Source: Hyunsoonleella pacifica (GTDB taxonomy: Bacteria; Bacteroidota; Bacteroidia; Flavobacteriales; Flavobacteriaceae). Taken from it: a stretch of DNA of 64,000 bases. This document shows positions 1-64,000 of this stretch, piece by piece. The DNA is taken from positions 372,001-436,000 of the forward strand of contig NZ_SIRS01000005.1 in assembly GCF_004310335.1 (NCBI RefSeq). Direction: 5' to 3'. Every line of letters begins with the position of its first letter. Position 1 is the stretch's first letter. A model generated the notes under the pieces. That model ran no database searches. It was not told the DNA's origin and saw only the letters and a program-made list of their open reading frames with translations. A program made the position numbers and the translations under genes.

Positions 1-1
1 A

Positions 2-961
2 AAGTCTATAGGGGAGTTTTTTAAAACTGGTACTGGTAAAAAATACAAAGACCAGTTAACCGACAAAGAGTACCAAGACCTATGTGATTTTGAGGGGAAT
101 GCGAACGGGTTTAAAATTCTTACTCAAAGTAGAGCTGGACGTGAAGGCGGGCTCCGTTTAAGTTACGCTACATTAGGAGCATTTACTAAATACCCCAAGG
201 AATCTCTACCTAAAAAACCAACAAAACACATAGCAGATAAAAAATATGGTGTGTTTCAATCCGAAAAGCAAGCTTTTGCTGATGTAGCCAACGAATTAGG
301 ACTTATAAAAAGAAGTGATAAACATCTTAGTTTTTCTAGGCATCCACTAGCGTATTTAGTAGAAGCTGCAGATGATATTTGTTACACTATTATTGATTTT
401 GAAGACGGTATTAACCTAGGTCTTATTCCAGAGGAATATGCTTTAGAATACCTCTCTAAAGTTATACGAGATAACATTAAACCAGAAAACTATTATGCCC
501 TATCTAATAAAGAGGATCGTGTTGGCTATCTGCGTGCTTTAGCTATTGGTGCACTTATCAATGATGCTGTAGATATTTTTATGAAAAATGAAGACGCTAT
601 TCTGGATGGTTCCTTTGATAGTGCTTTACTTGATAAAAGTAAATTTGAAGCACAAATAAATGACATCATCAAAATTAGTATTGAAAATATTTATCAATCT
701 GAAGAAGTTATCGACAAAGAAATTGCTGGGTATCAAATCATCAATAAGCTTCTCACAGTATACACTAATGCTGTAAATAACAGTTTTAATGGCGTAGCTT
801 CTAATTATGATGAGCTTATTCTGCAACGGCTCCCCAAAACCATAAATTTCAGTAATAAAAATCTCTACCAACGTCTACTCTCTGTCTGTCACTATATATC
901 TTTACTTTCGGACAGTAAAGCCATCCAAAACTTTAAAAAAATTGAAGGTGTTACTTTTTAA
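2..961 (+). CDS. dgt: dGTP triphosphohydrolase (HD superfamily), C-terminal part
   Basis: The reading frame is open from base 2, so the gene begins before the window; about 319 residues of the C-terminal part are present. dGTPases hydrolyse dGTP to deoxyguanosine and tripolyphosphate. Visible family signatures are the DFEGNANGF segment near the window edge and HPLAYLVEAADDI about 95 residues further on, whose aspartates belong to the HD metal/substrate core. The N-terminal HD motif lies outside the window. It stands upstream of thyA, another nucleotide-pool gene, with a 210-bp gap in which I see no clear terminator. A start at the first internal methionine would lose conserved sequence, so I treat this as a truncated gene, not a short one. 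Confidence 0.9.
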   Translation, partial: KSIGEFFKTGTGKKYKDQLTDKEYQDLCDFEGNANGFKILTQSRAGREGGLRLSYATLGAFTKYPKESLPKKPTKHIADKKYGVFQSEKQAFADVANELGLIKRSDKHLSFSRHPLAYLVEAADDICYTIIDFEDGINLGLIPEEYALEYLSKVIRDNIKPENYYALSNKEDRVGYLRALAIGALINDAVDIFMKNEDAILDGSFDSALLDKSKFEAQINDIIKISIENIYQSEEVIDKEIAGYQIINKLLTVYTNAVNNSFNGVASNYDELILQRLPKTINFSNKNLYQRLLSVCHYISLLSDSKAIQNFKKIEGVTF

Positions 962-1149
962 ATATCAATATTATGGTAACCTCAATTGTACAAAGAAGTT
1001 TAGCTTAAATAACATTAAAATTATAAAAGCTAACCAGTTAATAACTTTTGATATTTCTCGGGTTTGAAAACTGACATATACTTCTCTTTTTCTTTAAATT
1101 CGTAGTTGCTGTTTTTATCTTAAAACAGATGTATAACTTAAAAGTTCGT

Positions 1150-1163
1150 TCCGCTAAGGCGGA
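1150..1163. repeat. Short hairpin just upstream of thyA
   Basis: TCCGC-TAAG-GCGGA is a 5-bp perfect inverted repeat with a 4-nt loop. It is much more GC-rich than its surroundings and ends on the A of an upstream ATG (1163), 8 nt before the preferred thyA start. It may be a small dispersed palindrome or a leader hairpin; only one copy is seen here. Confidence 0.5.
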
Positions 1164-1171
1164 TGGTAAAC

Positions 1172-1996
1172 ATGAAGCAATATCACGATTTAGTAAGACA
1201 CGTTTTAGACAACGGAAATGAAAAAGGAGACCGTACGGGTACAGGAACCAAAAGTGTATTTGGGTACCAAATGCGTTTTGACTTAAGCGAAGGTTTCCCT
1301 ATGGTTACCACCAAAAAATTACATCTTAAATCTATTATTTACGAATTATTGTGGTTTTTAAAAGGCGATACTAACATTAATTACCTTACTGAAAACGGTG
1401 TACGTATATGGAATGAATGGGCTGACGAAAATGGAGACTTAGGGCCTGTTTACGGACACCAATGGCGTAATTGGAATAGTGATGAAATTGACCAAATAAA
1501 GGAAGTAATACAAACATTAAAAAACAATCCAAACAGCAGACGTATGCTTGTTTCTGCATGGAATCCATCTGTATTGCCTGACACTTCTAAAAGTTTTGCT
1601 GAAAATGTTGCTAATGGAAAAGCTGCACTTCCTCCATGTCATGCCTTTTTTCAGTTTTATGTAGCAAATGGGAAATTATCTTGTCAATTATACCAACGTA
1701 GCGCAGATATCTTTTTAGGTGTTCCGTTTAATATTGCATCTTATGCCCTATTTACAATGATGATGGCACAAGTTTGTGGCTATGAAGCTGGAGATTTCAT
1801 ACATACCTTTGGTGATGCTCATATCTACAGCAATCACTACGATCAATTAGAATTGCAATTATCTCGTGATATTCGTCCATTACCAAAAATGATACTTAAT
1901 CCTGAAATTAAAGATATTTTCGATTTTAATTTTGAGGACTTTACACTGGTAGACTATGACCCCCATCCACATATTAAAGGAGCTGTGGCAGTTTAA
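1172..1996 (+). CDS. thyA: Thymidylate synthase
   Basis: Converts dUMP to dTMP using 5,10-methylenetetrahydrofolate in the cytoplasm. The sequence has the family signatures in order: DRTGTGT near the N-terminus (phosphate-binding arginine loop), the catalytic-cysteine segment [13 protein letters not shown], the [13 protein letters not shown] dUMP-binding segment and [12 protein letters not shown]. Length is about 274 residues, usual for bacterial ThyA. Two in-frame ATGs exist, at 1163 and 1172; the second gives the typical [12 protein letters not shown] start, and the first lies inside a hairpin stem, so I chose 1172. No dihydrofolate reductase gene follows, although folA often accompanies thyA. 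Confidence 0.96.
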
Positions 1997-2136
1997 TTTT
2001 TACTATATTACACGTAGTTCTTGCAATAAAATTAGAACAGGTAAAACTAAAGCGTTATAAATTAGGTTTTCATAATTAAAAATCTCAACTTTGCAACCCT
2101 TTAGAAAAAGCATAGAACAAAAAATAGATTACAAGT

Positions 2137-2331
2137 ATGTTAAAGATTATTGTAAAAGACGGTGAAAATATTGAACGCGCTTTAAAACGTTACAAGCGTA
2201 AGCATAGAAATATTCAAGTAATGCAAAACTTGAGAGAAAACCAATATTTTACTAAACCTTCAGTGAAGAGACGTCGTGAAATCCAAAAAGCGGCTTATAT
2301 CCAAAATTTAAGAGATCAGGAAGATATATAA
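2137..2331 (+). CDS. rpsU: 30S ribosomal protein S21
   Basis: Small basic protein of the 30S subunit platform, near the 3' end of 16S rRNA, taking part in initiation. The 64-residue sequence starts MLKIIVKDGENIERALKRYKRK, has the arginine/lysine-rich KRRREIQKAAY segment and is the expected length. In Bacteroidota S21 is usually present even though Shine-Dalgarno use is very limited. It is a single-gene unit: a CAACTTTG box about 50 bp upstream resembles the -7 element TAnnTTTG with one mismatch, and a strong terminator follows directly. Confidence 0.96.
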   Translation: MLKIIVKDGENIERALKRYKRKHRNIQVMQNLRENQYFTKPSVKRRREIQKAAYIQNLRDQEDI

Positions 2332-2352
2332 ATCTTTCCTTCAAAATAATAC

Positions 2353-2385
2353 AAATCCCACTTACTAAAGTAAGTGGGATTTTTT
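2353..2385 (+). terminator. Rho-independent terminator of rpsU
   Basis: A 13-bp perfect stem (AAATCCCACTTAC / GTAAGTGGGATTT) with a 4-nt TAAA loop is followed by a run of T. It lies 21 nt after the rpsU stop codon. Confidence 0.9.
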
Positions 2386-2423
2386 ATTTGTAAGCTTTTA
2401 AACTTTTAAGCTACAAAGTTTCT

Positions 2424-3047
2424 ATGATAATTCTATATCTAATCATAGGGATTTTAACCTCCATACTAAGTGCATTACCACTTGGAGCTTCAAATATTGC
2501 TGTAATAAACATTACGTTAAAAGAAAATGCTAAACAAGCATTTAAAATTGCCATTACTGCTGGAATTGCAGAAGTTTTACTATCCTATTATGCATTAGAT
2601 TGTAACGAAACTATACGAGGCTTCTTTGATAGAAATGTATGGTTACAAACCACTATTGTTGTATTGCTATTCATTATTGGCTCATACTTGTTTTTTAAAA
2701 AACAAACAGAAAGTAAACCCAAAAAACTAAAAATAACACAGTCAAAATACATGATGGGCTTTGTTTTGGGAGTTTTAAATCCACCTGTATTAATATTTTG
2801 GATTATTGCTTTTGGTGTATTGAATAATAGCGACTTCATGCTATCGCTTCAGTCTTCATTCTCTATCTTATTTTTATTCTTTCTTGGGGTATATTTAGGA
2901 AAATTGCTTACACTTTACGGTTATAGTAAACTAAGTATTATTATTAAAAATAGAATTAGTAACATTTCCCTAATTATCAATAAAGTAACTGGTATATTAC
3001 TTATTTTCATTGCTCTAATACAGAGCATTAATCTTTATGTTTTATAA
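2424..3047 (+). CDS. LysE/RhtB-family membrane exporter
   Basis: Inner-membrane protein of 207 residues with about six hydrophobic helices, matching the LysE/RhtB superfamily of amino-acid and small-metabolite exporters. The N-terminal helix ends in LPLGASNIAVINITL, corresponding to the family's PGPxxxxV segment, and a second family-like segment, GFVLGVLNPPVLIFWI, opens the C-terminal half. A lysine-rich cytoplasmic loop (about residues 92-108) separates the two halves. The substrate cannot be read from sequence. It follows the rpsU terminator and converges on the DUF2797 gene with a 31-bp gap. Confidence 0.8.
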   Translation: MIILYLIIGILTSILSALPLGASNIAVINITLKENAKQAFKIAITAGIAEVLLSYYALDCNETIRGFFDRNVWLQTTIVVLLFIIGSYLFFKKQTESKPKKLKITQSKYMMGFVLGVLNPPVLIFWIIAFGVLNNSDFMLSLQSSFSILFLFFLGVYLGKLLTLYGYSKLSIIIKNRISNISLIINKVTGILLIFIALIQSINLYVL

Positions 3048-3078
3048 CCTTTTTACCTCCAAAAAGTTTTTAAGAACT

Positions 3079-3873
3079 TTAAAAAACTGATATATCCAAA
3101 ACTAACCCTTCATTAGCTCTTATATTAAAAACAGTATCATCTTCGAAAATTAGATATTGCCCTTTTATGCCAACTAACTTTCCCTCATAAGAAAGTTCTT
3201 TTTTAATATTCAAACTTTTTGGTTTTTCTGGGTATTTATGTACTGGAAACTCCAAGCTGGTTTCAGAATTATTTTCTATAAAATAATCTTTTGCCTCCTC
3301 TGGAATAAAGGATTTTAAACGCTCCCTCCATTCTACCAAATTTTCATCCGTAATTTCGTTCTTCAGCATGGTTCGCCAATTTGTTTTATCTGCTACGTGG
3401 TCTTTCAAAGCCACTTCAGTAATTCCTGCCAAATAACGATTAGGCACCTCAACTATTTCTATAGCCTCATGTGCGCCTTGATCTATCCAACGGGTTGGCA
3501 CTTGATTCTTTCTAGTTACTCCAACTTTTACATTGCTTGAATTTGCTAGGTATACTATATGGGGTTGTAGTTGTGTTTTCTTTTCAAATTCTAAATCGCG
3601 ATCTTCAATACCCAAATGCGCCTTACTTAATTCAGGACGCATTATCCAATCTGCTGCTTGAGGTACTTCATAAAAACATTGCTTATCAAAACCTTGTCTA
3701 TAAATGGGTCTATCTAACCCGCAATTCAAGCATTGATACTTTACAAATTGCATTTTAATACGTTTATTTAGTAGCTGATTTATGTTAATAAAATCGTTTT
3801 CAAACACTAAATAATATTGAATTGGACTCGCAAATTCAGTCTCCATTTTTCTTAAAACACCTTGGTAGGTCAT
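3079..3873 (-). CDS. DUF2797 domain protein
   Basis: Cytoplasmic protein of 264 residues matching the DUF2797 family, whose function is not established. Visible features: a CLNCG pair near residue 48 followed by a further cysteine about 17 residues on, suggesting a small metal site; then a core with HIVYLANSSNVKVGVTR and WIDQGAHEA, which resembles the beta-strand and Tyr/Arg arrangement of GIY-YIG-type nuclease folds. That resemblance is inference. It is convergent with the LysE gene and divergent from the GH3 gene, with only 44 bp between the two start codons. Confidence 0.75.
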   Translation of the reverse strand: MTYQGVLRKMETEFASPIQYYLVFENDFININQLLNKRIKMQFVKYQCLNCGLDRPIYRQGFDKQCFYEVPQAADWIMRPELSKAHLGIEDRDLEFEKKTQLQPHIVYLANSSNVKVGVTRKNQVPTRWIDQGAHEAIEIVEVPNRYLAGITEVALKDHVADKTNWRTMLKNEITDENLVEWRERLKSFIPEEAKDYFIENNSETSLEFPVHKYPEKPKSLNIKKELSYEGKLVGIKGQYLIFEDDTVFNIRANEGLVLDISVF

Positions 3874-3917
3874 ATAAAAAAAAGTATTATTTTTAAAATC
3901 TTAAAGATAGCATAAAT

Positions 3918-5432
3918 ATGCCAATTCCCTTAGTTAATTCCATTGCATCCTGGTTTCTAAAGAAGCGATTTCATCAAATTGAATTGTTTTTAAAATACCC
4001 TAATGAAGTACAAGAGGAATTACTTTTGAGCTTACTAAATTTTGCTAAAAACACCGAAATTGGCAAGCAATATGATTTTTCATCCATTAAAAATTATAAA
4101 ACCTTTGCCGAACGCGTTCCTATTAAAAATTATGATGGTTGGCAAGATACTATTGAGCGTTCTAGAAAAGGAGACAATAATTTGTTTTGGCCAACACCTA
4201 TTAAGTGGTTTGCTAAGTCTAGCGGTACTACACGAGCAAAAAGTAAATTTATCCCAGTGAGCCAAGAATCTCTAGAAGATTGTCATTATGCAGCTAGTAA
4301 GGATTTGCTGTGTATGTACTTAAACAATAACGAAGGCTCACAATTATTTACAGGTAAAAGTTTAAGACTAGGAGGTAGTAAAGAGTTGTATAAAGAAAAC
4401 GGTACTGTATTTGGCGACTTATCAGCTATTTTAATTGATAACATGCCATTTTGGGCAGAATTTAGCAGTACGCCAAGCAGTAAAGTATCTTTAATGAGCG
4501 ATTGGGAACATAAAATGCAAGCTATTGTTGATGAAACCATAAACGAAAATGTTACGAGTCTTGCTGGTGTACCTTCATGGATGCTAGTTCTTTTAAACAA
4601 CGTCTTAGAGACCACCGAAAAACAAAGTTTACTTGATGTATGGCCAAATTTAGAGGTTTATTTTCATGGAGGCGTAAGCTTTGTACCTTATAAAGATCAG
4701 TACAAAAAGATATTACCAAATAAGCAGTTTAAGTATTATGAAATCTACAATGCTTCGGAAGGTTTCTTTGCTATTCAAGATCAAAATAATTCTGACGAAT
4801 TATTGCTAATGCTAGATTATGGAATTTTTTATGAGTTTGTTCCTATGGAGGTATATGCTACTTCAGAAGAAAAAGCCATTCCTTTGAGTGAAGTAAAACT
4901 AAATAAAAACTATGCTGTAATTATAACCACCAATGCAGGATTGTGGCGTTATAAAGTTGGTGACACGGTAAGGTTTACGTCCTTAAACCCTTATCGTATT
5001 AAAATCTCTGGAAGAACCAAACACCATATCAATGTTTTTGGAGAGGAATTAATAATTGAAAATGCTGAAACTGCATTGAAAAAAGTATGCAAACGCACAA
5101 AAGCAGAAATTGTAGATTTTACTGCTGCTCCAATTTTTATGAAAGGAAAGGATAAAGGTGCTCACGAATGGTTAATTGAGTTTAAAACACTTCCAAAGGA
5201 TATTCATTATTTTAATGAGTTATTTGATAATGCACTAAAATCATTAAACTCTGATTATGAAGCTAAACGATATAATAATATTACATTAAATAAACCCACT
5301 ATCAATATAGCTAGACCTCAACTCTTTCATGATTGGCTAAAACAAAACAATAAATTAGGAGGACAACATAAAGTACCAAGGTTATCAAATACTAGAGATT
5401 ATCTTGATGAATTGCTAAAATTAAACACTTAA
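3918..5432 (+). CDS. GH3-family acyl-adenylating protein
   Basis: Member of the GH3 (auxin-responsive promoter) family, ANL-like enzymes that adenylate a carboxylic acid and join it to an amino acid in plants. The nucleotide-binding motif is clear: WFAKSSGTTRAKSKFIP around residues 99-115. LWRYKVGDTVRF and the ISGRTKHHINVFGEEL hinge region occur in the last third. The 504-residue length is normal for bacterial homologues. The bacterial substrate is unknown. No acyl carrier protein or amide-synthesis partner lies nearby; the next gene encodes an OmpA-type envelope protein. Confidence 0.85.
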   Translation: MPIPLVNSIASWFLKKRFHQIELFLKYPNEVQEELLLSLLNFAKNTEIGKQYDFSSIKNYKTFAERVPIKNYDGWQDTIERSRKGDNNLFWPTPIKWFAKSSGTTRAKSKFIPVSQESLEDCHYAASKDLLCMYLNNNEGSQLFTGKSLRLGGSKELYKENGTVFGDLSAILIDNMPFWAEFSSTPSSKVSLMSDWEHKMQAIVDETINENVTSLAGVPSWMLVLLNNVLETTEKQSLLDVWPNLEVYFHGGVSFVPYKDQYKKILPNKQFKYYEIYNASEGFFAIQDQNNSDELLLMLDYGIFYEFVPMEVYATSEEKAIPLSEVKLNKNYAVIITTNAGLWRYKVGDTVRFTSLNPYRIKISGRTKHHINVFGEELIIENAETALKKVCKRTKAEIVDFTAAPIFMKGKDKGAHEWLIEFKTLPKDIHYFNELFDNALKSLNSDYEAKRYNNITLNKPTINIARPQLFHDWLKQNNKLGGQHKVPRLSNTRDYLDELLKLNT

Positions 5433-5567
5433 ACTCAAACTAATCTTCAGAAAACACTATAATTCAATAGGTTAACGATTTTAACATACGATTTGTCCAA
5501 AAAAATTTCTCAATACTACTTTTCATAATACTTTTAAATTCAATTAACCATTAAACCCCTCAACATT

Positions 5568-7169
5568 ATGAAAATTAATGTTTTTATATTGTTTTTATTT
5601 TCTTTTGTTTTTGCTTTCAGTCAGGACACTTCAAGTTTTATTGCTGAAAATGATGTTGATAATAATGAAATAACCGCTTTATCTTCAAATATTGGTGCTA
5701 ACGGCTATAAATTTAGTTTACTTAACGCTGGTGTAAACTCAAAATTTTCAGAGTTTGGTTCTGGTTTTTTCTTGAATAAACTAATTATGGTCTCTTCCAA
5801 AAAAATTGGAGCACTCGCTAAAATAGATCCAAATACAAATGAGGCATATAAAGACCTATTTTGTTTAGATATCAAAGAAGATGGAGATTTATCAAGTCCA
5901 CTTCTTTTCTCCAGAATTTTAAATACTAATAATAGTGAAGATCAGTTAACATTTACTCCTGATGAAAAAACAGTATACTTCACTAGAAGTAACAAAGAAA
6001 ATTCATTACAATACAAACTATACAGAGCTGATTTAGAAGAAGATTCTCATGGTAATTGGATTAATCAGGAAGAATTATCTATTAATAAAGCTAATATTTC
6101 TATTGAAAACCCTTTTGTTAATCCAAAAGGAGATAAACTCTATTTTTCATCTAACATGAACGATTCTTATGGTGGGTATGATTTATATGTATCCGATATA
6201 AATGCTGATGGCTCATTAGGCGCTCCTAAAAACCTGGGACCTAATGTTAATACGCCTTTTGATGAAAAATATCCATCTTTATCTTTAGATGGTGTGTATT
6301 TATATTTCTCATCTAAAGGTCATAACAATCTTGGTGGATACGATGTTTTTGTAAGTAGAATTTTAGAAAAAGGTGTTAAAGCCCCAAGAAATATGGGAAA
6401 CACTTTGAATACATCATTTGATGAAGTTGCTTATTTTCTAGCTGAAAGAAATAAAGGTTACTTATCCTCTAATAGACCCAATGGTAAAGGTAGCTACGAC
6501 ATGTATGTTGCTACTAATGAAGAAGTAAAGCAAAATTTAGAAGGATTTGTTGTGCATTCTGAATCTAAAATACACTTACCAAATACAATAGTTGTATTAA
6601 AAGATGAAGATGGCAATGAAGTAGCAAAACAATTAACCGATAATAATGGCGCCTATAACTTTGGTGTTTTACCTTTTGAAGTCTATACTATAAGTACTAA
6701 AAAAGACGGGTATATAAATAAAACTTTCGACTTTACAGCTAGCGAAGGTATGCCTACTAGCTATAATAAAACTCTAGAACTAGAAACTACACCTCCTGTA
6801 ATTGAAAAGGTAGATGATAAGTTAGCTATAGTCATTGAAAACATCTATTTTGATTCAGCAAAATGGAGTTTAAAGGAAGAATCTCATATTTCATTAAACA
6901 AAATTGTTGAGGTATTAACGGAACGTCCTGAAATGAGATTATCAATAAACGCACATACCGATAATAAAGGTAGAGAAAACTACAATATGAATCTATCAAA
7001 TAAACGTGCTGCCTCTGCTGTCAAATTTTTGATAAAAAATGGTATTTCCAAAAACAGGTTAGAGTTTAAAGGTTTTGGCGAAACACAACCTAAAATAGAT
7101 TGTAAATCGAAATGTACGTCTGATGAATTACAAGAAAATAGGCGTGTTGAATTCATAATTTTAGATTAA
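5568..7169 (+). CDS. PD40 beta-propeller / OmpA-family envelope protein
   Basis: Exported protein of 533 residues. Domains in order: signal peptide ending in AFSQ (about 1-19); WD40-like PD40 repeats (about 115-320), seen as repeated YFSSN...GGYDLYVS segments; a carboxypeptidase-regulatory-like beta-sandwich (about 330-400); a C-terminal OmpA domain (about 420-533) with IYFDSAKWSL, NAHTDNKG and RRVEF, which binds peptidoglycan. A cysteine pair (DCKSKC) lies inside the OmpA loop. The layout resembles PorE-type proteins of the type IX secretion system but lacks the leading TPR domain, and no PorP/SprF gene is adjacent, so I do not assign that role. Confidence 0.85.
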   Translation: MKINVFILFLFSFVFAFSQDTSSFIAENDVDNNEITALSSNIGANGYKFSLLNAGVNSKFSEFGSGFFLNKLIMVSSKKIGALAKIDPNTNEAYKDLFCLDIKEDGDLSSPLLFSRILNTNNSEDQLTFTPDEKTVYFTRSNKENSLQYKLYRADLEEDSHGNWINQEELSINKANISIENPFVNPKGDKLYFSSNMNDSYGGYDLYVSDINADGSLGAPKNLGPNVNTPFDEKYPSLSLDGVYLYFSSKGHNNLGGYDVFVSRILEKGVKAPRNMGNTLNTSFDEVAYFLAERNKGYLSSNRPNGKGSYDMYVATNEEVKQNLEGFVVHSESKIHLPNTIVVLKDEDGNEVAKQLTDNNGAYNFGVLPFEVYTISTKKDGYINKTFDFTASEGMPTSYNKTLELETTPPVIEKVDDKLAIVIENIYFDSAKWSLKEESHISLNKIVEVLTERPEMRLSINAHTDNKGRENYNMNLSNKRAASAVKFLIKNGISKNRLEFKGFGETQPKIDCKSKCTSDELQENRRVEFIILD

Positions 7170-7359
7170 AATTTTCTAATAAACATCGATGAATAGATAA
7201 AATGCATAAACTTTTAGAGTTTTAACGAGTTATTTGTCGCATCATCTAAAAGTGGTTATATATGTTTGTCGAAAACTTCAAGTAAATATATTTTTGATTC
7301 CGAAATCGAGACACAAGTTAAAAACATTATATATTAATTAAACATCCATTTAAAAATAT

Positions 7360-7386
7360 ACCACGCTTTTTAAGCGTGGTTTTTTT
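7360..7386 (+). terminator. Rho-independent terminator
   Basis: ACCACGCTT-TTT-AAGCGTGGT, a 9-bp perfect stem followed by six or more T. It lies 190 bp after the PD40/OmpA stop codon and 36 bp before the next start. The interval 7170-7359 contains no ORF I trust, so the OmpA mRNA probably has a long 3' end. Confidence 0.85.
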
Positions 7387-7421
7387 ATTTAAAATTCTAT
7401 TATCTTTAGTGAAAAAAGAAC

Positions 7422-7940
7422 ATGTCTGTTTTTAAAACTACACTATTAATATCTGTATTCTTGCTTGTTGGTACTCAACAAAGCAAGGCACAAGAAGCAC
7501 AAAACGAATTTTGGAAAAACGTTAGGTATGGTGGAGGATTGGGTTTAAACTTTGGTAATGGTTTTTTTGGAGCTACCATTGCACCAAGTGCTATCTACGA
7601 ATTTAATAGTCAAGTTGCACTAGGTATTGGATTGAATGCTACATTCAATAATCAAAAAGATGTTTTTAAAACCACCGTTTTGGGAGGAAGTGTAATAGGT
7701 CTTTACAATATACTACCAGAAATTCAACTTTCTGGAGAGTTTGAACAACTTAACGTAAGTAGAAGATATGATATCAAAGTTAATGCTGATGATGATAAAT
7801 ATTGGTCTCCTGCTTTATTTCTTGGAGCTGGTTACCGAAGTGGTAACGTTATTGTTGGTGTAAGATATAATGTATTACACGATAGTGAAAAAAGTATTTA
7901 TATAGACCCTTGGGTACCTTTTATTAGGTTTTTCTTTTAA
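7422..7940 (+). CDS. Small outer-membrane beta-barrel protein
   Basis: Exported protein of 172 residues with a signal peptide ending near SKAQ (about residue 23) and then alternating hydrophobic/aromatic strands ending in PWVPFIRFFF, a terminal aromatic typical of outer-membrane barrels. Strand-like blocks such as YGGGLGLNFGNGFFGATIAP and GAGYRSGNVIVGVRYNVL point to about 8 strands. I recall similar flavobacterial proteins carrying the database name alpha-ketoglutarate decarboxylase; nothing in this sequence supports an enzyme. Its stop codon overlaps that of the opposing gene by 4 nt. Confidence 0.7.
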   Translation: MSVFKTTLLISVFLLVGTQQSKAQEAQNEFWKNVRYGGGLGLNFGNGFFGATIAPSAIYEFNSQVALGIGLNATFNNQKDVFKTTVLGGSVIGLYNILPEIQLSGEFEQLNVSRRYDIKVNADDDKYWSPALFLGAGYRSGNVIVGVRYNVLHDSEKSIYIDPWVPFIRFFF

Positions 7941-8287
7941 GAATATTTGTGCTTAAACCAAACTTTCTGCCATTCGCGCTTTAAAATTAAAAACGAAACG
8001 TCTTCAGAAAGTTTTAAAACATCATTACCGTCCAAAGCCTTCACTTGATGTTCTGACACATCGATAATGTAGAGTAGATTTAAATATTCTGAAAATTTTT
8101 CTTGAATCAATTTATAAACCGTTTCATGTAAAATTAACTTTAAACTAGAAGGCAAAACATCTTCATGAAAATCTAAATCAATATTTGCAAGTAGAAAATC
8201 CTTATTTAATTGCTGCACCAACCTTTTATAGAGGTTTGCTTTATTAGCTTCTTCTATTAAGCCTTCAAAATTAAGAGGGAGCTGCAT
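7937..8287 (-). CDS. Conserved small protein coupled to polyprenyl synthetase
   Basis: Unrecognised 116-residue cytoplasmic protein without signal peptide or membrane segment; predicted mostly helical with an LLYIIDV strand and a basic C-terminus (KREWQKVWFKHKY). Its ATG overlaps the stop of the upstream prenyltransferase gene by one base (TAATG), which indicates translational coupling and a shared job or at least shared expression. Its stop shares the tetranucleotide TTAA with the opposing barrel gene. Function unknown. Confidence 0.7.
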   Translation of the reverse strand: MQLPLNFEGLIEEANKANLYKRLVQQLNKDFLLANIDLDFHEDVLPSSLKLILHETVYKLIQEKFSEYLNLLYIIDVSEHQVKALDGNDVLKLSEDVSFLILKREWQKVWFKHKYS

Positions 8288-9261
8288 TATACTGTTCTAT
8301 TCATCAGTTTAGTTCCAAAAACCTTCAATAGGGTTTTCTTTTCTTCCGAAATATCTAACGATTCTAAACCCAAAAAAGCCTTTGCTGTATAAACCTCTAT
8401 GGCTTGCTTTGTACTATCTGCTGCACCAGAATCCAAAAAGATAGCTTTAGCTTCTTCAACTTTTGCTGATGGGTCTTCAGGATTTGAAGAAAATAATGCT
8501 TCTAATTTAGCATTGGTTTCTTGGGTAGAGAATTCTAAAGCCTTCAAATACAAATAGGTTTTTTTATTCTCAATAATATCCCCTCCTACTTGTTTTCCAA
8601 AAGTTTTCGGATCACCAAAAGCATCTAAATAATCGTCTTGTAATTGAAACGCAATCCCTAAATTCCTTCCGAATTCATAAATATGATGTTGATCTTCATC
8701 TGAAGCATCTGCTACAATAGCTCCCATTTTCATTGCTGCTCCAACTAAGACTGCTGTCTTATATTCAATCATTTTTAAATACTCAGGGATAGTGACGTTG
8801 TTTCTCGTTTCAAAATCAACATCATATTGTTGTCCTTCACAAACCTCCAATGCGGTTTTACTAAACAATTCAGCTAAAGCTCTAAAAATTTTAGGTTTAT
8901 AATTTTCAAATAATTGATACGCCATAATCAACATTGCGTCTCCTGAAAGAATTCCTGTATTAACATCCCATTTTTCATGAACTGTTTGTTGTCCTCGTCT
9001 TAATGGAGCATCATCCATAATGTCGTCATGAACTAACGAAAAGTTATGAAACACCTCTATACTTAAAGCGGCATCTAAAGCTTTTTTATAATTTCCATTA
9101 AAAATATCTGTAGTCATTAAAGTAAGTACGGGTCTTAAACGCTTACCTCCTAAACTTAAAATATAGTCAATAGGTTCGTATAAATTTTTAGGCTCTTTCT
9201 CAATTGAATATGCCTTTAGGTAATCAATAAATTCGTTCTGGTATTTTTCTATAGAAAGCAT
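8287..9261 (-). CDS. Trans-polyprenyl diphosphate synthase
   Basis: Condenses isopentenyl diphosphate with an allylic diphosphate to make linear C15-C45 prenyl chains for quinones or carrier lipids. Both aspartate-rich motifs are present: LVHDDIMDDAPLRRG (first) and FQLQDDYLDAFGD (second), with the preceding GGKRLRP substrate loop. About 324 residues, as expected for the family. Product length cannot be judged by eye, so no symbol is given. The codon before the ATG is a TTG; I take the ATG at 9261. A TATTTTTG box (9266-9273, minus strand) lies only 4 nt upstream, so if it is the -7 element the mRNA is nearly leaderless. Confidence 0.92.
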   Translation of the reverse strand: MLSIEKYQNEFIDYLKAYSIEKEPKNLYEPIDYILSLGGKRLRPVLTLMTTDIFNGNYKKALDAALSIEVFHNFSLVHDDIMDDAPLRRGQQTVHEKWDVNTGILSGDAMLIMAYQLFENYKPKIFRALAELFSKTALEVCEGQQYDVDFETRNNVTIPEYLKMIEYKTAVLVGAAMKMGAIVADASDEDQHHIYEFGRNLGIAFQLQDDYLDAFGDPKTFGKQVGGDIIENKKTYLYLKALEFSTQETNAKLEALFSSNPEDPSAKVEEAKAIFLDSGAADSTKQAIEVYTAKAFLGLESLDISEEKKTLLKVFGTKLMNRTV

Positions 9262-9410
9262 CAAACAAAAATAAAGTAATTCATCCTATTGGAAAAAGCT
9301 ATTTTAAAAAGTTAGAATAAGAAAATCCTAAAAAACTCAAAATAATGTCCCTTTAAGTATGAACGAAAACGTTTTAGGGTAAAATTGATGTTAAAAAAAC
9401 ATTAAAACTT

Positions 9411-9452
9411 AGGAAACTTTTATTGTTTCTAAAGTTTCCTATAGTATATTTG
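9411..9452 (+). promoter_or_regulatory. Promoter and TetR operator of the efflux operon
   Basis: AGGAAACTTT, 10 nt, then AAAGTTTCCT form a perfect 10-bp inverted repeat (9411-9440). The Bacteroidota-type promoter is TTG at 9423-9425, 19 nt, then TATATTTG at 9445-9452. The palindrome is centred on the -33 TTG, so a dimer bound there should block initiation. The first downstream gene encodes a TetR regulator, consistent with autoregulation. Confidence 0.8.
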
Positions 9453-9461
9453 CACTCGATT

Positions 9462-10067
9462 ATGAGAGAAAAGATTTTATTAGGAGCTACTGATTTATTT
9501 TTAAACTATGGTTTTAAAAGTGTAACCATGGATGATATTGCCAATAAACTTGGTATGTCTAAAAAAACTATTTATCAGCATTTTGATAATAAAACAAAAT
9601 TGGTAGAAGCTTCAACTTTAAATTTATTCCATTTTATTTCTGAAGGGATAAATCACATTTGTGCCTTAGAAAAAAACCCTATTGAGGAAATATACAGCAT
9701 CAAACAGTTTGTAATGAAACACTTAAAAAACGAAAAATCGTCTCCTGAGTATCAATTGCAAAAGTATTATCCTACAATATTTAAAAATTTAAAAGAAAAA
9801 AAGTTTTGCGTTATGCAAGATTGCGTAATCGACAATTTAAACAGAGGTGTTGCTCTTGGTTTGTACAGAGCGGATATTCATGTAGATTTTATTTCCAGAA
9901 TTTATTTTAGTGGTATGATGGTAATAAAAGATGATGAGTTATTCCCAAAGGACAAATTCTCAATGCCAATGCTAATGACAAATTACCTGGAGTATCACTT
10001 ACGTGGTATTTGTACTCCTAAAGGCCTAGAAATATTAAACAATCACATCAATTCTAATCAATCATAA
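9462..10067 (+). CDS. TetR/AcrR-family regulator of the RND efflux operon
   Basis: Transcription factor of about 201 residues. The N-terminal helix-turn-helix is clear: ILLGATDLFLNYGFKSVTMDDIANKLGMSKKTIYQHFDNK; the rest is a helical ligand-binding and dimer domain. A longer frame beginning at TTG 9423 is misleading, because that TTG is the -33 promoter element; the ATG at 9462, 9 nt after the -7 box, is the real start. It is the first gene of an efflux operon, one nucleotide before the tolC-like gene, and should repress it through the upstream palindrome. The inducer is unknown. Confidence 0.9.
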   Translation: MREKILLGATDLFLNYGFKSVTMDDIANKLGMSKKTIYQHFDNKTKLVEASTLNLFHFISEGINHICALEKNPIEEIYSIKQFVMKHLKNEKSSPEYQLQKYYPTIFKNLKEKKFCVMQDCVIDNLNRGVALGLYRADIHVDFISRIYFSGMMVIKDDELFPKDKFSMPMLMTNYLEYHLRGICTPKGLEILNNHINSNQS

Positions 10068-10068
10068 A

Positions 10069-11391
10069 ATGAAACACAAACTAATTCTATACTTTAGTTT
10101 TCTATTCTTATGCGCTCTAAATGCGCAAGAGAAACTAATGCGTTTTTCTTTACAAGAAGCCATAGACTATGCTCTTGAAAACAATAGAAGTGCTAAAAAT
10201 GCGCAACGCGATGTTGAAGCCGCAAAAAAACAAAAATGGGAAACTACTACTATTGGTCTTCCTCAGGTAAACGCTAGTATTGACTATCAAAATCAAATAA
10301 AACAGCAATTTGAAGCCATAGATTTTGACATGGATGGTGTACCAGATTTTGGTGCAAAACACTCAATGATTGCTGGAGCTAATATTTCTCAAATGATTTT
10401 CGATGGCTCTTATCTTGTAGGTTTACAATCTGCCAAAGTCTTTTTAGAAATTTCTAAAAATGCAAAAGAAAAAACAGATTTAGAAATAAGAAAAGCCGTT
10501 ATCAATGCGTATGGCAATGTGCTATTAGCTGAAGAGAGTATAAAAATTTTAGAACGGAATATTGAGGTTTTAAAAAACAATCTACATGAAACCACTAAAA
10601 TCTATGAAAATGGTTTAGGCGAAGAAGAAAGTGTAGAACAGCTACAAATAACATTATCTGGTGTTGAAAATAATCTAAACAATACTAGTAGACTAAAAGA
10701 TTTAGCCTATCAGATGTTTAATATTACTATAGGAACAGATATTAATAGCGAAACAAAACTTACGGATTCTTTAGAGTTACTTACCACTCAAAATATCGCT
10801 TTAAATGCTTTAGATTCCAGTTTTGATATTGGTAATAACATAGATTATAAAATTGCTCAAAACGATAAAAAATCTAAAGAATTACTAGTTAAACTGGAAA
10901 AAAGTAAAGCTTTACCAACACTTAATGCTTCATTAAATGGATCGTATATAGCAAATAGAAATGCATTTGATTTTCTAGATTTTCAAAATCGTTGGATTGG
11001 TACAGCTACTTTAAATGCGAGTCTTAACATTCCATTATTTAGTTCAGGTAAAAGAAGTGCGGCAACACAACGTGCTAAAATAAATTTAGAAAAGTCTAAA
11101 GAAGAGTTAAACGAAACTACTCAAAAACTTAGATTACAAATAGCTTCTGCTAAAAGTGATTATAAATTTTCTATTGAAGATTACAACAACAAAAAACAAA
11201 ATTTAAACCTTGCTGAACGTATAGAGAAAAAGAATCAAACAAAGTTTTATGAAGGCATTTCTTCTAGTTTTGATTTAAGACAAGCTCAAACCCAGCTTTA
11301 CACATCTCAACAAGAATTTCTTCAAGCAATGCTTAATGTTATTAACAAAAAAGCTGAATTAGATACCGTATTAAATACTATCAATAACTAA
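10069..11391 (+). CDS. TolC-family outer-membrane efflux channel
   Basis: Outer-membrane trimeric channel component of a tripartite RND pump. It has a signal peptide ending at ALNAQ (about residue 19), then long amphipathic helices of the OEP type, seen as two similar halves, each with an N-S-A/K-rich start (ENNRSAKNAQRDVEAAKKQ) and strand pairs that cross the membrane. At 440 residues it is normal for the family. It starts one nucleotide after tetR and is followed 14 nt later by the adaptor gene, clearly one operon. Confidence 0.92.
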   Translation: MKHKLILYFSFLFLCALNAQEKLMRFSLQEAIDYALENNRSAKNAQRDVEAAKKQKWETTTIGLPQVNASIDYQNQIKQQFEAIDFDMDGVPDFGAKHSMIAGANISQMIFDGSYLVGLQSAKVFLEISKNAKEKTDLEIRKAVINAYGNVLLAEESIKILERNIEVLKNNLHETTKIYENGLGEEESVEQLQITLSGVENNLNNTSRLKDLAYQMFNITIGTDINSETKLTDSLELLTTQNIALNALDSSFDIGNNIDYKIAQNDKKSKELLVKLEKSKALPTLNASLNGSYIANRNAFDFLDFQNRWIGTATLNASLNIPLFSSGKRSAATQRAKINLEKSKEELNETTQKLRLQIASAKSDYKFSIEDYNNKKQNLNLAERIEKKNQTKFYEGISSSFDLRQAQTQLYTSQQEFLQAMLNVINKKAELDTVLNTINN

Positions 11392-11405
11392 AAAAATCAA
11401 TCAAA

Positions 11406-12578
11406 ATGAAATATATATATCCACTAGTATTAGCAGCCCTGATTATAACCTCCTGTGGAGGGGATAAAAACAAATCTGTAGAAGATATAATTGCTTCTAA
11501 AGATTTAGCACAAATAAGACAGAAAAAAACAGAGTTAGATGCTCAAGTTCAGGACATTTCTGCACAACTTAAATTACTTGAAAAAGAAATTAAAACTTTA
11601 GATCCTCAAGAAAAAATTCCATTAGTTACAACGTTTAAAGCAGAGGAACAACTATTTAACCACTTTGCTGAGCTACAAGGTAATGTGAGTACTAAACAAA
11701 ACGTAGTAATTACTGCAGAATACGGTGGCGTACTCTCTAAGGTTTATGTTCGTGAAGGACAAAAGGTACGTAAAGGACAAACACTTGCAAAAATTGATGA
11801 TGGCGGTTTAAGTCAGCAATTAGCTCAAATAAAAATTCAGGCTGATTTAGCAAAAACTACTTTTGAAAGACAAGAACGTTTATGGAATGAAAAAATTGGA
11901 AGTGAAATTCAATTTCTACAAGCAAAATCTAATTACGAAGCGCAAAAGGAAATGGTAAATCAATTACAACAACAAGTTGGTAAAACTATTGTTCGTGCAC
12001 CATTTTCAGGAACTATTGACGATGTAATTACAGAACAAGGTAATGTTGTATCACCGGGACAATCTCAACTATTTAGAATTGTAAACTTAGATGACATGTA
12101 TATTGAAACTGATGTTCCTGAACGTTATGTTTCAAGTATCAGTCCTGGTAAAGAGGTAAAAGTCAATTTCCCTGTATTAGGAAAAAATGTTGATGCTAAA
12201 GTACGTCAAGCTGGTAACTTTATTAATCCTGCGAACCGAACTTTTAAAGTTGAAATTGCGCTTCCTAAAAAGGACATTTCTATAAAACCTAATCTCACTG
12301 CTAAACTGAAGATTAATGATTACACTAATGAAAAAGCCATTTTAATTCCGCAAAGTATTATTTCTGAAAATGCTGAAGGCGAACAATATGTGTATACCCT
12401 TTCAGATAAATCAGGTGAAAAAGCAAAAGCCAAAAGAGCAATCATCACTACTGGAAAAACACAAGGCGACGATATCGAGGTGCTTTCAGGGATCAGTAAT
12501 GGCGATGAAATTATTGAAGAAGGTGCGCGAAGCGTAAAAGAAGGGCAAGATGTTAAAATATTAGTTGATAGTCAGTAG
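11406..12578 (+). CDS. RND efflux periplasmic adaptor lipoprotein
   Basis: Membrane-fusion protein linking the permease to the TolC-like channel. The N-terminus has a lipobox (LIITSCGG; Cys near residue 17), so it is lipid-anchored. A coiled coil (about 30-70) precedes the split biotinyl-lipoyl fold: VITAEYGGVLSKVYVREGQKVRKGQTLAKID and IVRAPFSGTIDDVITEQGNVVSPGQ, with an alpha-hairpin between them; beta-barrel and membrane-proximal domains follow (about 225-390). The 390-residue length is normal. In other operons of this kind the permease follows at once; here a four-helix-bundle gene intervenes. Confidence 0.92.
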   Translation: MKYIYPLVLAALIITSCGGDKNKSVEDIIASKDLAQIRQKKTELDAQVQDISAQLKLLEKEIKTLDPQEKIPLVTTFKAEEQLFNHFAELQGNVSTKQNVVITAEYGGVLSKVYVREGQKVRKGQTLAKIDDGGLSQQLAQIKIQADLAKTTFERQERLWNEKIGSEIQFLQAKSNYEAQKEMVNQLQQQVGKTIVRAPFSGTIDDVITEQGNVVSPGQSQLFRIVNLDDMYIETDVPERYVSSISPGKEVKVNFPVLGKNVDAKVRQAGNFINPANRTFKVEIALPKKDISIKPNLTAKLKINDYTNEKAILIPQSIISENAEGEQYVYTLSDKSGEKAKAKRAIITTGKTQGDDIEVLSGISNGDEIIEEGARSVKEGQDVKILVDSQ

Positions 12579-12582
12579 TAAT

Positions 12583-12995
12583 TAGTCTTTAGAAATAGTA
12601 AAATAATGAAACAGATTAAGTTCAACTTTGAAGATTTGAAAGTATATCAAAAAGCTTTAGACTTTGTTGACGACACCTATAAAATGACTAAAAATTTTCC
12701 TAAAATTGAAAATTATGCTTTAAGCTCTCAATTCAAAAGAGCTTCAATTTCCATAGCATTAAATATAGCCGAAGGTGCAGGAGACACTAACGCTCAATTT
12801 AATAGGTATTTAAATATCGCATCTGGATCAATAAAAGAATGCGTGGTATGCTCTACGATAGCAAAAAGATTAGATTATTTAGATAAAGATGAGGATTACT
12901 CTAATAGAGTGAAACTTGAGGAGTTATCTAAGATGACATCTAGCTTACAAAAATATCTAAAGTCTAACGACTCTAGAACTAACAACTAAAGACTA
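12583..12995. repeat. 10-bp inverted repeat framing the four-helix-bundle gene
   Basis: TAGTCTTTAG at 12583-12592 is the exact reverse complement of CTAAAGACTA at 12986-12995. The two copies sit just outside and at the stop codon of the enclosed gene, delimiting a 413-bp unit between the adaptor stop (12578) and the permease start (13003). Related AGTCTAAAG/GACTACAGACT words surround the right copy. Confidence 0.65.
12606..12989 (+). CDS. Four-helix-bundle protein (23S rRNA intervening-sequence type)
   Basis: Protein of 127 residues matching the S23/IVP four-helix-bundle family, first seen encoded in intervening sequences of bacterial 23S rRNA and assembling as a pentamer. Signatures: FEDLKVYQKALDFVDDTY near the N-terminus, SSQFKRASISIALNIAEGAG in the middle and SGSIKECVVCSTIAKRLDYL. 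The molecular role is unknown. It stands 27 nt after the adaptor stop and 13 nt before the permease start, in the same direction, inside a 10-bp inverted repeat. It has no known role in efflux, so I infer insertion of a small cassette without breaking the operon. Confidence 0.88.
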   Translation: MKQIKFNFEDLKVYQKALDFVDDTYKMTKNFPKIENYALSSQFKRASISIALNIAEGAGDTNAQFNRYLNIASGSIKECVVCSTIAKRLDYLDKDEDYSNRVKLEELSKMTSSLQKYLKSNDSRTNN

Positions 12996-13002
12996 CAGAC
13001 TC

Positions 13003-16000
13003 ATGACAAAAAATAATAAAAATAAAAAAGTGGATAAGGAGTTTCCTTTATCCTCTTGGGCTATTAATAATAAAACTACCATGTATGTCTTAATCACTTT
13101 GATTTTGATACTTGGTACAGGCGCTTACTTTAGTATGCCTAGAGAGAACTTTCCTGAAATTAAAGAAACTAAAATTTATATTAGTTCTGTTTATCCTGGG
13201 AATACCGCAGAAGATATTGAAAAACTAATTACTGACCCTATTGAGGACAAACTTAAAACGGTAAGTAATGTTGTAGAAATTACATCAACCTCACAAGAAG
13301 ACTATTCCATAGTGATTGTTGAATTTGATGAAAGTATTACTGTTGAAGCTGCAAAACAAAAAGTAAAAGATGAAGTAGATTCTGAAACTTCAGGCGAAGA
13401 TTGGCCAACATTTAATGGTGCTAAAGTAGAACCTAATGTATTCGATTTAAGCATGTCTGAAGAAATTCCAATTCTAAACATTAATATATCTGGAGATTAT
13501 CCTGTAGACAAGTTAAAAGAATTTGGAGAGTATCTTGAAGACGAAATTGAGAGCCTAGAAGAAATAAAACAAGTAGATATTAGAGGTGCTCAAGAAAAAG
13601 AAGTTGAAGTAGCTGTAGACATATACAAAATGATGGCTGCTCAAGTGAGCTTTGATGATATTATAAATACAATTAGTAGAGAAAACATGACGATGTCTGC
13701 CGGAAATTTAATTACCAGTGGACAACGTCGTACCATAAGAATTATTGGAGAGATCGAAAACCCAAATGAACTTGAAAATTTTGTGGTAAAGTCTGAAAAA
13801 GGCAACCCTATTTATCTGCGTGATGTTGCAAACGTAAGTTTTAAAGATGAAGATAAAACTACCTATGCCCGAGAATTTGGACATCCTGTAGTAATGCTAG
13901 ATGTAAAAAAACGCGCTGGTAAAAACATGGTAGCTGCAGCTGAACAAATACAGGTAATAGTTGACGATGCCATTGAAAATGTATTTCCTCCAGATTTAGA
14001 AATCACCATTGCAAATGATCAATCATCTAAAACTATTGGCCAAGTAGACGATTTGGTAAACAATATTATCTTCGGTATCATACTCGTAGTAACGGTATTA
14101 ATGTTCTTTTTAGGATTTAAAAACGCATTATTTGTTGGATTTGCTATTCCCATGTCTATGTTCATGTCTTTAATGATTTTGAATATGCTGGGTTATACTA
14201 TGAATACTATGATTCTTTTCGGATTAATCATGGGACTGGGGATGTTAGTGGATAATGGTATTGTTGTAGTTGAAAATGTATATCGTTTAATGAGTGAAGA
14301 AGGCATGAGCCGTATTGAAGCTGCCAAAAAAGGGATTGGAGAGATTGCCTTTCCTATTATAATTTCTACAGCAACTACGGTTGCAGCATTTATTCCACTT
14401 GGTCTATGGCCTGGGGTTATGGGACAATTCATGATATATTTCCCAATTACGCTTTCAGTAGTTTTAGGTTCATCACTATTTGTTGCTATCTTTTTTAATT
14501 CTGTATTGGTATCTCAATACATGACCACCGAAGATAAAGATATGCCAATTCAAAATATCATAAAAATATCAGCAATTGTTGGTGGTATTGGCTTATTAAT
14601 AACAATTTTTGGAGGAAGCTATAGAGGATTAGGTACGCTAATGATAGTTGTAGTTATTTTACTTTGGATGTATCGTTTATTCTTGCGTTCATGGGCAAAT
14701 GGCTTTCAAAATAGAATCTTACCAAAATGGGAACGCTTTTACGAAAAAGTATTACGTGGTGCCCTCAGTGGTAGAAAACCTGGATTTATAGCGATTGGCA
14801 CAGTCGTATTATTATTTATCGCTTTTATGGGGTTTGGTGCTTCAGTTGGAAGTCAGAGAACCAAAGTAGAATTCTTTCCAGATAATACACCAAACCAAAT
14901 TATAGTATATATTGAATATCCCGAAGGTACTGATATTGAAAAAACTAACGCTATCACAAAGGATATAGAAGAGCGCGTTTACAAAATAATTAACGAGGAA
15001 GCCTACATGAAAGGAGATTTTAATTTCCTTACAGAAAGTGCTGTATCTCAAGTTGGTGAAGGTGCTGGGAATCCTCAAACTGATGGTGGTTCGGCAGCAG
15101 AAATGCCGCATAGAGGAAAAATTACGGCTACCATGCGTGAGTATAAATTTAGGGATGGCGCTGATAGCAATGTTTTATTGAAGAAAGTACAGGAAGATTT
15201 ACAAGGCATCTATCCGGGTGTCGCCATTTCAGTAGAGAAAGATGCTGTTGGACCACCTGCAGGCTACCCTATCAACCTAGAATTAGAAGGGAACGATTAT
15301 GGAGAATTAATTGCTACAGCAGAAAAAATGCGCGACTTTATCAATACTAAAAATATTCAAGGTATAGATGAATTAAAAATTGATGTAAATAAATCTAAAC
15401 CATCAATGCAGGTTTTGGTAGATCGTAAAAAAGCGGGAGAGCTTGGTGTTACCGCGGGACAAGTGGGGCAACAATTGCGTAATTCTATTTTCGGTGCGAA
15501 GGCTGGTATCTACAAAAAAGATGGGGAGGATTACGACATCTATGTACGTTTTAACGAGGAAAACAGATACAATACCAGTGCCATTTTTAATCAGAAAATT
15601 ACGTTTAGAGACATGGCAACAGGACAAATTAAAGAAATTCCTGTTTCCACAGTTGCTAAACAAAATAATAATTCTGGATTTAGTGCTATAAAACACAGAG
15701 ATGTAAAACGTGTAGTAACATTGTATTCTGCATTAGCACCTGGGTTTACTGATGCTAGGGCTATCGTTTCTCAAATTCAGAATGAAATGAAGTCATTTAC
15801 TGAGAAACCTGACAGTGTAAAAGTAGACTATACAGGACAAATAGAAGAACAAGAAAAACAAATGGCATTTTTAATGAGTGCATTTTTTATTGGTTTAGGC
15901 TTAATATTTTTCATTTTAATTTTCCAGTTTAACTCAGTTTCAAAACCAGGTATCATTATGCTGGCTATTTTCCTGAGTTTAATAGGTGTTTTTGGAGGAA

Positions 16001-16542
16001 TAGTGATTACGGGTAGTGCATTTGTAATCATGATGACCATGATGGGAATTATTTCGCTTGCAGGTATCGTTGTAAACAATGGTGTGGTACTACTCGATTA
16101 TACACAATTACTTATAGATAGAAAAAAGGTGAAATTAGATTTAGACGATGAACACTATTTACAAACAGATGATTTAATTGAGGCTATTGTGAAAGGCGGA
16201 AAAGCACGTTTACGCCCTGTACTATTAACAGCCATTACAACTATTTTAGGTTTAATACCATTAGCATGGGGAATTAATATCAACTTCTTTACGTTGTTTA
16301 GTGAATTTGATGCCAATATTTATATAGGTGGAGATAATGTAATTTTCTGGGGACCATTAGCGTGGACCGTTATTTATGGATTGTTTGTAGCTACCTTCTT
16401 AACGTTAATTGTAGTACCTATCCTTTTCTATTTAGTTACTAAATTTAAAATGTGGCTATATAAAAACCGAACTGCTAAAGTAAGTTTAGTAGATAATCAA
16501 CAAGAGGTTTTTAATATGGACAAACGAATTGAAAATGCATAA
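13003..16542 (+). CDS. RND-family efflux permease
   Basis: Inner-membrane proton-driven pump of the AcrB/HAE1 type, 1179 residues, about 12 transmembrane segments with two large periplasmic loops. The N-terminal helix is followed by YPGNTAEDIEKLITDPIED; TM4 carries GLGMLVDNGIVVVENVYR, where the usual aspartate pair of the proton relay is Asp-Asn. The protein is longer than the usual ~1040 residues because of an added hydrophobic hairpin (about residues 520-565) between the two halves. It ends the operon and is followed by a terminator. The substrate is not deducible; the absence of a heavy-metal motif and the TetR control favour organic compounds. Confidence 0.93.
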   Translation: MTKNNKNKKVDKEFPLSSWAINNKTTMYVLITLILILGTGAYFSMPRENFPEIKETKIYISSVYPGNTAEDIEKLITDPIEDKLKTVSNVVEITSTSQEDYSIVIVEFDESITVEAAKQKVKDEVDSETSGEDWPTFNGAKVEPNVFDLSMSEEIPILNINISGDYPVDKLKEFGEYLEDEIESLEEIKQVDIRGAQEKEVEVAVDIYKMMAAQVSFDDIINTISRENMTMSAGNLITSGQRRTIRIIGEIENPNELENFVVKSEKGNPIYLRDVANVSFKDEDKTTYAREFGHPVVMLDVKKRAGKNMVAAAEQIQVIVDDAIENVFPPDLEITIANDQSSKTIGQVDDLVNNIIFGIILVVTVLMFFLGFKNALFVGFAIPMSMFMSLMILNMLGYTMNTMILFGLIMGLGMLVDNGIVVVENVYRLMSEEGMSRIEAAKKGIGEIAFPIIISTATTVAAFIPLGLWPGVMGQFMIYFPITLSVVLGSSLFVAIFFNSVLVSQYMTTEDKDMPIQNIIKISAIVGGIGLLITIFGGSYRGLGTLMIVVVILLWMYRLFLRSWANGFQNRILPKWERFYEKVLRGALSGRKPGFIAIGTVVLLFIAFMGFGASVGSQRTKVEFFPDNTPNQIIVYIEYPEGTDIEKTNAITKDIEERVYKIINEEAYMKGDFNFLTESAVSQVGEGAGNPQTDGGSAAEMPHRGKITATMREYKFRDGADSNVLLKKVQEDLQGIYPGVAISVEKDAVGPPAGYPINLELEGNDYGELIATAEKMRDFINTKNIQGIDELKIDVNKSKPSMQVLVDRKKAGELGVTAGQVGQQLRNSIFGAKAGIYKKDGEDYDIYVRFNEENRYNTSAIFNQKITFRDMATGQIKEIPVSTVAKQNNNSGFSAIKHRDVKRVVTLYSALAPGFTDARAIVSQIQNEMKSFTEKPDSVKVDYTGQIEEQEKQMAFLMSAFFIGLGLIFFILIFQFNSVSKPGIIMLAIFLSLIGVFGGIVITGSAFVIMMTMMGIISLAGIVVNNGVVLLDYTQLLIDRKKVKLDLDDEHYLQTDDLIEAIVKGGKARLRPVLLTAITTILGLIPLAWGININFFTLFSEFDANIYIGGDNVIFWGPLAWTVIYGLFVATFLTLIVVPILFYLVTKFKMWLYKNRTAKVSLVDNQQEVFNMDKRIENA

Positions 16543-16583
16543 AGATTTTTAATTGTCTGACTAATTCAATTAATAGCAGGAAG

Positions 16584-16612
16584 GAGCCACAATAAAACAT
16601 GTGGCTCTTTTC
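16584..16612 (+). terminator. Terminator of the efflux operon
   Basis: GAGCCACA and TGTGGCTC form an 8-bp perfect stem with an 8-nt loop, followed by TTTTCGTTTTT. It lies 41 nt after the permease stop. Confidence 0.85.
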
Positions 16613-16704
16613 GTTTTTATGTGCCATTGTATACTTGTTTCAGAATCCCATTATATGAAAAGTAAATTCAATCCTCAAATACATGTATAATCATAGAACT
16701 TATG

Positions 16705-16712
16705 TAAATTTG
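16705..16712 (+). promoter_or_regulatory. Candidate -7 element of aspS
   Basis: TAAATTTG matches TAnnTTTG exactly, 20 nt before the aspS ATG. No good TTG is seen at the expected upstream spacing, so the assignment rests on the -7 box alone. Confidence 0.5.
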
Positions 16713-16732
16713 CACCTCAATTATACAAGATA

Positions 16733-18487
16733 ATGTACAGAAGTCATAACTGCGGCGAATTAAGAGCAGCACACATAAATACAGAAGTTACCCTAGCTGG
16801 TTGGGTTCAAAAATCAAGAGATAAAGGTTTTATTGTTTGGATAGATTTACGAGACCGTTACGGTATCACGCAGTTAGTTTTTGATGAAGAACGCACAAAC
16901 AAAGAATTAATAGAGCAAGCGCAGAATTTAGGTCGTGAATTTGTAATTCAAACTAAAGGAACCGTGGTAGAACGTGCTTCTAAAAACCCTAACATACCAA
17001 CTGGAGATATTGAATTATTGGTTTCTGAACTACACATTTTAAATGAAGCCGAGTTACCACCATTTACTATAGAAGATAAAACTGATGGCGGTGAGGATTT
17101 AAGAATGAAATATCGCTATTTAGATATTCGTAGAAATCCAGTAAAAGACAGCTTAATCTTTAGACATAAAGTAACTCAAGAAGTTCGCAATTATTTATCA
17201 AATGAAGGGTTCATTGAGGTTGAAACACCTTATTTAATAAAATCAACCCCAGAAGGGGCGCGAGATTTCGTAGTGCCTTCACGAATGAATGAAGGTCAAT
17301 TTTATGCCTTACCGCAATCACCACAAACCTTTAAACAATTGTTGATGGTAGGTGGTATGGATAAATATTTTCAAATTGTAAAATGCTTTAGAGATGAAGA
17401 TTTACGTGCCGATAGACAACCTGAGTTTACACAAATAGATTGTGAAATGGCGTTTATTGAGCAAGAAGATATTTTAAATGCTTTTGAAGGCTTAACACGT
17501 CACTTACTAAAAGAAATCAATGGTATAGATGTTGAAAAATTCCCAAGAATACTTTACGATGATGCCATGCGTTTATACGGCAACGACAAACCTGATATTC
17601 GCTTTGGCATGGAGTTTGGCGAACTTAATACAGTAGCGCAACATAAAGATTTCAATGTATTTAATTCTGCTGAATTAGTAGTTGGAATTGCAGTTCCTGG
17701 AGGAAATACATACACTAGAAAAGAAATCGATAAATTAATTGATTGGGTAAAGCGTCCTCAAGTAGGTGCATTAGGGATGGTATATTGCCGTTGTAATGAT
17801 GATGGCTCATTTAAATCATCAGTAGATAAATTTTACGATCAAGAAGATTTAGCCAAATGGGCAGAGGTAACCGGAGCAAAAGCCGGAGATTTAATCTGTG
17901 TATTATCAGGAAACACCAATAAAGTACGTGCGCAATTAAGTGCATTACGTATGGAATTAGCAGAACGTTTAGGCTTACGAAAACCTGACGAATTTGCACC
18001 ACTTTGGGTTATGGATTTCCCATTATTGGAATGGGACGAAGAAACAGAACGCTACCATGCAATGCATCATCCATTTACAGCACCAAAGCCAGGACAAATA
18101 GAATTACTAAAAACTGAACCTGGCGCCGTTAAAGCTAACGCCTATGATTTGGTGTTGAATGGTAACGAAATTGGTGGTGGTTCTATAAGAATTCATGATA
18201 AGGAAACACAAGCTTTGATGTTTGATTATCTAGGGTTTACTCCAGAAGAAGCAAAAGCACAATTTGGATTTCTAATGGATGCCTTTCAATACGGCGCACC
18301 ACCACATGGTGGTTTAGCATTTGGTTTAGATAGACTAGTTGCTATTTTAGGCGGACAAGAAACTATTCGCGATTTTATAGCATTCCCAAAAAACAACTCA
18401 GGACGTGATGTCATGATAGATGCACCTGCACCAATAGACGATGAACAATTAGAAGAATTAAGTTTAAAACTAAACTTAAAATCATAA
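16733..18487 (+). CDS. aspS: Aspartate--tRNA ligase
   Basis: Class II aminoacyl-tRNA synthetase charging tRNA-Asp. The N-terminal OB fold binds the anticodon ([26 protein letters not shown], about 19-44). The catalytic domain shows motif 2 ([20 protein letters not shown]) and motif 3 ([21 protein letters not shown]), with the bacterial-type GAD insertion between. At 584 residues it is the standard bacterial length. Monocistronic, with its own candidate promoter and a strong terminator. Confidence 0.97.
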
Positions 18488-18491
18488 CTAT

Positions 18492-18517
18492 AAAATCCCG
18501 CAATTGCGGGATTTTTT
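18492..18517 (+). terminator. Terminator of aspS
   Basis: AAAATCCCGCAA / TTGCGGGATTTT is a perfect 12-bp inverted repeat followed by T. It starts 5 nt after the aspS stop. A frame of the next gene could be extended leftward into this hairpin from a TTG at 18504; that start is rejected. Confidence 0.92.
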
Positions 18518-18530
18518 GTTAATTTTAGTC

Positions 18531-19241
18531 ATGCAAATAAAACGCTTTTTCTCTTTTATTTTTATTTTGTTTTCCTGTTTAGGGTTTTCTCAAAACTTAA
18601 CTGGCGAGCAATTATTAGAAAAGGCCATTGCCTATCACGACCCAAATAATAATTGGCCTACCTTTAAAGGCAACTTCCATATTACTATGGAAATCCCTGG
18701 AAAGCCAAATCGAGATAGTAAAATTGTCATAGATTTACCAAATGAATTCTTTTCAGTAAAATCAAAAGTAAACGATACCATTTCAGAATACATCATTGAT
18801 AAACATAGTATTACTATAGTTTTTATGGGAGATAAAAACCCTTCAGAAACTATATTAAAAACACAAAGTTTAAGTAAAGAACGTGCAAAACTATATCAAA
18901 ACTATTACACCTATTTGTACGGCTTACCCATTAAATTAAAAGATCCTGGAACTATAATTCATGAAGTAGTTGAAGCTAAAAAATTTAAAGGAAAAAACTA
19001 TTTAGTTTTAAAAGCCACTTATGAAAAACAAGTTGGAAAAGATACTTGGTACTTTTATTTTGATCCAAAAACGTATGCCATGGAAATATATCAGTTTTTC
19101 CACGCTGAATTAGAAAATGATGGAGAATATATTCTTCTAAGTGAAGAAGAAATAATTAACGGTATAAAAATACCAAAATATAGAGCTTGGTACTTAAATA
19201 AAGACCACACGCTCTTAGGAACTGATATTTTAAATCCTTAG
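18531..19241 (+). CDS. Secreted DUF6503-like protein
   Basis: Exported protein of about 236 residues. The ATG at 18531 gives a good signal peptide (FFSFIFILFSCLGFSQ), whereas an upstream TTG lies in the aspS terminator. After the signal the AIAYHDPNNNWPTFKGNFHITMEIPGK stretch and later FYFDPKTYAMEIYQF suggest a lipoprotein-carrier-like half-barrel; I match it, from memory, to the DUF6503 family of Flavobacteriia, function unknown. No lipobox cysteine follows the signal. It precedes the ClC gene by 8 nt, so the two are probably co-transcribed. Confidence 0.7.
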   Translation: MQIKRFFSFIFILFSCLGFSQNLTGEQLLEKAIAYHDPNNNWPTFKGNFHITMEIPGKPNRDSKIVIDLPNEFFSVKSKVNDTISEYIIDKHSITIVFMGDKNPSETILKTQSLSKERAKLYQNYYTYLYGLPIKLKDPGTIIHEVVEAKKFKGKNYLVLKATYEKQVGKDTWYFYFDPKTYAMEIYQFFHAELENDGEYILLSEEEIINGIKIPKYRAWYLNKDHTLLGTDILNP

Positions 19242-19249
19242 CAAAAGAT

Positions 19250-21031
19250 ATGGGTTTTAGAAGTATACTTCGTAAATTTTTAATTTGGAAATACAAGCAC
19301 ATTTCTGAACGTCAGTTTATTTATGTACTAAGTATCCTAGTAGGATTTCTTGCAGGTTTAGGGACCGTAACACTAAAAAACTTAACACACGGCATCCGTA
19401 CATTTTTTATATCTAATGTATTTCAAGACTACCAAAGCTCACTTTATTTTATTTTGCCTATTGTAGGTTTACTTTTAGTGTATATCATAAAACAAACATG
19501 GTTAAAAAAACATATAGGGCATGGTATTTCTACTACCCTACATGCCATTTCTAAGTTAAATGGTATAATTCCTAGATACAATATTTATGCAGCACTAATA
19601 ACCGCTCCTTTAACCGTTGGTTTTGGTGGTTCTGTGGGGTTGCAAGGTCCAGCAGTAAGTGTTGGTTCTGCCCTAGGGTCTAACGCTGCACGGTTGTTTC
19701 ACATGAATACTAAAACACGATTACTACTCGTATCATGTGCAGCAGCAGGAGCTATGGCATCCATGTTTAAAGCACCAATTGCAGCAATAATTTTTGCTAT
19801 AGAAATTTTTAGTCTAGACATAGCATTTGCATCATTGGTTCCTTTACTTTTAGCATCTGTTTCAGCAGTAGTTACCTCTTATTTTTTCTTAGGTACCGAT
19901 GTCTTATTACGTTTTGAACTAACAGATAAATTCCAGATTAACGATATTGGCTTTTATGCAGTTTTAGGAGTAGTTACAGGTTTAATGTCAGTATACTATT
20001 CAAAAGTATTCTTCGGTATCACAAACTTTTTTAAAAGATTTAAAAGTCGCGCAAAACGACTTCTCATTGGAGGATTAGCCATCGGGACGATGCTTTATGT
20101 TATTCCACCACTTTATGGTGAGGGCTACGGTGTAATGAACAACCTTTTAAGAGGAGACCATATAGCCGCTATAGGTAACACTCCCTTTTCGCTAGATTTA
20201 GAAAATGTTTGGATTGTTATTGGTTTACTTATCGGTATCGCAATTTTTAAGGCCATAGCAATGACAACCACTTTTGGTGCTGGTGGTGTAGGTGGGGTAT
20301 TTATTCCTACTCTAGTTATGGGAAGTGCTTTAGGTAATGCCTTTGCCAAAATAATCAATAATCTAGGGTTAGATTTTCATGTTTCAGAATCTAATTTCAC
20401 TTTAATAGGAATGACGGGTTTAATGGCAGGTGTTTTACACGCACCACTAACAGCAATTTTCCTCATAGCTGAAATCACTGGAGGCTATGAATTATTTGTA
20501 CCACTAATGCTGGTAGCTGCCATTTCGTTCTCCATTACAAAATATTACATTTCGCATTCTATATATACTCTGAAATTAGCCGAACGCGGCGAGTTAATAA
20601 CACATAATAAAGACAAAAATGTCCTAATGATGCTGCAAATTGATAAAGTAATTGAGACTAACTTTATCATTTTAAAACCAGAGATGAAGCTTCGCGAAGT
20701 ACTAGAAAATGCAGTAGCCAAATCTTCAAGAAACCACTTCCCAGTAGTAAATAAAAATGGAGAATTCTTAGGTGTAATTCGCCTAGACGATATAAGGCAG
20801 ATGATGTTTAATGTCGATTTATATGATAAAGTAGATGTAGAAAGTTTAATGCATGCAGATGCTGGCATCATCAATTACGAAAAAGACACCATGAATGCCA
20901 TTATGGAAAAATTTAAAACAAGTGGTGCTTGGAATTTACCCGTTATTAAAAACGGTAAATATTATGGTTATATTTCCAAATCTAAATTGCTAACAGCTTA
21001 TAGACGACAACTTATTAACGTTACACAATAA
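19250..21031 (+). CDS. ClC-family chloride channel/transporter with CBS pair
   Basis: Inner-membrane ClC protein of 593 residues: the ClC core covers about 1-435 and a tandem CBS regulatory pair about 465-590. Landmarks: GHGISTTLHAI (place of the GSGIP selectivity segment), GFGGSVGLQGPAVSVGSALGSN (GREGP segment), and TTFGAGGVGGVFIPTLVMGSALG (GxFxP segment). Two charge positions are unusual: Gln132 stands where most ClCs have the gating glutamate, and Ile186 aligns with the internal proton glutamate of the E. coli exchanger. By known structure-function of the family both changes favour uncoupled chloride movement. The next gene starts 5 nt after the stop. Confidence 0.9.
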   Translation: MGFRSILRKFLIWKYKHISERQFIYVLSILVGFLAGLGTVTLKNLTHGIRTFFISNVFQDYQSSLYFILPIVGLLLVYIIKQTWLKKHIGHGISTTLHAISKLNGIIPRYNIYAALITAPLTVGFGGSVGLQGPAVSVGSALGSNAARLFHMNTKTRLLLVSCAAAGAMASMFKAPIAAIIFAIEIFSLDIAFASLVPLLLASVSAVVTSYFFLGTDVLLRFELTDKFQINDIGFYAVLGVVTGLMSVYYSKVFFGITNFFKRFKSRAKRLLIGGLAIGTMLYVIPPLYGEGYGVMNNLLRGDHIAAIGNTPFSLDLENVWIVIGLLIGIAIFKAIAMTTTFGAGGVGGVFIPTLVMGSALGNAFAKIINNLGLDFHVSESNFTLIGMTGLMAGVLHAPLTAIFLIAEITGGYELFVPLMLVAAISFSITKYYISHSIYTLKLAERGELITHNKDKNVLMMLQIDKVIETNFIILKPEMKLREVLENAVAKSSRNHFPVVNKNGEFLGVIRLDDIRQMMFNVDLYDKVDVESLMHADAGIINYEKDTMNAIMEKFKTSGAWNLPVIKNGKYYGYISKSKLLTAYRRQLINVTQ

Positions 21032-21036
21032 TTTTA

Positions 21037-21273
21037 ATGAAGTACCTCATCATAATACTAACCTTAGTTTCTGCTGGATTAATTGTAACAGGATTTACAA
21101 TTGAATCTGAAAACTCACAAAAACTTATTGGCTCTGGTGTCGCATTATTATTTCTAGTAGTGTTTCCAATATTCTCTTATTACCGGTGGAAAGATAGAGA
21201 CGTAAAAGAATACATGCTAACCAAAGAAAACTTAGATAAAATGCGAGAGAGTCAAAAGGAGAAAAAGCACTAA
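21037..21273 (+). CDS. Small two-helix membrane protein
   Basis: Unrecognised 78-residue protein with two hydrophobic helices (about 3-20 and 32-50) joined by an acidic loop (ESENSQK), and a charged C-terminal tail (KDRDVKEYMLTKENLDKMRESQKEKK), predicted cytoplasmic. It begins 5 nt after the ClC gene and is probably co-transcribed with it; the position suggests an accessory membrane protein but nothing more specific. The 197 bp that follow hold only a 6-bp inverted repeat (GGTGTT/AACACC, 21275-21296) without a T-run. Confidence 0.7.
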   Translation: MKYLIIILTLVSAGLIVTGFTIESENSQKLIGSGVALLFLVVFPIFSYYRWKDRDVKEYMLTKENLDKMRESQKEKKH

Positions 21274-21470
21274 GGGTGTTGCTGCACATTAACACCAAAA
21301 AGATAGTGCTTTACATTAGTGTTCGTTTAAAAAGAATAACACCTCTATTGTTATCTTACATTTTAAGCTTAACCATCTTCCTCTTCTATCCCGTCCAACT
21401 ATCCAATTTTAAAAAATACACATAAGGGTTTGGTGTGATTATTGTTATATTTAATGCATTAAAACTGCAA

Positions 21471-22931
21471 ATGAAACTAAAAAAGCTTTCTTTACGTACC
21501 CGTATTTTTATAGTAATGATAGTGTTGGTACTAATAGCCTCTGTACTTATTGCAGCAGTAGCTATTTATCAATACAACGAAGAAACCACCGATTATCATA
21601 TCCAACGGTTAGAACGTAAAGAACAAAACATAAAAGCGCACTTAAAAAATGTATTAAACGCTAGAGAAAACACTTGGGAGGTAAAAACTAGAAATATTCC
21701 ACTCATTTTTAAAGATAAAATAAGTAGTATAGCAGAAATACATAAACTTCAAATAAACCTTTATGATTTAGAAGGTAACTTGCTTATTACTTCCAAAGCC
21801 GATTTAAAACCAGATCAGGAAGATAAATGCATCGAAACCAAGATACTCAATGCAATTGCTAATACAGCAGACCATAGATATGTAGATAAAATTACTGAAA
21901 ACGGATTAACATATCAGTCATCATACATCTTTATTTACGATAAAAAGTTTAAACCCTTAGCCATTTTAAACTTACCATATTTAGAACGTGACGATTTCCT
22001 TTCTAAAGAGTTAAACGAATTTCTAGGCAGGCTGGGTATCGCTTATCTATTTGTATTAGTTATTGCAATTGCAATTGCCTTTTTATTATCTAAATACATT
22101 ACAAAATCACTTAAAACAATTAGTGACAAAATTATAGCCACACGCCTTGAAAAACGAAATGAAAAAATTGTAATTCAAGATTCTAGTCAAGAAATTTCAA
22201 CTTTAATAGACTCTTATAACAGTATGATAGACGAGCTTGAAGAAAGTGCTGTACAGTTAGCCCGCAGTGAGCGCGAACAAGCATGGAGAGAAATGGCAAA
22301 ACAAGTAGCACATGAAATTAAAAATCCGTTAACGCCTATGCGATTAACAGTACAAAATTTTCAAAGAAAGTTTGATCCCAAAGATGAAAGCATAAATACA
22401 AAAGTAGCAGAATATAGCAAAACACTAATTCAACAAATAGATACTATGAGTTCTATCGCATCTGCTTTTTCAAATTTTGCAAAAATGCCAGCGCAACAAA
22501 AAGAAACACTTAATGTCGCAAACATTACAAAACTGGCATTAGATATTTTTAATGAAGATTATATTGTATTTACATCTGATGATGATGAAATAATTGCCAA
22601 ATTTGATAGAACACAACTTATAAGAGTGGTAACTAATTTGGTTAAAAATGGAATTCAGTCTATACCAAAGGATAAAAAACCTCAAGTTTTAGTAAATGTA
22701 GGACAGGATGATAAAAATGTGATTATCTCTGTTGCTGACAACGGATCTGGAATTTCTGAAGATAACAGACATAAAATATTCGAACCAAAATTTACCACAA
22801 AAACCAGTGGAATGGGACTTGGTTTAGCTATGGTAAAAAATATTGTAGAAAACTATGATGGTACAATCTCATTCACTACAGAAACCAATAAAGGAACCAT
22901 TTTTAAGGTAGTATTTCCAAAAGAATCTTGA
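21471..22931 (+). CDS. NtrY-like sensor histidine kinase
   Basis: Membrane-bound histidine kinase of about 486 residues. Order: TM1 (about 11-33), periplasmic sensor (34-190), TM2 (193-213), HAMP linker, HisKA with AWREMAKQVAHEIKNPLTPMRLT (His in HEIKNP), then HATPase_c with NLVKNGIQS (N box), VADNGSGIS (G1) and TTKTSGMGLGLAMVKNI (G2). The LTPMRLTVQ pattern after the H-box resembles NtrY-type kinases. A GTG start 36 nt upstream is possible, but ATG 21471 gives the typical basic N-terminus before TM1. No response regulator is adjacent, so it is an orphan here. The next gene starts 14 nt later. Confidence 0.9.
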   Translation: MKLKKLSLRTRIFIVMIVLVLIASVLIAAVAIYQYNEETTDYHIQRLERKEQNIKAHLKNVLNARENTWEVKTRNIPLIFKDKISSIAEIHKLQINLYDLEGNLLITSKADLKPDQEDKCIETKILNAIANTADHRYVDKITENGLTYQSSYIFIYDKKFKPLAILNLPYLERDDFLSKELNEFLGRLGIAYLFVLVIAIAIAFLLSKYITKSLKTISDKIIATRLEKRNEKIVIQDSSQEISTLIDSYNSMIDELEESAVQLARSEREQAWREMAKQVAHEIKNPLTPMRLTVQNFQRKFDPKDESINTKVAEYSKTLIQQIDTMSSIASAFSNFAKMPAQQKETLNVANITKLALDIFNEDYIVFTSDDDEIIAKFDRTQLIRVVTNLVKNGIQSIPKDKKPQVLVNVGQDDKNVIISVADNGSGISEDNRHKIFEPKFTTKTSGMGLGLAMVKNIVENYDGTISFTTETNKGTIFKVVFPKES

Positions 22932-22945
22932 TAAATAATATAAAA

Positions 22946-23728
22946 ATGAGCTATACCAATTTACTAGTATATTCGGAGAACGGCATTACAACAATTACCA
23001 TCAACCGTCCTAAAAAGTTAAATGCGTTAAATCAAGACACCATACAAGAACTGCATCTAGCATTTAAAGCTGCCGATAATGACAATAATACCAAAGCAAT
23101 AATCATTACTGGAAGTGGAGAAAAAGCCTTTGTGGCTGGAGCAGACATTAGTGAGTTTGCTGATTTTGATGTAGAAGAAGGTACCCATTTAGCAGCAAAC
23201 GGACAAAAAATCCTTTTCGATTTTGTTGAAAATTTAAGTACCCCAGTAATTGCAGCCATTAATGGCTTTGCACTTGGTGGTGGTTTGGAATTAGCAATGG
23301 CTTGTCATTTTAGAGTAGCAAGCGACAATGCAAAAATGGGATTACCTGAGGTCTCTTTAGGTGTTATTCCTGGATATGGAGGCACACAACGTTTAACCCA
23401 ATTGGTAGGTAAAGGACGAGCAATGGAAATGATAATGACTGCAGGCATGATAGATGCAAATAAAGCTTTAGGCTATGGTTTGGTAAACCATGTAGTGCCA
23501 CAAAATGAGCTTTTAGATTTGTGCGATACCATTGCAACAAAAATTACACGTAATTCTTCAACAGCCATTAGTGCTGCAATTAAAGCCGTAAATGCTAATT
23601 TTAAAGAAGGACTTAATGGCTACCAAACTGAAATTATCGAATTTGGAAATTGTTTTGGAACCAATGATTTTAAAGAAGGCACCTCTGCCTTTCTAGAAAA
23701 GCGAAAGGCAAACTTTTTAGGGAATTGA
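22946..23728 (+). CDS. Enoyl-CoA hydratase/isomerase (crotonase family)
   Basis: Cytoplasmic enzyme of 260 residues that hydrates trans-2-enoyl-CoA in fatty-acid oxidation or related acyl-CoA paths. Signatures: KAFVAGADISEF (first oxyanion-hole segment), PVIAAINGFALGGGLELAMACHFRVAS (second), and LPEVSLGVIPGYGGTQRL with the catalytic-glutamate region. Both glutamates typical of hydratases (in GGGLELA and PEVSLG contexts) appear present. The frame extends to a TTG overlapping the kinase stop, but ATG 22946 gives MSYTNLLVY and is preferred. It is downstream of the histidine kinase with no functional link known. Confidence 0.92.
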   Translation: MSYTNLLVYSENGITTITINRPKKLNALNQDTIQELHLAFKAADNDNNTKAIIITGSGEKAFVAGADISEFADFDVEEGTHLAANGQKILFDFVENLSTPVIAAINGFALGGGLELAMACHFRVASDNAKMGLPEVSLGVIPGYGGTQRLTQLVGKGRAMEMIMTAGMIDANKALGYGLVNHVVPQNELLDLCDTIATKITRNSSTAISAAIKAVNANFKEGLNGYQTEIIEFGNCFGTNDFKEGTSAFLEKRKANFLGN

Positions 23729-23747
23729 TTCTTTCCAAAAAATCTTT

Positions 23748-24071
23748 CTAGTTTGTTTTCTGTAGTGTCCTATTTTTTTCTTTGAGAATAGCCAATTGTT
23801 TCTCAATAAACGTAATTGCTTTTTCTGTCTGGTAACTTGTTTTAGAAGCTACATGCTTCAGCTCTTCTTTTAGTTTTTCTTTACCAGAGGTAGCAGCTTT
23901 GGACAAGTCTCCTTTAACTTCAGAAAAATCCTCTGTTATTTTATCCTTTATGTCTTTACCCTCTTTTTTTAGATTTTCTCTAGTATTGCTTCCTTTATCT
24001 GGAGCTAATAATACACCTACAGCTGCACCTACTAAAACACCTCCCAATACCAATACACCTTTATAAATCAT
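23748..24071 (-). CDS. YtxH-domain protein
   Basis: Small protein of 107 residues with an N-terminal glycine/alanine-rich helix (GVLVLGGVLVGAAVGVLLAPDKGSNTR), the hallmark of YtxH proteins, followed by a lysine/glutamate-rich amphipathic region likely to form a coiled coil. The family is often stress-induced and membrane-associated; mechanism unknown. It is convergent with the crotonase gene (19-bp gap). Upstream, 24072-24304 is AT-rich and shows no other gene or clear TAnnTTTG promoter box. Confidence 0.85.
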   Translation of the reverse strand: MIYKGVLVLGGVLVGAAVGVLLAPDKGSNTRENLKKEGKDIKDKITEDFSEVKGDLSKAATSGKEKLKEELKHVASKTSYQTEKAITFIEKQLAILKEKNRTLQKTN

Positions 24072-24304
24072 AATTTTCTTTTTAAATATTAATCTTGTTT
24101 ACTTATTAGTGGCTAAAACCACCTATTTGTTACAAACAAATTCAATGCCAAGTATTTACATTATAACATTTAGAGTTTATAATAGAATTTTATTAAATAT
24201 CATGTTTGTTGATAACCCATATTCATTTTAACAGTTTTAAAAAGAAATAATATTTAATTTTATACAGCTTCTCACGAGCAAAACAACCTATATACCTTAT
24301 TATA

Positions 24305-25378
24305 ATGAACCCAAAATCTGCCATAAAAGGACGTGGTGCCCAGCTTAACGTCCCTAATCGTTTCTTTGAATTACGCCATGAAATGCGTGATGATTTTCTT
24401 GAATTTTGTCAAAAACAAGGAGAAAATCCCGACAAAAATAAAACTAAATATTTAGAGGTTTTTCCAAAAACAATAATAAATAAAGTATCAAGTCCTGACG
24501 TTGGAATGCTGTATTCTATGAATCCTTATCAAGGTTGTGAGCACGGTTGTATTTACTGTTATGCTAGAAATACACATGAATTTTGGGGGTATAGTGCAGG
24601 ATTGGATTTTGAACGCCGAATTTTAGTGAAAAAAGATGCTCCCAAACTATTAGAACAACAACTTAAAAAGAAAAGTTGGAAGGCACATCCTATAGTATTA
24701 TCTGGAAACACTGACTGTTACCAACCTGCAGAACAAAAATTTAAAATTACAAGGCAGTGTTTAGAAGTATTTTTAAAATACAGACACCCTGTGGCTATTA
24801 TTACTAAAAACTCTAGAATTTTGGAAGATTTAGATCTACTTACAGATTTAGCAAAATACAACTTGATTGGAGTTAATATATCTATTACTTCATTAATAGA
24901 AAATACCAGAAGAATTTTAGAGCCAAGAACCGCTACAAGCAAAAAAAGATTAAATACAGTAAAAGAATTAAGTAATAATGGTATTCCAGTAAATGTTATG
25001 ATAGCACCGATTATTCCCAGTATTAATAGCCATGAAATTCTTAAAATAGCAAAAGCAGCTTCAGATTTTGGTGCAGTTTCTATTGGACATACCATTGTAA
25101 GGCTAAACGGTGCTATTGGAGAAATTTTTACAGATTGGATAAAAAAAACAATGCCCGATAGCGCTGAAAAAGTGTTACATCAAATTGAAAATTGTCATGG
25201 TGGCTCATTAAATGACTCCCGTTACGGAACAAGAATGCGTGGAGAAGGAAAAATAGCTGAGCAAATTAATAATTTAGTAAAATTAGCAAGACAACAGTTT
25301 TTTAAAAACAAAAAGATGCCGAAACTAAATTGCCATTTGCATGATCAATATAAAGAGGAGCAGTTAAAACTTTTTTAA
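24305..25378 (+). CDS. Radical SAM protein, SplB/PA0069-like
   Basis: Radical S-adenosylmethionine protein of 357 residues. The 4Fe-4S cluster motif is CEHGCIYCYAR (CxxxCxxC, about residues 79-86) within MNPYQGCEHGCIYCYARNTHEFW, the pattern of the PA0069/Rv2578c subfamily, which is distantly related to spore photoproduct lyase. Downstream the SAM-domain barrel continues with SGNTDCYQP and NVMIAPIIPSIN. The substrate of this subfamily is unknown. It is flanked by a YtxH gene upstream and an opposing secreted-protein gene downstream, neither informative. Confidence 0.85.
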   Translation: MNPKSAIKGRGAQLNVPNRFFELRHEMRDDFLEFCQKQGENPDKNKTKYLEVFPKTIINKVSSPDVGMLYSMNPYQGCEHGCIYCYARNTHEFWGYSAGLDFERRILVKKDAPKLLEQQLKKKSWKAHPIVLSGNTDCYQPAEQKFKITRQCLEVFLKYRHPVAIITKNSRILEDLDLLTDLAKYNLIGVNISITSLIENTRRILEPRTATSKKRLNTVKELSNNGIPVNVMIAPIIPSINSHEILKIAKAASDFGAVSIGHTIVRLNGAIGEIFTDWIKKTMPDSAEKVLHQIENCHGGSLNDSRYGTRMRGEGKIAEQINNLVKLARQQFFKNKKMPKLNCHLHDQYKEEQLKLF

Positions 25379-25406
25379 ACTATACCAATATCTAAATCAA
25401 CATAGT

Positions 25407-25434
25407 AAAAAAAAAGCGGGCTAAAAAGCCCGCT
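25407..25434 (-). terminator. Terminator of the secreted-protein gene
   Basis: AGCGGGCT, 4 nt, AGCCCGCT is a perfect 8-bp stem with the T-run (A-run on the + strand, 25407-25414) on the minus-strand side. It lies 32 nt beyond the stop codon at 25466. Confidence 0.88.
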
Positions 25435-25465
25435 CTTAAAGTAATTAATTGAGTTAGTGCATTAC

Positions 25466-26074
25466 TTAGAAAAATTTCACAAATGTTTTACCTTCAGTCT
25501 TGTAAACAATTTTATATTGACCTTCTTTGTAATTGAACAATTTATATACTTTTTGAATTTTCTTAGTATCAGCAACTGTTTCTGAGTGTATTAACTCATA
25601 AGGTGAGTAATAAACAGATCCTTCTTGATAAATCTTTATTTCTAAAGGTTTTTTCTCAAGAGATAACTGAGACACATATAAATATCCATCTTTTACCACT
25701 GTTAAAGGTTTAAAAACAGTTTCCGAATTCGATTTATCAAAAGTTACATCATTTGCTTTTACTATAAAAGGTATAGTGGTAACTTCCATATCCTTGTCAA
25801 GTTCAAAAAAGTAACTACCATCAGGAAGAGATGTTAGATCGAATCCCTTTTTATAGATTCCACTTTGTTGTATTGCTTCCTTATATAGTATTAGACCTTT
25901 CTGATTCTTTATTGTAAAAAGATTTCCCTTTTTTACCTTTCTAAAAGTAAGTGTTGTTTTGTCATCGTCACTTTTAGAAATGTAAAATGATTTGTCGTTA
26001 GCGTATCCCATAACCGTAGCTAATAGAGCTACCATTAAAAATACTTTTTTTGAATTGTTAATTACGTTTTTCAT
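25466..26074 (-). CDS. Secreted protein of unknown function
   Basis: Unrecognised 202-residue exported protein. Signal peptide about 1-25 (VFLMVALLATVMGYAND); the mature part is rich in lysine and beta-strand patterns, with a DLTSLPDGSYFFELD segment like a beta-sandwich of the kind found in C-terminal sorting or FN3-like domains, but there is no clear type IX secretion tail. It has its own terminator. Upstream a TAATTTTG box (26103-26110, minus strand) fits the -7 consensus 29 nt before the ATG; no TTG is seen at the right spacing. Confidence 0.6.
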   Translation of the reverse strand: MKNVINNSKKVFLMVALLATVMGYANDKSFYISKSDDDKTTLTFRKVKKGNLFTIKNQKGLILYKEAIQQSGIYKKGFDLTSLPDGSYFFELDKDMEVTTIPFIVKANDVTFDKSNSETVFKPLTVVKDGYLYVSQLSLEKKPLEIKIYQEGSVYYSPYELIHSETVADTKKIQKVYKLFNYKEGQYKIVYKTEGKTFVKFF

Positions 26075-26333
26075 GATTTGGATTTATTAACGTTTTACAC
26101 TCCAAAATTACATCAAAAGCAACTAGTGTAAAACATTGATATTGACCAATTTATATGCAAAATTATCCATTAAATTTATGTTATCTTACAAAAGAGTTAA
26201 TATGCAATAGTGTTGGGTTAATTACATATATTTTATGGGGTAATGTAGTATAGATATATATTTTTTTAACCCAAATATTTTTTTGAAAAAAATGAAATAA
26301 TCTTGAAAGTTACTTTTAAGTTAAGAACAAAAA

Positions 26334-26493
26334 AAAGTGGGCCACCACAGCCCACTTTAACCAACTAAACTAAATAAGACATTAAAATTAATTATTAATG
26401 TATTTTATTAATACACTATTTACTTATAGTGCAGTATTTTATGTATTTACTTTTTAATATGTTATAATTACTCAAAATGATATATAACATTTA
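26334..26493 (-). ncRNA. Candidate small RNA of about 160 nt
   Basis: On the minus strand a promoter-like pair (see 26499-26532) would start transcription near 26493. A stem AAAGTGGGC / GCCCACTTT (9 bp perfect, 7-nt loop, 26334-26358) followed by a U-run would end it. No annotated gene starts or ends within this unit, and the terminator has no other minus-strand gene to serve, because the next gene upstream on that strand starts at 28675 or beyond and is separated by a plus-strand gene. A 24-residue ORF is present, so a micropeptide cannot be excluded. Confidence 0.45.
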
Positions 26494-26498
26494 CACTA

Positions 26499-26532
26499 CA
26501 AAGATACCTTAGAAGTAAATCTAAAAAAACAA
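26499..26532 (-). promoter_or_regulatory. Candidate promoter of the small RNA
   Basis: On the minus strand: TTG at 26532-26530, 23 nt, then TATCTTTG at 26506-26499, matching TTG-N17-23-TAnnTTTG. Confidence 0.5.
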
Positions 26533-26671
26533 CAATTTTGGCTTATTTATATGCTATTTTAACCTTTAAATAAATGTTAATTAAATGTTAAGTTAAAATA
26601 ACACATGTTTGAGGTAATAAAATATATAATGAATGCATAATAAATGGTAAATTTGCATTAAAATTGCCACA

Positions 26672-27544
26672 ATGATTAACAAAAAGCCTACTTTAGAAAA
26701 AGTAACCCCCAGTTTTGGGAGTTCCATTCTAGTAAAACAGCACTTAGAACGTGTTGATAAGAATAATGCTTTCTGGCATTTTCATCCTGAACTGGAGTTA
26801 GTATATGTGAACAAGGGACAAGGAAAAACACATATAGGGAACCATTTATCTTATTTCAATAACAGTCAACTTATATTAATAGGTGCAAACCTGCCTCATA
26901 ATGGTTTTGCTGACAGATTAACTGCTAATGGTTCTGAAACAACAGTGCAGTTTAAATCTAACTGTTTAGGAGATTACTTTGTTAATGTTCCAGAAATGGC
27001 TAATGTCTCTGCCTTATTTACTCGCGCAGAAAAAGGAATTCGTTTTGGTATAGAAACTAAAAAGATTGTAGGTCCAAAAATAGATACACTTGCTGAGCTT
27101 CAAGGATTAAAACGTATTATTATCTTTTTAGAAATATTAGACTACTTAGCTAAAACTGAAGATTATTCTCTTTTGAATGCCGATGGAATAGCTTTTGAAG
27201 CCAATCCCCAGGACAGTGATAAGATTAAAACTATATATAAATATATTAATAAAAACTTTCAAGATCATATTGCACTAGAGGAAATTGCTGATAAGGTAAG
27301 TATGACGGTACCTGCATTTTGTCGTTATTTTAAAAAAACCACAGGAAAGACCTTTACCCAAATGGTTAACGAGTACCGAATTGTACATGCCACTAAATTA
27401 CTTAATGAAAGCCAAATGAGTATAGCAGATATTTGTTACGAGTGTGGATTTAATAACTTCTCACATTTTAACAAACAATTTAACGATATTACAGGCAAAA
27501 GTGCATCTCAATACCGAAAAGAAATAAGACATATTATTCAATGA
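26672..27544 (+). CDS. AraC-family regulator with cupin sensor domain
   Basis: Transcription factor of 290 residues. The N-terminal half (about 25-100) is a cupin-like sensor (FWHFHPELELVYVNKGQGKTHIGNHL), likely binding a small ligand such as a sugar. The C-terminal half (about 190-285) is the double helix-turn-helix: IALEEIADKVSMTVPAFCRYFKKTTGKTFTQMVNEYRI and IADICYECGFNNFSHFNKQFNDITGKSASQYRK. Targets are unknown; the candidate small RNA and the secreted-protein gene lie divergently upstream. A TAAATTTG box lies 16 nt before the ATG. The gene converges on alr with a 18-bp gap. Confidence 0.9.
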   Translation: MINKKPTLEKVTPSFGSSILVKQHLERVDKNNAFWHFHPELELVYVNKGQGKTHIGNHLSYFNNSQLILIGANLPHNGFADRLTANGSETTVQFKSNCLGDYFVNVPEMANVSALFTRAEKGIRFGIETKKIVGPKIDTLAELQGLKRIIIFLEILDYLAKTEDYSLLNADGIAFEANPQDSDKIKTIYKYINKNFQDHIALEEIADKVSMTVPAFCRYFKKTTGKTFTQMVNEYRIVHATKLLNESQMSIADICYECGFNNFSHFNKQFNDITGKSASQYRKEIRHIIQ

Positions 27545-27562
27545 TGTCTTTAATTATTTATA

Positions 27563-28675
27563 TTATTTGATAATTACGCGTTTTACACGTTGTGATATCC
27601 CAGTGATTAATTCATAAGAAATAGTACCTGCTCCTTCTGCTAGAGTCTCAGCAGAAGTAGTTTTCCCATCAAAAACAATAACCTCATTACCTTCCTTACA
27701 ATCAATACCTGTAATATTTACCATAATCATATCCATGCAAACAATACCTATAATAGGTGCTTTTTTCCCATTTATGGTAACAAATCCTTTACCATTTCCA
27801 TAAATCCTACCAATACCATCAGCATGACCTAAAGGTAATGTAGCGGTTTTAGTAAATGGCTCATCACTCTTATATGCACGATTATATCCAACAGATTCTC
27901 CCTTTTCAATTTGATGTATCTGAGAAATCACTGTTTTTAAACTAGCAATAGGTTTAAGATGGGCACTTTCTTTCGCAGAATTTCCATAGCCATATAGTCC
28001 TATACCGCAACGTATCATATCTAAATGAGCCACAGGATAATTTAAAACACCAGATGTGTTACATATATGTAATATAGGTTTATATCCAATAGCTTTAGAA
28101 AGGCTTTCAGCTATAGCTTTAAAATTATTAATCTGACTGAGAGTAAACGTTTTTTCATTCAAATCTTCACTAGCAGCTAAATGAGAAAATAAAGATTTTA
28201 CCCTAACTGTCTTTGTTTGTTTAAGTTTTGAAACGATGTAATCCACATCATTTTCCCAAAACCCTAGACGGTTTAAACCTGTATTAAACTTTATATGAAT
28301 TGGGTATTCATGTTGCTTCTCCGCTTCAGCGAAAGCAATAAATTCATGTAAAATTTTAGCGTTGTATAGGTTGGGTTCTAAGCAGTTTTCAAGTATAATA
28401 TCAAAATTAACTCTAAGTGTATGTAAAACTAATATAGGTTTTGTAACACCTGCTTGCCTCAAAGCCACTCCTTCATTGGCATAGGCTACTGCAAAATAAT
28501 CAATATCAAGATCTTCTAAATAAATTGCAATTTCATCAGCATCATTGCCATAAGCAAATGCTTTAACTACTGCTAAGAATTTTGTATTGCTTTTTAATTT
28601 AGATTTTAAATACTCAAAGTTATGTTTAAGAGCTCTTAAATCTATTTCAAGAATAGTTTCTTGCACTTTAGGCAT
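27563..28675 (-). CDS. alr: Alanine racemase
   Basis: Pyridoxal-phosphate enzyme making D-alanine for peptidoglycan; 370 residues. The PLP lysine lies in FLAVVKAFAYGND, a variant of the common VVKADAYGHG that I recall as usual in Bacteroidota. The second catalytic tyrosine is in SVGYNRAYKS, followed by PLGHADGIGR and IVCMDMIMVNIT of the C-terminal barrel. Its ATG overlaps the tdk stop by one base (TGATG), so translation is coupled. Bacteroidota often have another alr domain fused to murF elsewhere; this is the stand-alone form. Confidence 0.92.
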   Translation of the reverse strand: MPKVQETILEIDLRALKHNFEYLKSKLKSNTKFLAVVKAFAYGNDADEIAIYLEDLDIDYFAVAYANEGVALRQAGVTKPILVLHTLRVNFDIILENCLEPNLYNAKILHEFIAFAEAEKQHEYPIHIKFNTGLNRLGFWENDVDYIVSKLKQTKTVRVKSLFSHLAASEDLNEKTFTLSQINNFKAIAESLSKAIGYKPILHICNTSGVLNYPVAHLDMIRCGIGLYGYGNSAKESAHLKPIASLKTVISQIHQIEKGESVGYNRAYKSDEPFTKTATLPLGHADGIGRIYGNGKGFVTINGKKAPIIGIVCMDMIMVNITGIDCKEGNEVIVFDGKTTSAETLAEGAGTISYELITGISQRVKRVIIK

Positions 28676-29316
28676 CAGGATTTCTTTTGTTTAGGAGAAA
28701 CATCTTCTATATCTTTAACCTTCATAGTCTTAATTTTTTCGCTTATTGTAGCCTTATAATATGCAGCTCTACTTAACGGCTCATACTCATCTACTTCTCC
28801 TAACATTACAATATCATCGTTTTTAGATTTTCTGTAGCTATATTGCGCTAAATTACCTGTACGAGTACACACTGCATGTACTTTGGTAACATATTCAGCA
28901 GTTGCCATCAAATAGGGCATTGGTCCAAACGGATTTCCCTTAAAATCCATATCTAAACCAGCTACAATTACCCGAATACCTTTATTAGCCAAATCATTAC
29001 ATACACGTACTATTTCGTCATCAAAAAATTGGGCTTCATCAATGCCTACTACATCACAATTATCTGCTAAAATAGGGATGTTAGCTGCTGCAGGTACTGG
29101 TGTAGAGCGAATTTGATTCTCGTCGTGAGATACTACCATATCTTCATCGTAACGTATATCAATTGCTGGCTTAAAAATTTCAACCTTCTGTCTTGCAAAC
29201 TGTGCACGTTTTAAACGGCGGATAAGCTCTTCTGTTTTTCCAGAGAACATGGAACCACAGATAACTTCAATCCATCCAAATTGTTCTTTATGATTTACTG
29301 TATTTTCGAGAAACAT
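28675..29316 (-). CDS. tdk: Thymidine kinase (type II)
   Basis: Phosphorylates thymidine for salvage; 213 residues. Walker A is [19 protein letters not shown], the Walker B/lid segment is [15 protein letters not shown], and the thymidine-binding region [24 protein letters not shown] follows. The zinc-binding cysteines of typical type II enzymes are largely missing: CTRTG keeps one of the first CxxC pair, and [10 protein letters not shown] has none where CxxC is usual. It is coupled to alr by a one-base overlap. thyA, the alternative route to dTMP, is 26 kb away in the same window. Confidence 0.94.
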
Positions 29317-29426
29317 TTTGTAATTTTAACACTAAAACTAAGCTATCGCACGTTTTGTATAAAGGTGGCGTAAATTTATTAAAATCGAAAGTCTAAATCG
29401 CATTAATTTTTTAAAATTATATTAAG

Positions 29427-30176
29427 ATGAAGAAGAAGCTGGAATCTGAGTTAATAAGTGTAGCACATAGAATTCTTAAATTAAAAGGAAAAGAAGATGT
29501 GTTAAAGATGCATGAAGAAGCGCGTATACTTTATGAAAAGCTTTCGGTTTTAAAATTTGCACATGAAAATTTTGAGGATGACATCCCAACTATTGGTAAT
29601 AATTCTTCATTTTTTAATATGTTGGATACTGCTTTTAATAATAAAATAAGTGATAATATTGAAGTTGAGGATAAAATCTATATTAATCTTGATGATGTAG
29701 TAGATGATGATATTTCTGAGCCTGTGATGAACAAAATAAAGGATATGGTAGAATTCATGCCCGAAGAACTTCCTCAGAAGGAAGTTGATGAATTTGTAGC
29801 ATCAGTTGTACCTAAAAAAGAGCATCATAAAAGTGAGTTGGAAGACTTGACTGCTGATTTTAAAGATTTGCCTGTGTTTGAACCTATTTCTAAAGTTCAA
29901 AAAACAAATGGACATAAAAAAGTATCTTTAAATGACCGAGTTAAAAGCGGAGGGTTAAATATTGGGTTAAATGATAAAATTGCTTTTATTAAACATTTAT
30001 TTGATGGTAACACAACAGATTATGATCGTGTAATTTCTCAATTAAACACCACACAATCTCTTGAAGATGCCAATCGTTTTATAGAAACTATTATAAAGCC
30101 TGATTATAATAACTGGCTTGGAAAAGAAGAATTTGAAGAACGTTTTAAAGAAATTATTGAAGCTAAGTTTAACTAA
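29427..30176 (+). CDS. Conserved protein of unknown function
   Basis: Unrecognised 249-residue cytoplasmic protein. N-terminal helices (1-45, MKKKLESELISVAHRILKLKGKEDVLKMHEEARILYEKL) lead to a long acidic, probably disordered middle (about 50-165) and a well-ordered-looking C-terminal domain (about 175-249) with LNDKIAFIKHLFDGNTTDYDRVISQLNT and KPDYNNWLGKEEFEERF. I recall this C-terminal pattern in Flavobacteriia near rsmI and alr, without known function. Its stop overlaps the opposing DUF2867 stop in the tetranucleotide CTAA. Confidence 0.75.
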   Translation: MKKKLESELISVAHRILKLKGKEDVLKMHEEARILYEKLSVLKFAHENFEDDIPTIGNNSSFFNMLDTAFNNKISDNIEVEDKIYINLDDVVDDDISEPVMNKIKDMVEFMPEELPQKEVDEFVASVVPKKEHHKSELEDLTADFKDLPVFEPISKVQKTNGHKKVSLNDRVKSGGLNIGLNDKIAFIKHLFDGNTTDYDRVISQLNTTQSLEDANRFIETIIKPDYNNWLGKEEFEERFKEIIEAKFN

Positions 30177-30658
30177 ATCTTATAGGCTTGCTTAACCATA
30201 CGCTTTACTATAACTACATGAAATGGTCTAATTAAAGCCATATAAATCTTTCCAAATAAATTATTGTATTTTACTAAAGTAGTAACCTTGATATTATGTT
30301 GTTGCTCTTTCGAATTAAAAACACTTACTCTAAAATCTAAGTGTTTATCATCAGCACCGAGTAATATCTCATTATCTTCAACACTAAATACTTTAATAAA
30401 TCCAATATTTTCCCCAGGTTTATATTGCGGCGTAAAGTCTTTATCCATATCTGTTTTTAAGCCAAATACTTTAACTATTGCATTACGTAAACGCATCAGG
30501 AAGGCAACCCATTTAGGCATGGTTCCAAAAATTAAATGCGCTATAGTTTCTAGTGAATCTTTATGATTTGTAATTGAAAACGTATCAGTAAAATCTATTT
30601 TAGAAAGTGCTTGTTTAATGCCAAGTGTATCAGGACATTTTTCTGTTTTTACAACCAT
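30173..30658 (-). CDS. DUF2867-family protein
   Basis: Cytoplasmic protein of 161 residues that fits DUF2867, a SRPBCC-like helix-grip family of unknown function found in many bacteria. Recognisable: MPKWVAFLMRLRNAIVKVFGLKT near the middle, then GFIKVFSVEDNEILLGADDKHLDFRVSVF and RPFHVVIVKRMV at the C-terminus. It is divergent from a TetR gene, and its -33 and -7 boxes lie within two copies of a repeated site, so it is very likely the regulated target of that TetR. Confidence 0.8.
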   Translation of the reverse strand: MVVKTEKCPDTLGIKQALSKIDFTDTFSITNHKDSLETIAHLIFGTMPKWVAFLMRLRNAIVKVFGLKTDMDKDFTPQYKPGENIGFIKVFSVEDNEILLGADDKHLDFRVSVFNSKEQQHNIKVTTLVKYNNLFGKIYMALIRPFHVVIVKRMVKQAYKI

Positions 30659-30680
30659 TGATTTTATATTTAAATCTAAA

Positions 30681-30742
30681 ATTAGGTCAAATATACTAAT
30701 TTTTTAATGATTAGGTCAATGTTACTAAATTTAATATATTTG
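30681..30742. promoter_or_regulatory. Divergent promoters with two operator-like repeats
   Basis: Two 20-bp direct repeats with 16 identical positions (ATTAGGTCAA-N3-TACTAA) start at 30681 and 30710, 29 bp apart. On the minus strand, TTG (30719-30717, in repeat 2), 21 nt, then TATATTTG (30695-30688, in repeat 1) form the DUF2867 promoter. On the plus strand, TATATTTG at 30735-30742 is the -7 box for tetR, whose -33 region falls in repeat 2. Confidence 0.7.
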
Positions 30743-30746
30743 ATTC

Positions 30747-31367
30747 ATGGGTAATACTAAAGATAAAATTCTGGTAACGGCTTTAGAACTATTTAATACG
30801 CAAGGAATGGCTAAAGTTACTTTAAGAACTATTGCCAGTAAAATGGGGATTAGCCAAGGCAATTTAAATTATCATTTTAAGAAACGGGAGGATATAGTTG
30901 AGGCTCTTTATTTTCAAATTGTTGAAAGTATAAATCAAGTTATTGCAAGTAGCATGCAATTTGAAAATCATTTGGAAAGTGTTTTTAGTGTTTCTAAAGC
31001 TATCATGTTTACTTTTTATAAGTATCAGTTTTTCTTATTAGATTTTGTTTTAATAATGCGAGAGCACAAAAAAATTAAAACACATTACGTAAAGTTAATT
31101 CAGCAAAGAGAACTAGAATTTTTAAATATGATTGATGTATTAATTGACAAAAACCTCATCCGAAAGCCTCTTTTCTCAAATGAATACAATAATCTTTTTA
31201 AACGTTTTCAGATTTTAAGTGATTTTTGGATGTCTTCAGTAGTAGTAGAAAAAGGTAAAATTACTAAGGCATCGGTTCATCAATACTCAGAAATCATTTA
31301 TCAATCTATTTTTCCCTATTTAACTTTAAAGGGGCAAAAACTATATAAGTCTGTATCTTTAGCGTAA
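30747..31367 (+). CDS. TetR/AcrR-family regulator
   Basis: Transcription factor of 206 residues. The N-terminal helix-turn-helix is ILVTALELFNTQGMAKVTLRTIASKMGISQGNLNYHFKKRED; the remainder is a helical sensor domain with many aromatic residues (FYKYQFFLLDFVLIMREHKK), suggesting a hydrophobic ligand. The ATG lies only 4 nt after the -7 box, so the mRNA could be leaderless or the start could be slightly further in, although no closer ATG fits. It should control itself and the divergent DUF2867 gene through the two repeats between them. Confidence 0.88.
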   Translation: MGNTKDKILVTALELFNTQGMAKVTLRTIASKMGISQGNLNYHFKKREDIVEALYFQIVESINQVIASSMQFENHLESVFSVSKAIMFTFYKYQFFLLDFVLIMREHKKIKTHYVKLIQQRELEFLNMIDVLIDKNLIRKPLFSNEYNNLFKRFQILSDFWMSSVVVEKGKITKASVHQYSEIIYQSIFPYLTLKGQKLYKSVSLA

Positions 31368-31385
31368 TTTTAATTTAAAACTTAA

Positions 31386-32060
31386 ATGAGTAAACTATTT
31401 ATAGTACCAACTCCAATAGGGAATTTAAAGGATATGACCTTTAGAGCCGTTGAAGTTTTAAAAGAAGCTGATTTAATTCTAGCTGAAGACACCAGAACTT
31501 CAGGGAAGCTTTTAAAGCATTTTGAAATTACAACCCACATGCAATCTCACCATATGCACAATGAGCATAAAACGGTGGAGCAAATTATACAAAAATTAAA
31601 ATCTGAAACTACGGTTGCACTAATAAGTGATGCTGGAACACCAGCAATTTCAGATCCTGGTTTTTTACTATCTAGAGCTTGTATTGAAAATAATATAGCT
31701 ATTGAATGTTTACCAGGAGCCACTGCCTTTGTGCCAGCACTAGTAAATTCTGGATTACCAAATGATAAGTTTGTATTTGAAGGGTTTTTACCAGTAAAAA
31801 AAGGGCGACAAACCAGATTATTATTGCTTGCTGAAGAAACCAGAACTATAGTTTTTTACGAAAGCCCGCATAAACTTGTTAAAACTCTTGGACATTTTTG
31901 TGAGTATTTTGGAGAAAACCGACTAGTTTCTGTATCCAGAGAGTTAACAAAACTCTACGAAGAGACTGTTCGAGGAACAGCCAAAGAAGTATTTGAATAT
32001 TACACTAATAAACCGCCAAAAGGAGAAATAGTTATTGTTGTAGGTGGAAAAAATAAATAA
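31386..32060 (+). CDS. rsmI: 16S rRNA 2'-O-methyltransferase (cytidine 1402)
   Basis: Methylates the ribose of C1402 in the decoding site of 16S rRNA. Tetrapyrrole-methylase fold, 224 residues, slightly shorter than the 270-290 of many homologues because the C-terminal extension is short. Signatures: MSKLFIVPTPIGNLKDMTFRAVEVLKEADLILAEDTRTS, VALISDAGTPAISDPG (SAM binding) and CLPGATAFVPALVNSGLP. It lies 18 nt after the TetR stop and one base before the HopJ-like gene. Confidence 0.94.
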   Translation: MSKLFIVPTPIGNLKDMTFRAVEVLKEADLILAEDTRTSGKLLKHFEITTHMQSHHMHNEHKTVEQIIQKLKSETTVALISDAGTPAISDPGFLLSRACIENNIAIECLPGATAFVPALVNSGLPNDKFVFEGFLPVKKGRQTRLLLLAEETRTIVFYESPHKLVKTLGHFCEYFGENRLVSVSRELTKLYEETVRGTAKEVFEYYTNKPPKGEIVIVVGGKNK

Positions 32061-32061
32061 A

Positions 32062-32406
32062 ATGAACATAGAAGAATTTAAAAACAAACTTATAAATAAA
32101 CCAACCAAAATTGATTTTTCTGAGACTATGGCTATTATAGACTCTAATTACAATTTTATGCCAACCGCTTTTAAAAACGGAAGTTTAGAAAATGTAACAG
32201 GGCAAAATTCTGGCTCTTGTAAACTATTTGCTTTTGCAAAAGCACAAGGTTTAACAAAAGATGAAACACTTGCCTGTTTTGGTCAGTTTTACTTTGAAGA
32301 TGTGCTAAAAGATCCTGATGGAGACGGGCATCAAAATATTAGAAACTTCATAAAAACAGGTTTTGAAGGTTTGAGTTTTGAAAATAATCCTTTAAAAGAA
32401 AAATAA
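32062..32406 (+). CDS. HopJ-family protein
   Basis: Small cytoplasmic protein of 114 residues matching the HopJ family, named after a Pseudomonas type III effector. Homologues are widespread in free-living bacteria, and no type III secretion genes are present here, so an effector role is unlikely; the real function is unknown. Signatures: FSETMAIIDSNYNFMPTAFKNG, GSCKLFAFAK and HQNIRNFIKTG. A frame starting 18 nt upstream, inside rsmI, would use no ATG; I use the ATG at 32062, one base after the rsmI stop. Confidence 0.85.
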   Translation: MNIEEFKNKLINKPTKIDFSETMAIIDSNYNFMPTAFKNGSLENVTGQNSGSCKLFAFAKAQGLTKDETLACFGQFYFEDVLKDPDGDGHQNIRNFIKTGFEGLSFENNPLKEK

Positions 32407-32424
32407 AACGCTTTTAAAATAAAG

Positions 32425-32997
32425 ATGAAAAAACTACTAGATGAGATTAAACAATGCACAATCTGCAAAGAGCATTTAGCTTTAGGCCCTCGTCCTGTAG
32501 TATCAGCGCACCCTGAATCTAAAATTGTAATTATTGGGCAGGCTCCAGGAACCAAAGTACATGCTTCTGGTGTACCTTGGGACGATGCTAGTGGTAGACA
32601 ACTACGAAAATGGCTAAACGTTACAGATGATGAGTTTTATGATGAAAAGAAATTCGCCATAATCCCTATGGGATTTTGTTACCCTGGAAAAGGAAAAACA
32701 GGCGATTTACCGCCACGCACAGAATGTGCACCTCAATGGCATAAACCTTTATTTGATGAATTGAAACATGTTGAGCTGGTTATTTTAATTGGGATGTATG
32801 CTCAAAAGTATTACTTAGGAAAAGCTGCTAAAAAAACATTAACTGAAACGGTAGATAATTTTCAAGAATATTTACCAAAGTATTTTCCCTTACCACATCC
32901 ATCACCTAGAAATAGATTTTGGCTCACAAAAAACCCTTGGTTTGAGGTTGAGGTTTTGCTGGAGTTGAGGAGGCGGGTAAAAGATTTAGTTAAATAA
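32425..32997 (+). CDS. Uracil-DNA glycosylase family protein
   Basis: DNA-repair enzyme family, 190 residues. The active-site motif is IVIIGQAPGTKVHASGVPW (GQAPG), and the second motif is LPHPSPRNR (HPSPRN). A CxxC pair is at CTICKEH near the N-terminus, but the full four-cysteine iron-sulfur set of family 4 enzymes is not evident, so I place it in the general superfamily and do not call a family number. It ends a four-gene co-directional group (tetR, rsmI, hopJ-like, udg). Confidence 0.85.
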   Translation: MKKLLDEIKQCTICKEHLALGPRPVVSAHPESKIVIIGQAPGTKVHASGVPWDDASGRQLRKWLNVTDDEFYDEKKFAIIPMGFCYPGKGKTGDLPPRTECAPQWHKPLFDELKHVELVILIGMYAQKYYLGKAAKKTLTETVDNFQEYLPKYFPLPHPSPRNRFWLTKNPWFEVEVLLELRRRVKDLVK

Positions 32998-33020
32998 ATT
33001 TTCAACCCCATATCTGTAAC

Positions 33021-33048
33021 AAAAAACCTCCCCATTTCTGAGAAGGCT
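33021..33048 (-). terminator. Terminator of the SusC-like/macroglobulin operon, GAAA-capped
   Basis: Minus-strand stem AAGCCTTC / GGAGGTT (with G-U pairs) capped by TCAGAAATGG, followed by a T-run. It lies 29 nt beyond the macroglobulin stop. The cap can close as U-G, C-G and A-U pairs around a GAAA tetraloop. Confidence 0.75.
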
Positions 33049-33076
33049 TTAACCAATAAGGCAAAAAAGGAATGGC

Positions 33077-36000
33077 TTAATTCTTAATTTCTAAAGTATT
33101 CCCCGAAATCCAAGTTTTAAACTCATCGCCATAATACAAATAGGCCGTACTTGCAGGTGCTTTGTATCTACCAGCTATATCTGCTTTTAAATCTAAACGG
33201 ATAGTTTTGGTTTCGGAGGCATCAAATTCTCTCCAGTAAAACACTAAATAATTATCAAAAATCTCGTAGTAGGCTACTTTGTTTTGTTCTAAAATCTCTT
33301 TGAGTTGCCAAGGCTGTGGTGTTGCACCAGAAGGTATACCAATAATAGCAGTTACCATACCCAGCTTTTCTACTTTTTTATTTGAAACATTTACGGTCAT
33401 ACTTACATTATCGCCAACATTATATGATGCCTCCGTAATTACAGTTTCTAATTTTAACGGACATTCTCCTGAAGTATCAGGTAAACTACTATCCCACATT
33501 ACATTCAGAGCATAAGGAAATGTAGTTTTAGGGTTATTAAATTTTACAGTAAGTGTTTGATTTCCGTCTGTGATATAATCGGTAATATTAGGAATTGTTA
33601 TTTTTCCATTTTCACTCAAATTCAATTTTTCGTGTAGTATATTCCCTTTTATTACCAGTTCAACAACGTCTTTACTAGTTATTATTTTTTGTTTTTCACG
33701 TTTTGTATAAGCTATTAGTGCTTTTAATGCCATAGCGGTAGATTGTGTAGAACCAAATCGGTTATACTCTCGTTTTCCTACAATATGTTTAATACCCTTT
33801 GAAATTAATGCATCATTATTCGTGTTATCCCGCATTAAGGCTAATAAGGTAAACGCAACTGTTTCAATGTTTTTAGCATTACCATAAGAACGTGTAATTG
33901 TATTGGCTACAGGAAGATCTTGAAAATCGTGTGTTTTAATGTTTTGCTTTATTCTTTTTATTAAAGTTTCAGCATTTTCAATTTGATTTAGATTATAGCT
34001 TGCCAATGCTAAAAGTGCCATTTTGTAAGTGTCGTTACTTTTTAAAGCGTCTTTGTAAGCGGTATTATATTCCAAGCGGAAATCCTCATTTATTTTAGAT
34101 TCGCTCAACGCATAAACAATGTAAGCATTGGCCACATCAATAGGCGAGCTTGCAAAACTATCATACCCTTTTTTGCTTTTTTGGAAACCTCCTTTGCCAT
34201 CTTTTCTGCTCAATAACCATTTTACGGTTCTATCAATCATATTTTGATCCACACCTGTATACACTTCTTTCATTTCAGTAAATTCTAAAATACCATATGC
34301 GGTTAAGGTTTCATGTGGTGGTGTGTGCCCAAACCATTCAAACCCACCTTCCTTGGTTTCAAAACTTATTAAACGCTTATATCCTTTTTTGATAAAACCC
34401 ATCGCCTTTGCCTCAATCTCTGGATTGCTTTTACCTGCTTCTTTTAAATATTTTAACACCATTATATTTGGGTAAGTTGATGACGACGTTTGTTCAAAAC
34501 ACCCGTAAGGTTGCCTAATAAGGCCTTCAATACCATCCATTACATCTCCAATGACATCAGTATAAATATTAAATTCAGCTTTTAAACTATGTTGTACTAC
34601 ATGGTTAATATCAAAGTTGAAAGACTGTGATTTTGAACCTGAAATAGATAACTCAGTTGGAAAATAAGGGCTTAAAATAGTTACATTTCGTTTCACAATA
34701 TCTGTTGCTTCATCTGATTTCAAACTTACCTGAATCGTAGCATTCTCTCCCTTCTTTATAGGTATTACACTTATGTTTTTAATTGCAGTATGTTTAGCTT
34801 TCAAGACCATTTCAGATTCAAAAGGCTTTAAAAGTTTAAGATGCTCTGGTAATAGTAATTTTAAATTAGCAGTAATAGGGCGATCTGTTTCATTAGTTAC
34901 CGAAATTGGTAAAACCACAGTATCATTTAACGCCATATAATTTGGTGCTTTAAAATCTATATTCAATAATTTATTTGTAGCATACAGTGTTTCTTTTCTA
35001 CCTACAAGACCGTCAAATCCAACACCTTCAGCAGTAACTTTAAAAGATGTTATAGCATCAGAATTGTAAAACTCAAATTCAGCTTTTCCATGTTCATCGG
35101 TTTGTACCACAGGATTCCAATAAATGGTTTGTCTAAAATCGGTACGTTCTTCTGGCAAGGTTTTACTATCATATTTAGGCACATAAAACAACTTTGATCT
35201 ATACGTTTTAGGCCCATTATAATCGTAAAAATTTGTTGCCGTATAATTGTTATACTTGGCATTATTTAACTTTTTCTTTCCGTAGTTATAAAAACTATTA
35301 TTCTTTGTTGTAATGATAATTACACCATTAGCCCCTCTACTTCCATAAACAGCTGTTGCTGCTGCATCTTTAAGAACAGATAGATTTTTGATATTGTTTA
35401 GGTCAATATCATTAATATCTTGTACCACCCCATCTACAACAACAAGCGGGTTGCTATTACCACTAAAAGAAGCTGCACCTCTTATAATTACTTTAGAGTT
35501 GTTTCCTGGAAGAAAACCTTCTGATATTGTAACACCAGAAACACGACCTTGTAATGTTCTCGCCAAATCACTATCAATAGAAATTTCTTCGCTTACAACT
35601 TGTGCTACAGCTCCAGTAACTGAGCTTTTTTTCATAGTACCATAACCAATAACAACTACTTCATCTAAAGCATCTACATCTTCTGTTAAGGCAATATTGG
35701 CTGTAACCTCTTGTTTAATTTTAGTTTGCAAAGGTTTATCATTCTTTAAAAAGGCTTTGGATTCTGTTGAGTTGGCTCTAGATGCCGCATTTTTATCATC
35801 ATACATGGTACCTTTTTTAAATTTATCTTTTATAATTTTTAAGGGTTTTCCATCATCAGTATAGGCTACTAATGTTAAGGTTGCCAGTGCTACCGATTTA
35901 AACTGAAACTCTCCTTTATCACTTGTTTTAAATGGTAAAACATTATAACCGTCAGTATTAAATAATAATAGATTTGCTTTTACAGGATTCCCTTTTTTAT

Positions 36001-37633
36001 CTACTACAACCCCAGAATGTAAACCTCTTTTTTCAGGTTTAAAATTGGCATTTTCATAAGTTAAGTTTGGTGTATGTATATAATCTCTCCATCCATGAGT
36101 TAACATCAAATAATCTAACGCTTTATATGATTTAGGCTCTTTTGGATTGAAATAGAATGATGGCTTATGGATGCGTCCTTTTAATTCTGAAGATACTAAC
36201 AGATAAGATAAAATATGGTCTTGCTTGTCATCTGCAAAGGACAGTAATTTGTTATCTGAAATAGCTACGGAAAGATTTGATGGAATGGGAGTTCCCTTAA
36301 AATCTGTAGTAGTTATACTTGCTTTTACCTTTTCTCTTGTTTTATAAACTGATTTATCCAATTGAATATCAACCTTAAGTTGTTTATGAGCATTAAGAAA
36401 CACCAAGCGTTCTGCGACAATGTTGCCATTTATATCTAGTATGCTGAATTTTGAAATACCAATAGGGAAATTTCTAGTATCAATATTGATTACTTTTCTA
36501 GAAGAGTTAATTCTTTTGCTAAAAAGTAGTTTTGAAGCATTAGAAACTTTAATTTGTAAACGTATATTTTCAGTTGAAAATAGTTTTAGTTTTGTGTTTA
36601 AACTATCGGAAATCACTGAAAACCGTGTGCCGTTTTGATGGATTTTAGGAAGTGTAATTTTTCTTTCTGAAACAAAAGGGGTTTTAATTTTAGCATAAAA
36701 GGTATTGTTGTTTTCTGTTGAAATTGTGAACGCACCCATACCATCATGAAAACTATTAAATGTTGAGATAACGTTACCATTGTTGTCCACAATATCTCCA
36801 GAAACATCCACAGGTTTTCCAAATTCATTCAAAGCTTTAAAAGCAACTCTATTTTTTGTGTTGGCAATTAGTTTTCCACTTTCGGGGAAGAACTGTAAAT
36901 CAATATTATCCAAAACCACTGGAACACTTCTGGATATAGACTCAGTAGTGCCATTGTATGGCAATAAAACATTTAAAACAACATCAGTAGTACTCAAATC
37001 TTTTGGGAGTTTAAATGTTGGTGTTGCCTTTCCATCATCATTGGTAACTATTGTTTTCGAAATAATTTTTTTACCCTTTGCAGATACTTCAAACGTAATA
37101 TCTTTATGTTTTAAAGGTTTATTTTTTAAATTTTTAGCTTCAAAATTTGCTGTGACTTCAGAGGATTGTCCATAGCCTTCTTTTTCAAATTTTAAGTTTA
37201 ATAATACATTAGGTTTTACAATTTTTTGAATATTGATTTTCTTTGTGAAAGTTGCTTCATCTCCAAAATTTCGCATCCAATTTGTATAAGTTTTTAGAGT
37301 ATAAATACCGCCAACCCAATTCTTATTAACATGAAAATCGCCATAAGCATAACCATCTTCAACAGAAAGTTTAATCGTTTTTAAAGTAGCGCCCTTAGGA
37401 GATATTAATTTGGCAATCATAATATCACTTACACCAGAAATTGTGTTATCATTAGCTACGATATAAGATTTAAACCAAATGGTTTCTTCTGGAAAATAAA
37501 ATGGACGATCGGTTTGGGTATATATCTTTTCAATAGGTACTTTTTCAGTAAAATATGTTCTAAAAGACATCAATACAATTGCAGTTAGAACGAATAGGAA
37601 TACAGTTGAAATAGAATATATTTTAGTTTTCAT
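33077..37633 (-). CDS. Alpha-2-macroglobulin-like protein with embedded TonB plug domain
   Basis: Envelope protein of 1518 residues. Order by eye: N-terminal signal/anchor (about 1-28, no lipobox); macroglobulin domains (about 30-530, with the MG2-like KIYTQTDRPFYFPEETIWFKSYI at the front); a carboxypeptidase-regulatory-like fold (about 540-615); a TonB box (LDEVVVIGYG, 656-665) and complete SusC-type plug (to ITTKN, 778) with LQGRVSGV, IRGAASFSG, PLVVVDGV, LKDAAATAVYGSRGANGVIII; the A2M core (YWNPVVQTDEHGKAEF, about 850); a thioester motif CFEQ (Cys1045) opening the helical thioester domain (to about 1290); C-terminal beta domains. A2Ms trap proteases. Its gene follows a plugless SusC-like gene by 4 nt. 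Confidence 0.9.
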   Translation of the reverse strand: MKTKIYSISTVFLFVLTAIVLMSFRTYFTEKVPIEKIYTQTDRPFYFPEETIWFKSYIVANDNTISGVSDIMIAKLISPKGATLKTIKLSVEDGYAYGDFHVNKNWVGGIYTLKTYTNWMRNFGDEATFTKKINIQKIVKPNVLLNLKFEKEGYGQSSEVTANFEAKNLKNKPLKHKDITFEVSAKGKKIISKTIVTNDDGKATPTFKLPKDLSTTDVVLNVLLPYNGTTESISRSVPVVLDNIDLQFFPESGKLIANTKNRVAFKALNEFGKPVDVSGDIVDNNGNVISTFNSFHDGMGAFTISTENNNTFYAKIKTPFVSERKITLPKIHQNGTRFSVISDSLNTKLKLFSTENIRLQIKVSNASKLLFSKRINSSRKVINIDTRNFPIGISKFSILDINGNIVAERLVFLNAHKQLKVDIQLDKSVYKTREKVKASITTTDFKGTPIPSNLSVAISDNKLLSFADDKQDHILSYLLVSSELKGRIHKPSFYFNPKEPKSYKALDYLMLTHGWRDYIHTPNLTYENANFKPEKRGLHSGVVVDKKGNPVKANLLLFNTDGYNVLPFKTSDKGEFQFKSVALATLTLVAYTDDGKPLKIIKDKFKKGTMYDDKNAASRANSTESKAFLKNDKPLQTKIKQEVTANIALTEDVDALDEVVVIGYGTMKKSSVTGAVAQVVSEEISIDSDLARTLQGRVSGVTISEGFLPGNNSKVIIRGAASFSGNSNPLVVVDGVVQDINDIDLNNIKNLSVLKDAAATAVYGSRGANGVIIITTKNNSFYNYGKKKLNNAKYNNYTATNFYDYNGPKTYRSKLFYVPKYDSKTLPEERTDFRQTIYWNPVVQTDEHGKAEFEFYNSDAITSFKVTAEGVGFDGLVGRKETLYATNKLLNIDFKAPNYMALNDTVVLPISVTNETDRPITANLKLLLPEHLKLLKPFESEMVLKAKHTAIKNISVIPIKKGENATIQVSLKSDEATDIVKRNVTILSPYFPTELSISGSKSQSFNFDINHVVQHSLKAEFNIYTDVIGDVMDGIEGLIRQPYGCFEQTSSSTYPNIMVLKYLKEAGKSNPEIEAKAMGFIKKGYKRLISFETKEGGFEWFGHTPPHETLTAYGILEFTEMKEVYTGVDQNMIDRTVKWLLSRKDGKGGFQKSKKGYDSFASSPIDVANAYIVYALSESKINEDFRLEYNTAYKDALKSNDTYKMALLALASYNLNQIENAETLIKRIKQNIKTHDFQDLPVANTITRSYGNAKNIETVAFTLLALMRDNTNNDALISKGIKHIVGKREYNRFGSTQSTAMALKALIAYTKREKQKIITSKDVVELVIKGNILHEKLNLSENGKITIPNITDYITDGNQTLTVKFNNPKTTFPYALNVMWDSSLPDTSGECPLKLETVITEASYNVGDNVSMTVNVSNKKVEKLGMVTAIIGIPSGATPQPWQLKEILEQNKVAYYEIFDNYLVFYWREFDASETKTIRLDLKADIAGRYKAPASTAYLYYGDEFKTWISGNTLEIKN

Positions 37634-37637
37634 GAGA

Positions 37638-40469
37638 TTAAATTTTGAAATTGAGTTTTAAACCTACTTCGCTAATTAAAGGTGCGTTAAAAAAGTTGAG
37701 ACCTCTAGCTGAGTTAGTGTTGAAAAGATTACTATATGGAGATGCACCTCTAAATTTTGTCCAAGTGATAAGGTTATTAGCATACAACCCAACTTCTAAA
37801 GTGCGGAGAAATGTATCACGGGCGTTCTTCTTAAAACTATATGTTACATCTATGGATTTTAAATTTACATAGCTACCATCAACAATAGCATCTTCTGCCA
37901 CACCTTCAAATCCATAGCGCACAAATCGGTTCTCTGAAATATCATTATTAGGATTATAAAAATCTACAGGAATCGTGTTTGTGTTTCCTTGGGTATTGAC
38001 GCCGCTGAATATAAAATTACTAATGTTACGGTCATTTGCAGATTGTTGGGAGGTGCCGAAATAGTTTAAAACATTTTGAGTGCCATTCCAAACATCTCCT
38101 CCCTTTTGGAAATCAATTAAAAAGTTAAGTGTGAAATTGTGCAATTTAATATGATTATTAAAACCAATATTGAAACGAGGTATAGGATTACCAATAATTT
38201 TAGATTCAGAAGCCACGACAGGAAAACCATCATTACCTATTATAATGGTATTATTAATATCTCTTTCATAGACAGAACCTATAATAACACCTGCAGGTTG
38301 CCCCTCAATTAGATTTTTGGAAACAGTAGAAAATCCTGCAATAGGAAGGCGGTCGTTTTCTAAAAGTAACTTATTAACTTTTGGACGATATGTTGAGAAT
38401 GTAAGCTTTGGATAATATTTAAAATTATTAGAAAAATTTACATATGAATTTAAATTGATTTCAAAACCATGATTTTTTACATCTGCTACATTTTTGAGCT
38501 GAAATGTATTGTTTTCAAATATTGGAAATATTGTGTTTTTAGTATGCGATCTAAAGTGTGTAATATCAAAATCAAAAGATGCACCCAACGCTCTAAATCC
38601 AAAACCAAAGTTTACATCAAAGCTTTGTTTTTCTTCAAGTAATAGTTGGTTATCAATAAACAAATCGTTAATTGCTCTGTAGCTTAAGCTTTCCTCTGGG
38701 CGGATATTTAAACTATTATGGCTGAGGTTGCCATACAGCAAAGACGCATCGTTTATATCATAAGCAGTACCCGCAGAAATATAAATATTGTAAAAGTCAT
38801 AAACATTAATAATATCGTCTATTCTCCATTTTACTTGTAGTGTTGGTAAAAACCATTTATTATTTTGAATGGAGGATAGGTAGGAGTTATTGGTAAGTCC
38901 CACGACAAGCATATCATAATCTGATTTGAAAATGATTTTGTTTTGTAAGCGTAATATATTTCTATGTAAGTGTCGTTGATTTAATGAGTTCTCCTGTTCA
39001 TCATTAAAAGTAAAAGCGTCAAATCCTTCTGCCTGAAATAAGGTGTATTTTAAGTCTTCAAATAAGGCATCTGCTTTTGAAATAAAATCGATTTTAGAGT
39101 CATTGATTTTTGTTTTGAAATTGAAATCAACTGAGGCGTTAAAGTTATTTTTATCTACAGTTCTATCACTTAAATACCCGTTTTCAAAACCATTAGTGTT
39201 TTTAACAAGACCAAAATGTTGCGCATTTTTAAAATTACTATAGTTTACCTTGGTAAGTATTGAAATAGCCTCAGAGACATATAATGTATTGTTTAAGCTC
39301 GTTATAAAATGGGTGTTCTTTTCTGAATTTCGATTGTGTTTTAATAACCACTCAGGGTTATTAAATTGACTTGGGCTAAAACTACGCTGAGAGTCATCCA
39401 GTAGCTTATCTCCTTGTGTATTTTCAAAACTAGGTGGCGTTACCCATGTATTTAAAAGTAAATTATTCTGAAACCCGTTAATGTTGGGTTGATTATTGTC
39501 TTGGTTACCAAATTTAACAAAGACATTCCATGACACTTTTTTACCATTAGCCCTTTTCTCATAGTTAAATAACACATTGTTGGAAGTACTTCTTTCAACA
39601 TCGTATAAATCTTTTTGAGATGTATTAGTAACATCAAACTTAAAGGATTCTACATCTGTACTAATATTAAAAAAAGCATTATGAGTTGATTTTATACTCG
39701 TATTAAAAATGGTATTTTCATAAGTATTTGCTGGTACACCATTTCCATCGCCTATACCAACTAATTTACCATTAATATCAAAGCTGTAATTATTACCATC
39801 AAACTCTAATACATTTAATTGAGGTCCATACGAAAACACATTGCCAGTTTCTGGACCTTGAAACACAAATGCACCGTTATTTGAAAGCCCTTGACTATAT
39901 CTCGTTTGTAATGCCGGTAGATTGCTGGATTGTACAAACTGAAAACTATTTATTGTTTTTAAACCAACTTCAAAGTAAATATCAGGATCAAAATATGAAA
40001 GTTTTACCTTGTCTTTTTGAACATCTATAGTTTTGATACGGTTATATTGAAAGTATGAGTTTCTATTATAGGTTTTATCCGAATCAACAATTGAAGGAAT
40101 TGAAAAGGCATCTTTTTTTAGATTTTTAACTGCATCTTTATAGGCTTTACTCTTTATATCTTTAACTGGGACTTTTAGTTTAGAAGAGATATCTGAAGTG
40201 TCTTTGAACATATTTTCAGTAACAGTAACCTCCTGCGTTTTAAAACCGATATAATTAAATTTAAGAATATCTCCTACCTTACATGAAATACTATAATTAC
40301 CATCAAAATCTGTGGAAACACCTATTGAAGTGCCTTTAATCGTAATGTTTACCCCAGGAATAGGAATACCTTCACTATCTTCTAAAACTCCAGATACAAC
40401 TCCCTGTTGTGCAAATACTGCAAAAGGCACCAATAAAAAGAATAGTGTTTTGGTTAGTTGTGTTTTCAT
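37638..40469 (-). CDS. SusC-like outer-membrane barrel lacking its plug domain
   Basis: Protein of 943 residues: signal peptide (1-20, ending VFAQQ), carboxypeptidase-regulatory domain (about 22-103: GVVSGVLEDSEGIPIPGVNI and FNYIGFKTQEVTVTE), then directly barrel sequence, including LPALQTRYSQGLSNNGAFVFQGP, a segment that in SusC proteins follows the plug. No TonB box, VVDG or AAAIYGSRG signatures of a plug are present. The C-terminus (ISEVGLKLNFKI) is a normal last barrel strand. No SusD gene is adjacent. It is the first gene of a two-gene operon with the macroglobulin that carries a plug, so the two products are likely to work as one receptor. Confidence 0.88.
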   Translation of the reverse strand: MKTQLTKTLFFLLVPFAVFAQQGVVSGVLEDSEGIPIPGVNITIKGTSIGVSTDFDGNYSISCKVGDILKFNYIGFKTQEVTVTENMFKDTSDISSKLKVPVKDIKSKAYKDAVKNLKKDAFSIPSIVDSDKTYNRNSYFQYNRIKTIDVQKDKVKLSYFDPDIYFEVGLKTINSFQFVQSSNLPALQTRYSQGLSNNGAFVFQGPETGNVFSYGPQLNVLEFDGNNYSFDINGKLVGIGDGNGVPANTYENTIFNTSIKSTHNAFFNISTDVESFKFDVTNTSQKDLYDVERSTSNNVLFNYEKRANGKKVSWNVFVKFGNQDNNQPNINGFQNNLLLNTWVTPPSFENTQGDKLLDDSQRSFSPSQFNNPEWLLKHNRNSEKNTHFITSLNNTLYVSEAISILTKVNYSNFKNAQHFGLVKNTNGFENGYLSDRTVDKNNFNASVDFNFKTKINDSKIDFISKADALFEDLKYTLFQAEGFDAFTFNDEQENSLNQRHLHRNILRLQNKIIFKSDYDMLVVGLTNNSYLSSIQNNKWFLPTLQVKWRIDDIINVYDFYNIYISAGTAYDINDASLLYGNLSHNSLNIRPEESLSYRAINDLFIDNQLLLEEKQSFDVNFGFGFRALGASFDFDITHFRSHTKNTIFPIFENNTFQLKNVADVKNHGFEINLNSYVNFSNNFKYYPKLTFSTYRPKVNKLLLENDRLPIAGFSTVSKNLIEGQPAGVIIGSVYERDINNTIIIGNDGFPVVASESKIIGNPIPRFNIGFNNHIKLHNFTLNFLIDFQKGGDVWNGTQNVLNYFGTSQQSANDRNISNFIFSGVNTQGNTNTIPVDFYNPNNDISENRFVRYGFEGVAEDAIVDGSYVNLKSIDVTYSFKKNARDTFLRTLEVGLYANNLITWTKFRGASPYSNLFNTNSARGLNFFNAPLISEVGLKLNFKI

Positions 40470-40491
40470 ATGGTTTGGTGTTTTGATACAT

Positions 40492-40520
40492 CAAACCTAA
40501 TTCTGAAAATAGTATTACAA
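40492..40520 (-). promoter_or_regulatory. Promoter of the SusC-like/macroglobulin operon
   Basis: On the minus strand: TTG at 40520-40518, 18 nt, then TAGGTTTG at 40499-40492, an exact TAnnTTTG. Transcription would start near 40485, about 16 nt before the ATG at 40469. Confidence 0.7.
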
Positions 40521-40569
40521 AACCAAAAATGAGTGAAGTGTCCTTTTTATTGAGTAAACAACAACCATT

Positions 40570-40597
40570 AAAAAACCTCTCCATTTCTGAAGAGGTT
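40570..40597 (-). terminator. Terminator of the zinc-ribbon gene, GAAA-capped
   Basis: Minus-strand stem AACCTCT / AGAGGTT (7 bp perfect) capped by TCAGAAATGG and followed by TTTT. It lies between the zinc-ribbon stop (40623) and the SusC-like promoter. Confidence 0.85.
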
Positions 40598-40622
40598 ATA
40601 ACTTTTAAAATGATGAAAATAT

Positions 40623-41135
40623 CTAATCCTTCTCCAAAAACTTATTTTCTTTCTTTAATTTATTGGCTTCCATAGAATTCCAAATGCCATAAACTAAGAA
40701 CGATACAATAATAATTTTCCACAAAATTCCTCTAAAGACTAGCTCAGGACTGATAAAATATAGCAATCCGTAATAACTCAATATAACAATTAGAGCTAAG
40801 GTTAGAAACAGAATGGGTTTCTTAGATGAAAAATAACCAAAAACCCCTAATAATAATCCAAGAATAATATAAAAGGAAGTATCAAATACACTCTTTGTGT
40901 TAAAATAAATCAAGATACCATTTAGTATTTGAAACCCAGCAATGATATATAAGATACGCTGCGCTTTTTCTTGAGATTCTTTGGCATCTCCAATTTTTGA
41001 TTTATTAGAAATTTGTCTTCCTATAAAAATAGCTTTCTCTTTGTCTGTACCTGATAATGGGAAACCACAATTTTCGCAATCTACTTCTACCTGAGAAATT
41101 ATTTCATTACAGTTTGGGCACCTTAATTCTTCCAT
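40623..41135 (-). CDS. Zinc-ribbon membrane protein
   Basis: Unrecognised 170-residue protein. The N-terminus is a zinc ribbon, MEELRCPNCNEIISQVEVDCENCGFPL, with two CxxC pairs. After a charged linker come about four hydrophobic helices (about 62-160). A charged C-terminal tail follows. Zinc-ribbon/TM proteins are common in Flavobacteriia and have no assigned role. It has its own terminator and lies downstream, on the same strand, of the AhpD-like gene (64-bp gap). Confidence 0.75.
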   Translation of the reverse strand: MEELRCPNCNEIISQVEVDCENCGFPLSGTDKEKAIFIGRQISNKSKIGDAKESQEKAQRILYIIAGFQILNGILIYFNTKSVFDTSFYIILGLLLGVFGYFSSKKPILFLTLALIVILSYYGLLYFISPELVFRGILWKIIIVSFLVYGIWNSMEANKLKKENKFLEKD

Positions 41136-41199
41136 GTATACGTTGGTTTATTCAAAATTGATACTATTCTAATTGTTGAGATTACTGCTTTCGCAGGAA

Positions 41200-41790
41200 T
41201 CACACATGCTTTCCCTTCTCCCAACCATGTTTGCCTAAATACTGCTCTCCACTTTCCACCGCACCATCTTCAATACTAGTACCCATAGAGTCATTCCATC
41301 TATTTAAATACCCAAATAAAGAAATAACACCCAGCATTTCTACAATTTCGCCTTCATCCCAATACTCATATAAGCGTTTTTTAATAGCTTCATCTACTGC
41401 ATTTGGTACTTGAGAAGCCGCTAAACTAAAATCTAAAGCAGCACGCTCTGCTTCACTAAAAGCAGCGTGTGTTCTATATTCCCAGATATTATCTAGTTGC
41501 TCTTGCTCTGCTCCGTAGCGTTCTGCTGCTCGAATAGCATGGGCTTGACAATATCTACAGCCAGTAGAGTTGCTTGACACCCAAGCAATCATACGTTTTA
41601 AGGCAGAAGTTACACGCCCCTCATTAGCCATAACCGCTTTATTTAAATTAATAAATGCCTTACTAATAGCTGGACGATGTTGCATCGTTAAGATTGAATT
41701 TGGGCAAAACCCCAACGTTTCATTAAAGAATTTAGCAAGTTCTTGGGTTTCTATATCATGCTCCGGAGATAATGGTGTTACTAAAGGCAT
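41200..41790 (-). CDS. AhpD/carboxymuconolactone decarboxylase-family protein
   Basis: Cytoplasmic protein of 196 residues in the AhpD-like superfamily, which includes peroxidase-related proteins. The active-site motif is present: WVSSNSTGCRYCQAHAIRAAERYG, with the CxxC pair and histidine 3 residues after the second cysteine. A helical core surrounds it. It is divergent from an OsmC gene (56 bp between starts); OsmC proteins reduce organic peroxides, so a shared response to peroxide stress is plausible, but no common operator is visible. Confidence 0.88.
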   Translation of the reverse strand: MPLVTPLSPEHDIETQELAKFFNETLGFCPNSILTMQHRPAISKAFINLNKAVMANEGRVTSALKRMIAWVSSNSTGCRYCQAHAIRAAERYGAEQEQLDNIWEYRTHAAFSEAERAALDFSLAASQVPNAVDEAIKKRLYEYWDEGEIVEMLGVISLFGYLNRWNDSMGTSIEDGAVESGEQYLGKHGWEKGKHV

Positions 41791-41846
41791 ATTTTTAGTT
41801 TTTAAGTAGTATTTTTGATTCTTACAAGAAACAAAATAATTTAATA

Positions 41847-42269
41847 ATGGCAGTTAAAGTTTCCACAAAATGGTTAGGCAATATGCGATTTGAAAGCACA
41901 AATCCATCAGGTCATAATTTATTTATTGATGCAGGCGAAGAAAATGGTGGTAAAAGTGAAGGCTATCGTCCTAAGGCTCTAATGCTTTCTGGATTAGCTG
42001 GTTGTTCAGGATTGGATGTTGCAGCTTTAATAAAAAAAATGAAGCTAGATGTTGATGATTTTAATATAGATATTGAAGCTAACCTAACAGAAGTACATCC
42101 CAAATATTATGATAAAGTTGCAATGCATTTTCATTTTTATGGTAAAGATTTAAATGAAAAAAAATTACAACGTGCAGTAGATTTATCTATTGAAAAATAT
42201 TGCGGTGTAATGGAAATGTTTCGTCAGTTTTCAGAACTCAACATTAAGACGTTTTTTCATAATAATTAA
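41847..42269 (+). CDS. OsmC-family peroxiredoxin-like protein
   Basis: Cytoplasmic protein of 140 residues in the OsmC/Ohr superfamily, thiol-dependent organic-peroxide reductases. The first catalytic cysteine is in LSGLAGCSGLDVAALIKKM (about residue 52); the second is in IEKYCGVMEMFRQF near residue 115. It is divergent from the AhpD-like gene and 50 nt upstream of recJ, separated only by a repetitive AT stretch (42283-42318). Confidence 0.9.
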   Translation: MAVKVSTKWLGNMRFESTNPSGHNLFIDAGEENGGKSEGYRPKALMLSGLAGCSGLDVAALIKKMKLDVDDFNIDIEANLTEVHPKYYDKVAMHFHFYGKDLNEKKLQRAVDLSIEKYCGVMEMFRQFSELNIKTFFHNN

Positions 42270-42319
42270 GTTTGAGTGAACAACTTTTAAACTTTTAACT
42301 CAAACCTTTAGACTAAAAC

Positions 42320-44011
42320 ATGCGTTGGACGCTTAAACCAAAGCCAGATTTAGAAAAAGTAAAGCACTTACAGCAGGTACTAAAAGTAGGTGCCACTACT
42401 GCTGAACTTTTGGTACAACGCGGCATTGAAACCTATGATGCTGCAAAAGCATTTTTCCGCCCAAGTTTAAGCGATTTGCACGATCCGTATCTTATGAAGG
42501 ATATGGATAAAGCCATAACGCGTATTGAAAAAGCCATTACCAACAAGGAAAATATACTGGTATACGGAGATTATGATGTAGATGGTACAACTGCAGTGGC
42601 ATTAATGTCTACGTATTTAAAAACAAAGTACAATTTAGTTTACACCTATGTGCCTAATCGTTACGATGAGGGATATGGTGTCTCTAAAAAAGGGATCAAC
42701 TTTGCATTAGAAAACGATTTTAGTTTAATTATTGCTTTAGACTGTGGTATTAAAGCTATTGAAAAGATTGAATATGCAAAATCTCTAGGGATAGATTTTA
42801 TTATTTGCGATCATCATAGACCTGGAGATGAAATCCCTAATGCTGTAGCAGTTTTAGATCCAAAACGAGAGGATTGCAAATACCCATATAAAGAATTATG
42901 TGGTTGTGGTGTTGGGTTCAAATTAATCCAAGCATTAGCACAAAAAGATGGTAAGACTATCGAAGATTTGATTCCGTATTTAGATTTAGTAGCAACCGCC
43001 ATAGGTGCAGATATTGTTCCTATTAATGGCGAAAATAGAATATTGGCGTATTTTGGTTTACATGTTATTAATACAAACCCCAGACCAGGGATTAAGGCTA
43101 TTTTAGATCAAGTTGAAAAAACAGAATTAACCATTACAGATGTAGTTTTTATAATCGCACCAAGAATTAATGCCGCAGGACGTATGGAACACGGTAATTT
43201 TGCTGTGGCACTATTAGCTGAAGAAGATTACGAATTAGCTAAAACCCACGCTGCAAACATAAACAACTACAATTCAGAACGAAGAGCCACCGATAAAACT
43301 ATTACAGAAGCTGCTCTAGAGCAAATAGAAGCTTTAGATGAACAAGACCGATTAACTACAGTTGTGTATGATGAAACATGGCACAAAGGTGTTATAGGTA
43401 TTGTGGCTTCTAGACTTACAGAAACCTATTATCGCCCTACATTAGTATTTACTAAAAGTGGAGAGAAATTAGCAGCTTCTGCCCGCTCAGTACGAGGTTT
43501 TGATGTGTATAATGCTTTAGAGGCTTGTAAAGAACATATTGAGCAATTTGGCGGACATAAATATGCTGCTGGTTTAACCTTAAAAGAAGAAAACTATCAG
43601 GCTTTTAAACAAGCTTTTGAGGACGAAGTTTCCAAGACCATAGATAGAAACTTGTTAATTCCTGAGGTTAAAATTGATGCGCAAATTGATTTAAAAGATA
43701 TTACTCCAAAATTCTACAGAGTATTAAAACAGTTTGCTCCACATGGCCCCAGTAATATGACACCAGTGTTTATGACTGAAAATTTACGAGATACAGGTTA
43801 TGGTAAGTGTGTTGGTGCTGATAAAACACATTTAAGATTAACCGCTTCTCAACCCGAAACCAATACCATAGTGTGCATAGGTTTTGGAATGGGAGATAAA
43901 CACGAATTGATTTCAGACCAAAAACCATTTAAAGCTGTGTACTCCATTGATGAAAATGAATGGCAAGGTAATGTGTCTCTACAATTAAAACTACGAGATC
44001 TAAAAGCGTAA
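42320..44011 (+). CDS. recJ: Single-stranded-DNA-specific exonuclease RecJ
   Basis: 5'-3' exonuclease on single-stranded DNA in recombination and repair; 563 residues, standard length. DHH-family motifs: VYGDYDVDGTTAVAL (motif I), ALDCGIKA (motif II), FIICDHHRPGDEIPNA (motif III) and the DHHA1 motif FGGHKYAAGLTL, followed by the OB-like C-terminal domain. AddA- and AddB-like genes occur 11-20 kb downstream. It is followed by an MFS gene after 2 nt. Confidence 0.95.
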   Translation: MRWTLKPKPDLEKVKHLQQVLKVGATTAELLVQRGIETYDAAKAFFRPSLSDLHDPYLMKDMDKAITRIEKAITNKENILVYGDYDVDGTTAVALMSTYLKTKYNLVYTYVPNRYDEGYGVSKKGINFALENDFSLIIALDCGIKAIEKIEYAKSLGIDFIICDHHRPGDEIPNAVAVLDPKREDCKYPYKELCGCGVGFKLIQALAQKDGKTIEDLIPYLDLVATAIGADIVPINGENRILAYFGLHVINTNPRPGIKAILDQVEKTELTITDVVFIIAPRINAAGRMEHGNFAVALLAEEDYELAKTHAANINNYNSERRATDKTITEAALEQIEALDEQDRLTTVVYDETWHKGVIGIVASRLTETYYRPTLVFTKSGEKLAASARSVRGFDVYNALEACKEHIEQFGGHKYAAGLTLKEENYQAFKQAFEDEVSKTIDRNLLIPEVKIDAQIDLKDITPKFYRVLKQFAPHGPSNMTPVFMTENLRDTGYGKCVGADKTHLRLTASQPETNTIVCIGFGMGDKHELISDQKPFKAVYSIDENEWQGNVSLQLKLRDLKA

Positions 44012-44013
44012 TT

Positions 44014-45279
44014 ATGGCGAAAACTGATCCATACGCAGCCTTACGTATCAAAGAGTTTAATATTTTTTTAGTGTTACGCTTGTTCTTAGTATTTGGCTGG
44101 TCTATGCAATTTATAGTTATTGAATGGCAAGTCTATAGTTTAACAAAGGATCCGCTATCATTAGGAATTATTGGGTTAATGGAAATTATTCCTGCTTTTA
44201 CTATGGCTTTGTTCGCAGGACACATAGTAGATCAAAAAGAAAAGCGAAATCTATTTGCACTTTGTATAGCTGCTTTTTCATTAATTAGTTTAGGCTTATT
44301 TCTGTTAACTTATGAAGATGTAGTTGAAGATTGGTCTACTCAAACTATCTTGTATTGTATTTATGCCTTAGTGTTTTTTGGTGGATTTTTACGTTCCTTT
44401 TTTGGCCCCATTATTTTCTCTCTAGTAGCACTTATTGTTCCTAAAAAGATATATCCCAATGCTGCTACTTGGAGTACAAGCACATGGAAAACAGCAGCTG
44501 TTTTAGGAGCGCTCTTTGGAGGTTTTTTTATTAGTTGGATAGGGGTTGCAAAAACTTTATGTATTGTTTTCCTTTTAGTTATAATATCATTTTGCTTAGT
44601 GTTTTTCATCAAAAAGAAGCCTATTTTAAATAAAAAAATAGGCGAGCCAGTAATGGATAGTTTACAAGTTGGTATTAAGTTTGTATTTCAAAATAAAGCA
44701 ATTTTAGGAGCACTAACTTTAGATATGATTGCTGTGTTATTTGGAGGTACTGTTGCTATTTTATCTGTTTTTGCTCAAGATATTTTAGAAGTTGGCAGTA
44801 AAGGGTTTGGTATTTTAAATGCCTCTATTTCTATGGGAAGTATTGTTACAATGTTCGCCACCACTTATATTCCTATTAGTAAGAATACAGGAAAAAAACT
44901 ACTTATTGCGGTATTTATTTTTGGAGTGAGCATTATTGGTTTTGGATTATCTAATATTTTTTGGTTAAGTGTACTAATGCTTTTTATTAGTGGTGCTGCT
45001 GATGGAATTTCTATGATTATACGTCAAACAATTTTACAGTTAAAAACACCAGATGATATGCGTGGTCGCGTGTCTTCAGTTAACTCTATGTTTGTAGGAT
45101 CCTCTAATGAATTAGGTGCTTTTGAGAGTGGTTTAGCCGCTAAACTTATAGGACCAGTGGCTGCTGTAGTTTTTGGCGGCTCTATGACATTACTAACAGT
45201 TTTTACTATAGGTGTAAAAAATCCTATTTTGAGAGACTTAGATTTAACAGAAGATGTTGCTGCTAGTGATGTTGAATAG
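44014..45279 (+). CDS. Major facilitator superfamily transporter
   Basis: Inner-membrane protein of 421 residues with about 12 hydrophobic helices, resembling the MFS_3/EntS group. The conserved inter-helix segment is MALFAGHIVDQKEKR (about residues 67-81), a variant of the A-motif GxxxDxxxRR. The second half has DDMRGRVSSVNSMFVGSSNELGAFESG, typical of this subgroup. Substrate unknown; many relatives export siderophores or drugs. It begins 2 nt after recJ, so co-transcription is likely without a clear functional link. Convergent with lpxH, 12-bp gap. Confidence 0.88.
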   Translation: MAKTDPYAALRIKEFNIFLVLRLFLVFGWSMQFIVIEWQVYSLTKDPLSLGIIGLMEIIPAFTMALFAGHIVDQKEKRNLFALCIAAFSLISLGLFLLTYEDVVEDWSTQTILYCIYALVFFGGFLRSFFGPIIFSLVALIVPKKIYPNAATWSTSTWKTAAVLGALFGGFFISWIGVAKTLCIVFLLVIISFCLVFFIKKKPILNKKIGEPVMDSLQVGIKFVFQNKAILGALTLDMIAVLFGGTVAILSVFAQDILEVGSKGFGILNASISMGSIVTMFATTYIPISKNTGKKLLIAVFIFGVSIIGFGLSNIFWLSVLMLFISGAADGISMIIRQTILQLKTPDDMRGRVSSVNSMFVGSSNELGAFESGLAAKLIGPVAAVVFGGSMTLLTVFTIGVKNPILRDLDLTEDVAASDVE

Positions 45280-45291
45280 ATGACAGAGTCA

Positions 45292-46050
45292 TCATATTTT
45301 ATATTCTTTTAACTCCATACGTTCTCCATCAAACTCAGCATAAGTAAAATACTGAATCCAATCGCCAAGATTAATGTATTTTGAGTTATCGCTAAGACTT
45401 ATATCTAAAGGTAAATGCCTATGCCCAAATACAAAATAATCGCGATGTTTATCTGCTAACTTTCGTTTGCTATATTGTACAAGCCATTCATTTTCTTCTC
45501 CTAAAAACGTAGCATCATCATCTCCTGAAATTAGCTTATTCTTTACTGAAAAGTATTGCGCAATACGCATACCTATATCTGGATGTCCCCACTGGAATAT
45601 CCATTTAAAAAACGGATTGGTAAACACTTTTTTTAAGCGTTTGTAGCCTTTATCTCCCGGGCCTAAACCATCACCATGACCAATAAAAAATGTTTTATTG
45701 TTAAAGGTAAATTCTTTGGGTTTGTGATATACTGGGATATTAAGTTCTTCTTCAAAATAGCCATTCATCCACAGATCGTGATTGCCAACAAAATAGTGAA
45801 TGGGAATACCCGAGTCTGAAATTTCGGCAAGTTTCCCTAGTGTTCTTGTAAACCCTCGAGGCACTACTGTTTTGTACTCAAACCAAAAGTCGAATAAGTC
45901 GCCTAGAAGAAAAATTACCGCGGCATCTTTTTTAATCTCATCTAACCATGCTACGAACTTCTTTTCTCTGGGAAACGAAGCTTCTTTGGTTGGTGCTCCC
46001 AAGTGATTGTCTGAAGCAAAATATATTTTTTTTCCTTTTGGGATTTGCAT
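45292..46050 (-). CDS. lpxH: UDP-2,3-diacylglucosamine diphosphatase
   Basis: Metallophosphoesterase that makes lipid X in lipid A synthesis; 252 residues. Metal-ligand motifs in order: FASDNHLG (DxH), LLGDLFDFWFEY (GDxxD), YFVGNHDLW (GNHD), FFIGHGDG and VFGHRHLP (GHxH). The DFWFEY segment is characteristic of LpxH-type enzymes. The divergent neighbour is an unknown secreted protein with its own promoter. No other lipid A genes are nearby. Confidence 0.9.
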   Translation of the reverse strand: MQIPKGKKIYFASDNHLGAPTKEASFPREKKFVAWLDEIKKDAAVIFLLGDLFDFWFEYKTVVPRGFTRTLGKLAEISDSGIPIHYFVGNHDLWMNGYFEEELNIPVYHKPKEFTFNNKTFFIGHGDGLGPGDKGYKRLKKVFTNPFFKWIFQWGHPDIGMRIAQYFSVKNKLISGDDDATFLGEENEWLVQYSKRKLADKHRDYFVFGHRHLPLDISLSDNSKYINLGDWIQYFTYAEFDGERMELKEYKI

Positions 46051-46067
46051 GGTGTAAATATAACAAG

Positions 46068-46103
46068 TTTGATCTCTATAATAAATGTGCTTTTATATAT
46101 TTG
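46068..46103 (+). promoter_or_regulatory. Candidate promoter of the secreted-protein gene
   Basis: TTTG at 46068-46071, 24 nt, then TATATTTG at 46096-46103, an exact TAnnTTTG match; spacing is one longer than usual. The ATG at 46149 is 45 nt downstream. Confidence 0.5.
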
Positions 46104-46148
46104 TGTATACTTATATATTATAAGTGGCAACTTTTACCAATCTATTAT

Positions 46149-47720
46149 ATGAGAAACTTCATTTTAGTACTTTTTTATGTCTCTACTGTTTTTATAGCAA
46201 ACTCACAATCACAAGATTTATTTAATCTAGCTAACGGGACTTTTATTGATTTTAATATTCTTTATAATAATTATGATCCTGAAAACACATGTTACATTTG
46301 TACTGAAACAGATGATGTTTATGGTTATTACTCTCTATACAATAACGGAGAAGTTTCTGAGAATTTAGAAGAAATTGAATATATCTTATTAGATAAAAAC
46401 TTAAACAAATTTGCAAATGGTACATTTAAAAAATTGATAGCACCTCGCAAAGCATCATCTAGATTAAGAGTTTTTAAAAAGCAAGACACCTTAGTAATTT
46501 ACAATTCTGTGTATTCTACAGCTGTTTTTAGCTCATTTAATTTTCTTGGAGTATATCAAAAATTAGTTTTAAAAGATAATACACTTTTACCTGCTTATTA
46601 CTATGATAAAAAAGGGAAACGAAAAACAATTAGTTTAGATAGTTTAGCAAAAACATTTACCAAAAGAAGATTAAAAGAGCTTGATAATGAAAATGATTAT
46701 TCAAAAGAAAAAAAGGATTCTTTAGAATTACACAAAACGTTGTTTTCATATAATGATGAAAAACATAAAGTAGTTTTAAATAAAGGAGGAGAGATAAAGA
46801 AAAAGTATATAAAGAATAAATATGATAAATCTCTTTCGTTTGTAGATGATGAAGAAACAAAGTGGGATATACCACTATTAAAAGCTGCTAAAAATGATTA
46901 CATAGGCCATTATCCGTTATTTCTAGATAAGGAAAAAGATAATATAGGTATGATACGTTATCACACCAAAAAAAATGAAGATTTATCAGATATTTTTATA
47001 TATGATTTAAAAAATGGAGAACAAAAACGTTCTTTTTCATATAACACAAATAACGATTATAGATATAAAGATTACTTTAATTTAGAAAATGAAAGGTTAA
47101 CCATTTTATCCTCTGTTATTTCTGGTTATTACTTTTTGGGGTTTAATTTTAACAAGTTTAATATTGAAAACGATGATTCTAGAGAAAGTGAGACTTTTAG
47201 ATGGGAAGATGCTTCTAAATTTATTGAGATTAAAAGAAATGGATTAGTTGAAAACGGATTACGATTACGATTATTGAATTATTTTTTCCTTAAAAATGGA
47301 GATATTGGAATTCTAACGGAAAAATATAAAACAAAACCTAATGGAAAAATAATTACTACAGATTATGTATTCTTTATGTTTGACAAAGATTTTAAGCTCG
47401 CTGATGCTTCTATTATAGTGAAAGATAAATCTAAGACTTATTCAAGCAATATAGACTATTTGTTCTCACAGGAAGTTGATGGTGGTTCTATTATATTTTA
47501 TCGTGATTATAAAAAAGATGCTGTAACTAAAGACAGAAATTGGATACTAGGTATTATAACTTATATAGATGGTAAGTTTGGACACCAAACGCTACCCATA
47601 ACATCTGAAGATTATAATATTATTCCTTTTTTAGCTAAAGAAGGTTATGTGCTTTTAGCAGAATTTAATGCTAAAGAAGAAAAATACAATAAAATAAGGT
47701 TAGAAAAAATTAATTATTAG
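46149..47720 (+). CDS. Secreted protein of unknown function
   Basis: Unrecognised 523-residue exported protein. An open frame reaches back into lpxH, but the ATG at 46149 gives a clean signal peptide (FILVLFYVSTVFIANSQSQ) and lies after a good promoter, so it is chosen. The mature part is rich in Tyr, Lys, Asp and Asn, with repeated strand-loop patterns (FYRDYKKDAV, FFMFDKDFKLADASI), consistent with a beta-propeller, although no named repeat is clear. There is a cysteine pair at about residues 44-47 (TCYIC). The stop overlaps the opposing M48 protease stop. Confidence 0.6.
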   Translation: MRNFILVLFYVSTVFIANSQSQDLFNLANGTFIDFNILYNNYDPENTCYICTETDDVYGYYSLYNNGEVSENLEEIEYILLDKNLNKFANGTFKKLIAPRKASSRLRVFKKQDTLVIYNSVYSTAVFSSFNFLGVYQKLVLKDNTLLPAYYYDKKGKRKTISLDSLAKTFTKRRLKELDNENDYSKEKKDSLELHKTLFSYNDEKHKVVLNKGGEIKKKYIKNKYDKSLSFVDDEETKWDIPLLKAAKNDYIGHYPLFLDKEKDNIGMIRYHTKKNEDLSDIFIYDLKNGEQKRSFSYNTNNDYRYKDYFNLENERLTILSSVISGYYFLGFNFNKFNIENDDSRESETFRWEDASKFIEIKRNGLVENGLRLRLLNYFFLKNGDIGILTEKYKTKPNGKIITTDYVFFMFDKDFKLADASIIVKDKSKTYSSNIDYLFSQEVDGGSIIFYRDYKKDAVTKDRNWILGIITYIDGKFGHQTLPITSEDYNIIPFLAKEGYVLLAEFNAKEEKYNKIRLEKINY

Positions 47721-49033
47721 GGGTAAGTTGAAGTGTAATAATCTGCTATGTTCTTCATTTCTGAAAGCCTTAAATTCCATATAAAATTTAAGAACTGATT
47801 ATAACTCTCACCTTGTTCTTGCGGATTTAACTTTTCAACATAGCGGTTTAGTGTATATGTTTTTTGCGCATTATGTATCTCCTTAAAATTTAGACCTATA
47901 TATTTTAACAAATACGCATTATCAGGATAGCTTTCTAATAATATAAGTGTAGAGTATAAACTAGCTCCATATTCTTTTAAATCAAATAGATTTGCCACTT
48001 GTTGAAATACTGCTTTATACTGCAATTTTGAAAAGCCTTCGTTAGGTTTAACGATTGTAGAATCGTAGTCTTTAGGCATAAAAGACCTTATTTTGGAAAT
48101 TCTATTAGTTAATTCAGGGTGAGAGGCTATAGAATCTGCACTAATTTTTTCTTTAAAATGACTATAATTATAGGCACTAAAATCTTCTTTTTTTAACCAT
48201 TTGGCTTTAAATGGTTGATCTTCTAAATGAAACAAACGATAATATATAGTGGAATCTAAAACAAAACTTGAAGCATCTTCAAATTCTTTTAGTCTAAGAA
48301 AAGAATTAGCAAAAGATTGTTTTGGCCATTTAGTATTGTTATACAATACAAACCCTAACGAATCTGCTTCTAATTCTTCTTTTTGATTTTTTTGACTTTG
48401 GCTAATCAATAGTTCTTTCATTCTTTTGAAAGCCAAACCACCCTTATTATATTTTGCACTATTAATGTCCTCAAGTGCTTTTTTTGAATCGTTAGACAAA
48501 TTTATTTTGGCAATATTTATAATAGTATTGAGATTGTGTTTTTTCATATCATGCGCTAATTCATGCATAATAACAGAACGCAACTGATATTGATTTTCTA
48601 GGTATTTAAATAACCCCATATTTACCATTACAGTATTGTAACCTATGCTAAATGCATTTGGAGAGGGCGATTTTGATAATAAGAGTGTATAATCTTCTTT
48701 TATATCAGGATTATATATTAAAATCGTATCTAATGATTTCTCCAAGAATTCATTAAATTCATTATTGAACAACAAACTTTTATCTGAAAACATTTTTAAG
48801 ATCTCTGTTTGTCGTTCTTCAAGAAGGCGAATAATCTCTTTTTTAAGTTTCCCAGAGTAGCCTTGAGATATAGTTTTATTATACGCTTCAAATTTAGTTT
48901 CGTATGTACTTTTTAATGTTTTAGTTTTATCATAGCTTGTTGTATCTAAAGCTGTGTAGTTTTGGGCATTACTAAACATTGTAAAAACTATTACGAATAC
49001 ATGAAATATTTTAATATGAGTTTTGAGTATCAA
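47717..49033 (-). CDS. M48-family metalloprotease
   Basis: Exported zinc protease of 438 residues. The zinc motif is VIMHELAHDMKKH (HExxH), and the third ligand is the glutamate in EELEADSLGFVLY. The signal peptide (about 1-24, HVFVIVFTMFSNAQ) is encoded only if translation starts at the TTG at 49033: no ATG or GTG occurs between the upstream in-frame stop and the signal. The C-terminal region (about 330-438) is helical, perhaps TPR-like. It is convergent with the secreted-protein gene and shares the tetranucleotide TTAG for both stops. Confidence 0.85.
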   Translation of the reverse strand: MILKTHIKIFHVFVIVFTMFSNAQNYTALDTTSYDKTKTLKSTYETKFEAYNKTISQGYSGKLKKEIIRLLEERQTEILKMFSDKSLLFNNEFNEFLEKSLDTILIYNPDIKEDYTLLLSKSPSPNAFSIGYNTVMVNMGLFKYLENQYQLRSVIMHELAHDMKKHNLNTIINIAKINLSNDSKKALEDINSAKYNKGGLAFKRMKELLISQSQKNQKEELEADSLGFVLYNNTKWPKQSFANSFLRLKEFEDASSFVLDSTIYYRLFHLEDQPFKAKWLKKEDFSAYNYSHFKEKISADSIASHPELTNRISKIRSFMPKDYDSTIVKPNEGFSKLQYKAVFQQVANLFDLKEYGASLYSTLILLESYPDNAYLLKYIGLNFKEIHNAQKTYTLNRYVEKLNPQEQGESYNQFLNFIWNLRLSEMKNIADYYTSTYP

Positions 49034-49142
49034 TTATTTGAAGCTATGCGTATTTTATTTTGGTTATTTATGCGATATAAATATAGTTGTTTTATACGGA
49101 AGACAGAAGAACTTTAGGTAAAGCAGAACTTTAGCAGATAAT

Positions 49143-49247
49143 GCGCTAGGGATTGAACGGCTTGTTTGAAATCCCCGACGTAGGAGGGATTGAGTAGTGA
49201 AAGCCTGCCTACCGGCAGGCAGGCCCGACCCCCTGTGGGTAGCGCCC
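49143..49247 (-). repeat. Flavobacterial dispersed repeat, copy 1
   Basis: A 105-bp element bounded by GCGCTA and TAGCGC (inverted), with the minus-strand end GGGCGCTAC-N8-GGTCGGG. It contains a nested 7-bp perfect inverted repeat GCCTGCC-TACC-GGCAGGC (49203-49220). It is much more GC-rich than the flanks and lies between the M48 and queD genes. A short ORF here is an artefact. Confidence 0.75.
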
Positions 49248-49254
49248 AAAAAAA

Positions 49255-49707
49255 CTAATCTTGGTCACTTGCATACCACTCTGCATAACTTGTAGCTGTT
49301 TCTCTTAATTTTAAAGAGTGAAGCTTAATGTTTTCTGGTAAGTATGCTTGAATTTTTTTTGCAAAATCTATAATCATCATCTCACTGGTAGGTTGATAAT
49401 CTACCAATAAAACATTGTGTCCTTCGGCTGCTAAATTTCTACCAAGATCGGCGTGTGGTGTATTTTGATTAAATACAATAGCATGATCAAAAACATCAAC
49501 AATTTCAGTTTTAACAATCTTTTTTAAATCGCCAAAATCTATAACCATACCGTGTTTTACATGTGAAGTATCTGTAATAGGTTTACCAATAACGGTTACT
49601 TCAAGACTATAACTATGGCCATGTATATTTTTACATTTGCCATCGTAACCATGAAGGGCGTGCCCAGCTTCAAAAGAAAATTGTTTGGTAATGCGTATGT
49701 TACTCAT
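49255..49707 (-). CDS. queD: 6-carboxytetrahydropterin synthase
   Basis: PTPS-family enzyme making 6-carboxytetrahydropterin for queuosine synthesis; 150 residues. Zinc histidines are in FSFEAGHALHGYDGKCKNIHGHSYSLEV (catalytic Cys in GKCKNIHGHSY), and the catalytic HAIV region is VFDHAIVFNQ. The ATG at 49707 gives MSNIRITKQFSFEAGH; an in-frame TTG upstream is part of a TATATTTG promoter box (49726-49733, minus strand). No other queuosine genes are in the window. The dispersed repeat ends 7 nt beyond its stop. Confidence 0.92.
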   Translation of the reverse strand: MSNIRITKQFSFEAGHALHGYDGKCKNIHGHSYSLEVTVIGKPITDTSHVKHGMVIDFGDLKKIVKTEIVDVFDHAIVFNQNTPHADLGRNLAAEGHNVLLVDYQPTSEMMIIDFAKKIQAYLPENIKLHSLKLRETATSYAEWYASDQD

Positions 49708-49831
49708 TTGTAAATTATTGGTTGGCAAATATAATATTTAAGACGTTTTATATCTATAAAATAACCGATTATTAATATTAAAATAAGAGAAAACAAGACT
49801 ATTAACTTTCAGGAAATTCAGAATACCCTTG

Positions 49832-50002
49832 TTATGTATTAGAATTGCGCTTTTTATTGTAATAGTAAATCATATAAGCAATAATAACCAGTACTACAAA
49901 AGGTATCATTGAACCTAAAAATACACCAATTTCATAACTACTATCTGGCGCTTCTTTTAATTTTTCTTCAATGTTGGTGGTTTGTAATATGTTAAGCAGC
50001 AT
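49832..50002 (-). CDS. Small single-pass membrane protein
   Basis: ORF of 56 residues. The N-terminal half is acidic and probably amphipathic (MLLNILQTTNIEEKLKEAPD); one strong transmembrane helix follows (IGVFLGSMIPFVVLVIIAY, about residues 25-45), then a Tyr/Lys tail (YYYNKKRNSNT). This is a plausible real protein: I recall similar small flavobacterial proteins with EKLKEAPDS...YEIGVF. It is co-directional with the MATE gene (29 nt after its stop). Function unknown. Confidence 0.6.
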   Translation of the reverse strand: MLLNILQTTNIEEKLKEAPDSSYEIGVFLGSMIPFVVLVIIAYMIYYYNKKRNSNT

Positions 50003-50031
50003 TTTAAATTCTTAAAAGGGATACTGTAAAG

Positions 50032-51366
50032 TTAGTTGTTTTTAGTGAGCGGTATAAATTGTTTATTGAAATAAATTAATAGTGGTAATGCTCTAGCTAT
50101 CATCCAAAGTGTTAATGCTATGAAAATACCGTTGAGTTTAAAGCCAAAATAATTTAAAGTGTATAGTATTGGAATAAACACTAAAAAAGTGGCACCTAAA
50201 AGTACGTTTCTTAGTGTGCTCATTTTTCCAAGCCCCTTAAAAATACCATCAAAGATAAAGGCTACAGCGCATATAGGCTGCATGATGAGTACTATCCAAA
50301 ATACACTGTAAAAACGTTCTAAAACCTCAGGTTCTTTTGTAAATAGTAGACCAATAGGTTTATAGATAACACATCCAAAGATGGCTAAAATACTACCTAC
50401 AATTATTCCTATTTTTATTAGTTTTTTATTGAGGGTTACTAAGTCTTTGTAATTTTTTGCGCCAAATAATTTACCTGACATAATATTGCCTGCTCCTGCA
50501 TATCCATCGATAATAAATGCGCCAAGAAACCATAGGTTTATAGCAATAGTGTAGGCTGCTATATAGTTTTTACCATACCCCGTTGCAAATCGGGTAGCAA
50601 AATATAGTGTAATATTAAGAGCTAGGGTTCTAATAAATAAATTAAGAATCATCAGTAAAAACCTAGTAATTTCTTTATTAAAAGGAAATTTTGGCATTAG
50701 TGAAATAGTAGTTTTTTTCAACAAGAAATATGCTGAAAATAACGCCATAAGTATTTGAGCAATTACACTAGCATAAGCAGCGCCTTCAATATTCATCGGT
50801 GGGATATATCCTGAAATGCCGTACACTAAAACAAAGTCTAAAATAATATTTGTAGCTGCACCAATAATGGCAATTATCATGGGGTAATAGGTGTTTTGCA
50901 ATCCTCTAAACGTTCCAAAAACTGCAATGGTAAATAACGTAAAGGGAAACCCAAATACTCTAATTTGGTAGTAAATAATGCTATAATCTAAAATGAGACC
51001 TGATGCATTGTATAGTCTGAATATTTGATTTGTAAATGGATAGGTGCCAATAATTATTAAAACACTTAAGGATGTTACAATAAAAATAGCTTGTGCCGGT
51101 AGATTTTTCACAGCTTCTAAATTATCTGCGCCCAAATATTGGGAAACAATAGCTGATATAGCACTACGGGTTTGCCCTAAAATCCAAATAAGCATAGATA
51201 AAAATGTACCAACGATACCCACTGCAGCCAAAGACTCTACCGGATTTATATTGATATTTCCAACTATCGCAGTGTCCGTAATAGATAATATAGGTTCTGA
51301 TACTCCTGAGATAAGTGCAGGAACAGCTAATTTATTGATGTATTTTAGGCTTATATTACTCTTCAC
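50032..51366 (-). CDS. MATE-family efflux transporter
   Basis: Inner-membrane multidrug/toxin exporter of 444 residues with 12 predicted helices in two halves. Family features: KLAVPALISGVSEPILSITDTAIVGN at the N-terminus and GYAGAGNIMSGKLFGAKN in the second half. It begins at a GTG (51366) that overlaps the stop of the upstream GNAT gene (GTGA), so translation is coupled. Substrate and cation are not deducible; the TDTA segment is the usual cation-site neighbourhood. Confidence 0.9.
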   Translation of the reverse strand: MKSNISLKYINKLAVPALISGVSEPILSITDTAIVGNININPVESLAAVGIVGTFLSMLIWILGQTRSAISAIVSQYLGADNLEAVKNLPAQAIFIVTSLSVLIIIGTYPFTNQIFRLYNASGLILDYSIIYYQIRVFGFPFTLFTIAVFGTFRGLQNTYYPMIIAIIGAATNIILDFVLVYGISGYIPPMNIEGAAYASVIAQILMALFSAYFLLKKTTISLMPKFPFNKEITRFLLMILNLFIRTLALNITLYFATRFATGYGKNYIAAYTIAINLWFLGAFIIDGYAGAGNIMSGKLFGAKNYKDLVTLNKKLIKIGIIVGSILAIFGCVIYKPIGLLFTKEPEVLERFYSVFWIVLIMQPICAVAFIFDGIFKGLGKMSTLRNVLLGATFLVFIPILYTLNYFGFKLNGIFIALTLWMIARALPLLIYFNKQFIPLTKNN

Positions 51367-51863
51367 AAGACTAATTCATAACAGTGAAAGGGGTATTTGC
51401 TTTGTTTAGGAAAGTAAATATCGCCTAGTTTTTTATAGCCACGAAGTTCGTAAAACTTTACATTTCTTTTGTTTTGTGAAAAAGTATCTAGCCGTATTGA
51501 TTGGTATTTGTTTTCTTTTGCATATTGTTCTGCAAATTGTATCAATTCTTGCGCATACCCTTTACCTTGGTGTTTTGGGTGCACAGCTAAACGGTGTATA
51601 TAAATATTATTTTTATTTGCTGTAAGCCACTCTACTGGAATATACTCTTCATCCATTAAAGTAGAAACAGTAATACAGCCAATAATGTTGTTTTCAATCT
51701 CTAAAACATAACATTCACTACGTTTTATATCTTTTCTAAAAGCCTCTGCATTTGGATAAAATTCATTCCATTGAAAAATGTTTTGTTGTATCATGTGAAC
51801 CGCACATGCTTTTGTGAGATTTAAAATAGTATCTATATCGTTAAGAATACCTTTTCGTATCAT
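51363..51863 (-). CDS. GNAT-family N-acetyltransferase
   Basis: Acetyl-CoA-dependent N-acetyltransferase of 166 residues. The CoA-binding motif A is LAVHPKHQGKGYAQELIQFAEQYA (Q/RxxGxG/A), preceded by a strand that follows EYIPVEW, and the C-terminal RLDTFSQNKRNVKFYELRGYKKLG is typical. A GTG 21 nt further upstream (51884) is possible; ATG 51863 gives the common MIRKG start. It overlaps the MATE start by 4 nt, so the pair may act on related compounds (acetylation and export), an inference only. Confidence 0.85.
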   Translation of the reverse strand: MIRKGILNDIDTILNLTKACAVHMIQQNIFQWNEFYPNAEAFRKDIKRSECYVLEIENNIIGCITVSTLMDEEYIPVEWLTANKNNIYIHRLAVHPKHQGKGYAQELIQFAEQYAKENKYQSIRLDTFSQNKRNVKFYELRGYKKLGDIYFPKQSKYPFHCYELVL

Positions 51864-51924
51864 TAATTGTTTTACTTTTGCCACAAAATTTTATTGTAAA
51901 TTTAAGTTTTAACTTTCAAAAAAG

Positions 51925-52719
51925 ATGAAAAATATTTTAGTTCCTGTAGGTTCGTCAAAAAATGCAGTAAGTCATTTACAATATGCTATAGATTTTGCTG
52001 AAATTTTTGGAGCAAAGGTGTTTGTTGTTCAGGTTTATAATGTATTTACTAAGGCTGGAACAATGATAAAGGTAGATCAAATCATTGAACGTGAAAGTTT
52101 GGGTTTTTTGAATGGTTTGGTAGCCCAAGTTGACAAGAAAAATGTTGATGTTTTTGTAAAAACCTTAAAGGGAGATTTAATAGATACTTTAGAGCTTGCT
52201 TGTAAGGCTGCTGATGTGGACTTGGTATTGATTGAGCCTAAAACAACATCTATAAGAGAAGAGGTATATTTAGGAAGAACCTCTGGAAAAATAATTAAGC
52301 AAATGGATGTGCCAACATTGATTGTACCTGAAGGTTATAAGTTTTCTGTTCCTTCAAATATTTTGATGGCAATAAAATCTGCAATTATTAGAAAAGATAA
52401 TGTGTTAAAACCGCTTAAGGAGATACAAGATAAATTTAGTTCTATTGTAGATTTATTATTAGTTAAAACCAAATATCATAAAGAGGTAGATTTTATTGTT
52501 AATGATGATTTAAAAAGTATCATTAATAAAACTACTAAAACTGAGAATGCAACTACTTTTCAAGGAGTACTAGAGCATTTTCAATCACATAACCCTAGTA
52601 TGTTATGTGTTGTAAGACGAAAAAGAGGCTTCTTCGCAAAGAAATGGGAAAAGAATACTATTTTGAAAAAGGATTTTCATAGTAGTATTCCTGTATTGGT
52701 GTTGAGTGGGTTGAAATAA
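51925..52719 (+). CDS. Universal stress protein
   Basis: UspA-family protein of 264 residues with one clear Usp domain (about 1-140: MKNILVPVGSSKNAVSHLQYAIDFAEIFGAKVFVVQVYNV) and a second, degenerate half (145-264) with FSSIVDLLLVKTKYH and SMLCVVRRKRG. The ATP loop GxxGxxG(S/T) appears in a weakened form (GRTSGKIIKQMDVPTLIVPEG), so nucleotide binding is uncertain. Divergent from the GNAT gene; the tRNA-Ala gene starts 5 nt after its stop and may be co-transcribed. Confidence 0.88.
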   Translation: MKNILVPVGSSKNAVSHLQYAIDFAEIFGAKVFVVQVYNVFTKAGTMIKVDQIIERESLGFLNGLVAQVDKKNVDVFVKTLKGDLIDTLELACKAADVDLVLIEPKTTSIREEVYLGRTSGKIIKQMDVPTLIVPEGYKFSVPSNILMAIKSAIIRKDNVLKPLKEIQDKFSSIVDLLLVKTKYHKEVDFIVNDDLKSIINKTTKTENATTFQGVLEHFQSHNPSMLCVVRRKRGFFAKKWEKNTILKKDFHSSIPVLVLSGLK

Positions 52720-52724
52720 AAAAC

Positions 52725-52798
52725 GGGGATGTAGCTCAGTTGGCTAGAGCGCTTGACTGGCAGTCAAGAGGTCGTCGGTTCGAATCCGATCTTCTCCA
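52725..52798 (+). tRNA. tRNA-Ala (anticodon GGC)
   Basis: A 74-nt cloverleaf folds by eye: acceptor GGGGATG/CTTCTCC, with one T-T mismatch at the sixth pair; D arm GCTC...GAGC; anticodon stem CTTGA/TCAAG with loop CTGGCAG (anticodon GGC); T arm GTCGG-TTCGAAT-CCGAT. The third acceptor pair is G-U, the alanine identity element, agreeing with the anticodon. CCA is not encoded. It follows the usp gene directly and precedes a terminator. Confidence 0.95.
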
Positions 52799-52800
52799 CA

Positions 52801-52833
52801 AAAAAGCAACATCTTAGGGTGTTGCTTTTTTAT
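52801..52833. terminator. Bidirectional terminator after tRNA-Ala
   Basis: AAAAAGCAACA / TGTTGCTTTTT, an 11-bp perfect stem with an 8-nt loop, with T-runs on both strands. It serves the tRNA on the plus strand and glpD on the minus strand; the glpD stop codon (52830-52832) lies in its T-run. Confidence 0.9.
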
Positions 52834-54506
52834 TTAAAGTCCTCGTTATAATACGTAGTGGCATCTTTAAGTGCTAGATTAAGTTTTTCTTCTTCGGTTT
52901 TTATTCTGTTAGCATCCCAACTTAAATATTCTGACATATCTCTTACAATGCAGTTTTTATAGTATTTGACACTCTTAATATCAAAATATAGTCTGCCTGT
53001 ACGTCTAACAAAAAAATCGGTTAAACCATTTACCAATTCACAATGCACACTATACCATAGTTCTGCACGTATCAAACGTTCTAAACTATCACTATTTTCA
53101 AACTCATTTGATTTTTTAATAATAATATCTGCTTGCTTACCATAAGAACTGCATAAATACCAAGCATAATAATGGTCCTTTACTCCTAGCTTTAATAACT
53201 GTTTTTCTAAACTTTGCTGATATGCTCTTACCTCATCTTCAGATTTAAGAGGCGGATTAACCAAAGGCATCGTTTCAGTAGTTGGCTGATTAAGTTTTAA
53301 TGTGTCATCTTTAAGCTTATATGTTTTAAAAACGGCATCTAATGCACGGTACGCCATTTTTCTATAACCTGTTAGTTTACCTCCTGCCATAGATATTAAA
53401 CCACTCTTGGAGATGAAAATTTCATCTTTTCGAGATAATTCTGAAGCAGTTTTGTCGTCTTCATGAATAAGAGGTCTTAACCCTGCCCAATTTGATTCAA
53501 TGTCATTCAATGTTAAGTTAACCGTTTGAAACATATTGTTTACGGCTTGTAAGAGATAATTAGCATCTGCTTTAGTGGCAATTACACGATCTAAACTACC
53601 TGAATAATCTGTATCTGTAGTTCCTACATAGGTTACTCTACCTCTTGGTATAGCAAATACCATTCTGCCATCTGATACATCAAAATAAATAGATTGTTTT
53701 ACGGGTAATTTTTCAAAAGGGAATACCAGATGTATTCCTTTTGTTAGATGTAACCGCTTTTTGGTAATTGAGTTATCTTTCTTTCTAATAGTATCAACCC
53801 AAGGGCCCGCAGCAGAAATGTAATTTGTAGCTTTTATTGTAAATAGTGTTTTCGTATTTGCATCTTTACAATTAACACTTTCAATTTTTGCTTGCGTATC
53901 ATAATTAAATGATGTCATTTCACAATAGTTAACAATAGTAGCTCCTAAATGTGTTGCTTTTTTTAAAATTTCAATTGTTAATCTAGCATCATCGGTTCTG
54001 TATTCCGCATAAAGTCCGCCACCAATTACAGTTTGCTTATCTAGTAATGGTTCTTTACTTAAAGTTTCTTCTTTGTTTAGCATTTTTCGTCTGTCTGTAC
54101 TTTTTACATCAGCTAAAAAATCATAAACTCTTAAGCCTATAGCAGTCATAAGCTTGCCGTATGTACCACCTTCAATTAATGGTAGTAACATTTTTTGTGG
54201 AGAAACTAAATGCGGTGCTAAATTGTGTACGATAGCACGTTCTGAACCGGACTCCCTAACCAAGCTTATTTCAAAGTTTTTTAAATAGCGTAAGCCTCCG
54301 TGAATGAGTTTGGTAGATTTATTACTAGTACCAGAGGCGAAATCATTTTTTTCAACAAGACATACTTTTAATCCTCTTGCTGTTGCATCTAAGGCGATAC
54401 CTGCACCAGTTATACCTCCACCAATAATAACCAAATCAAACGTTTCAGTATGTAATTTAGCAATTTGCTTTTCTCTATTTAAAATTGAAAAATTTGAAGC
54501 TTTCAA
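52830..54506 (-). CDS. glpD: Glycerol-3-phosphate dehydrogenase/oxidase
   Basis: FAD enzyme of 558 residues oxidising glycerol-3-phosphate to dihydroxyacetone phosphate at the membrane. The FAD motif is DLVIIGGGITGAGIALDATARGLKVCLVEKNDFASGTSNKSTKLIHGGLRYL (about 23-75), and the C-terminal GlpO/D domain follows about residue 390. The frame has no ATG before this motif; the most upstream start is TTG 54506, 10 nt after the hydrolase stop, so TTG is probably used. No glycerol kinase or facilitator gene is adjacent. Last gene of the addB-hydrolase-glpD run. Confidence 0.92.
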   Translation of the reverse strand: MKASNFSILNREKQIAKLHTETFDLVIIGGGITGAGIALDATARGLKVCLVEKNDFASGTSNKSTKLIHGGLRYLKNFEISLVRESGSERAIVHNLAPHLVSPQKMLLPLIEGGTYGKLMTAIGLRVYDFLADVKSTDRRKMLNKEETLSKEPLLDKQTVIGGGLYAEYRTDDARLTIEILKKATHLGATIVNYCEMTSFNYDTQAKIESVNCKDANTKTLFTIKATNYISAAGPWVDTIRKKDNSITKKRLHLTKGIHLVFPFEKLPVKQSIYFDVSDGRMVFAIPRGRVTYVGTTDTDYSGSLDRVIATKADANYLLQAVNNMFQTVNLTLNDIESNWAGLRPLIHEDDKTASELSRKDEIFISKSGLISMAGGKLTGYRKMAYRALDAVFKTYKLKDDTLKLNQPTTETMPLVNPPLKSEDEVRAYQQSLEKQLLKLGVKDHYYAWYLCSSYGKQADIIIKKSNEFENSDSLERLIRAELWYSVHCELVNGLTDFFVRRTGRLYFDIKSVKYYKNCIVRDMSEYLSWDANRIKTEEEKLNLALKDATTYYNEDFK

Positions 54507-54516
54507 ACTTAAGGTG

Positions 54517-55356
54517 TTACTTTATAAAATCACTTATTATCACAATTACACTTTCTAATGTTTTCGACATTTTTTGATCATACCAAGGGTGTTTCGTATT
54601 AAACACATGGTCTGCTCCTTTAATTATTTTCAATTCACTTTTAGGATACCATTGATGTAATTTATGTGCTTCATCTAATAAAACACTAGTATCTGCATCG
54701 CCATGAATGATAAGATATGGGGTTTTAAGGTTTGAAACGGCACGTTTTATAGTGAGACGTTCTTCATTTTCAATAAAATCTTCATAAAATTGGTAATAAT
54801 GAGGCATTTGCTGTTTTGTACGTCCATTTAAAATATATTTTACACCATCTTTCTGCCATTGCTTTAAATCGCCAATAGTAGAGCTTCTTTTACCGTAATC
54901 GCAAACTCCAGCTAAACTTATAACATTAGAAATCCGATCATCCTCTTCTGCTTTTATAGTAACTATACCTCCACCTCTACTATGACCAATTAGACTAATA
55001 TTGTCTAAATCAACCTCAGATTTAAAATCAGAATTATTATAAATCCAATCAATTACTGAAGCCAAGTCATCTAATTCCTTGGTATAATTATTATTTCCAA
55101 AAGCCTCTAGGTCGGGAAAATCAATAGGTTGTTCTACTGTGCCACCGTTATGTGAAAAATTAAATTTTATAAAAAAGAAACCGTTATTTGCTAAAGACTT
55201 AGCCATCAAATCCCAAGCGCCCCAATCTTTAAAGCCTTTGTAACCATGACAAAAAACAACAATTGGTTTGGGCTTTTCATTTTCTTGGTAGAAAACATCA
55301 GTTAAGATAGGTTTTGAATGCTTTCCTTCAACACTACTGTTTTTTATAATATTCAT
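54517..55356 (-). CDS. Alpha/beta-hydrolase
   Basis: Cytoplasmic alpha/beta-hydrolase of 279 residues. The nucleophile elbow is SLIGHSRGGGIV (Ser in GHSRG, about residue 125); the oxyanion segment is VVFCHGYKGFKDWG (residues 33-46). The acid and histidine are probably in IHGDADTSVLL and KGADHVFN near the C-terminus. No signal peptide. Substrate unknown; related proteins act on acyl peptides or esters. It starts 2 nt after the AddB-like gene. Confidence 0.87.
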   Translation of the reverse strand: MNIIKNSSVEGKHSKPILTDVFYQENEKPKPIVVFCHGYKGFKDWGAWDLMAKSLANNGFFFIKFNFSHNGGTVEQPIDFPDLEAFGNNNYTKELDDLASVIDWIYNNSDFKSEVDLDNISLIGHSRGGGIVTIKAEEDDRISNVISLAGVCDYGKRSSTIGDLKQWQKDGVKYILNGRTKQQMPHYYQFYEDFIENEERLTIKRAVSNLKTPYLIIHGDADTSVLLDEAHKLHQWYPKSELKIIKGADHVFNTKHPWYDQKMSKTLESVIVIISDFIK

Positions 55357-55358
55357 AA

Positions 55359-58109
55359 CTAAACTTCTTTTTCGGTAAAATCAATATCAGGATTACAGAT
55401 TTCTACAATAAGCGCCTTTAATTCGTTTTCAAATGCTAGAATAGTCTCATTTGTTATTAATGTATCTTTTTTGCCTCTCGTACTTTCTTTTTTTGCAAAT
55501 TTTAAAAATCCTGAATTTAAATTTTTAAAGGAAATTATACCCGCCTCAATAGGTAACTCTATTTGTTTGGATTTACACATCATATAAGCGTATGTTAACA
55601 CCTGAAAGCTTTTACTGTACTTCTTATAATCTGTTGTTATGTCCTCCCAATCTACAATTTCTACTTGATTTTGTTGAACACTACCTGTTTTGTAATCAAT
55701 AATTCTAATAACTCCATTATATTGATCTACACGGTCTACTTTCCCAGTTATTCTAACAGGAAAATCAAGCTCAGGAATTACAATTTCTATGGAATTATTA
55801 GCTTCAATTTCAATAATTTTAATCTCATTCCCTGCTTTCAAAGCTTCTATTTCAGTATTTAGAAAGTTTAAAACATAACGCTTAGCTATTTCAAAAATAA
55901 TTAGATTTTTCCCTTTTGTTATGTCGCCTTCTTTGTATTCATTTTTAAAATGGTAGGTTACTTGTTCTTCAATTTTAGGTTTCAAACTTTTTATAGTATC
56001 TACAGTTAGAATCTGTCCAATAAAAGGTTTATAAAAATCTTCAAGGGTATTATGTACAATAGTTCCCAAAGTATTTGAAGCTACAATTTCTTCAACATCA
56101 TCATACTCCCGTATTTTTAAAATCTTCTGGTAGTAAAAATCGATAGGGTTTCTTATATAATTTGTTAAAGATGAAGGTGAGAATCCTTTTTTTGCAACCT
56201 TATAAATATCTTGTAATAAGCTATTTGTTTTTTTTATTTCAACTGTAGTCTTTTCAATTTTAGGTACTCTAGGAATGATAGTTTTATGATTAATAGTGTG
56301 TATACCTTCCAATTCTAATTGCGTAATAAAACGACTTTTCTCACCTCCAGTAAGTATATCTGCCTCAGTATTATAGAGAATATAAACGTTTTTTGCCCGT
56401 TGTAGTAACCGATAAAAATGATAGGTATATACTGCATCTTTTTCCTTATAAGTAGGAAGGTTGTTTTGCAATTTTACATCAAACGGAATAAATGAATTAT
56501 TACTCTTTCCTGATGGTAAAACACCTTCGTTTACGGATGAAATAATAACAGTTTCATAATCTAAAACACGAGATTCTAACATACCCATAATCTGCAGACC
56601 TTCTAAAGGTTCCCCATGAAAATCAAGTGTTTCATTTTGTAATAATTCTTTATAAACGTTATGTAATGCTGAAATATCTTTGATATGCTTATAATCTGAA
56701 TTTAAGCGTGTTATTTCATTAAATAAAACATTAAAACGATACAGGTATTCCAAAGACAATCGGTTTGAAGACTTGTTAATATCCAATCTCTTTTTGATGG
56801 CTAAGATTAAAGCAGAGCATTTAGACAATATATTATTGATTGAAGCATCCCAGTTTGAAAATAACAAATCAATTGTATCACTATAATTCGGAACTATAGT
56901 TTTTAATTTTTCAGTTGAAATATAACTAAGGTTATTATTGTTGATATATAGTATAAGTTTATCTGCTACATCTTTACCGCTAGTATTAAGCAATAATCTT
57001 ATAAATTGATGAGACAAAACAGATTGTATATCTTTATAATAGAAACTATTTGATTTTGTTTTATGAATACGAAATAATTTTTCAAATAAAGAAGCTAAGG
57101 GAATGGATTTTAGTGGAAATCCCATGGTAATATTTAATGCTTCAATATCTGAAGGTAGTGAATTTAACACAGGGATTAGAAGATTTTCATCTCCTAAAAC
57201 AACTGCTGTGCTTTGCAAATTTTTATTTTCTGCTCTTATATCATGAAGTAATTCCCCAATGTATTTCGCCTGTCCTACATTTTTAGGTACTCCAAAGACA
57301 GATATTTTTTTTGGTTTAGAATAATTATCTGTAGGCCATTTAAAAGGATGATTTTTAAAATACACCCAGTTTTTATGTGCTCTAGTAAAAAGTGCTGCAT
57401 CATGCTTATCACTATCTAAAAACACCTTATCTATATCCCAATAAATTTGTGCTAAATCATTTTGAAGTAATTCTTGAATTATAGTTTCCTCTGCTTTGTT
57501 TAAAGCGTTAAAGCCCAAAAAAACTAACTTGTTATTGTTAGTATTTTGAACGAAAGATTCAATATTTTCTACTGCTTCTCTATATATCAAACCTTGGTAT
57601 CCAATGCCATTGTTTACTAATGAGGTTGTAAAATCTTCATAATAACTGCTAAGTTTATTCCAGAATGACAAGTAGTTTTTAATAAATTCTGTTTGCTTAT
57701 TTTCAGACGACCAATGATTAATTTCTTGTATTGCACTTAAATAATCAAAGATTTGCTGTTGGGGAATAAGATAGCGGTCTATCTCATTAAAATCTTGTAA
57801 GAGCAGTTGTCCCCATTTAGAAAATGATTCAAATGTATCCTGTTTTGATTCATCTGTAAGTTTTTGATATGTAGAATAAAATTCAAAAAGTAAATCTGTG
57901 TTTGTAACACTTTTAAGTTGAGACAATTCTTCAACAAATTCTTCAATACTTAAAATTTCTGGAGCAAAAATAGGCTGACTAGTGGTCTTTGATATTTCGT
58001 GTTTTAAAAATAATCCAGCTCTTTTACTGGGGAGTACAAAAGTTAACTCTGATAAGTTATAATTACTTTCTTGCAGGTCTGTTAAAACATCAAAAATAAA
58101 CGAGGTCAT
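55359..58109 (-). CDS. PD-(D/E)XK nuclease protein, AddB-like
   Basis: Protein of 916 residues resembling AddB of the AddAB double-strand-break repair helicase-nuclease. The N-terminal two thirds has a UvrD-like fold without a Walker A, opening TFVLPSKRAGLFLKHEI; motifs such as VIISSVNEGVLPSGKS appear in the middle. The C-terminal PD-(D/E)XK nuclease (about 640-860) shows GKVDRVDQYNGVIRIIDYKTGSVQ (catalytic D...DYKTG). Iron-sulfur cysteines were not evident. The AddA-like gene lies upstream on the same strand, separated by an OmpA gene. Confidence 0.82.
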   Translation of the reverse strand: MTSFIFDVLTDLQESNYNLSELTFVLPSKRAGLFLKHEISKTTSQPIFAPEILSIEEFVEELSQLKSVTNTDLLFEFYSTYQKLTDESKQDTFESFSKWGQLLLQDFNEIDRYLIPQQQIFDYLSAIQEINHWSSENKQTEFIKNYLSFWNKLSSYYEDFTTSLVNNGIGYQGLIYREAVENIESFVQNTNNNKLVFLGFNALNKAEETIIQELLQNDLAQIYWDIDKVFLDSDKHDAALFTRAHKNWVYFKNHPFKWPTDNYSKPKKISVFGVPKNVGQAKYIGELLHDIRAENKNLQSTAVVLGDENLLIPVLNSLPSDIEALNITMGFPLKSIPLASLFEKLFRIHKTKSNSFYYKDIQSVLSHQFIRLLLNTSGKDVADKLILYINNNNLSYISTEKLKTIVPNYSDTIDLLFSNWDASINNILSKCSALILAIKKRLDINKSSNRLSLEYLYRFNVLFNEITRLNSDYKHIKDISALHNVYKELLQNETLDFHGEPLEGLQIMGMLESRVLDYETVIISSVNEGVLPSGKSNNSFIPFDVKLQNNLPTYKEKDAVYTYHFYRLLQRAKNVYILYNTEADILTGGEKSRFITQLELEGIHTINHKTIIPRVPKIEKTTVEIKKTNSLLQDIYKVAKKGFSPSSLTNYIRNPIDFYYQKILKIREYDDVEEIVASNTLGTIVHNTLEDFYKPFIGQILTVDTIKSLKPKIEEQVTYHFKNEYKEGDITKGKNLIIFEIAKRYVLNFLNTEIEALKAGNEIKIIEIEANNSIEIVIPELDFPVRITGKVDRVDQYNGVIRIIDYKTGSVQQNQVEIVDWEDITTDYKKYSKSFQVLTYAYMMCKSKQIELPIEAGIISFKNLNSGFLKFAKKESTRGKKDTLITNETILAFENELKALIVEICNPDIDFTEKEV

Positions 58110-58124
58110 AGATGTATAAAAATA

Positions 58125-58156
58125 AAAAACGCTTCGGGATTACCGAAGCGTTTTTT
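58125..58156 (-). terminator. Terminator of the OmpA porin gene
   Basis: AAAAAACGCTTCGG / CCGAAGCGTTTTTT, a 14-bp perfect stem with a short GATTA-like loop, 30 nt after the OmpA stop and before the AddB-like start. Confidence 0.9.
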
Positions 58157-58186
58157 CAACTTATTATTTTATAAAGTAACTCGCTC

Positions 58187-59590
58187 TTATTTAGCTAAGT
58201 TAATTTCAACACGTCTGTTGTTAGCTCTACCTTTTCTAGTTTTGTTAGTATCGATAGGCTTAGACTCACCGTATCCAAGAGCAGAAAGTCTGAATGCATC
58301 TATTCCGTGGCTAGTTAAGTATTCTTTTACAGAATTAGCTCTAGAATCAGATAATCTTTGGTTTAATTTTTCACTACCTACACTATCAGTATGCCCTTCT
58401 ACAGTAAACTTAGCTGTTGGGTATTCTTTTAGGATAGCTATAATATCAGCTAAAACAGCTTCAGATTGAGCTTTTATACTAGATTTACCAGTATCAAATA
58501 AGATAGTTTTAGCGTACTCATTTAAAGTTTTTTGAACTTCTTCTGATACTTCAGGACAACCGTTATTAGCAACAGTTCCCTTTACATCTGGACACTTATC
58601 ATCCTTATCTAAAACACCGTCACCATCAGTATCAGGCCATGGGCATCCTTTGTTAGCGGCAGGACCTGCTTGCTCAGGACATTTATCATCAGCGTCAGTA
58701 ACACCATCTCCATCAGCATCTGGACAACCAGCTAAAGCTTTTAAACCAGCGACTGTAGGACAGTTATCATCTTTATCAACAACACCATCTCCATCTCCAT
58801 CAGGACATCCATTAAATTCAGCTGCACCTGCTTCATTAGGACAGTCATCTTTACTATCTTCAATACCATCTCCATCAGTATCAGGACATCCATTGAATGC
58901 TTCTAAACCAGCAACATCTGGACACGCATCATCTTTATCGTAAATACCATCACCATCAGTATCTGTACCTCCAAATCTAATTGAAAGTCCAGCAGTGTGT
59001 TGGAAGTGAGTTTGTAAATAATCTTCGAATGCATGCTTATAAGCAGTTTGTACTGTTAAACCAATATTGTCGCTAAACCAAACATTAAAACCTAATGTTC
59101 CATTTAGTGTACCAGCTCCAACTTCGTCAATCCATGTGTATCCACCACCGATACCAACATAAGGATCAAAAGTACCCCATCCTAAGACTTCTCCGATACC
59201 ATATTTAATAGTTCCATCTATACCATAATATGATAAATCATCAACATTATTAGTCTGTTCTGGAAGTAATTTAACTCCGTTTGCATCAGTAGCATCTCCC
59301 CATTTATCTATTTTATTTAAAGATCCAGCTATTCCAAAAGAGAAACCATCTCCAACGTACTTAGAAACAGAAACAGTAGATAGGGATGGCAAGATGTTGT
59401 AGTGATCACTAGCATTAGCAAATTCATCAAAAATAGTTTCACTAAAGTTCCCTCCATCACCAGATGGATATGCATCAACTGCATTTGTCCCAATAGTAAT
59501 TTGCCATGGGTTGTTTTTGTCTTGCGCATTTATGTTGCTATAACTTAGTACAAACAACATAGCGAACAATAATCGGCTAAGATTTTTCAT
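58187..59590 (-). CDS. OmpA-family porin with TSP3 repeats
   Basis: Major outer-membrane protein of 467 residues (OprF/P60 type). Signal peptide 1-23 (LSYSNINAQ); an N-terminal eight-stranded barrel (about 24-205); a linker of thrombospondin type 3 calcium-binding repeats (about 206-340), seen five times as DTDGDGI...D.CP; a C-terminal OmpA domain (about 350-467) with [21 protein letters not shown] and RRVEINLAK, which binds peptidoglycan. ATG 59590 is used; the TTG at 59596 is not. It has its own promoter and terminator, so it is a separate unit between the AddA- and AddB-like genes. Confidence 0.95.
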
Positions 59591-59625
59591 ATTCAAAAGT
59601 TTAATTTTTAAGTGTTAATTGTGAA

Positions 59626-59655
59626 CAAAAGTAAGTTGTTAAATGTTATTAACAA
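59626..59655 (-). promoter_or_regulatory. Promoter of the OmpA porin gene
   Basis: On the minus strand: TTG at 59655-59653, 19 nt, then TACTTTTG at 59633-59626, a complete consensus match. Transcription start near 59620 gives about a 30-nt leader. A strong promoter fits a very abundant protein. Confidence 0.8.
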
Positions 59656-59759
59656 AGACAAATATATAAAAAAAATGCAGATTACCTTTATTCATAGGTA
59701 TTTCAAAATGATTTTAGATAACATTTTTTGTTAATGGGTATAATAAAGGAAAATAAACT

Positions 59760-62700
59760 TTAAAACCTTTTTACCAAAATATCATCATTAACGTAAACAA
59801 GTATTTTTTCTGCCACCAAATATCCCATATCTTTGATTAAAGCTTCATACTTATCTAATTGATTTTTATGTTTGTGATGTTCTTCTCCTGTTTTATAATC
59901 AATGATTGTAATGGTATTATTTTCTTTATCTAAAACCAATCTATCAGGTCTTAATATCTTTCCAGAACTTGAAATTATATCTCGTTCGTTAATCACTAAA
60001 TATTTTAAACTGTAGTATTTTTTAAGTTTAGGATGCTCTATTATTGTTTTAATAATGTTTTCAAGAGTTTTCTTTTGAATTTCTGTTATTTCTGACGAAA
60101 TATAAAATTGATTTACAGCTACTTCTACATCATTGTTGGTTTTTATATTTGCCATAATATCATGAACTAGATTCCCTTTTTCAATAGCATTCTCTTGGTG
60201 TGTATCCCATAACATTCCTGACTTTGTAACTATTGTAATATTTAGATTTTCTTTAGGATTTGAAATAAAAGTATTCTGCTGATGCACTATTTGCTGTTCT
60301 TCAGTTTTAGTGATAACTGTTTTAAAATTACCATAACTATAGAGAGTTTTTGATGGATCCCATAATTTTTTTTGTTTTAAAAAATTTATCAGTAATCCGG
60401 AGTATTTCTTGTTTTTTGACTCTTCTTTTAAGTTCTCATCGTTTTTAGATATTATGTAAAGTTGTTCCTCAGCCCTAGTTAGTGCTACATATAATAAGTT
60501 AATATTGTCTAATTCTTGTTCTGCTTTGTGCTTCTTATAAATTTCTACACCTTGATTCCCAAAATATTCAAAATCATTATTAAAATTTAGCAATGCATAT
60601 TCAAAACCATTGTACTGTTTATCATCTAAGGAAAACCATTCTTTAGGTTCTATCTCTTGATATAAATTTAAATCTGCAAAAGGAAAAATAACTATAGGAA
60701 ACTCCAACCCTTTAGATTTATGAATAGTCATTATCTGCACAGCATTTTGTCCTTCAGAGGAAATAATGGTAAGGGTCTCTTTCTTCTTATCAAAGTATTC
60801 TAGAAATGCCGCCATATCTGAACCCTTTTTTTGATAAAAATCAAGCACTATATCTAAGTAATATTGAATATATGCATTTGGGGCTATTGTTAAATTAAAA
60901 CATCTAGCTATAGATTCAGCTAAATCATATAAAGGCAGTTGTACTAAGCTATTGTAGTTTATGTAGATATGATATTGCTCTAGAGACTCAAACAACATGG
61001 TTACTGATAAGTTGATATATGTAGAAAAGAACTTATGCTCATCAACAATCTTTAGTAGTTTTGCTAAATATATTAATACTTCAATTTTTACTTCATTATT
61101 TTCTGGTTGCGATAAGAGCTTTAAAATATTGTTTATAAAATTAACCTCTTGACTATTAACTATTAATAAAGTTTCTGATGATAAAATAGGAATATTATTT
61201 TCACTGAGATAATTAGCAACGGCAATTCCTTCTTTTTTGTATCGGACTAAGATTGTAATATCTGAAAATTGAAATCCTTTAAAAATACAGGTATTAATAG
61301 TGTTTAATAATGCGTTACAGTATTTATCGTTTCTATCATCATCTTTTTCGATATCTAAAAAAGATAATTCAACATAACCATCGTTTTCTATATGAGTGTT
61401 TTGGTGCGCTTTTTCATAAAGGTTTACATAGTCTAAATTTTGAAATACAGTTTTTGAAATAAATGAGAACAAGCTATTGTTGAATTCAATAATTTTTTGA
61501 GAACTCCTGTAATTAGTATCTAAACAGTTTACTTTCTGTTCTATATAAAATGGCTGTACTGTTTTATTAAACAAATCAATAAATTGTTCTGCTTTCCCTC
61601 CTCTCCAACGGTAAATAGCCTGTTTAGCATCTCCTACTAACATAGTGCTTCCACTTTCAGCAGAAAGTGCATTATTGATAAGCGGCATTAAATTTTCCCA
61701 TTGCTTTATTGAAGTATCCTGAAACTCATCAATAAAATAATGTTTAAACTTCTCGCCAATACGTTCGTAAATAAAAGGAGTAGGTTGATCTTTAATTTCT
61801 TCGCTTATAATACTATTGAACTCTGAGATCAACATTTTATTTTGGTCTTCTTTTATCAATGCCAATTCTTTATGAATAACATTTAAAACAGATAGTGGTG
61901 TTATATTTTTATAAAATGCTTTTAAAAATTTAAGATGAAATACATTTGCCTTTATTGTTTTGTAAAATAGTTCTATTTCTGGAAGGATTTGATCTATCGT
62001 ACTAGCTAAAACAGGATCTAAAGTTTTATTATAAATACTTTTTCTTTCCGAAATATTTTCTTCAAGTTTATTATCGTATAAACGATAGAAATCTAGTTTT
62101 ACAACTTTTTTAAAATGATTAGGGAGTGTACCTCTTAAAAAATCAGAATGCTCTAAACCAGCTTGTTCAATCAAATCTAAAGTACTTTCAGCATTTTTTT
62201 TTATAATTATTTCAGCTTCAGAGACTTTTACTTTTAGAACTTGCTTTAACACTCTAAAATCTTCAAGCGTTTTATCTTCAAGTTTCTTAATATAAGGCAA
62301 GTCATTTTCACTTAATAACAGTTTTGCTATTTTGTTAAAATCTAATGCAACATCCCAACTTTTATCATCATCAGCTTTTTCAATGGCAAAGTCTACCAAA
62401 ATATTGGTAAGTTGCACATCCGTTCCTGCTTTATTTATTAGACTATCTACAGCTTCATTTAGTAATACATCTTGGTCTAATTCAACTTCAAAATTTAAGG
62501 GCAACTTTAAATCGTAAGCAAAGGTTCTTATAATCCTATGTGTAAAACCATCTATAGTAGAAATATCAAAAGCTGCATAATTATGAATAATAGTATCTAA
62601 AACTGTTTTTGATTTTTGGTAAAGTGCTTTTTCTGACAAGTCCAATGTTTGACATAAGTCATTAAACATTTCATTATCTGAAGTTTTTAAAATTGATTCA

Positions 62701-62903
62701 TCTGAAAATACTTTCAATGTATCAATAATACGCCCTTTCATTTCAGCTACAGCTTTATTAGTAAAGGTAATTGCCAAAATACGTTTAAAAAGATCTTGGC
62801 TTTTAGTTCCTAAAACTAATTTTAAGTAAGACTTTACAAGAGTATAGGTTTTACCGCTACCTGCTGAAGCATTGTAAATAGTAAAATCACTAGGTGTACT
62901 CAT
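59760..62903 (-). CDS. UvrD-type helicase/nuclease, AddA-like
   Basis: RecB/AddA-type protein of 1047 residues. Helicase motifs: Walker A YNASAGSGKTYTLVKSYLKLVL, motif Ia TFTNKAVAEMKGRI, Walker B YFIDEFQDTS, motif IV region YRSSQKIIEFN, motif V VQIMTIHKSKGLEFP and motif VI LYVALTRAEEQLYI. The C-terminal nuclease motif is TIIDYKTGEEHHKH. With the AddB-like protein it should form a double-strand-break-processing complex. The two genes are not adjacent: an OmpA gene with its own control elements lies between. Divergent from the superoxide dismutase gene, 122 bp apart. Confidence 0.88.
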   Translation of the reverse strand: MSTPSDFTIYNASAGSGKTYTLVKSYLKLVLGTKSQDLFKRILAITFTNKAVAEMKGRIIDTLKVFSDESILKTSDNEMFNDLCQTLDLSEKALYQKSKTVLDTIIHNYAAFDISTIDGFTHRIIRTFAYDLKLPLNFEVELDQDVLLNEAVDSLINKAGTDVQLTNILVDFAIEKADDDKSWDVALDFNKIAKLLLSENDLPYIKKLEDKTLEDFRVLKQVLKVKVSEAEIIIKKNAESTLDLIEQAGLEHSDFLRGTLPNHFKKVVKLDFYRLYDNKLEENISERKSIYNKTLDPVLASTIDQILPEIELFYKTIKANVFHLKFLKAFYKNITPLSVLNVIHKELALIKEDQNKMLISEFNSIISEEIKDQPTPFIYERIGEKFKHYFIDEFQDTSIKQWENLMPLINNALSAESGSTMLVGDAKQAIYRWRGGKAEQFIDLFNKTVQPFYIEQKVNCLDTNYRSSQKIIEFNNSLFSFISKTVFQNLDYVNLYEKAHQNTHIENDGYVELSFLDIEKDDDRNDKYCNALLNTINTCIFKGFQFSDITILVRYKKEGIAVANYLSENNIPILSSETLLIVNSQEVNFINNILKLLSQPENNEVKIEVLIYLAKLLKIVDEHKFFSTYINLSVTMLFESLEQYHIYINYNSLVQLPLYDLAESIARCFNLTIAPNAYIQYYLDIVLDFYQKKGSDMAAFLEYFDKKKETLTIISSEGQNAVQIMTIHKSKGLEFPIVIFPFADLNLYQEIEPKEWFSLDDKQYNGFEYALLNFNNDFEYFGNQGVEIYKKHKAEQELDNINLLYVALTRAEEQLYIISKNDENLKEESKNKKYSGLLINFLKQKKLWDPSKTLYSYGNFKTVITKTEEQQIVHQQNTFISNPKENLNITIVTKSGMLWDTHQENAIEKGNLVHDIMANIKTNNDVEVAVNQFYISSEITEIQKKTLENIIKTIIEHPKLKKYYSLKYLVINERDIISSSGKILRPDRLVLDKENNTITIIDYKTGEEHHKHKNQLDKYEALIKDMGYLVAEKILVYVNDDILVKRF

Positions 62904-63025
62904 ACTTAAAATTTGCTTACAAGATAAAAACTCTCAATGAGTTCATAACGATTTATTATTTTTAATTGATACCTTTTATGTCTAACTTTGTTGAAATTAA
63001 ATAATAATATTTTAAATAAATAATT

Positions 63026-63634
63026 ATGGGTTTTGAATTACCAGAATTGGGCTACGCTTACGATGCGTTAGAACCACATATAGATGCGAGAACAATGGAA
63101 ATACACCATTCTAAACATCACGCAGGATATACAAGTAAATTAAATGCTGCCATTGAAGGTACTGACTTAGAAGGGAAATCTATTGAAGACATTCTTACTA
63201 ATTTAGATATGAGCAACGGAGCAGTTAGAAATAATGGAGGAGGATTTTACAATCATTCTTTGTTTTGGAGTGTTATGAATCCTAATGACGGTGGGTATCT
63301 TTCGGGAGATCTTAAAGATGCTATTGAAGAAGCTTTTGGATCTAAAGACGGCTTCCTAGATGCATTTTCTAAGGCTGCTGCAACTCAATTTGGATCAGGT
63401 TGGGCATGGTTGTGTGTTCAAAAAGGAGGTAAAGTAGAAATTTGCTCTACTGCAAACCAAGATAATCCTTTAATGCCAGGAATTGGCTGTGGCGGAACAC
63501 CTATTTTAGGTATTGATGTTTGGGAACATGCGTACTATTTAAACTACCAAAACCGTCGTCCAGATTACATTAAAGCATTTTTTAGTGTAATTAACTGGAA
63601 TGAGGTTGAAAGAAGATACGCTGAAGCAAAATAA
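63026..63634 (+). CDS. Superoxide dismutase (Fe/Mn)
   Basis: Converts superoxide to hydrogen peroxide and oxygen; 202 residues, cytoplasmic form (no signal). The four metal ligands are recognised: His in EIHHSKHH, His in FYNHSLFW, and Asp/His in DVWEHAYY. Both Mn- and Fe-type enzymes share these; the residues that distinguish them cannot be decided by eye. Upstream, TAACTTTG (62983-62990) fits the -7 box, but the only TTG is 14 nt away, short of the usual 17-23. Followed by a GAAA-capped terminator. Confidence 0.95.
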
Positions 63635-63655
63635 TTTGTACAAAATCTTAAGTCT

Positions 63656-63687
63656 AAAGCAAATTCAGAAATGGATTTGCTTTTTTT
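63656..63687 (+). terminator. Terminator of the superoxide dismutase gene, GAAA-capped
   Basis: AAAGCAAAT / ATTTGCTTT, a 9-bp stem capped by TCAGAAATGG and followed by seven or more T. The cap sequence is the same as in the terminators at 33021 and 40570, on an unrelated stem. Confidence 0.88.
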
Positions 63688-63689
63688 AT

Positions 63690-63823
63690 GGGCGTTACTC
63701 TCCTAAGGTCGGGTCTAGTTATTCTCTATACCTGGCAGCCAGCAGGCAGGTCTTTTGGTTTTGTAATTCCTATACAGGTAATCTACTATATTACAAAAAA
63801 GGATTTCTTGTAAGTTCTAGGCA
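63690..63823 (+). repeat. Flavobacterial dispersed repeat, copy 2
   Basis: Begins GGGCGTTAC-N8-GGTCGGG, the same pattern as copy 1 with equal spacing; then a degenerate CCTGG...CAGG palindrome (63731-63750) and a tail containing AAAAAAGGATTTC. It lies just after the sod terminator. The end is uncertain by about 10 bp. Confidence 0.6.
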
Positions 63824-63964
63824 TTAAAAAATAAAAAGATGCTGCTTCTATTTCTAGTGTACTAGTTTGCCAAAGTATTTTTAATTTGAAGCTGCTTTAC
63901 TATTTATAAAATGTAGAATTTAATACTAAAAAAGAGCTTCCCATTTTCATGAGCATGGAAAATG

Positions 63965-63995
63965 AAAAAGGTGAACTTTTTTAAGTTCACCTTTT
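63965..63995. terminator. Terminator hairpin at the window end
   Basis: AAAAAGGTGAACTT / AAGTTCACCTTTTT, a 14-bp perfect stem with a 3-nt or longer loop and T-runs on both strands. No gene in 63824-63964 explains it on the plus strand; it may end a minus-strand gene beyond the window. Another partial hairpin (CATTTTC / GAAAATG, about 63943-63964) lies just before. Confidence 0.75.
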
Positions 63996-64000
63996 TGCCC

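Follow-up and report, generated by a model that had tools for sequence, protein, structure and literature searches.

The window analysed here, a 64,000-nucleotide stretch of the Hyunsoonleella pacifica genome, contains a pair of minus-strand genes that lie 4 nt apart (taa TCTC atg). The upstream gene encodes a SusC-type barrel protein that has no plug, and the gene downstream of it encodes an alpha-2-macroglobulin (A2M)-like protein that carries a SusC plug (Table 1). The SusC model TIGR04056 is shared out between the two products: residues 635-790 of the A2M match model positions 57-214 (E 2.1e-56), and residues 175-942 of the barrel match positions 218-980 (E 6.2e-51). Against a cut-off of 368.25 bits, the A2M alone scores 191.9 and the barrel alone 173.8, both below it.

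Table 1. Features of the two genes, with residues of the encoded proteins and positions in the window.
Feature	Residues	Window position	Strand	Basis
Plugless SusC-type barrel gene	943 aa (P0002)	37638..40469	-	Pfam, TIGR04056, AlphaFold2, tree
N-terminal extension (CarbopepD_reg_2)	Barrel 26-86	40212..40394	-	Pfam, E 9.1e-14
Linker in the plug's place	Barrel 90-140	40050..40202	-	AlphaFold2; model gap versus full-length SusC
Beta-barrel	Barrel 175-942	37644..39947	-	TIGR04056 218-980; Foldseek 5fq6_D
A2M-like gene carrying SusC plug	1518 aa (P0001)	33077..37633	-	Pfam, TIGR04056, profile alignment
MG2 domain	A2M 36-121	37271..37528	-	Pfam, E 3.1e-11
CarboxypepD_reg-like domain	A2M 540-591	35861..36016	-	Below Pfam cut-off, 22.6 vs 32.3 bits
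Flexible linker before TonB box (possible bait, putative role)	A2M 600-655	35669..35836	-	Low pLDDT, least conserved
Putative TonB box LDEVVV	A2M 656-661	35651..35668	-	Motif class of Bt1763 VDEVVV
SusC plug domain	A2M 669-771	35321..35629	-	Pfam Plug, E 4.5e-13
Flexible linker after plug (possible bait, putative role)	A2M 780-830	35144..35296	-	Partly low pLDDT
A2M domain (post-bait)	A2M 836-925	34859..35128	-	Pfam, E 2e-08
Thioester-containing (TED) domain	A2M 1023-1309	33707..34567	-	Pfam, E 6.1e-34
Thioester motif GCFEQ	A2M 1044-1048	34490..34504	-	Motif match
bMG10-like C-terminal domain	A2M 1403-1504	33122..33427	-	Pfam, below cut-off

A preliminary description of this locus, made from the sequence alone, had held that the barrel protein is short in just the place of the plug. 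This was borne out. The window's barrel has no Plug match in Pfam at E<=10, its sole matches being carboxypeptidase-regulatory domains in the N-terminal extension, and its TIGR04056 match starts at model position 218. In the AlphaFold2 model, which has a mean pLDDT of 87.9, the linker at about residues 90-140 is mostly coil, with block pLDDT values of 35-50. We scanned 51 barrels with Pfam, namely the window's own and 50 of the 77 from the genome-collection scan described below. None of the 51 matches Plug at E<=1, 49 match TIGR04056 at E<=0.01, and the CarbopepD_reg_2 extension was matched in 34. The window's plug, compared directly with 55 split barrels, gave no match at E<=1. The closest solved structure by profile is BT_2264 (5fq6_B, E 2.6e-48), and the closest fold by Foldseek is 5fq6_D (E 1.8e-45, TM 0.67). 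A full-length SusC relative of the same BT2264 type, L174 (1050 aa; 5fq6_B, E 2.2e-106), has plug matches at 89-243, in the very region that the split-barrel model skips between its positions 84 and 144. Weak BamP matches in eight of the 51 barrels were taken as marking the N-terminal extension only, because the same match in L174 falls on that extension.

The downstream protein was also as first described, an A2M with a TonB box and a plug, each identified in its expected order (Table 1); the SusC signature TIGR04057 additionally matches residues 748-777. When the window's A2M and 29 of the best 80 relatives were scanned with Pfam, all 30 matched Plug (E<=0.01) and 16 matched the bait-region family A2M_BRD. 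From position 834 onward the A2M profile aligns to 6tav, an alpha-2-macroglobulin chain, starting at residue 727, with the PYGC(F/G)EQ motifs aligned to each other, and the linker at 780-830 comes directly before the stretch that aligns with the post-bait region of A2M. Because the human bait region, which we take to span about residues 690-728 in alpha-2-macroglobulin numbering, corresponds to this place, the plug and both of its linkers occupy the bait slot. Among the stretches measured, residues 595-650 have the lowest mean identity (26% and 22% in two sets of relatives); in these sets the plug has 45% and about 41-42%, versus 55% and 51% for the whole A2M. Several MG stretches are conserved about as well as the plug and the linkers less so, with the linker before the TonB box varying most, as expected of a bait. 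An AlphaFold2 model of residues 415-1010, with no barrel present, has a mean pLDDT of 64.8, most MG parts being good and the plug in the middle poor. Isolated plugs of other receptors are partly unfolded, and the poor prediction may reflect such disorder or a shallow alignment.

To what extent is this arrangement conserved? The genome-collection scan, the query of which itself carried the plug, returned 126 relatives, and the counts that follow refer to the best 80 of these. A plug-bearing A2M is found in all 80, with the L132 gene lying in two ORFs. The GCFEQ motif lies within the plug-bearing ORF in 79, the exception being L132, where the TED is on the second ORF; a short TonB-box pattern is found at the aligned slot in 79 sequences, and no more than three have an approximate lipobox pattern close to the N-terminus. 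At 77 of the 80 loci there is an upstream barrel ORF on the same strand without a plug match, within 300 nt in 76 and mostly at a gap of 2-6 nt. The barrel of L130 is 1,199 nt away, and that of L113 has a broken frame. Two of the three loci without a barrel are at contig ends (L106 and L118). L133 has a plug-bearing A2M, and no barrel was found in the 996 bp upstream of it or elsewhere in the draft genome (E<=1e-40). The hosts include the Flavobacteriaceae Winogradskyella, Psychroserpens, Aquimarina, Kordia, Tenacibaculum, Dokdonia, Maribacter and others, and beyond this family Saprospiraceae, Chitinophagaceae and a Roseivirga. Across 120 genomes of the same family, the source genome included, the A2M is present at full length in seven and truncated at the end of a contig in an eighth; all eight have a barrel ORF directly upstream, whole in seven and running to 491 residues on the contig in L016. 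Viral contigs yielded 72 stretches that matched the pattern in one scan, none of which was confirmed as a relative.

Since the query of the first scan carried the plug, we also surveyed 392 genomes of the phylum with a plug-blind profile (A5, A2M residues 826-1516 behind the plug, E<=1e-60). The A2M was found in five, four of which have the plug and an adjacent barrel without a plug match. The fifth, L170, has two CarboxypepD repeats in the plug's place, with neither plug nor barrel. This locus (L170:6174-10880) encodes a thioester A2M whose slot contains a long linker along with the two carboxypeptidase-regulatory repeats, and no barrel match adjoins it; 98 genomes of its class held no further case like it. 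A barrel profile run against 392 phylum genomes drawn likewise gave as its best four matches the same four genomes with the pair. Its other eight matches were ORFs of 1059-1128 aa, and all six of those that were fetched (L174-L179) have plug matches. The barrel and the A2M thus show joint presence or absence in the phylum sample. An assembly or frameshift artefact was rejected, as the split recurs at 77 of the best 80 of 126 loci and again in three other genomes from the phylum sample.

Distances in the two proteins go together, those of the barrel and of the A2M body being correlated with r 0.91 over 67 pairs in a mirror-tree comparison (0.82 in the 45 Flavobacteriaceae-type pairs and 0.91 in the 22 others). 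For the plug and the barrel the correlation is only 0.49 over the 67 pairs, and 0.13 as a partial correlation given the A2M body, which indicates no special link. Other A2M windows of the same size gave partial correlations of -0.33 to 0.21, and in the Flavobacteriaceae-type subset the plug gave 0.16 and other windows up to 0.41. The plug therefore tracks the barrel no better than many other A2M segments do. Taken as a whole, the complementary halves of TIGR04056, the distribution of Plug over barrels (0 of 51) and A2Ms (30 of 30), the close adjacency, the joint presence or absence and the correlation of the two proteins strongly support the original proposal that a single operon encodes an entire receptor in two parts.

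In a tree of barrels, obtained by a quick search with SH-aLRT support only and with several long branches, a single branch (SH-aLRT 98) sets off the 55 split barrels, which stand beside BT2264-type SusC and next to L174-L179. As the split barrels group on one branch next to these proteins, and the plug of L174 fills the gap in the split-barrel model, the barrel seems to derive from a SusC by a single loss of the plug. The two Dokdonia barrels, L089 and L093, are about 800 residues long and sit on a long common branch, and their paired plugs start unlike most of the family. The plug tree, which has few columns, places the A2M plugs near mainstream SusC plugs, with those of L061, L062, L064, L072 and L082 beside an ordinary SusC. 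Approximately unbiased (AU) tests did not reject a single clade of A2M plugs (p 0.417), nor a grouping in which these are joined by the L138 plug and by plugs of the BT2264 type (p 0.296). A chimeric origin with plug exchange was dropped, since these tests reject neither alternative.

The surroundings of the pair point to two genes as the unit. Around 76 loci the flanking genes form 231 groups, of which five span both kinds of loci, each through one Chitinophaga-type locus; because so few groups join the two sets of loci, we regard the two genes themselves as the unit. Some housekeeping genes recur beside Flavobacteriaceae-type loci (at up to 21 loci), and no widely shared third gene was found across the 76. 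In the window, a domain scan of nine neighbouring genes found neither a SusD-type domain, in agreement with the preliminary description, which had listed no accompanying SusD gene, nor pbpC, the gene for PBP1c. Amid ordinary housekeeping genes, positions 32044-32406 encode a small protein that matches the HopJ-type domain PF08888 (E 1.6e-47).

The explanation that we consider best, and think fairly probable, makes the A2M both the trans-acting plug of the barrel and a protease trap docked beneath the outer membrane. Its parts differ in strength. The sequences show directly that plug and barrel are split, that the split is conserved and its halves are complementary, and that the motifs of TonB box and thioester are intact. 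Judged from the families of the two proteins, plugging of the barrel by the A2M is very likely; protease trapping, which is suggested by families and motifs, has slightly better than even chances in our estimate. TonB-driven triggering or reloading of the trap would be speculative, and we lean against it.

Another way to read the pair is as a nutrient importer rather than a defence system, in which a BT2264-type barrel would take in peptides or proteins, the A2M would serve as their periplasmic receiver and TonB would pull the plug. The kinship of the barrel with BT2264-type SusC, which holds by profile, tree and fold, fits an importer, as does the retained TonB box. Neither a SusD-type domain among the nine window neighbours nor a widely shared third gene is there to complete it, however, and the thioester motif, found in 79 of the best 80 of 126 relatives, argues for covalent capture. 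We therefore hold an importer to be unlikely.

SusC pieces also occur in other macroglobulins. A second A2M family, with about 2000-2240 residues, is present in 46 of 247 genomes, and the source genome also carries a sequence of this family (G000:C33:21310-23646). Among 30 of its loci that we examined (L209-L238), 28 have a CxEQ motif, and the plug profile matches ten and finds nothing in 20. The content of the slot varies: an extension with a TonB-box region and a plug fragment in L209, L222, L231 and L234; the rear part of the plug only in L223, L224 and L226; and a whole SusC module in L210, L229 and L230, with L138 as a further whole module. In L212 the extension is present together with LEEVVV, which resembles a TonB box, and the plug profile gives no match. 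None of eight neighbourhoods examined for this family, four of them with a whole plug, contains a barrel match. A family of shorter MG proteins (L046-L057 and L145-L169), mostly of 820-970 residues with some of 1,230-1,340, has no TED match; among five scanned with Pfam, Plug scores above its cut-off in three, below it in one and not at all in the fifth. In two of these proteins the TIGR04056 match starts only at positions 102 and 112, in the rear plug region. No barrel match was found in the 12 neighbourhoods fetched for this family (L046-L057). The preliminary description had counted on homologues of the macroglobulin being accompanied by the barrel. For full-length homologues this stood, as they nearly always have one; it did not extend to these two other MG/A2M families, which carry whole or partial plugs with no barrel in the neighbourhoods examined. 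A plug in a bait slot is thus not always a sign of a split receptor, since the second family has whole plugs without barrel neighbours, and bait slots may be where TonB-box modules preferentially land.

These families lend some weight to the idea that the plug segment of the pair is itself a bait or decoy, with the neighbouring barrel closed by something else, a genuine rival although we find it improbable. Bait slots would gain N-terminal pieces of SusC by recombination and use them as protease-sensitive sequence, a course of events to which we give equally low credence. It would agree with the second family, whose members hold none, part or all of the SusC module with no barrel in any of eight neighbourhoods, with the two short MG proteins that match only the rear plug region, and with the plug of the main family being less conserved than the A2M average. 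Against it, the plug is kept in all of the best 80 of 126 relatives and in all 30 A2Ms scanned with Pfam, and the partner barrel is plugless in every case tested, which a pure bait would not need. Very improbable, finally, is that the A2M never meets the barrel, which would be open or closed by others with adjacency reflecting co-regulation: the mirror-tree distances and the model of the A2M segment give no sign of contact, but near-constant adjacency, joint presence or absence and the complementary halves of TIGR04056 speak against it, as does the very large hole that an unplugged SusC barrel would leave.

How, then, might a barrel plugged in trans by an A2M work? Both gene products would form one outer-membrane complex, with the upstream protein folding as a plugless SusC-type barrel. 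An empty SusC barrel is a very large hole, so something must close it. The A2M, once exported to the periplasm, would insert its SusC plug into the barrel from below. Since a SusC plug has its two ends on the periplasmic side, the A2M can hang below the membrane with no chain crossing it, and the pore would be closed in trans with the A2M docked beneath the outer membrane on two flexible tethers. The plug, flanked by flexible linkers, would fill the bait-region slot. A protease reaching the periplasm via the barrel or through damaged membrane would then cut a linker, which would set the A2M loose from its plug and uncover the thioester to form a bond with the protease; by arithmetic, a cut in the linker at 780-830 would leave a C-terminal piece of about 79 kDa. 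TonB would grip the box before the plug, so that barrel opening and trap handling may be coupled. Carried further, the complex could be an energised immune gate, in which TonB and the proton motive force pull on the slot, open the barrel and trigger or reset the thioester trap beneath it. The same tentative reading, to which we assign a minor chance, would make the bait slot of Bacteroidota A2Ms a recurrent landing site for TonB-box modules.

TonB-dependent receptors are treated as one chain in which plug and barrel are joined. That a split occurs naturally and is conserved suggests that a different protein can supply the plug. It also opens the exit and re-entry of the plug to direct tests, with a bearing on how these receptors open. 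For a bacterial macroglobulin, the pair suggests a likely cellular location, namely beneath a named outer-membrane pore, and bait regions emerge as a suggested site of recruitment for TonB-coupled modules. If the trap should prove to be TonB-driven, the system would be categorically new.

How does the pair compare with known systems? Laboratory-split FhuA likewise has plug and barrel on separate polypeptides: Braun and colleagues reportedly found in 2003 that cork and barrel made as separate chains reassemble in vivo. That split was artificial, however, and the plug was not fused to another protein. The preliminary description knew of no characterised system of this kind, and the literature agrees as far as it was covered, with neither a naturally split TonB receptor nor a plug-bearing macroglobulin found among the matches listed from full-text articles, a body that excludes preprints and most subscription journals; PMC12578637 had nothing on the subject either. 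In Flavobacterium johnsoniae, BamP sits in the lumen of the BamA barrel (PMC12611786), which is again a separate protein in an outer-membrane barrel of the same phylum, but BamP is no TonB plug and BamA no TonB receptor. A TonB receptor is reported to be required for the secretion of the protease PopC (PMC6434023).

The closest comparisons are with SusC and with Type I A2Ms. All parts of a SusC/RagA protein (TIGR04056) of the BT2264 type (5fq6), namely extension, TonB box, plug and barrel, are present over the two genes. In SusC/RagA, however, plug and barrel are in one chain, whereas here the plug and the putative TonB box are on a second polypeptide; and in SusCD complexes the SusD lipoprotein gene lies beside susC, whereas there is none in the nine window neighbours. 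The TonB box of Bt1763, VDEVVV, was tested and shown to matter, and SusC plugs have been displaced from the barrel in vitro (PMC7782687). With Type I A2Ms such as E. coli YfhM/ECAM and Salmonella Sa-A2M, the A2M of the pair has in common the MG domains, the TED with its CxEQ motif and the post-bait A2M domain. According to PMC5764988, Type I A2Ms trap proteases upon a cut in the bait, Sa-A2M keeps the protease on the smaller, 77-kDa product, and Type I A2M genes often adjoin the PBP1c gene (pbpC). Here, in contrast, the bait slot holds linker, plug and linker, and the neighbour is a barrel and not PBP1c. The pair is thus built from two known kinds of protein, lacking the single chain of SusC and the neighbour of SusCD and altering the bait part of a Type I A2M.
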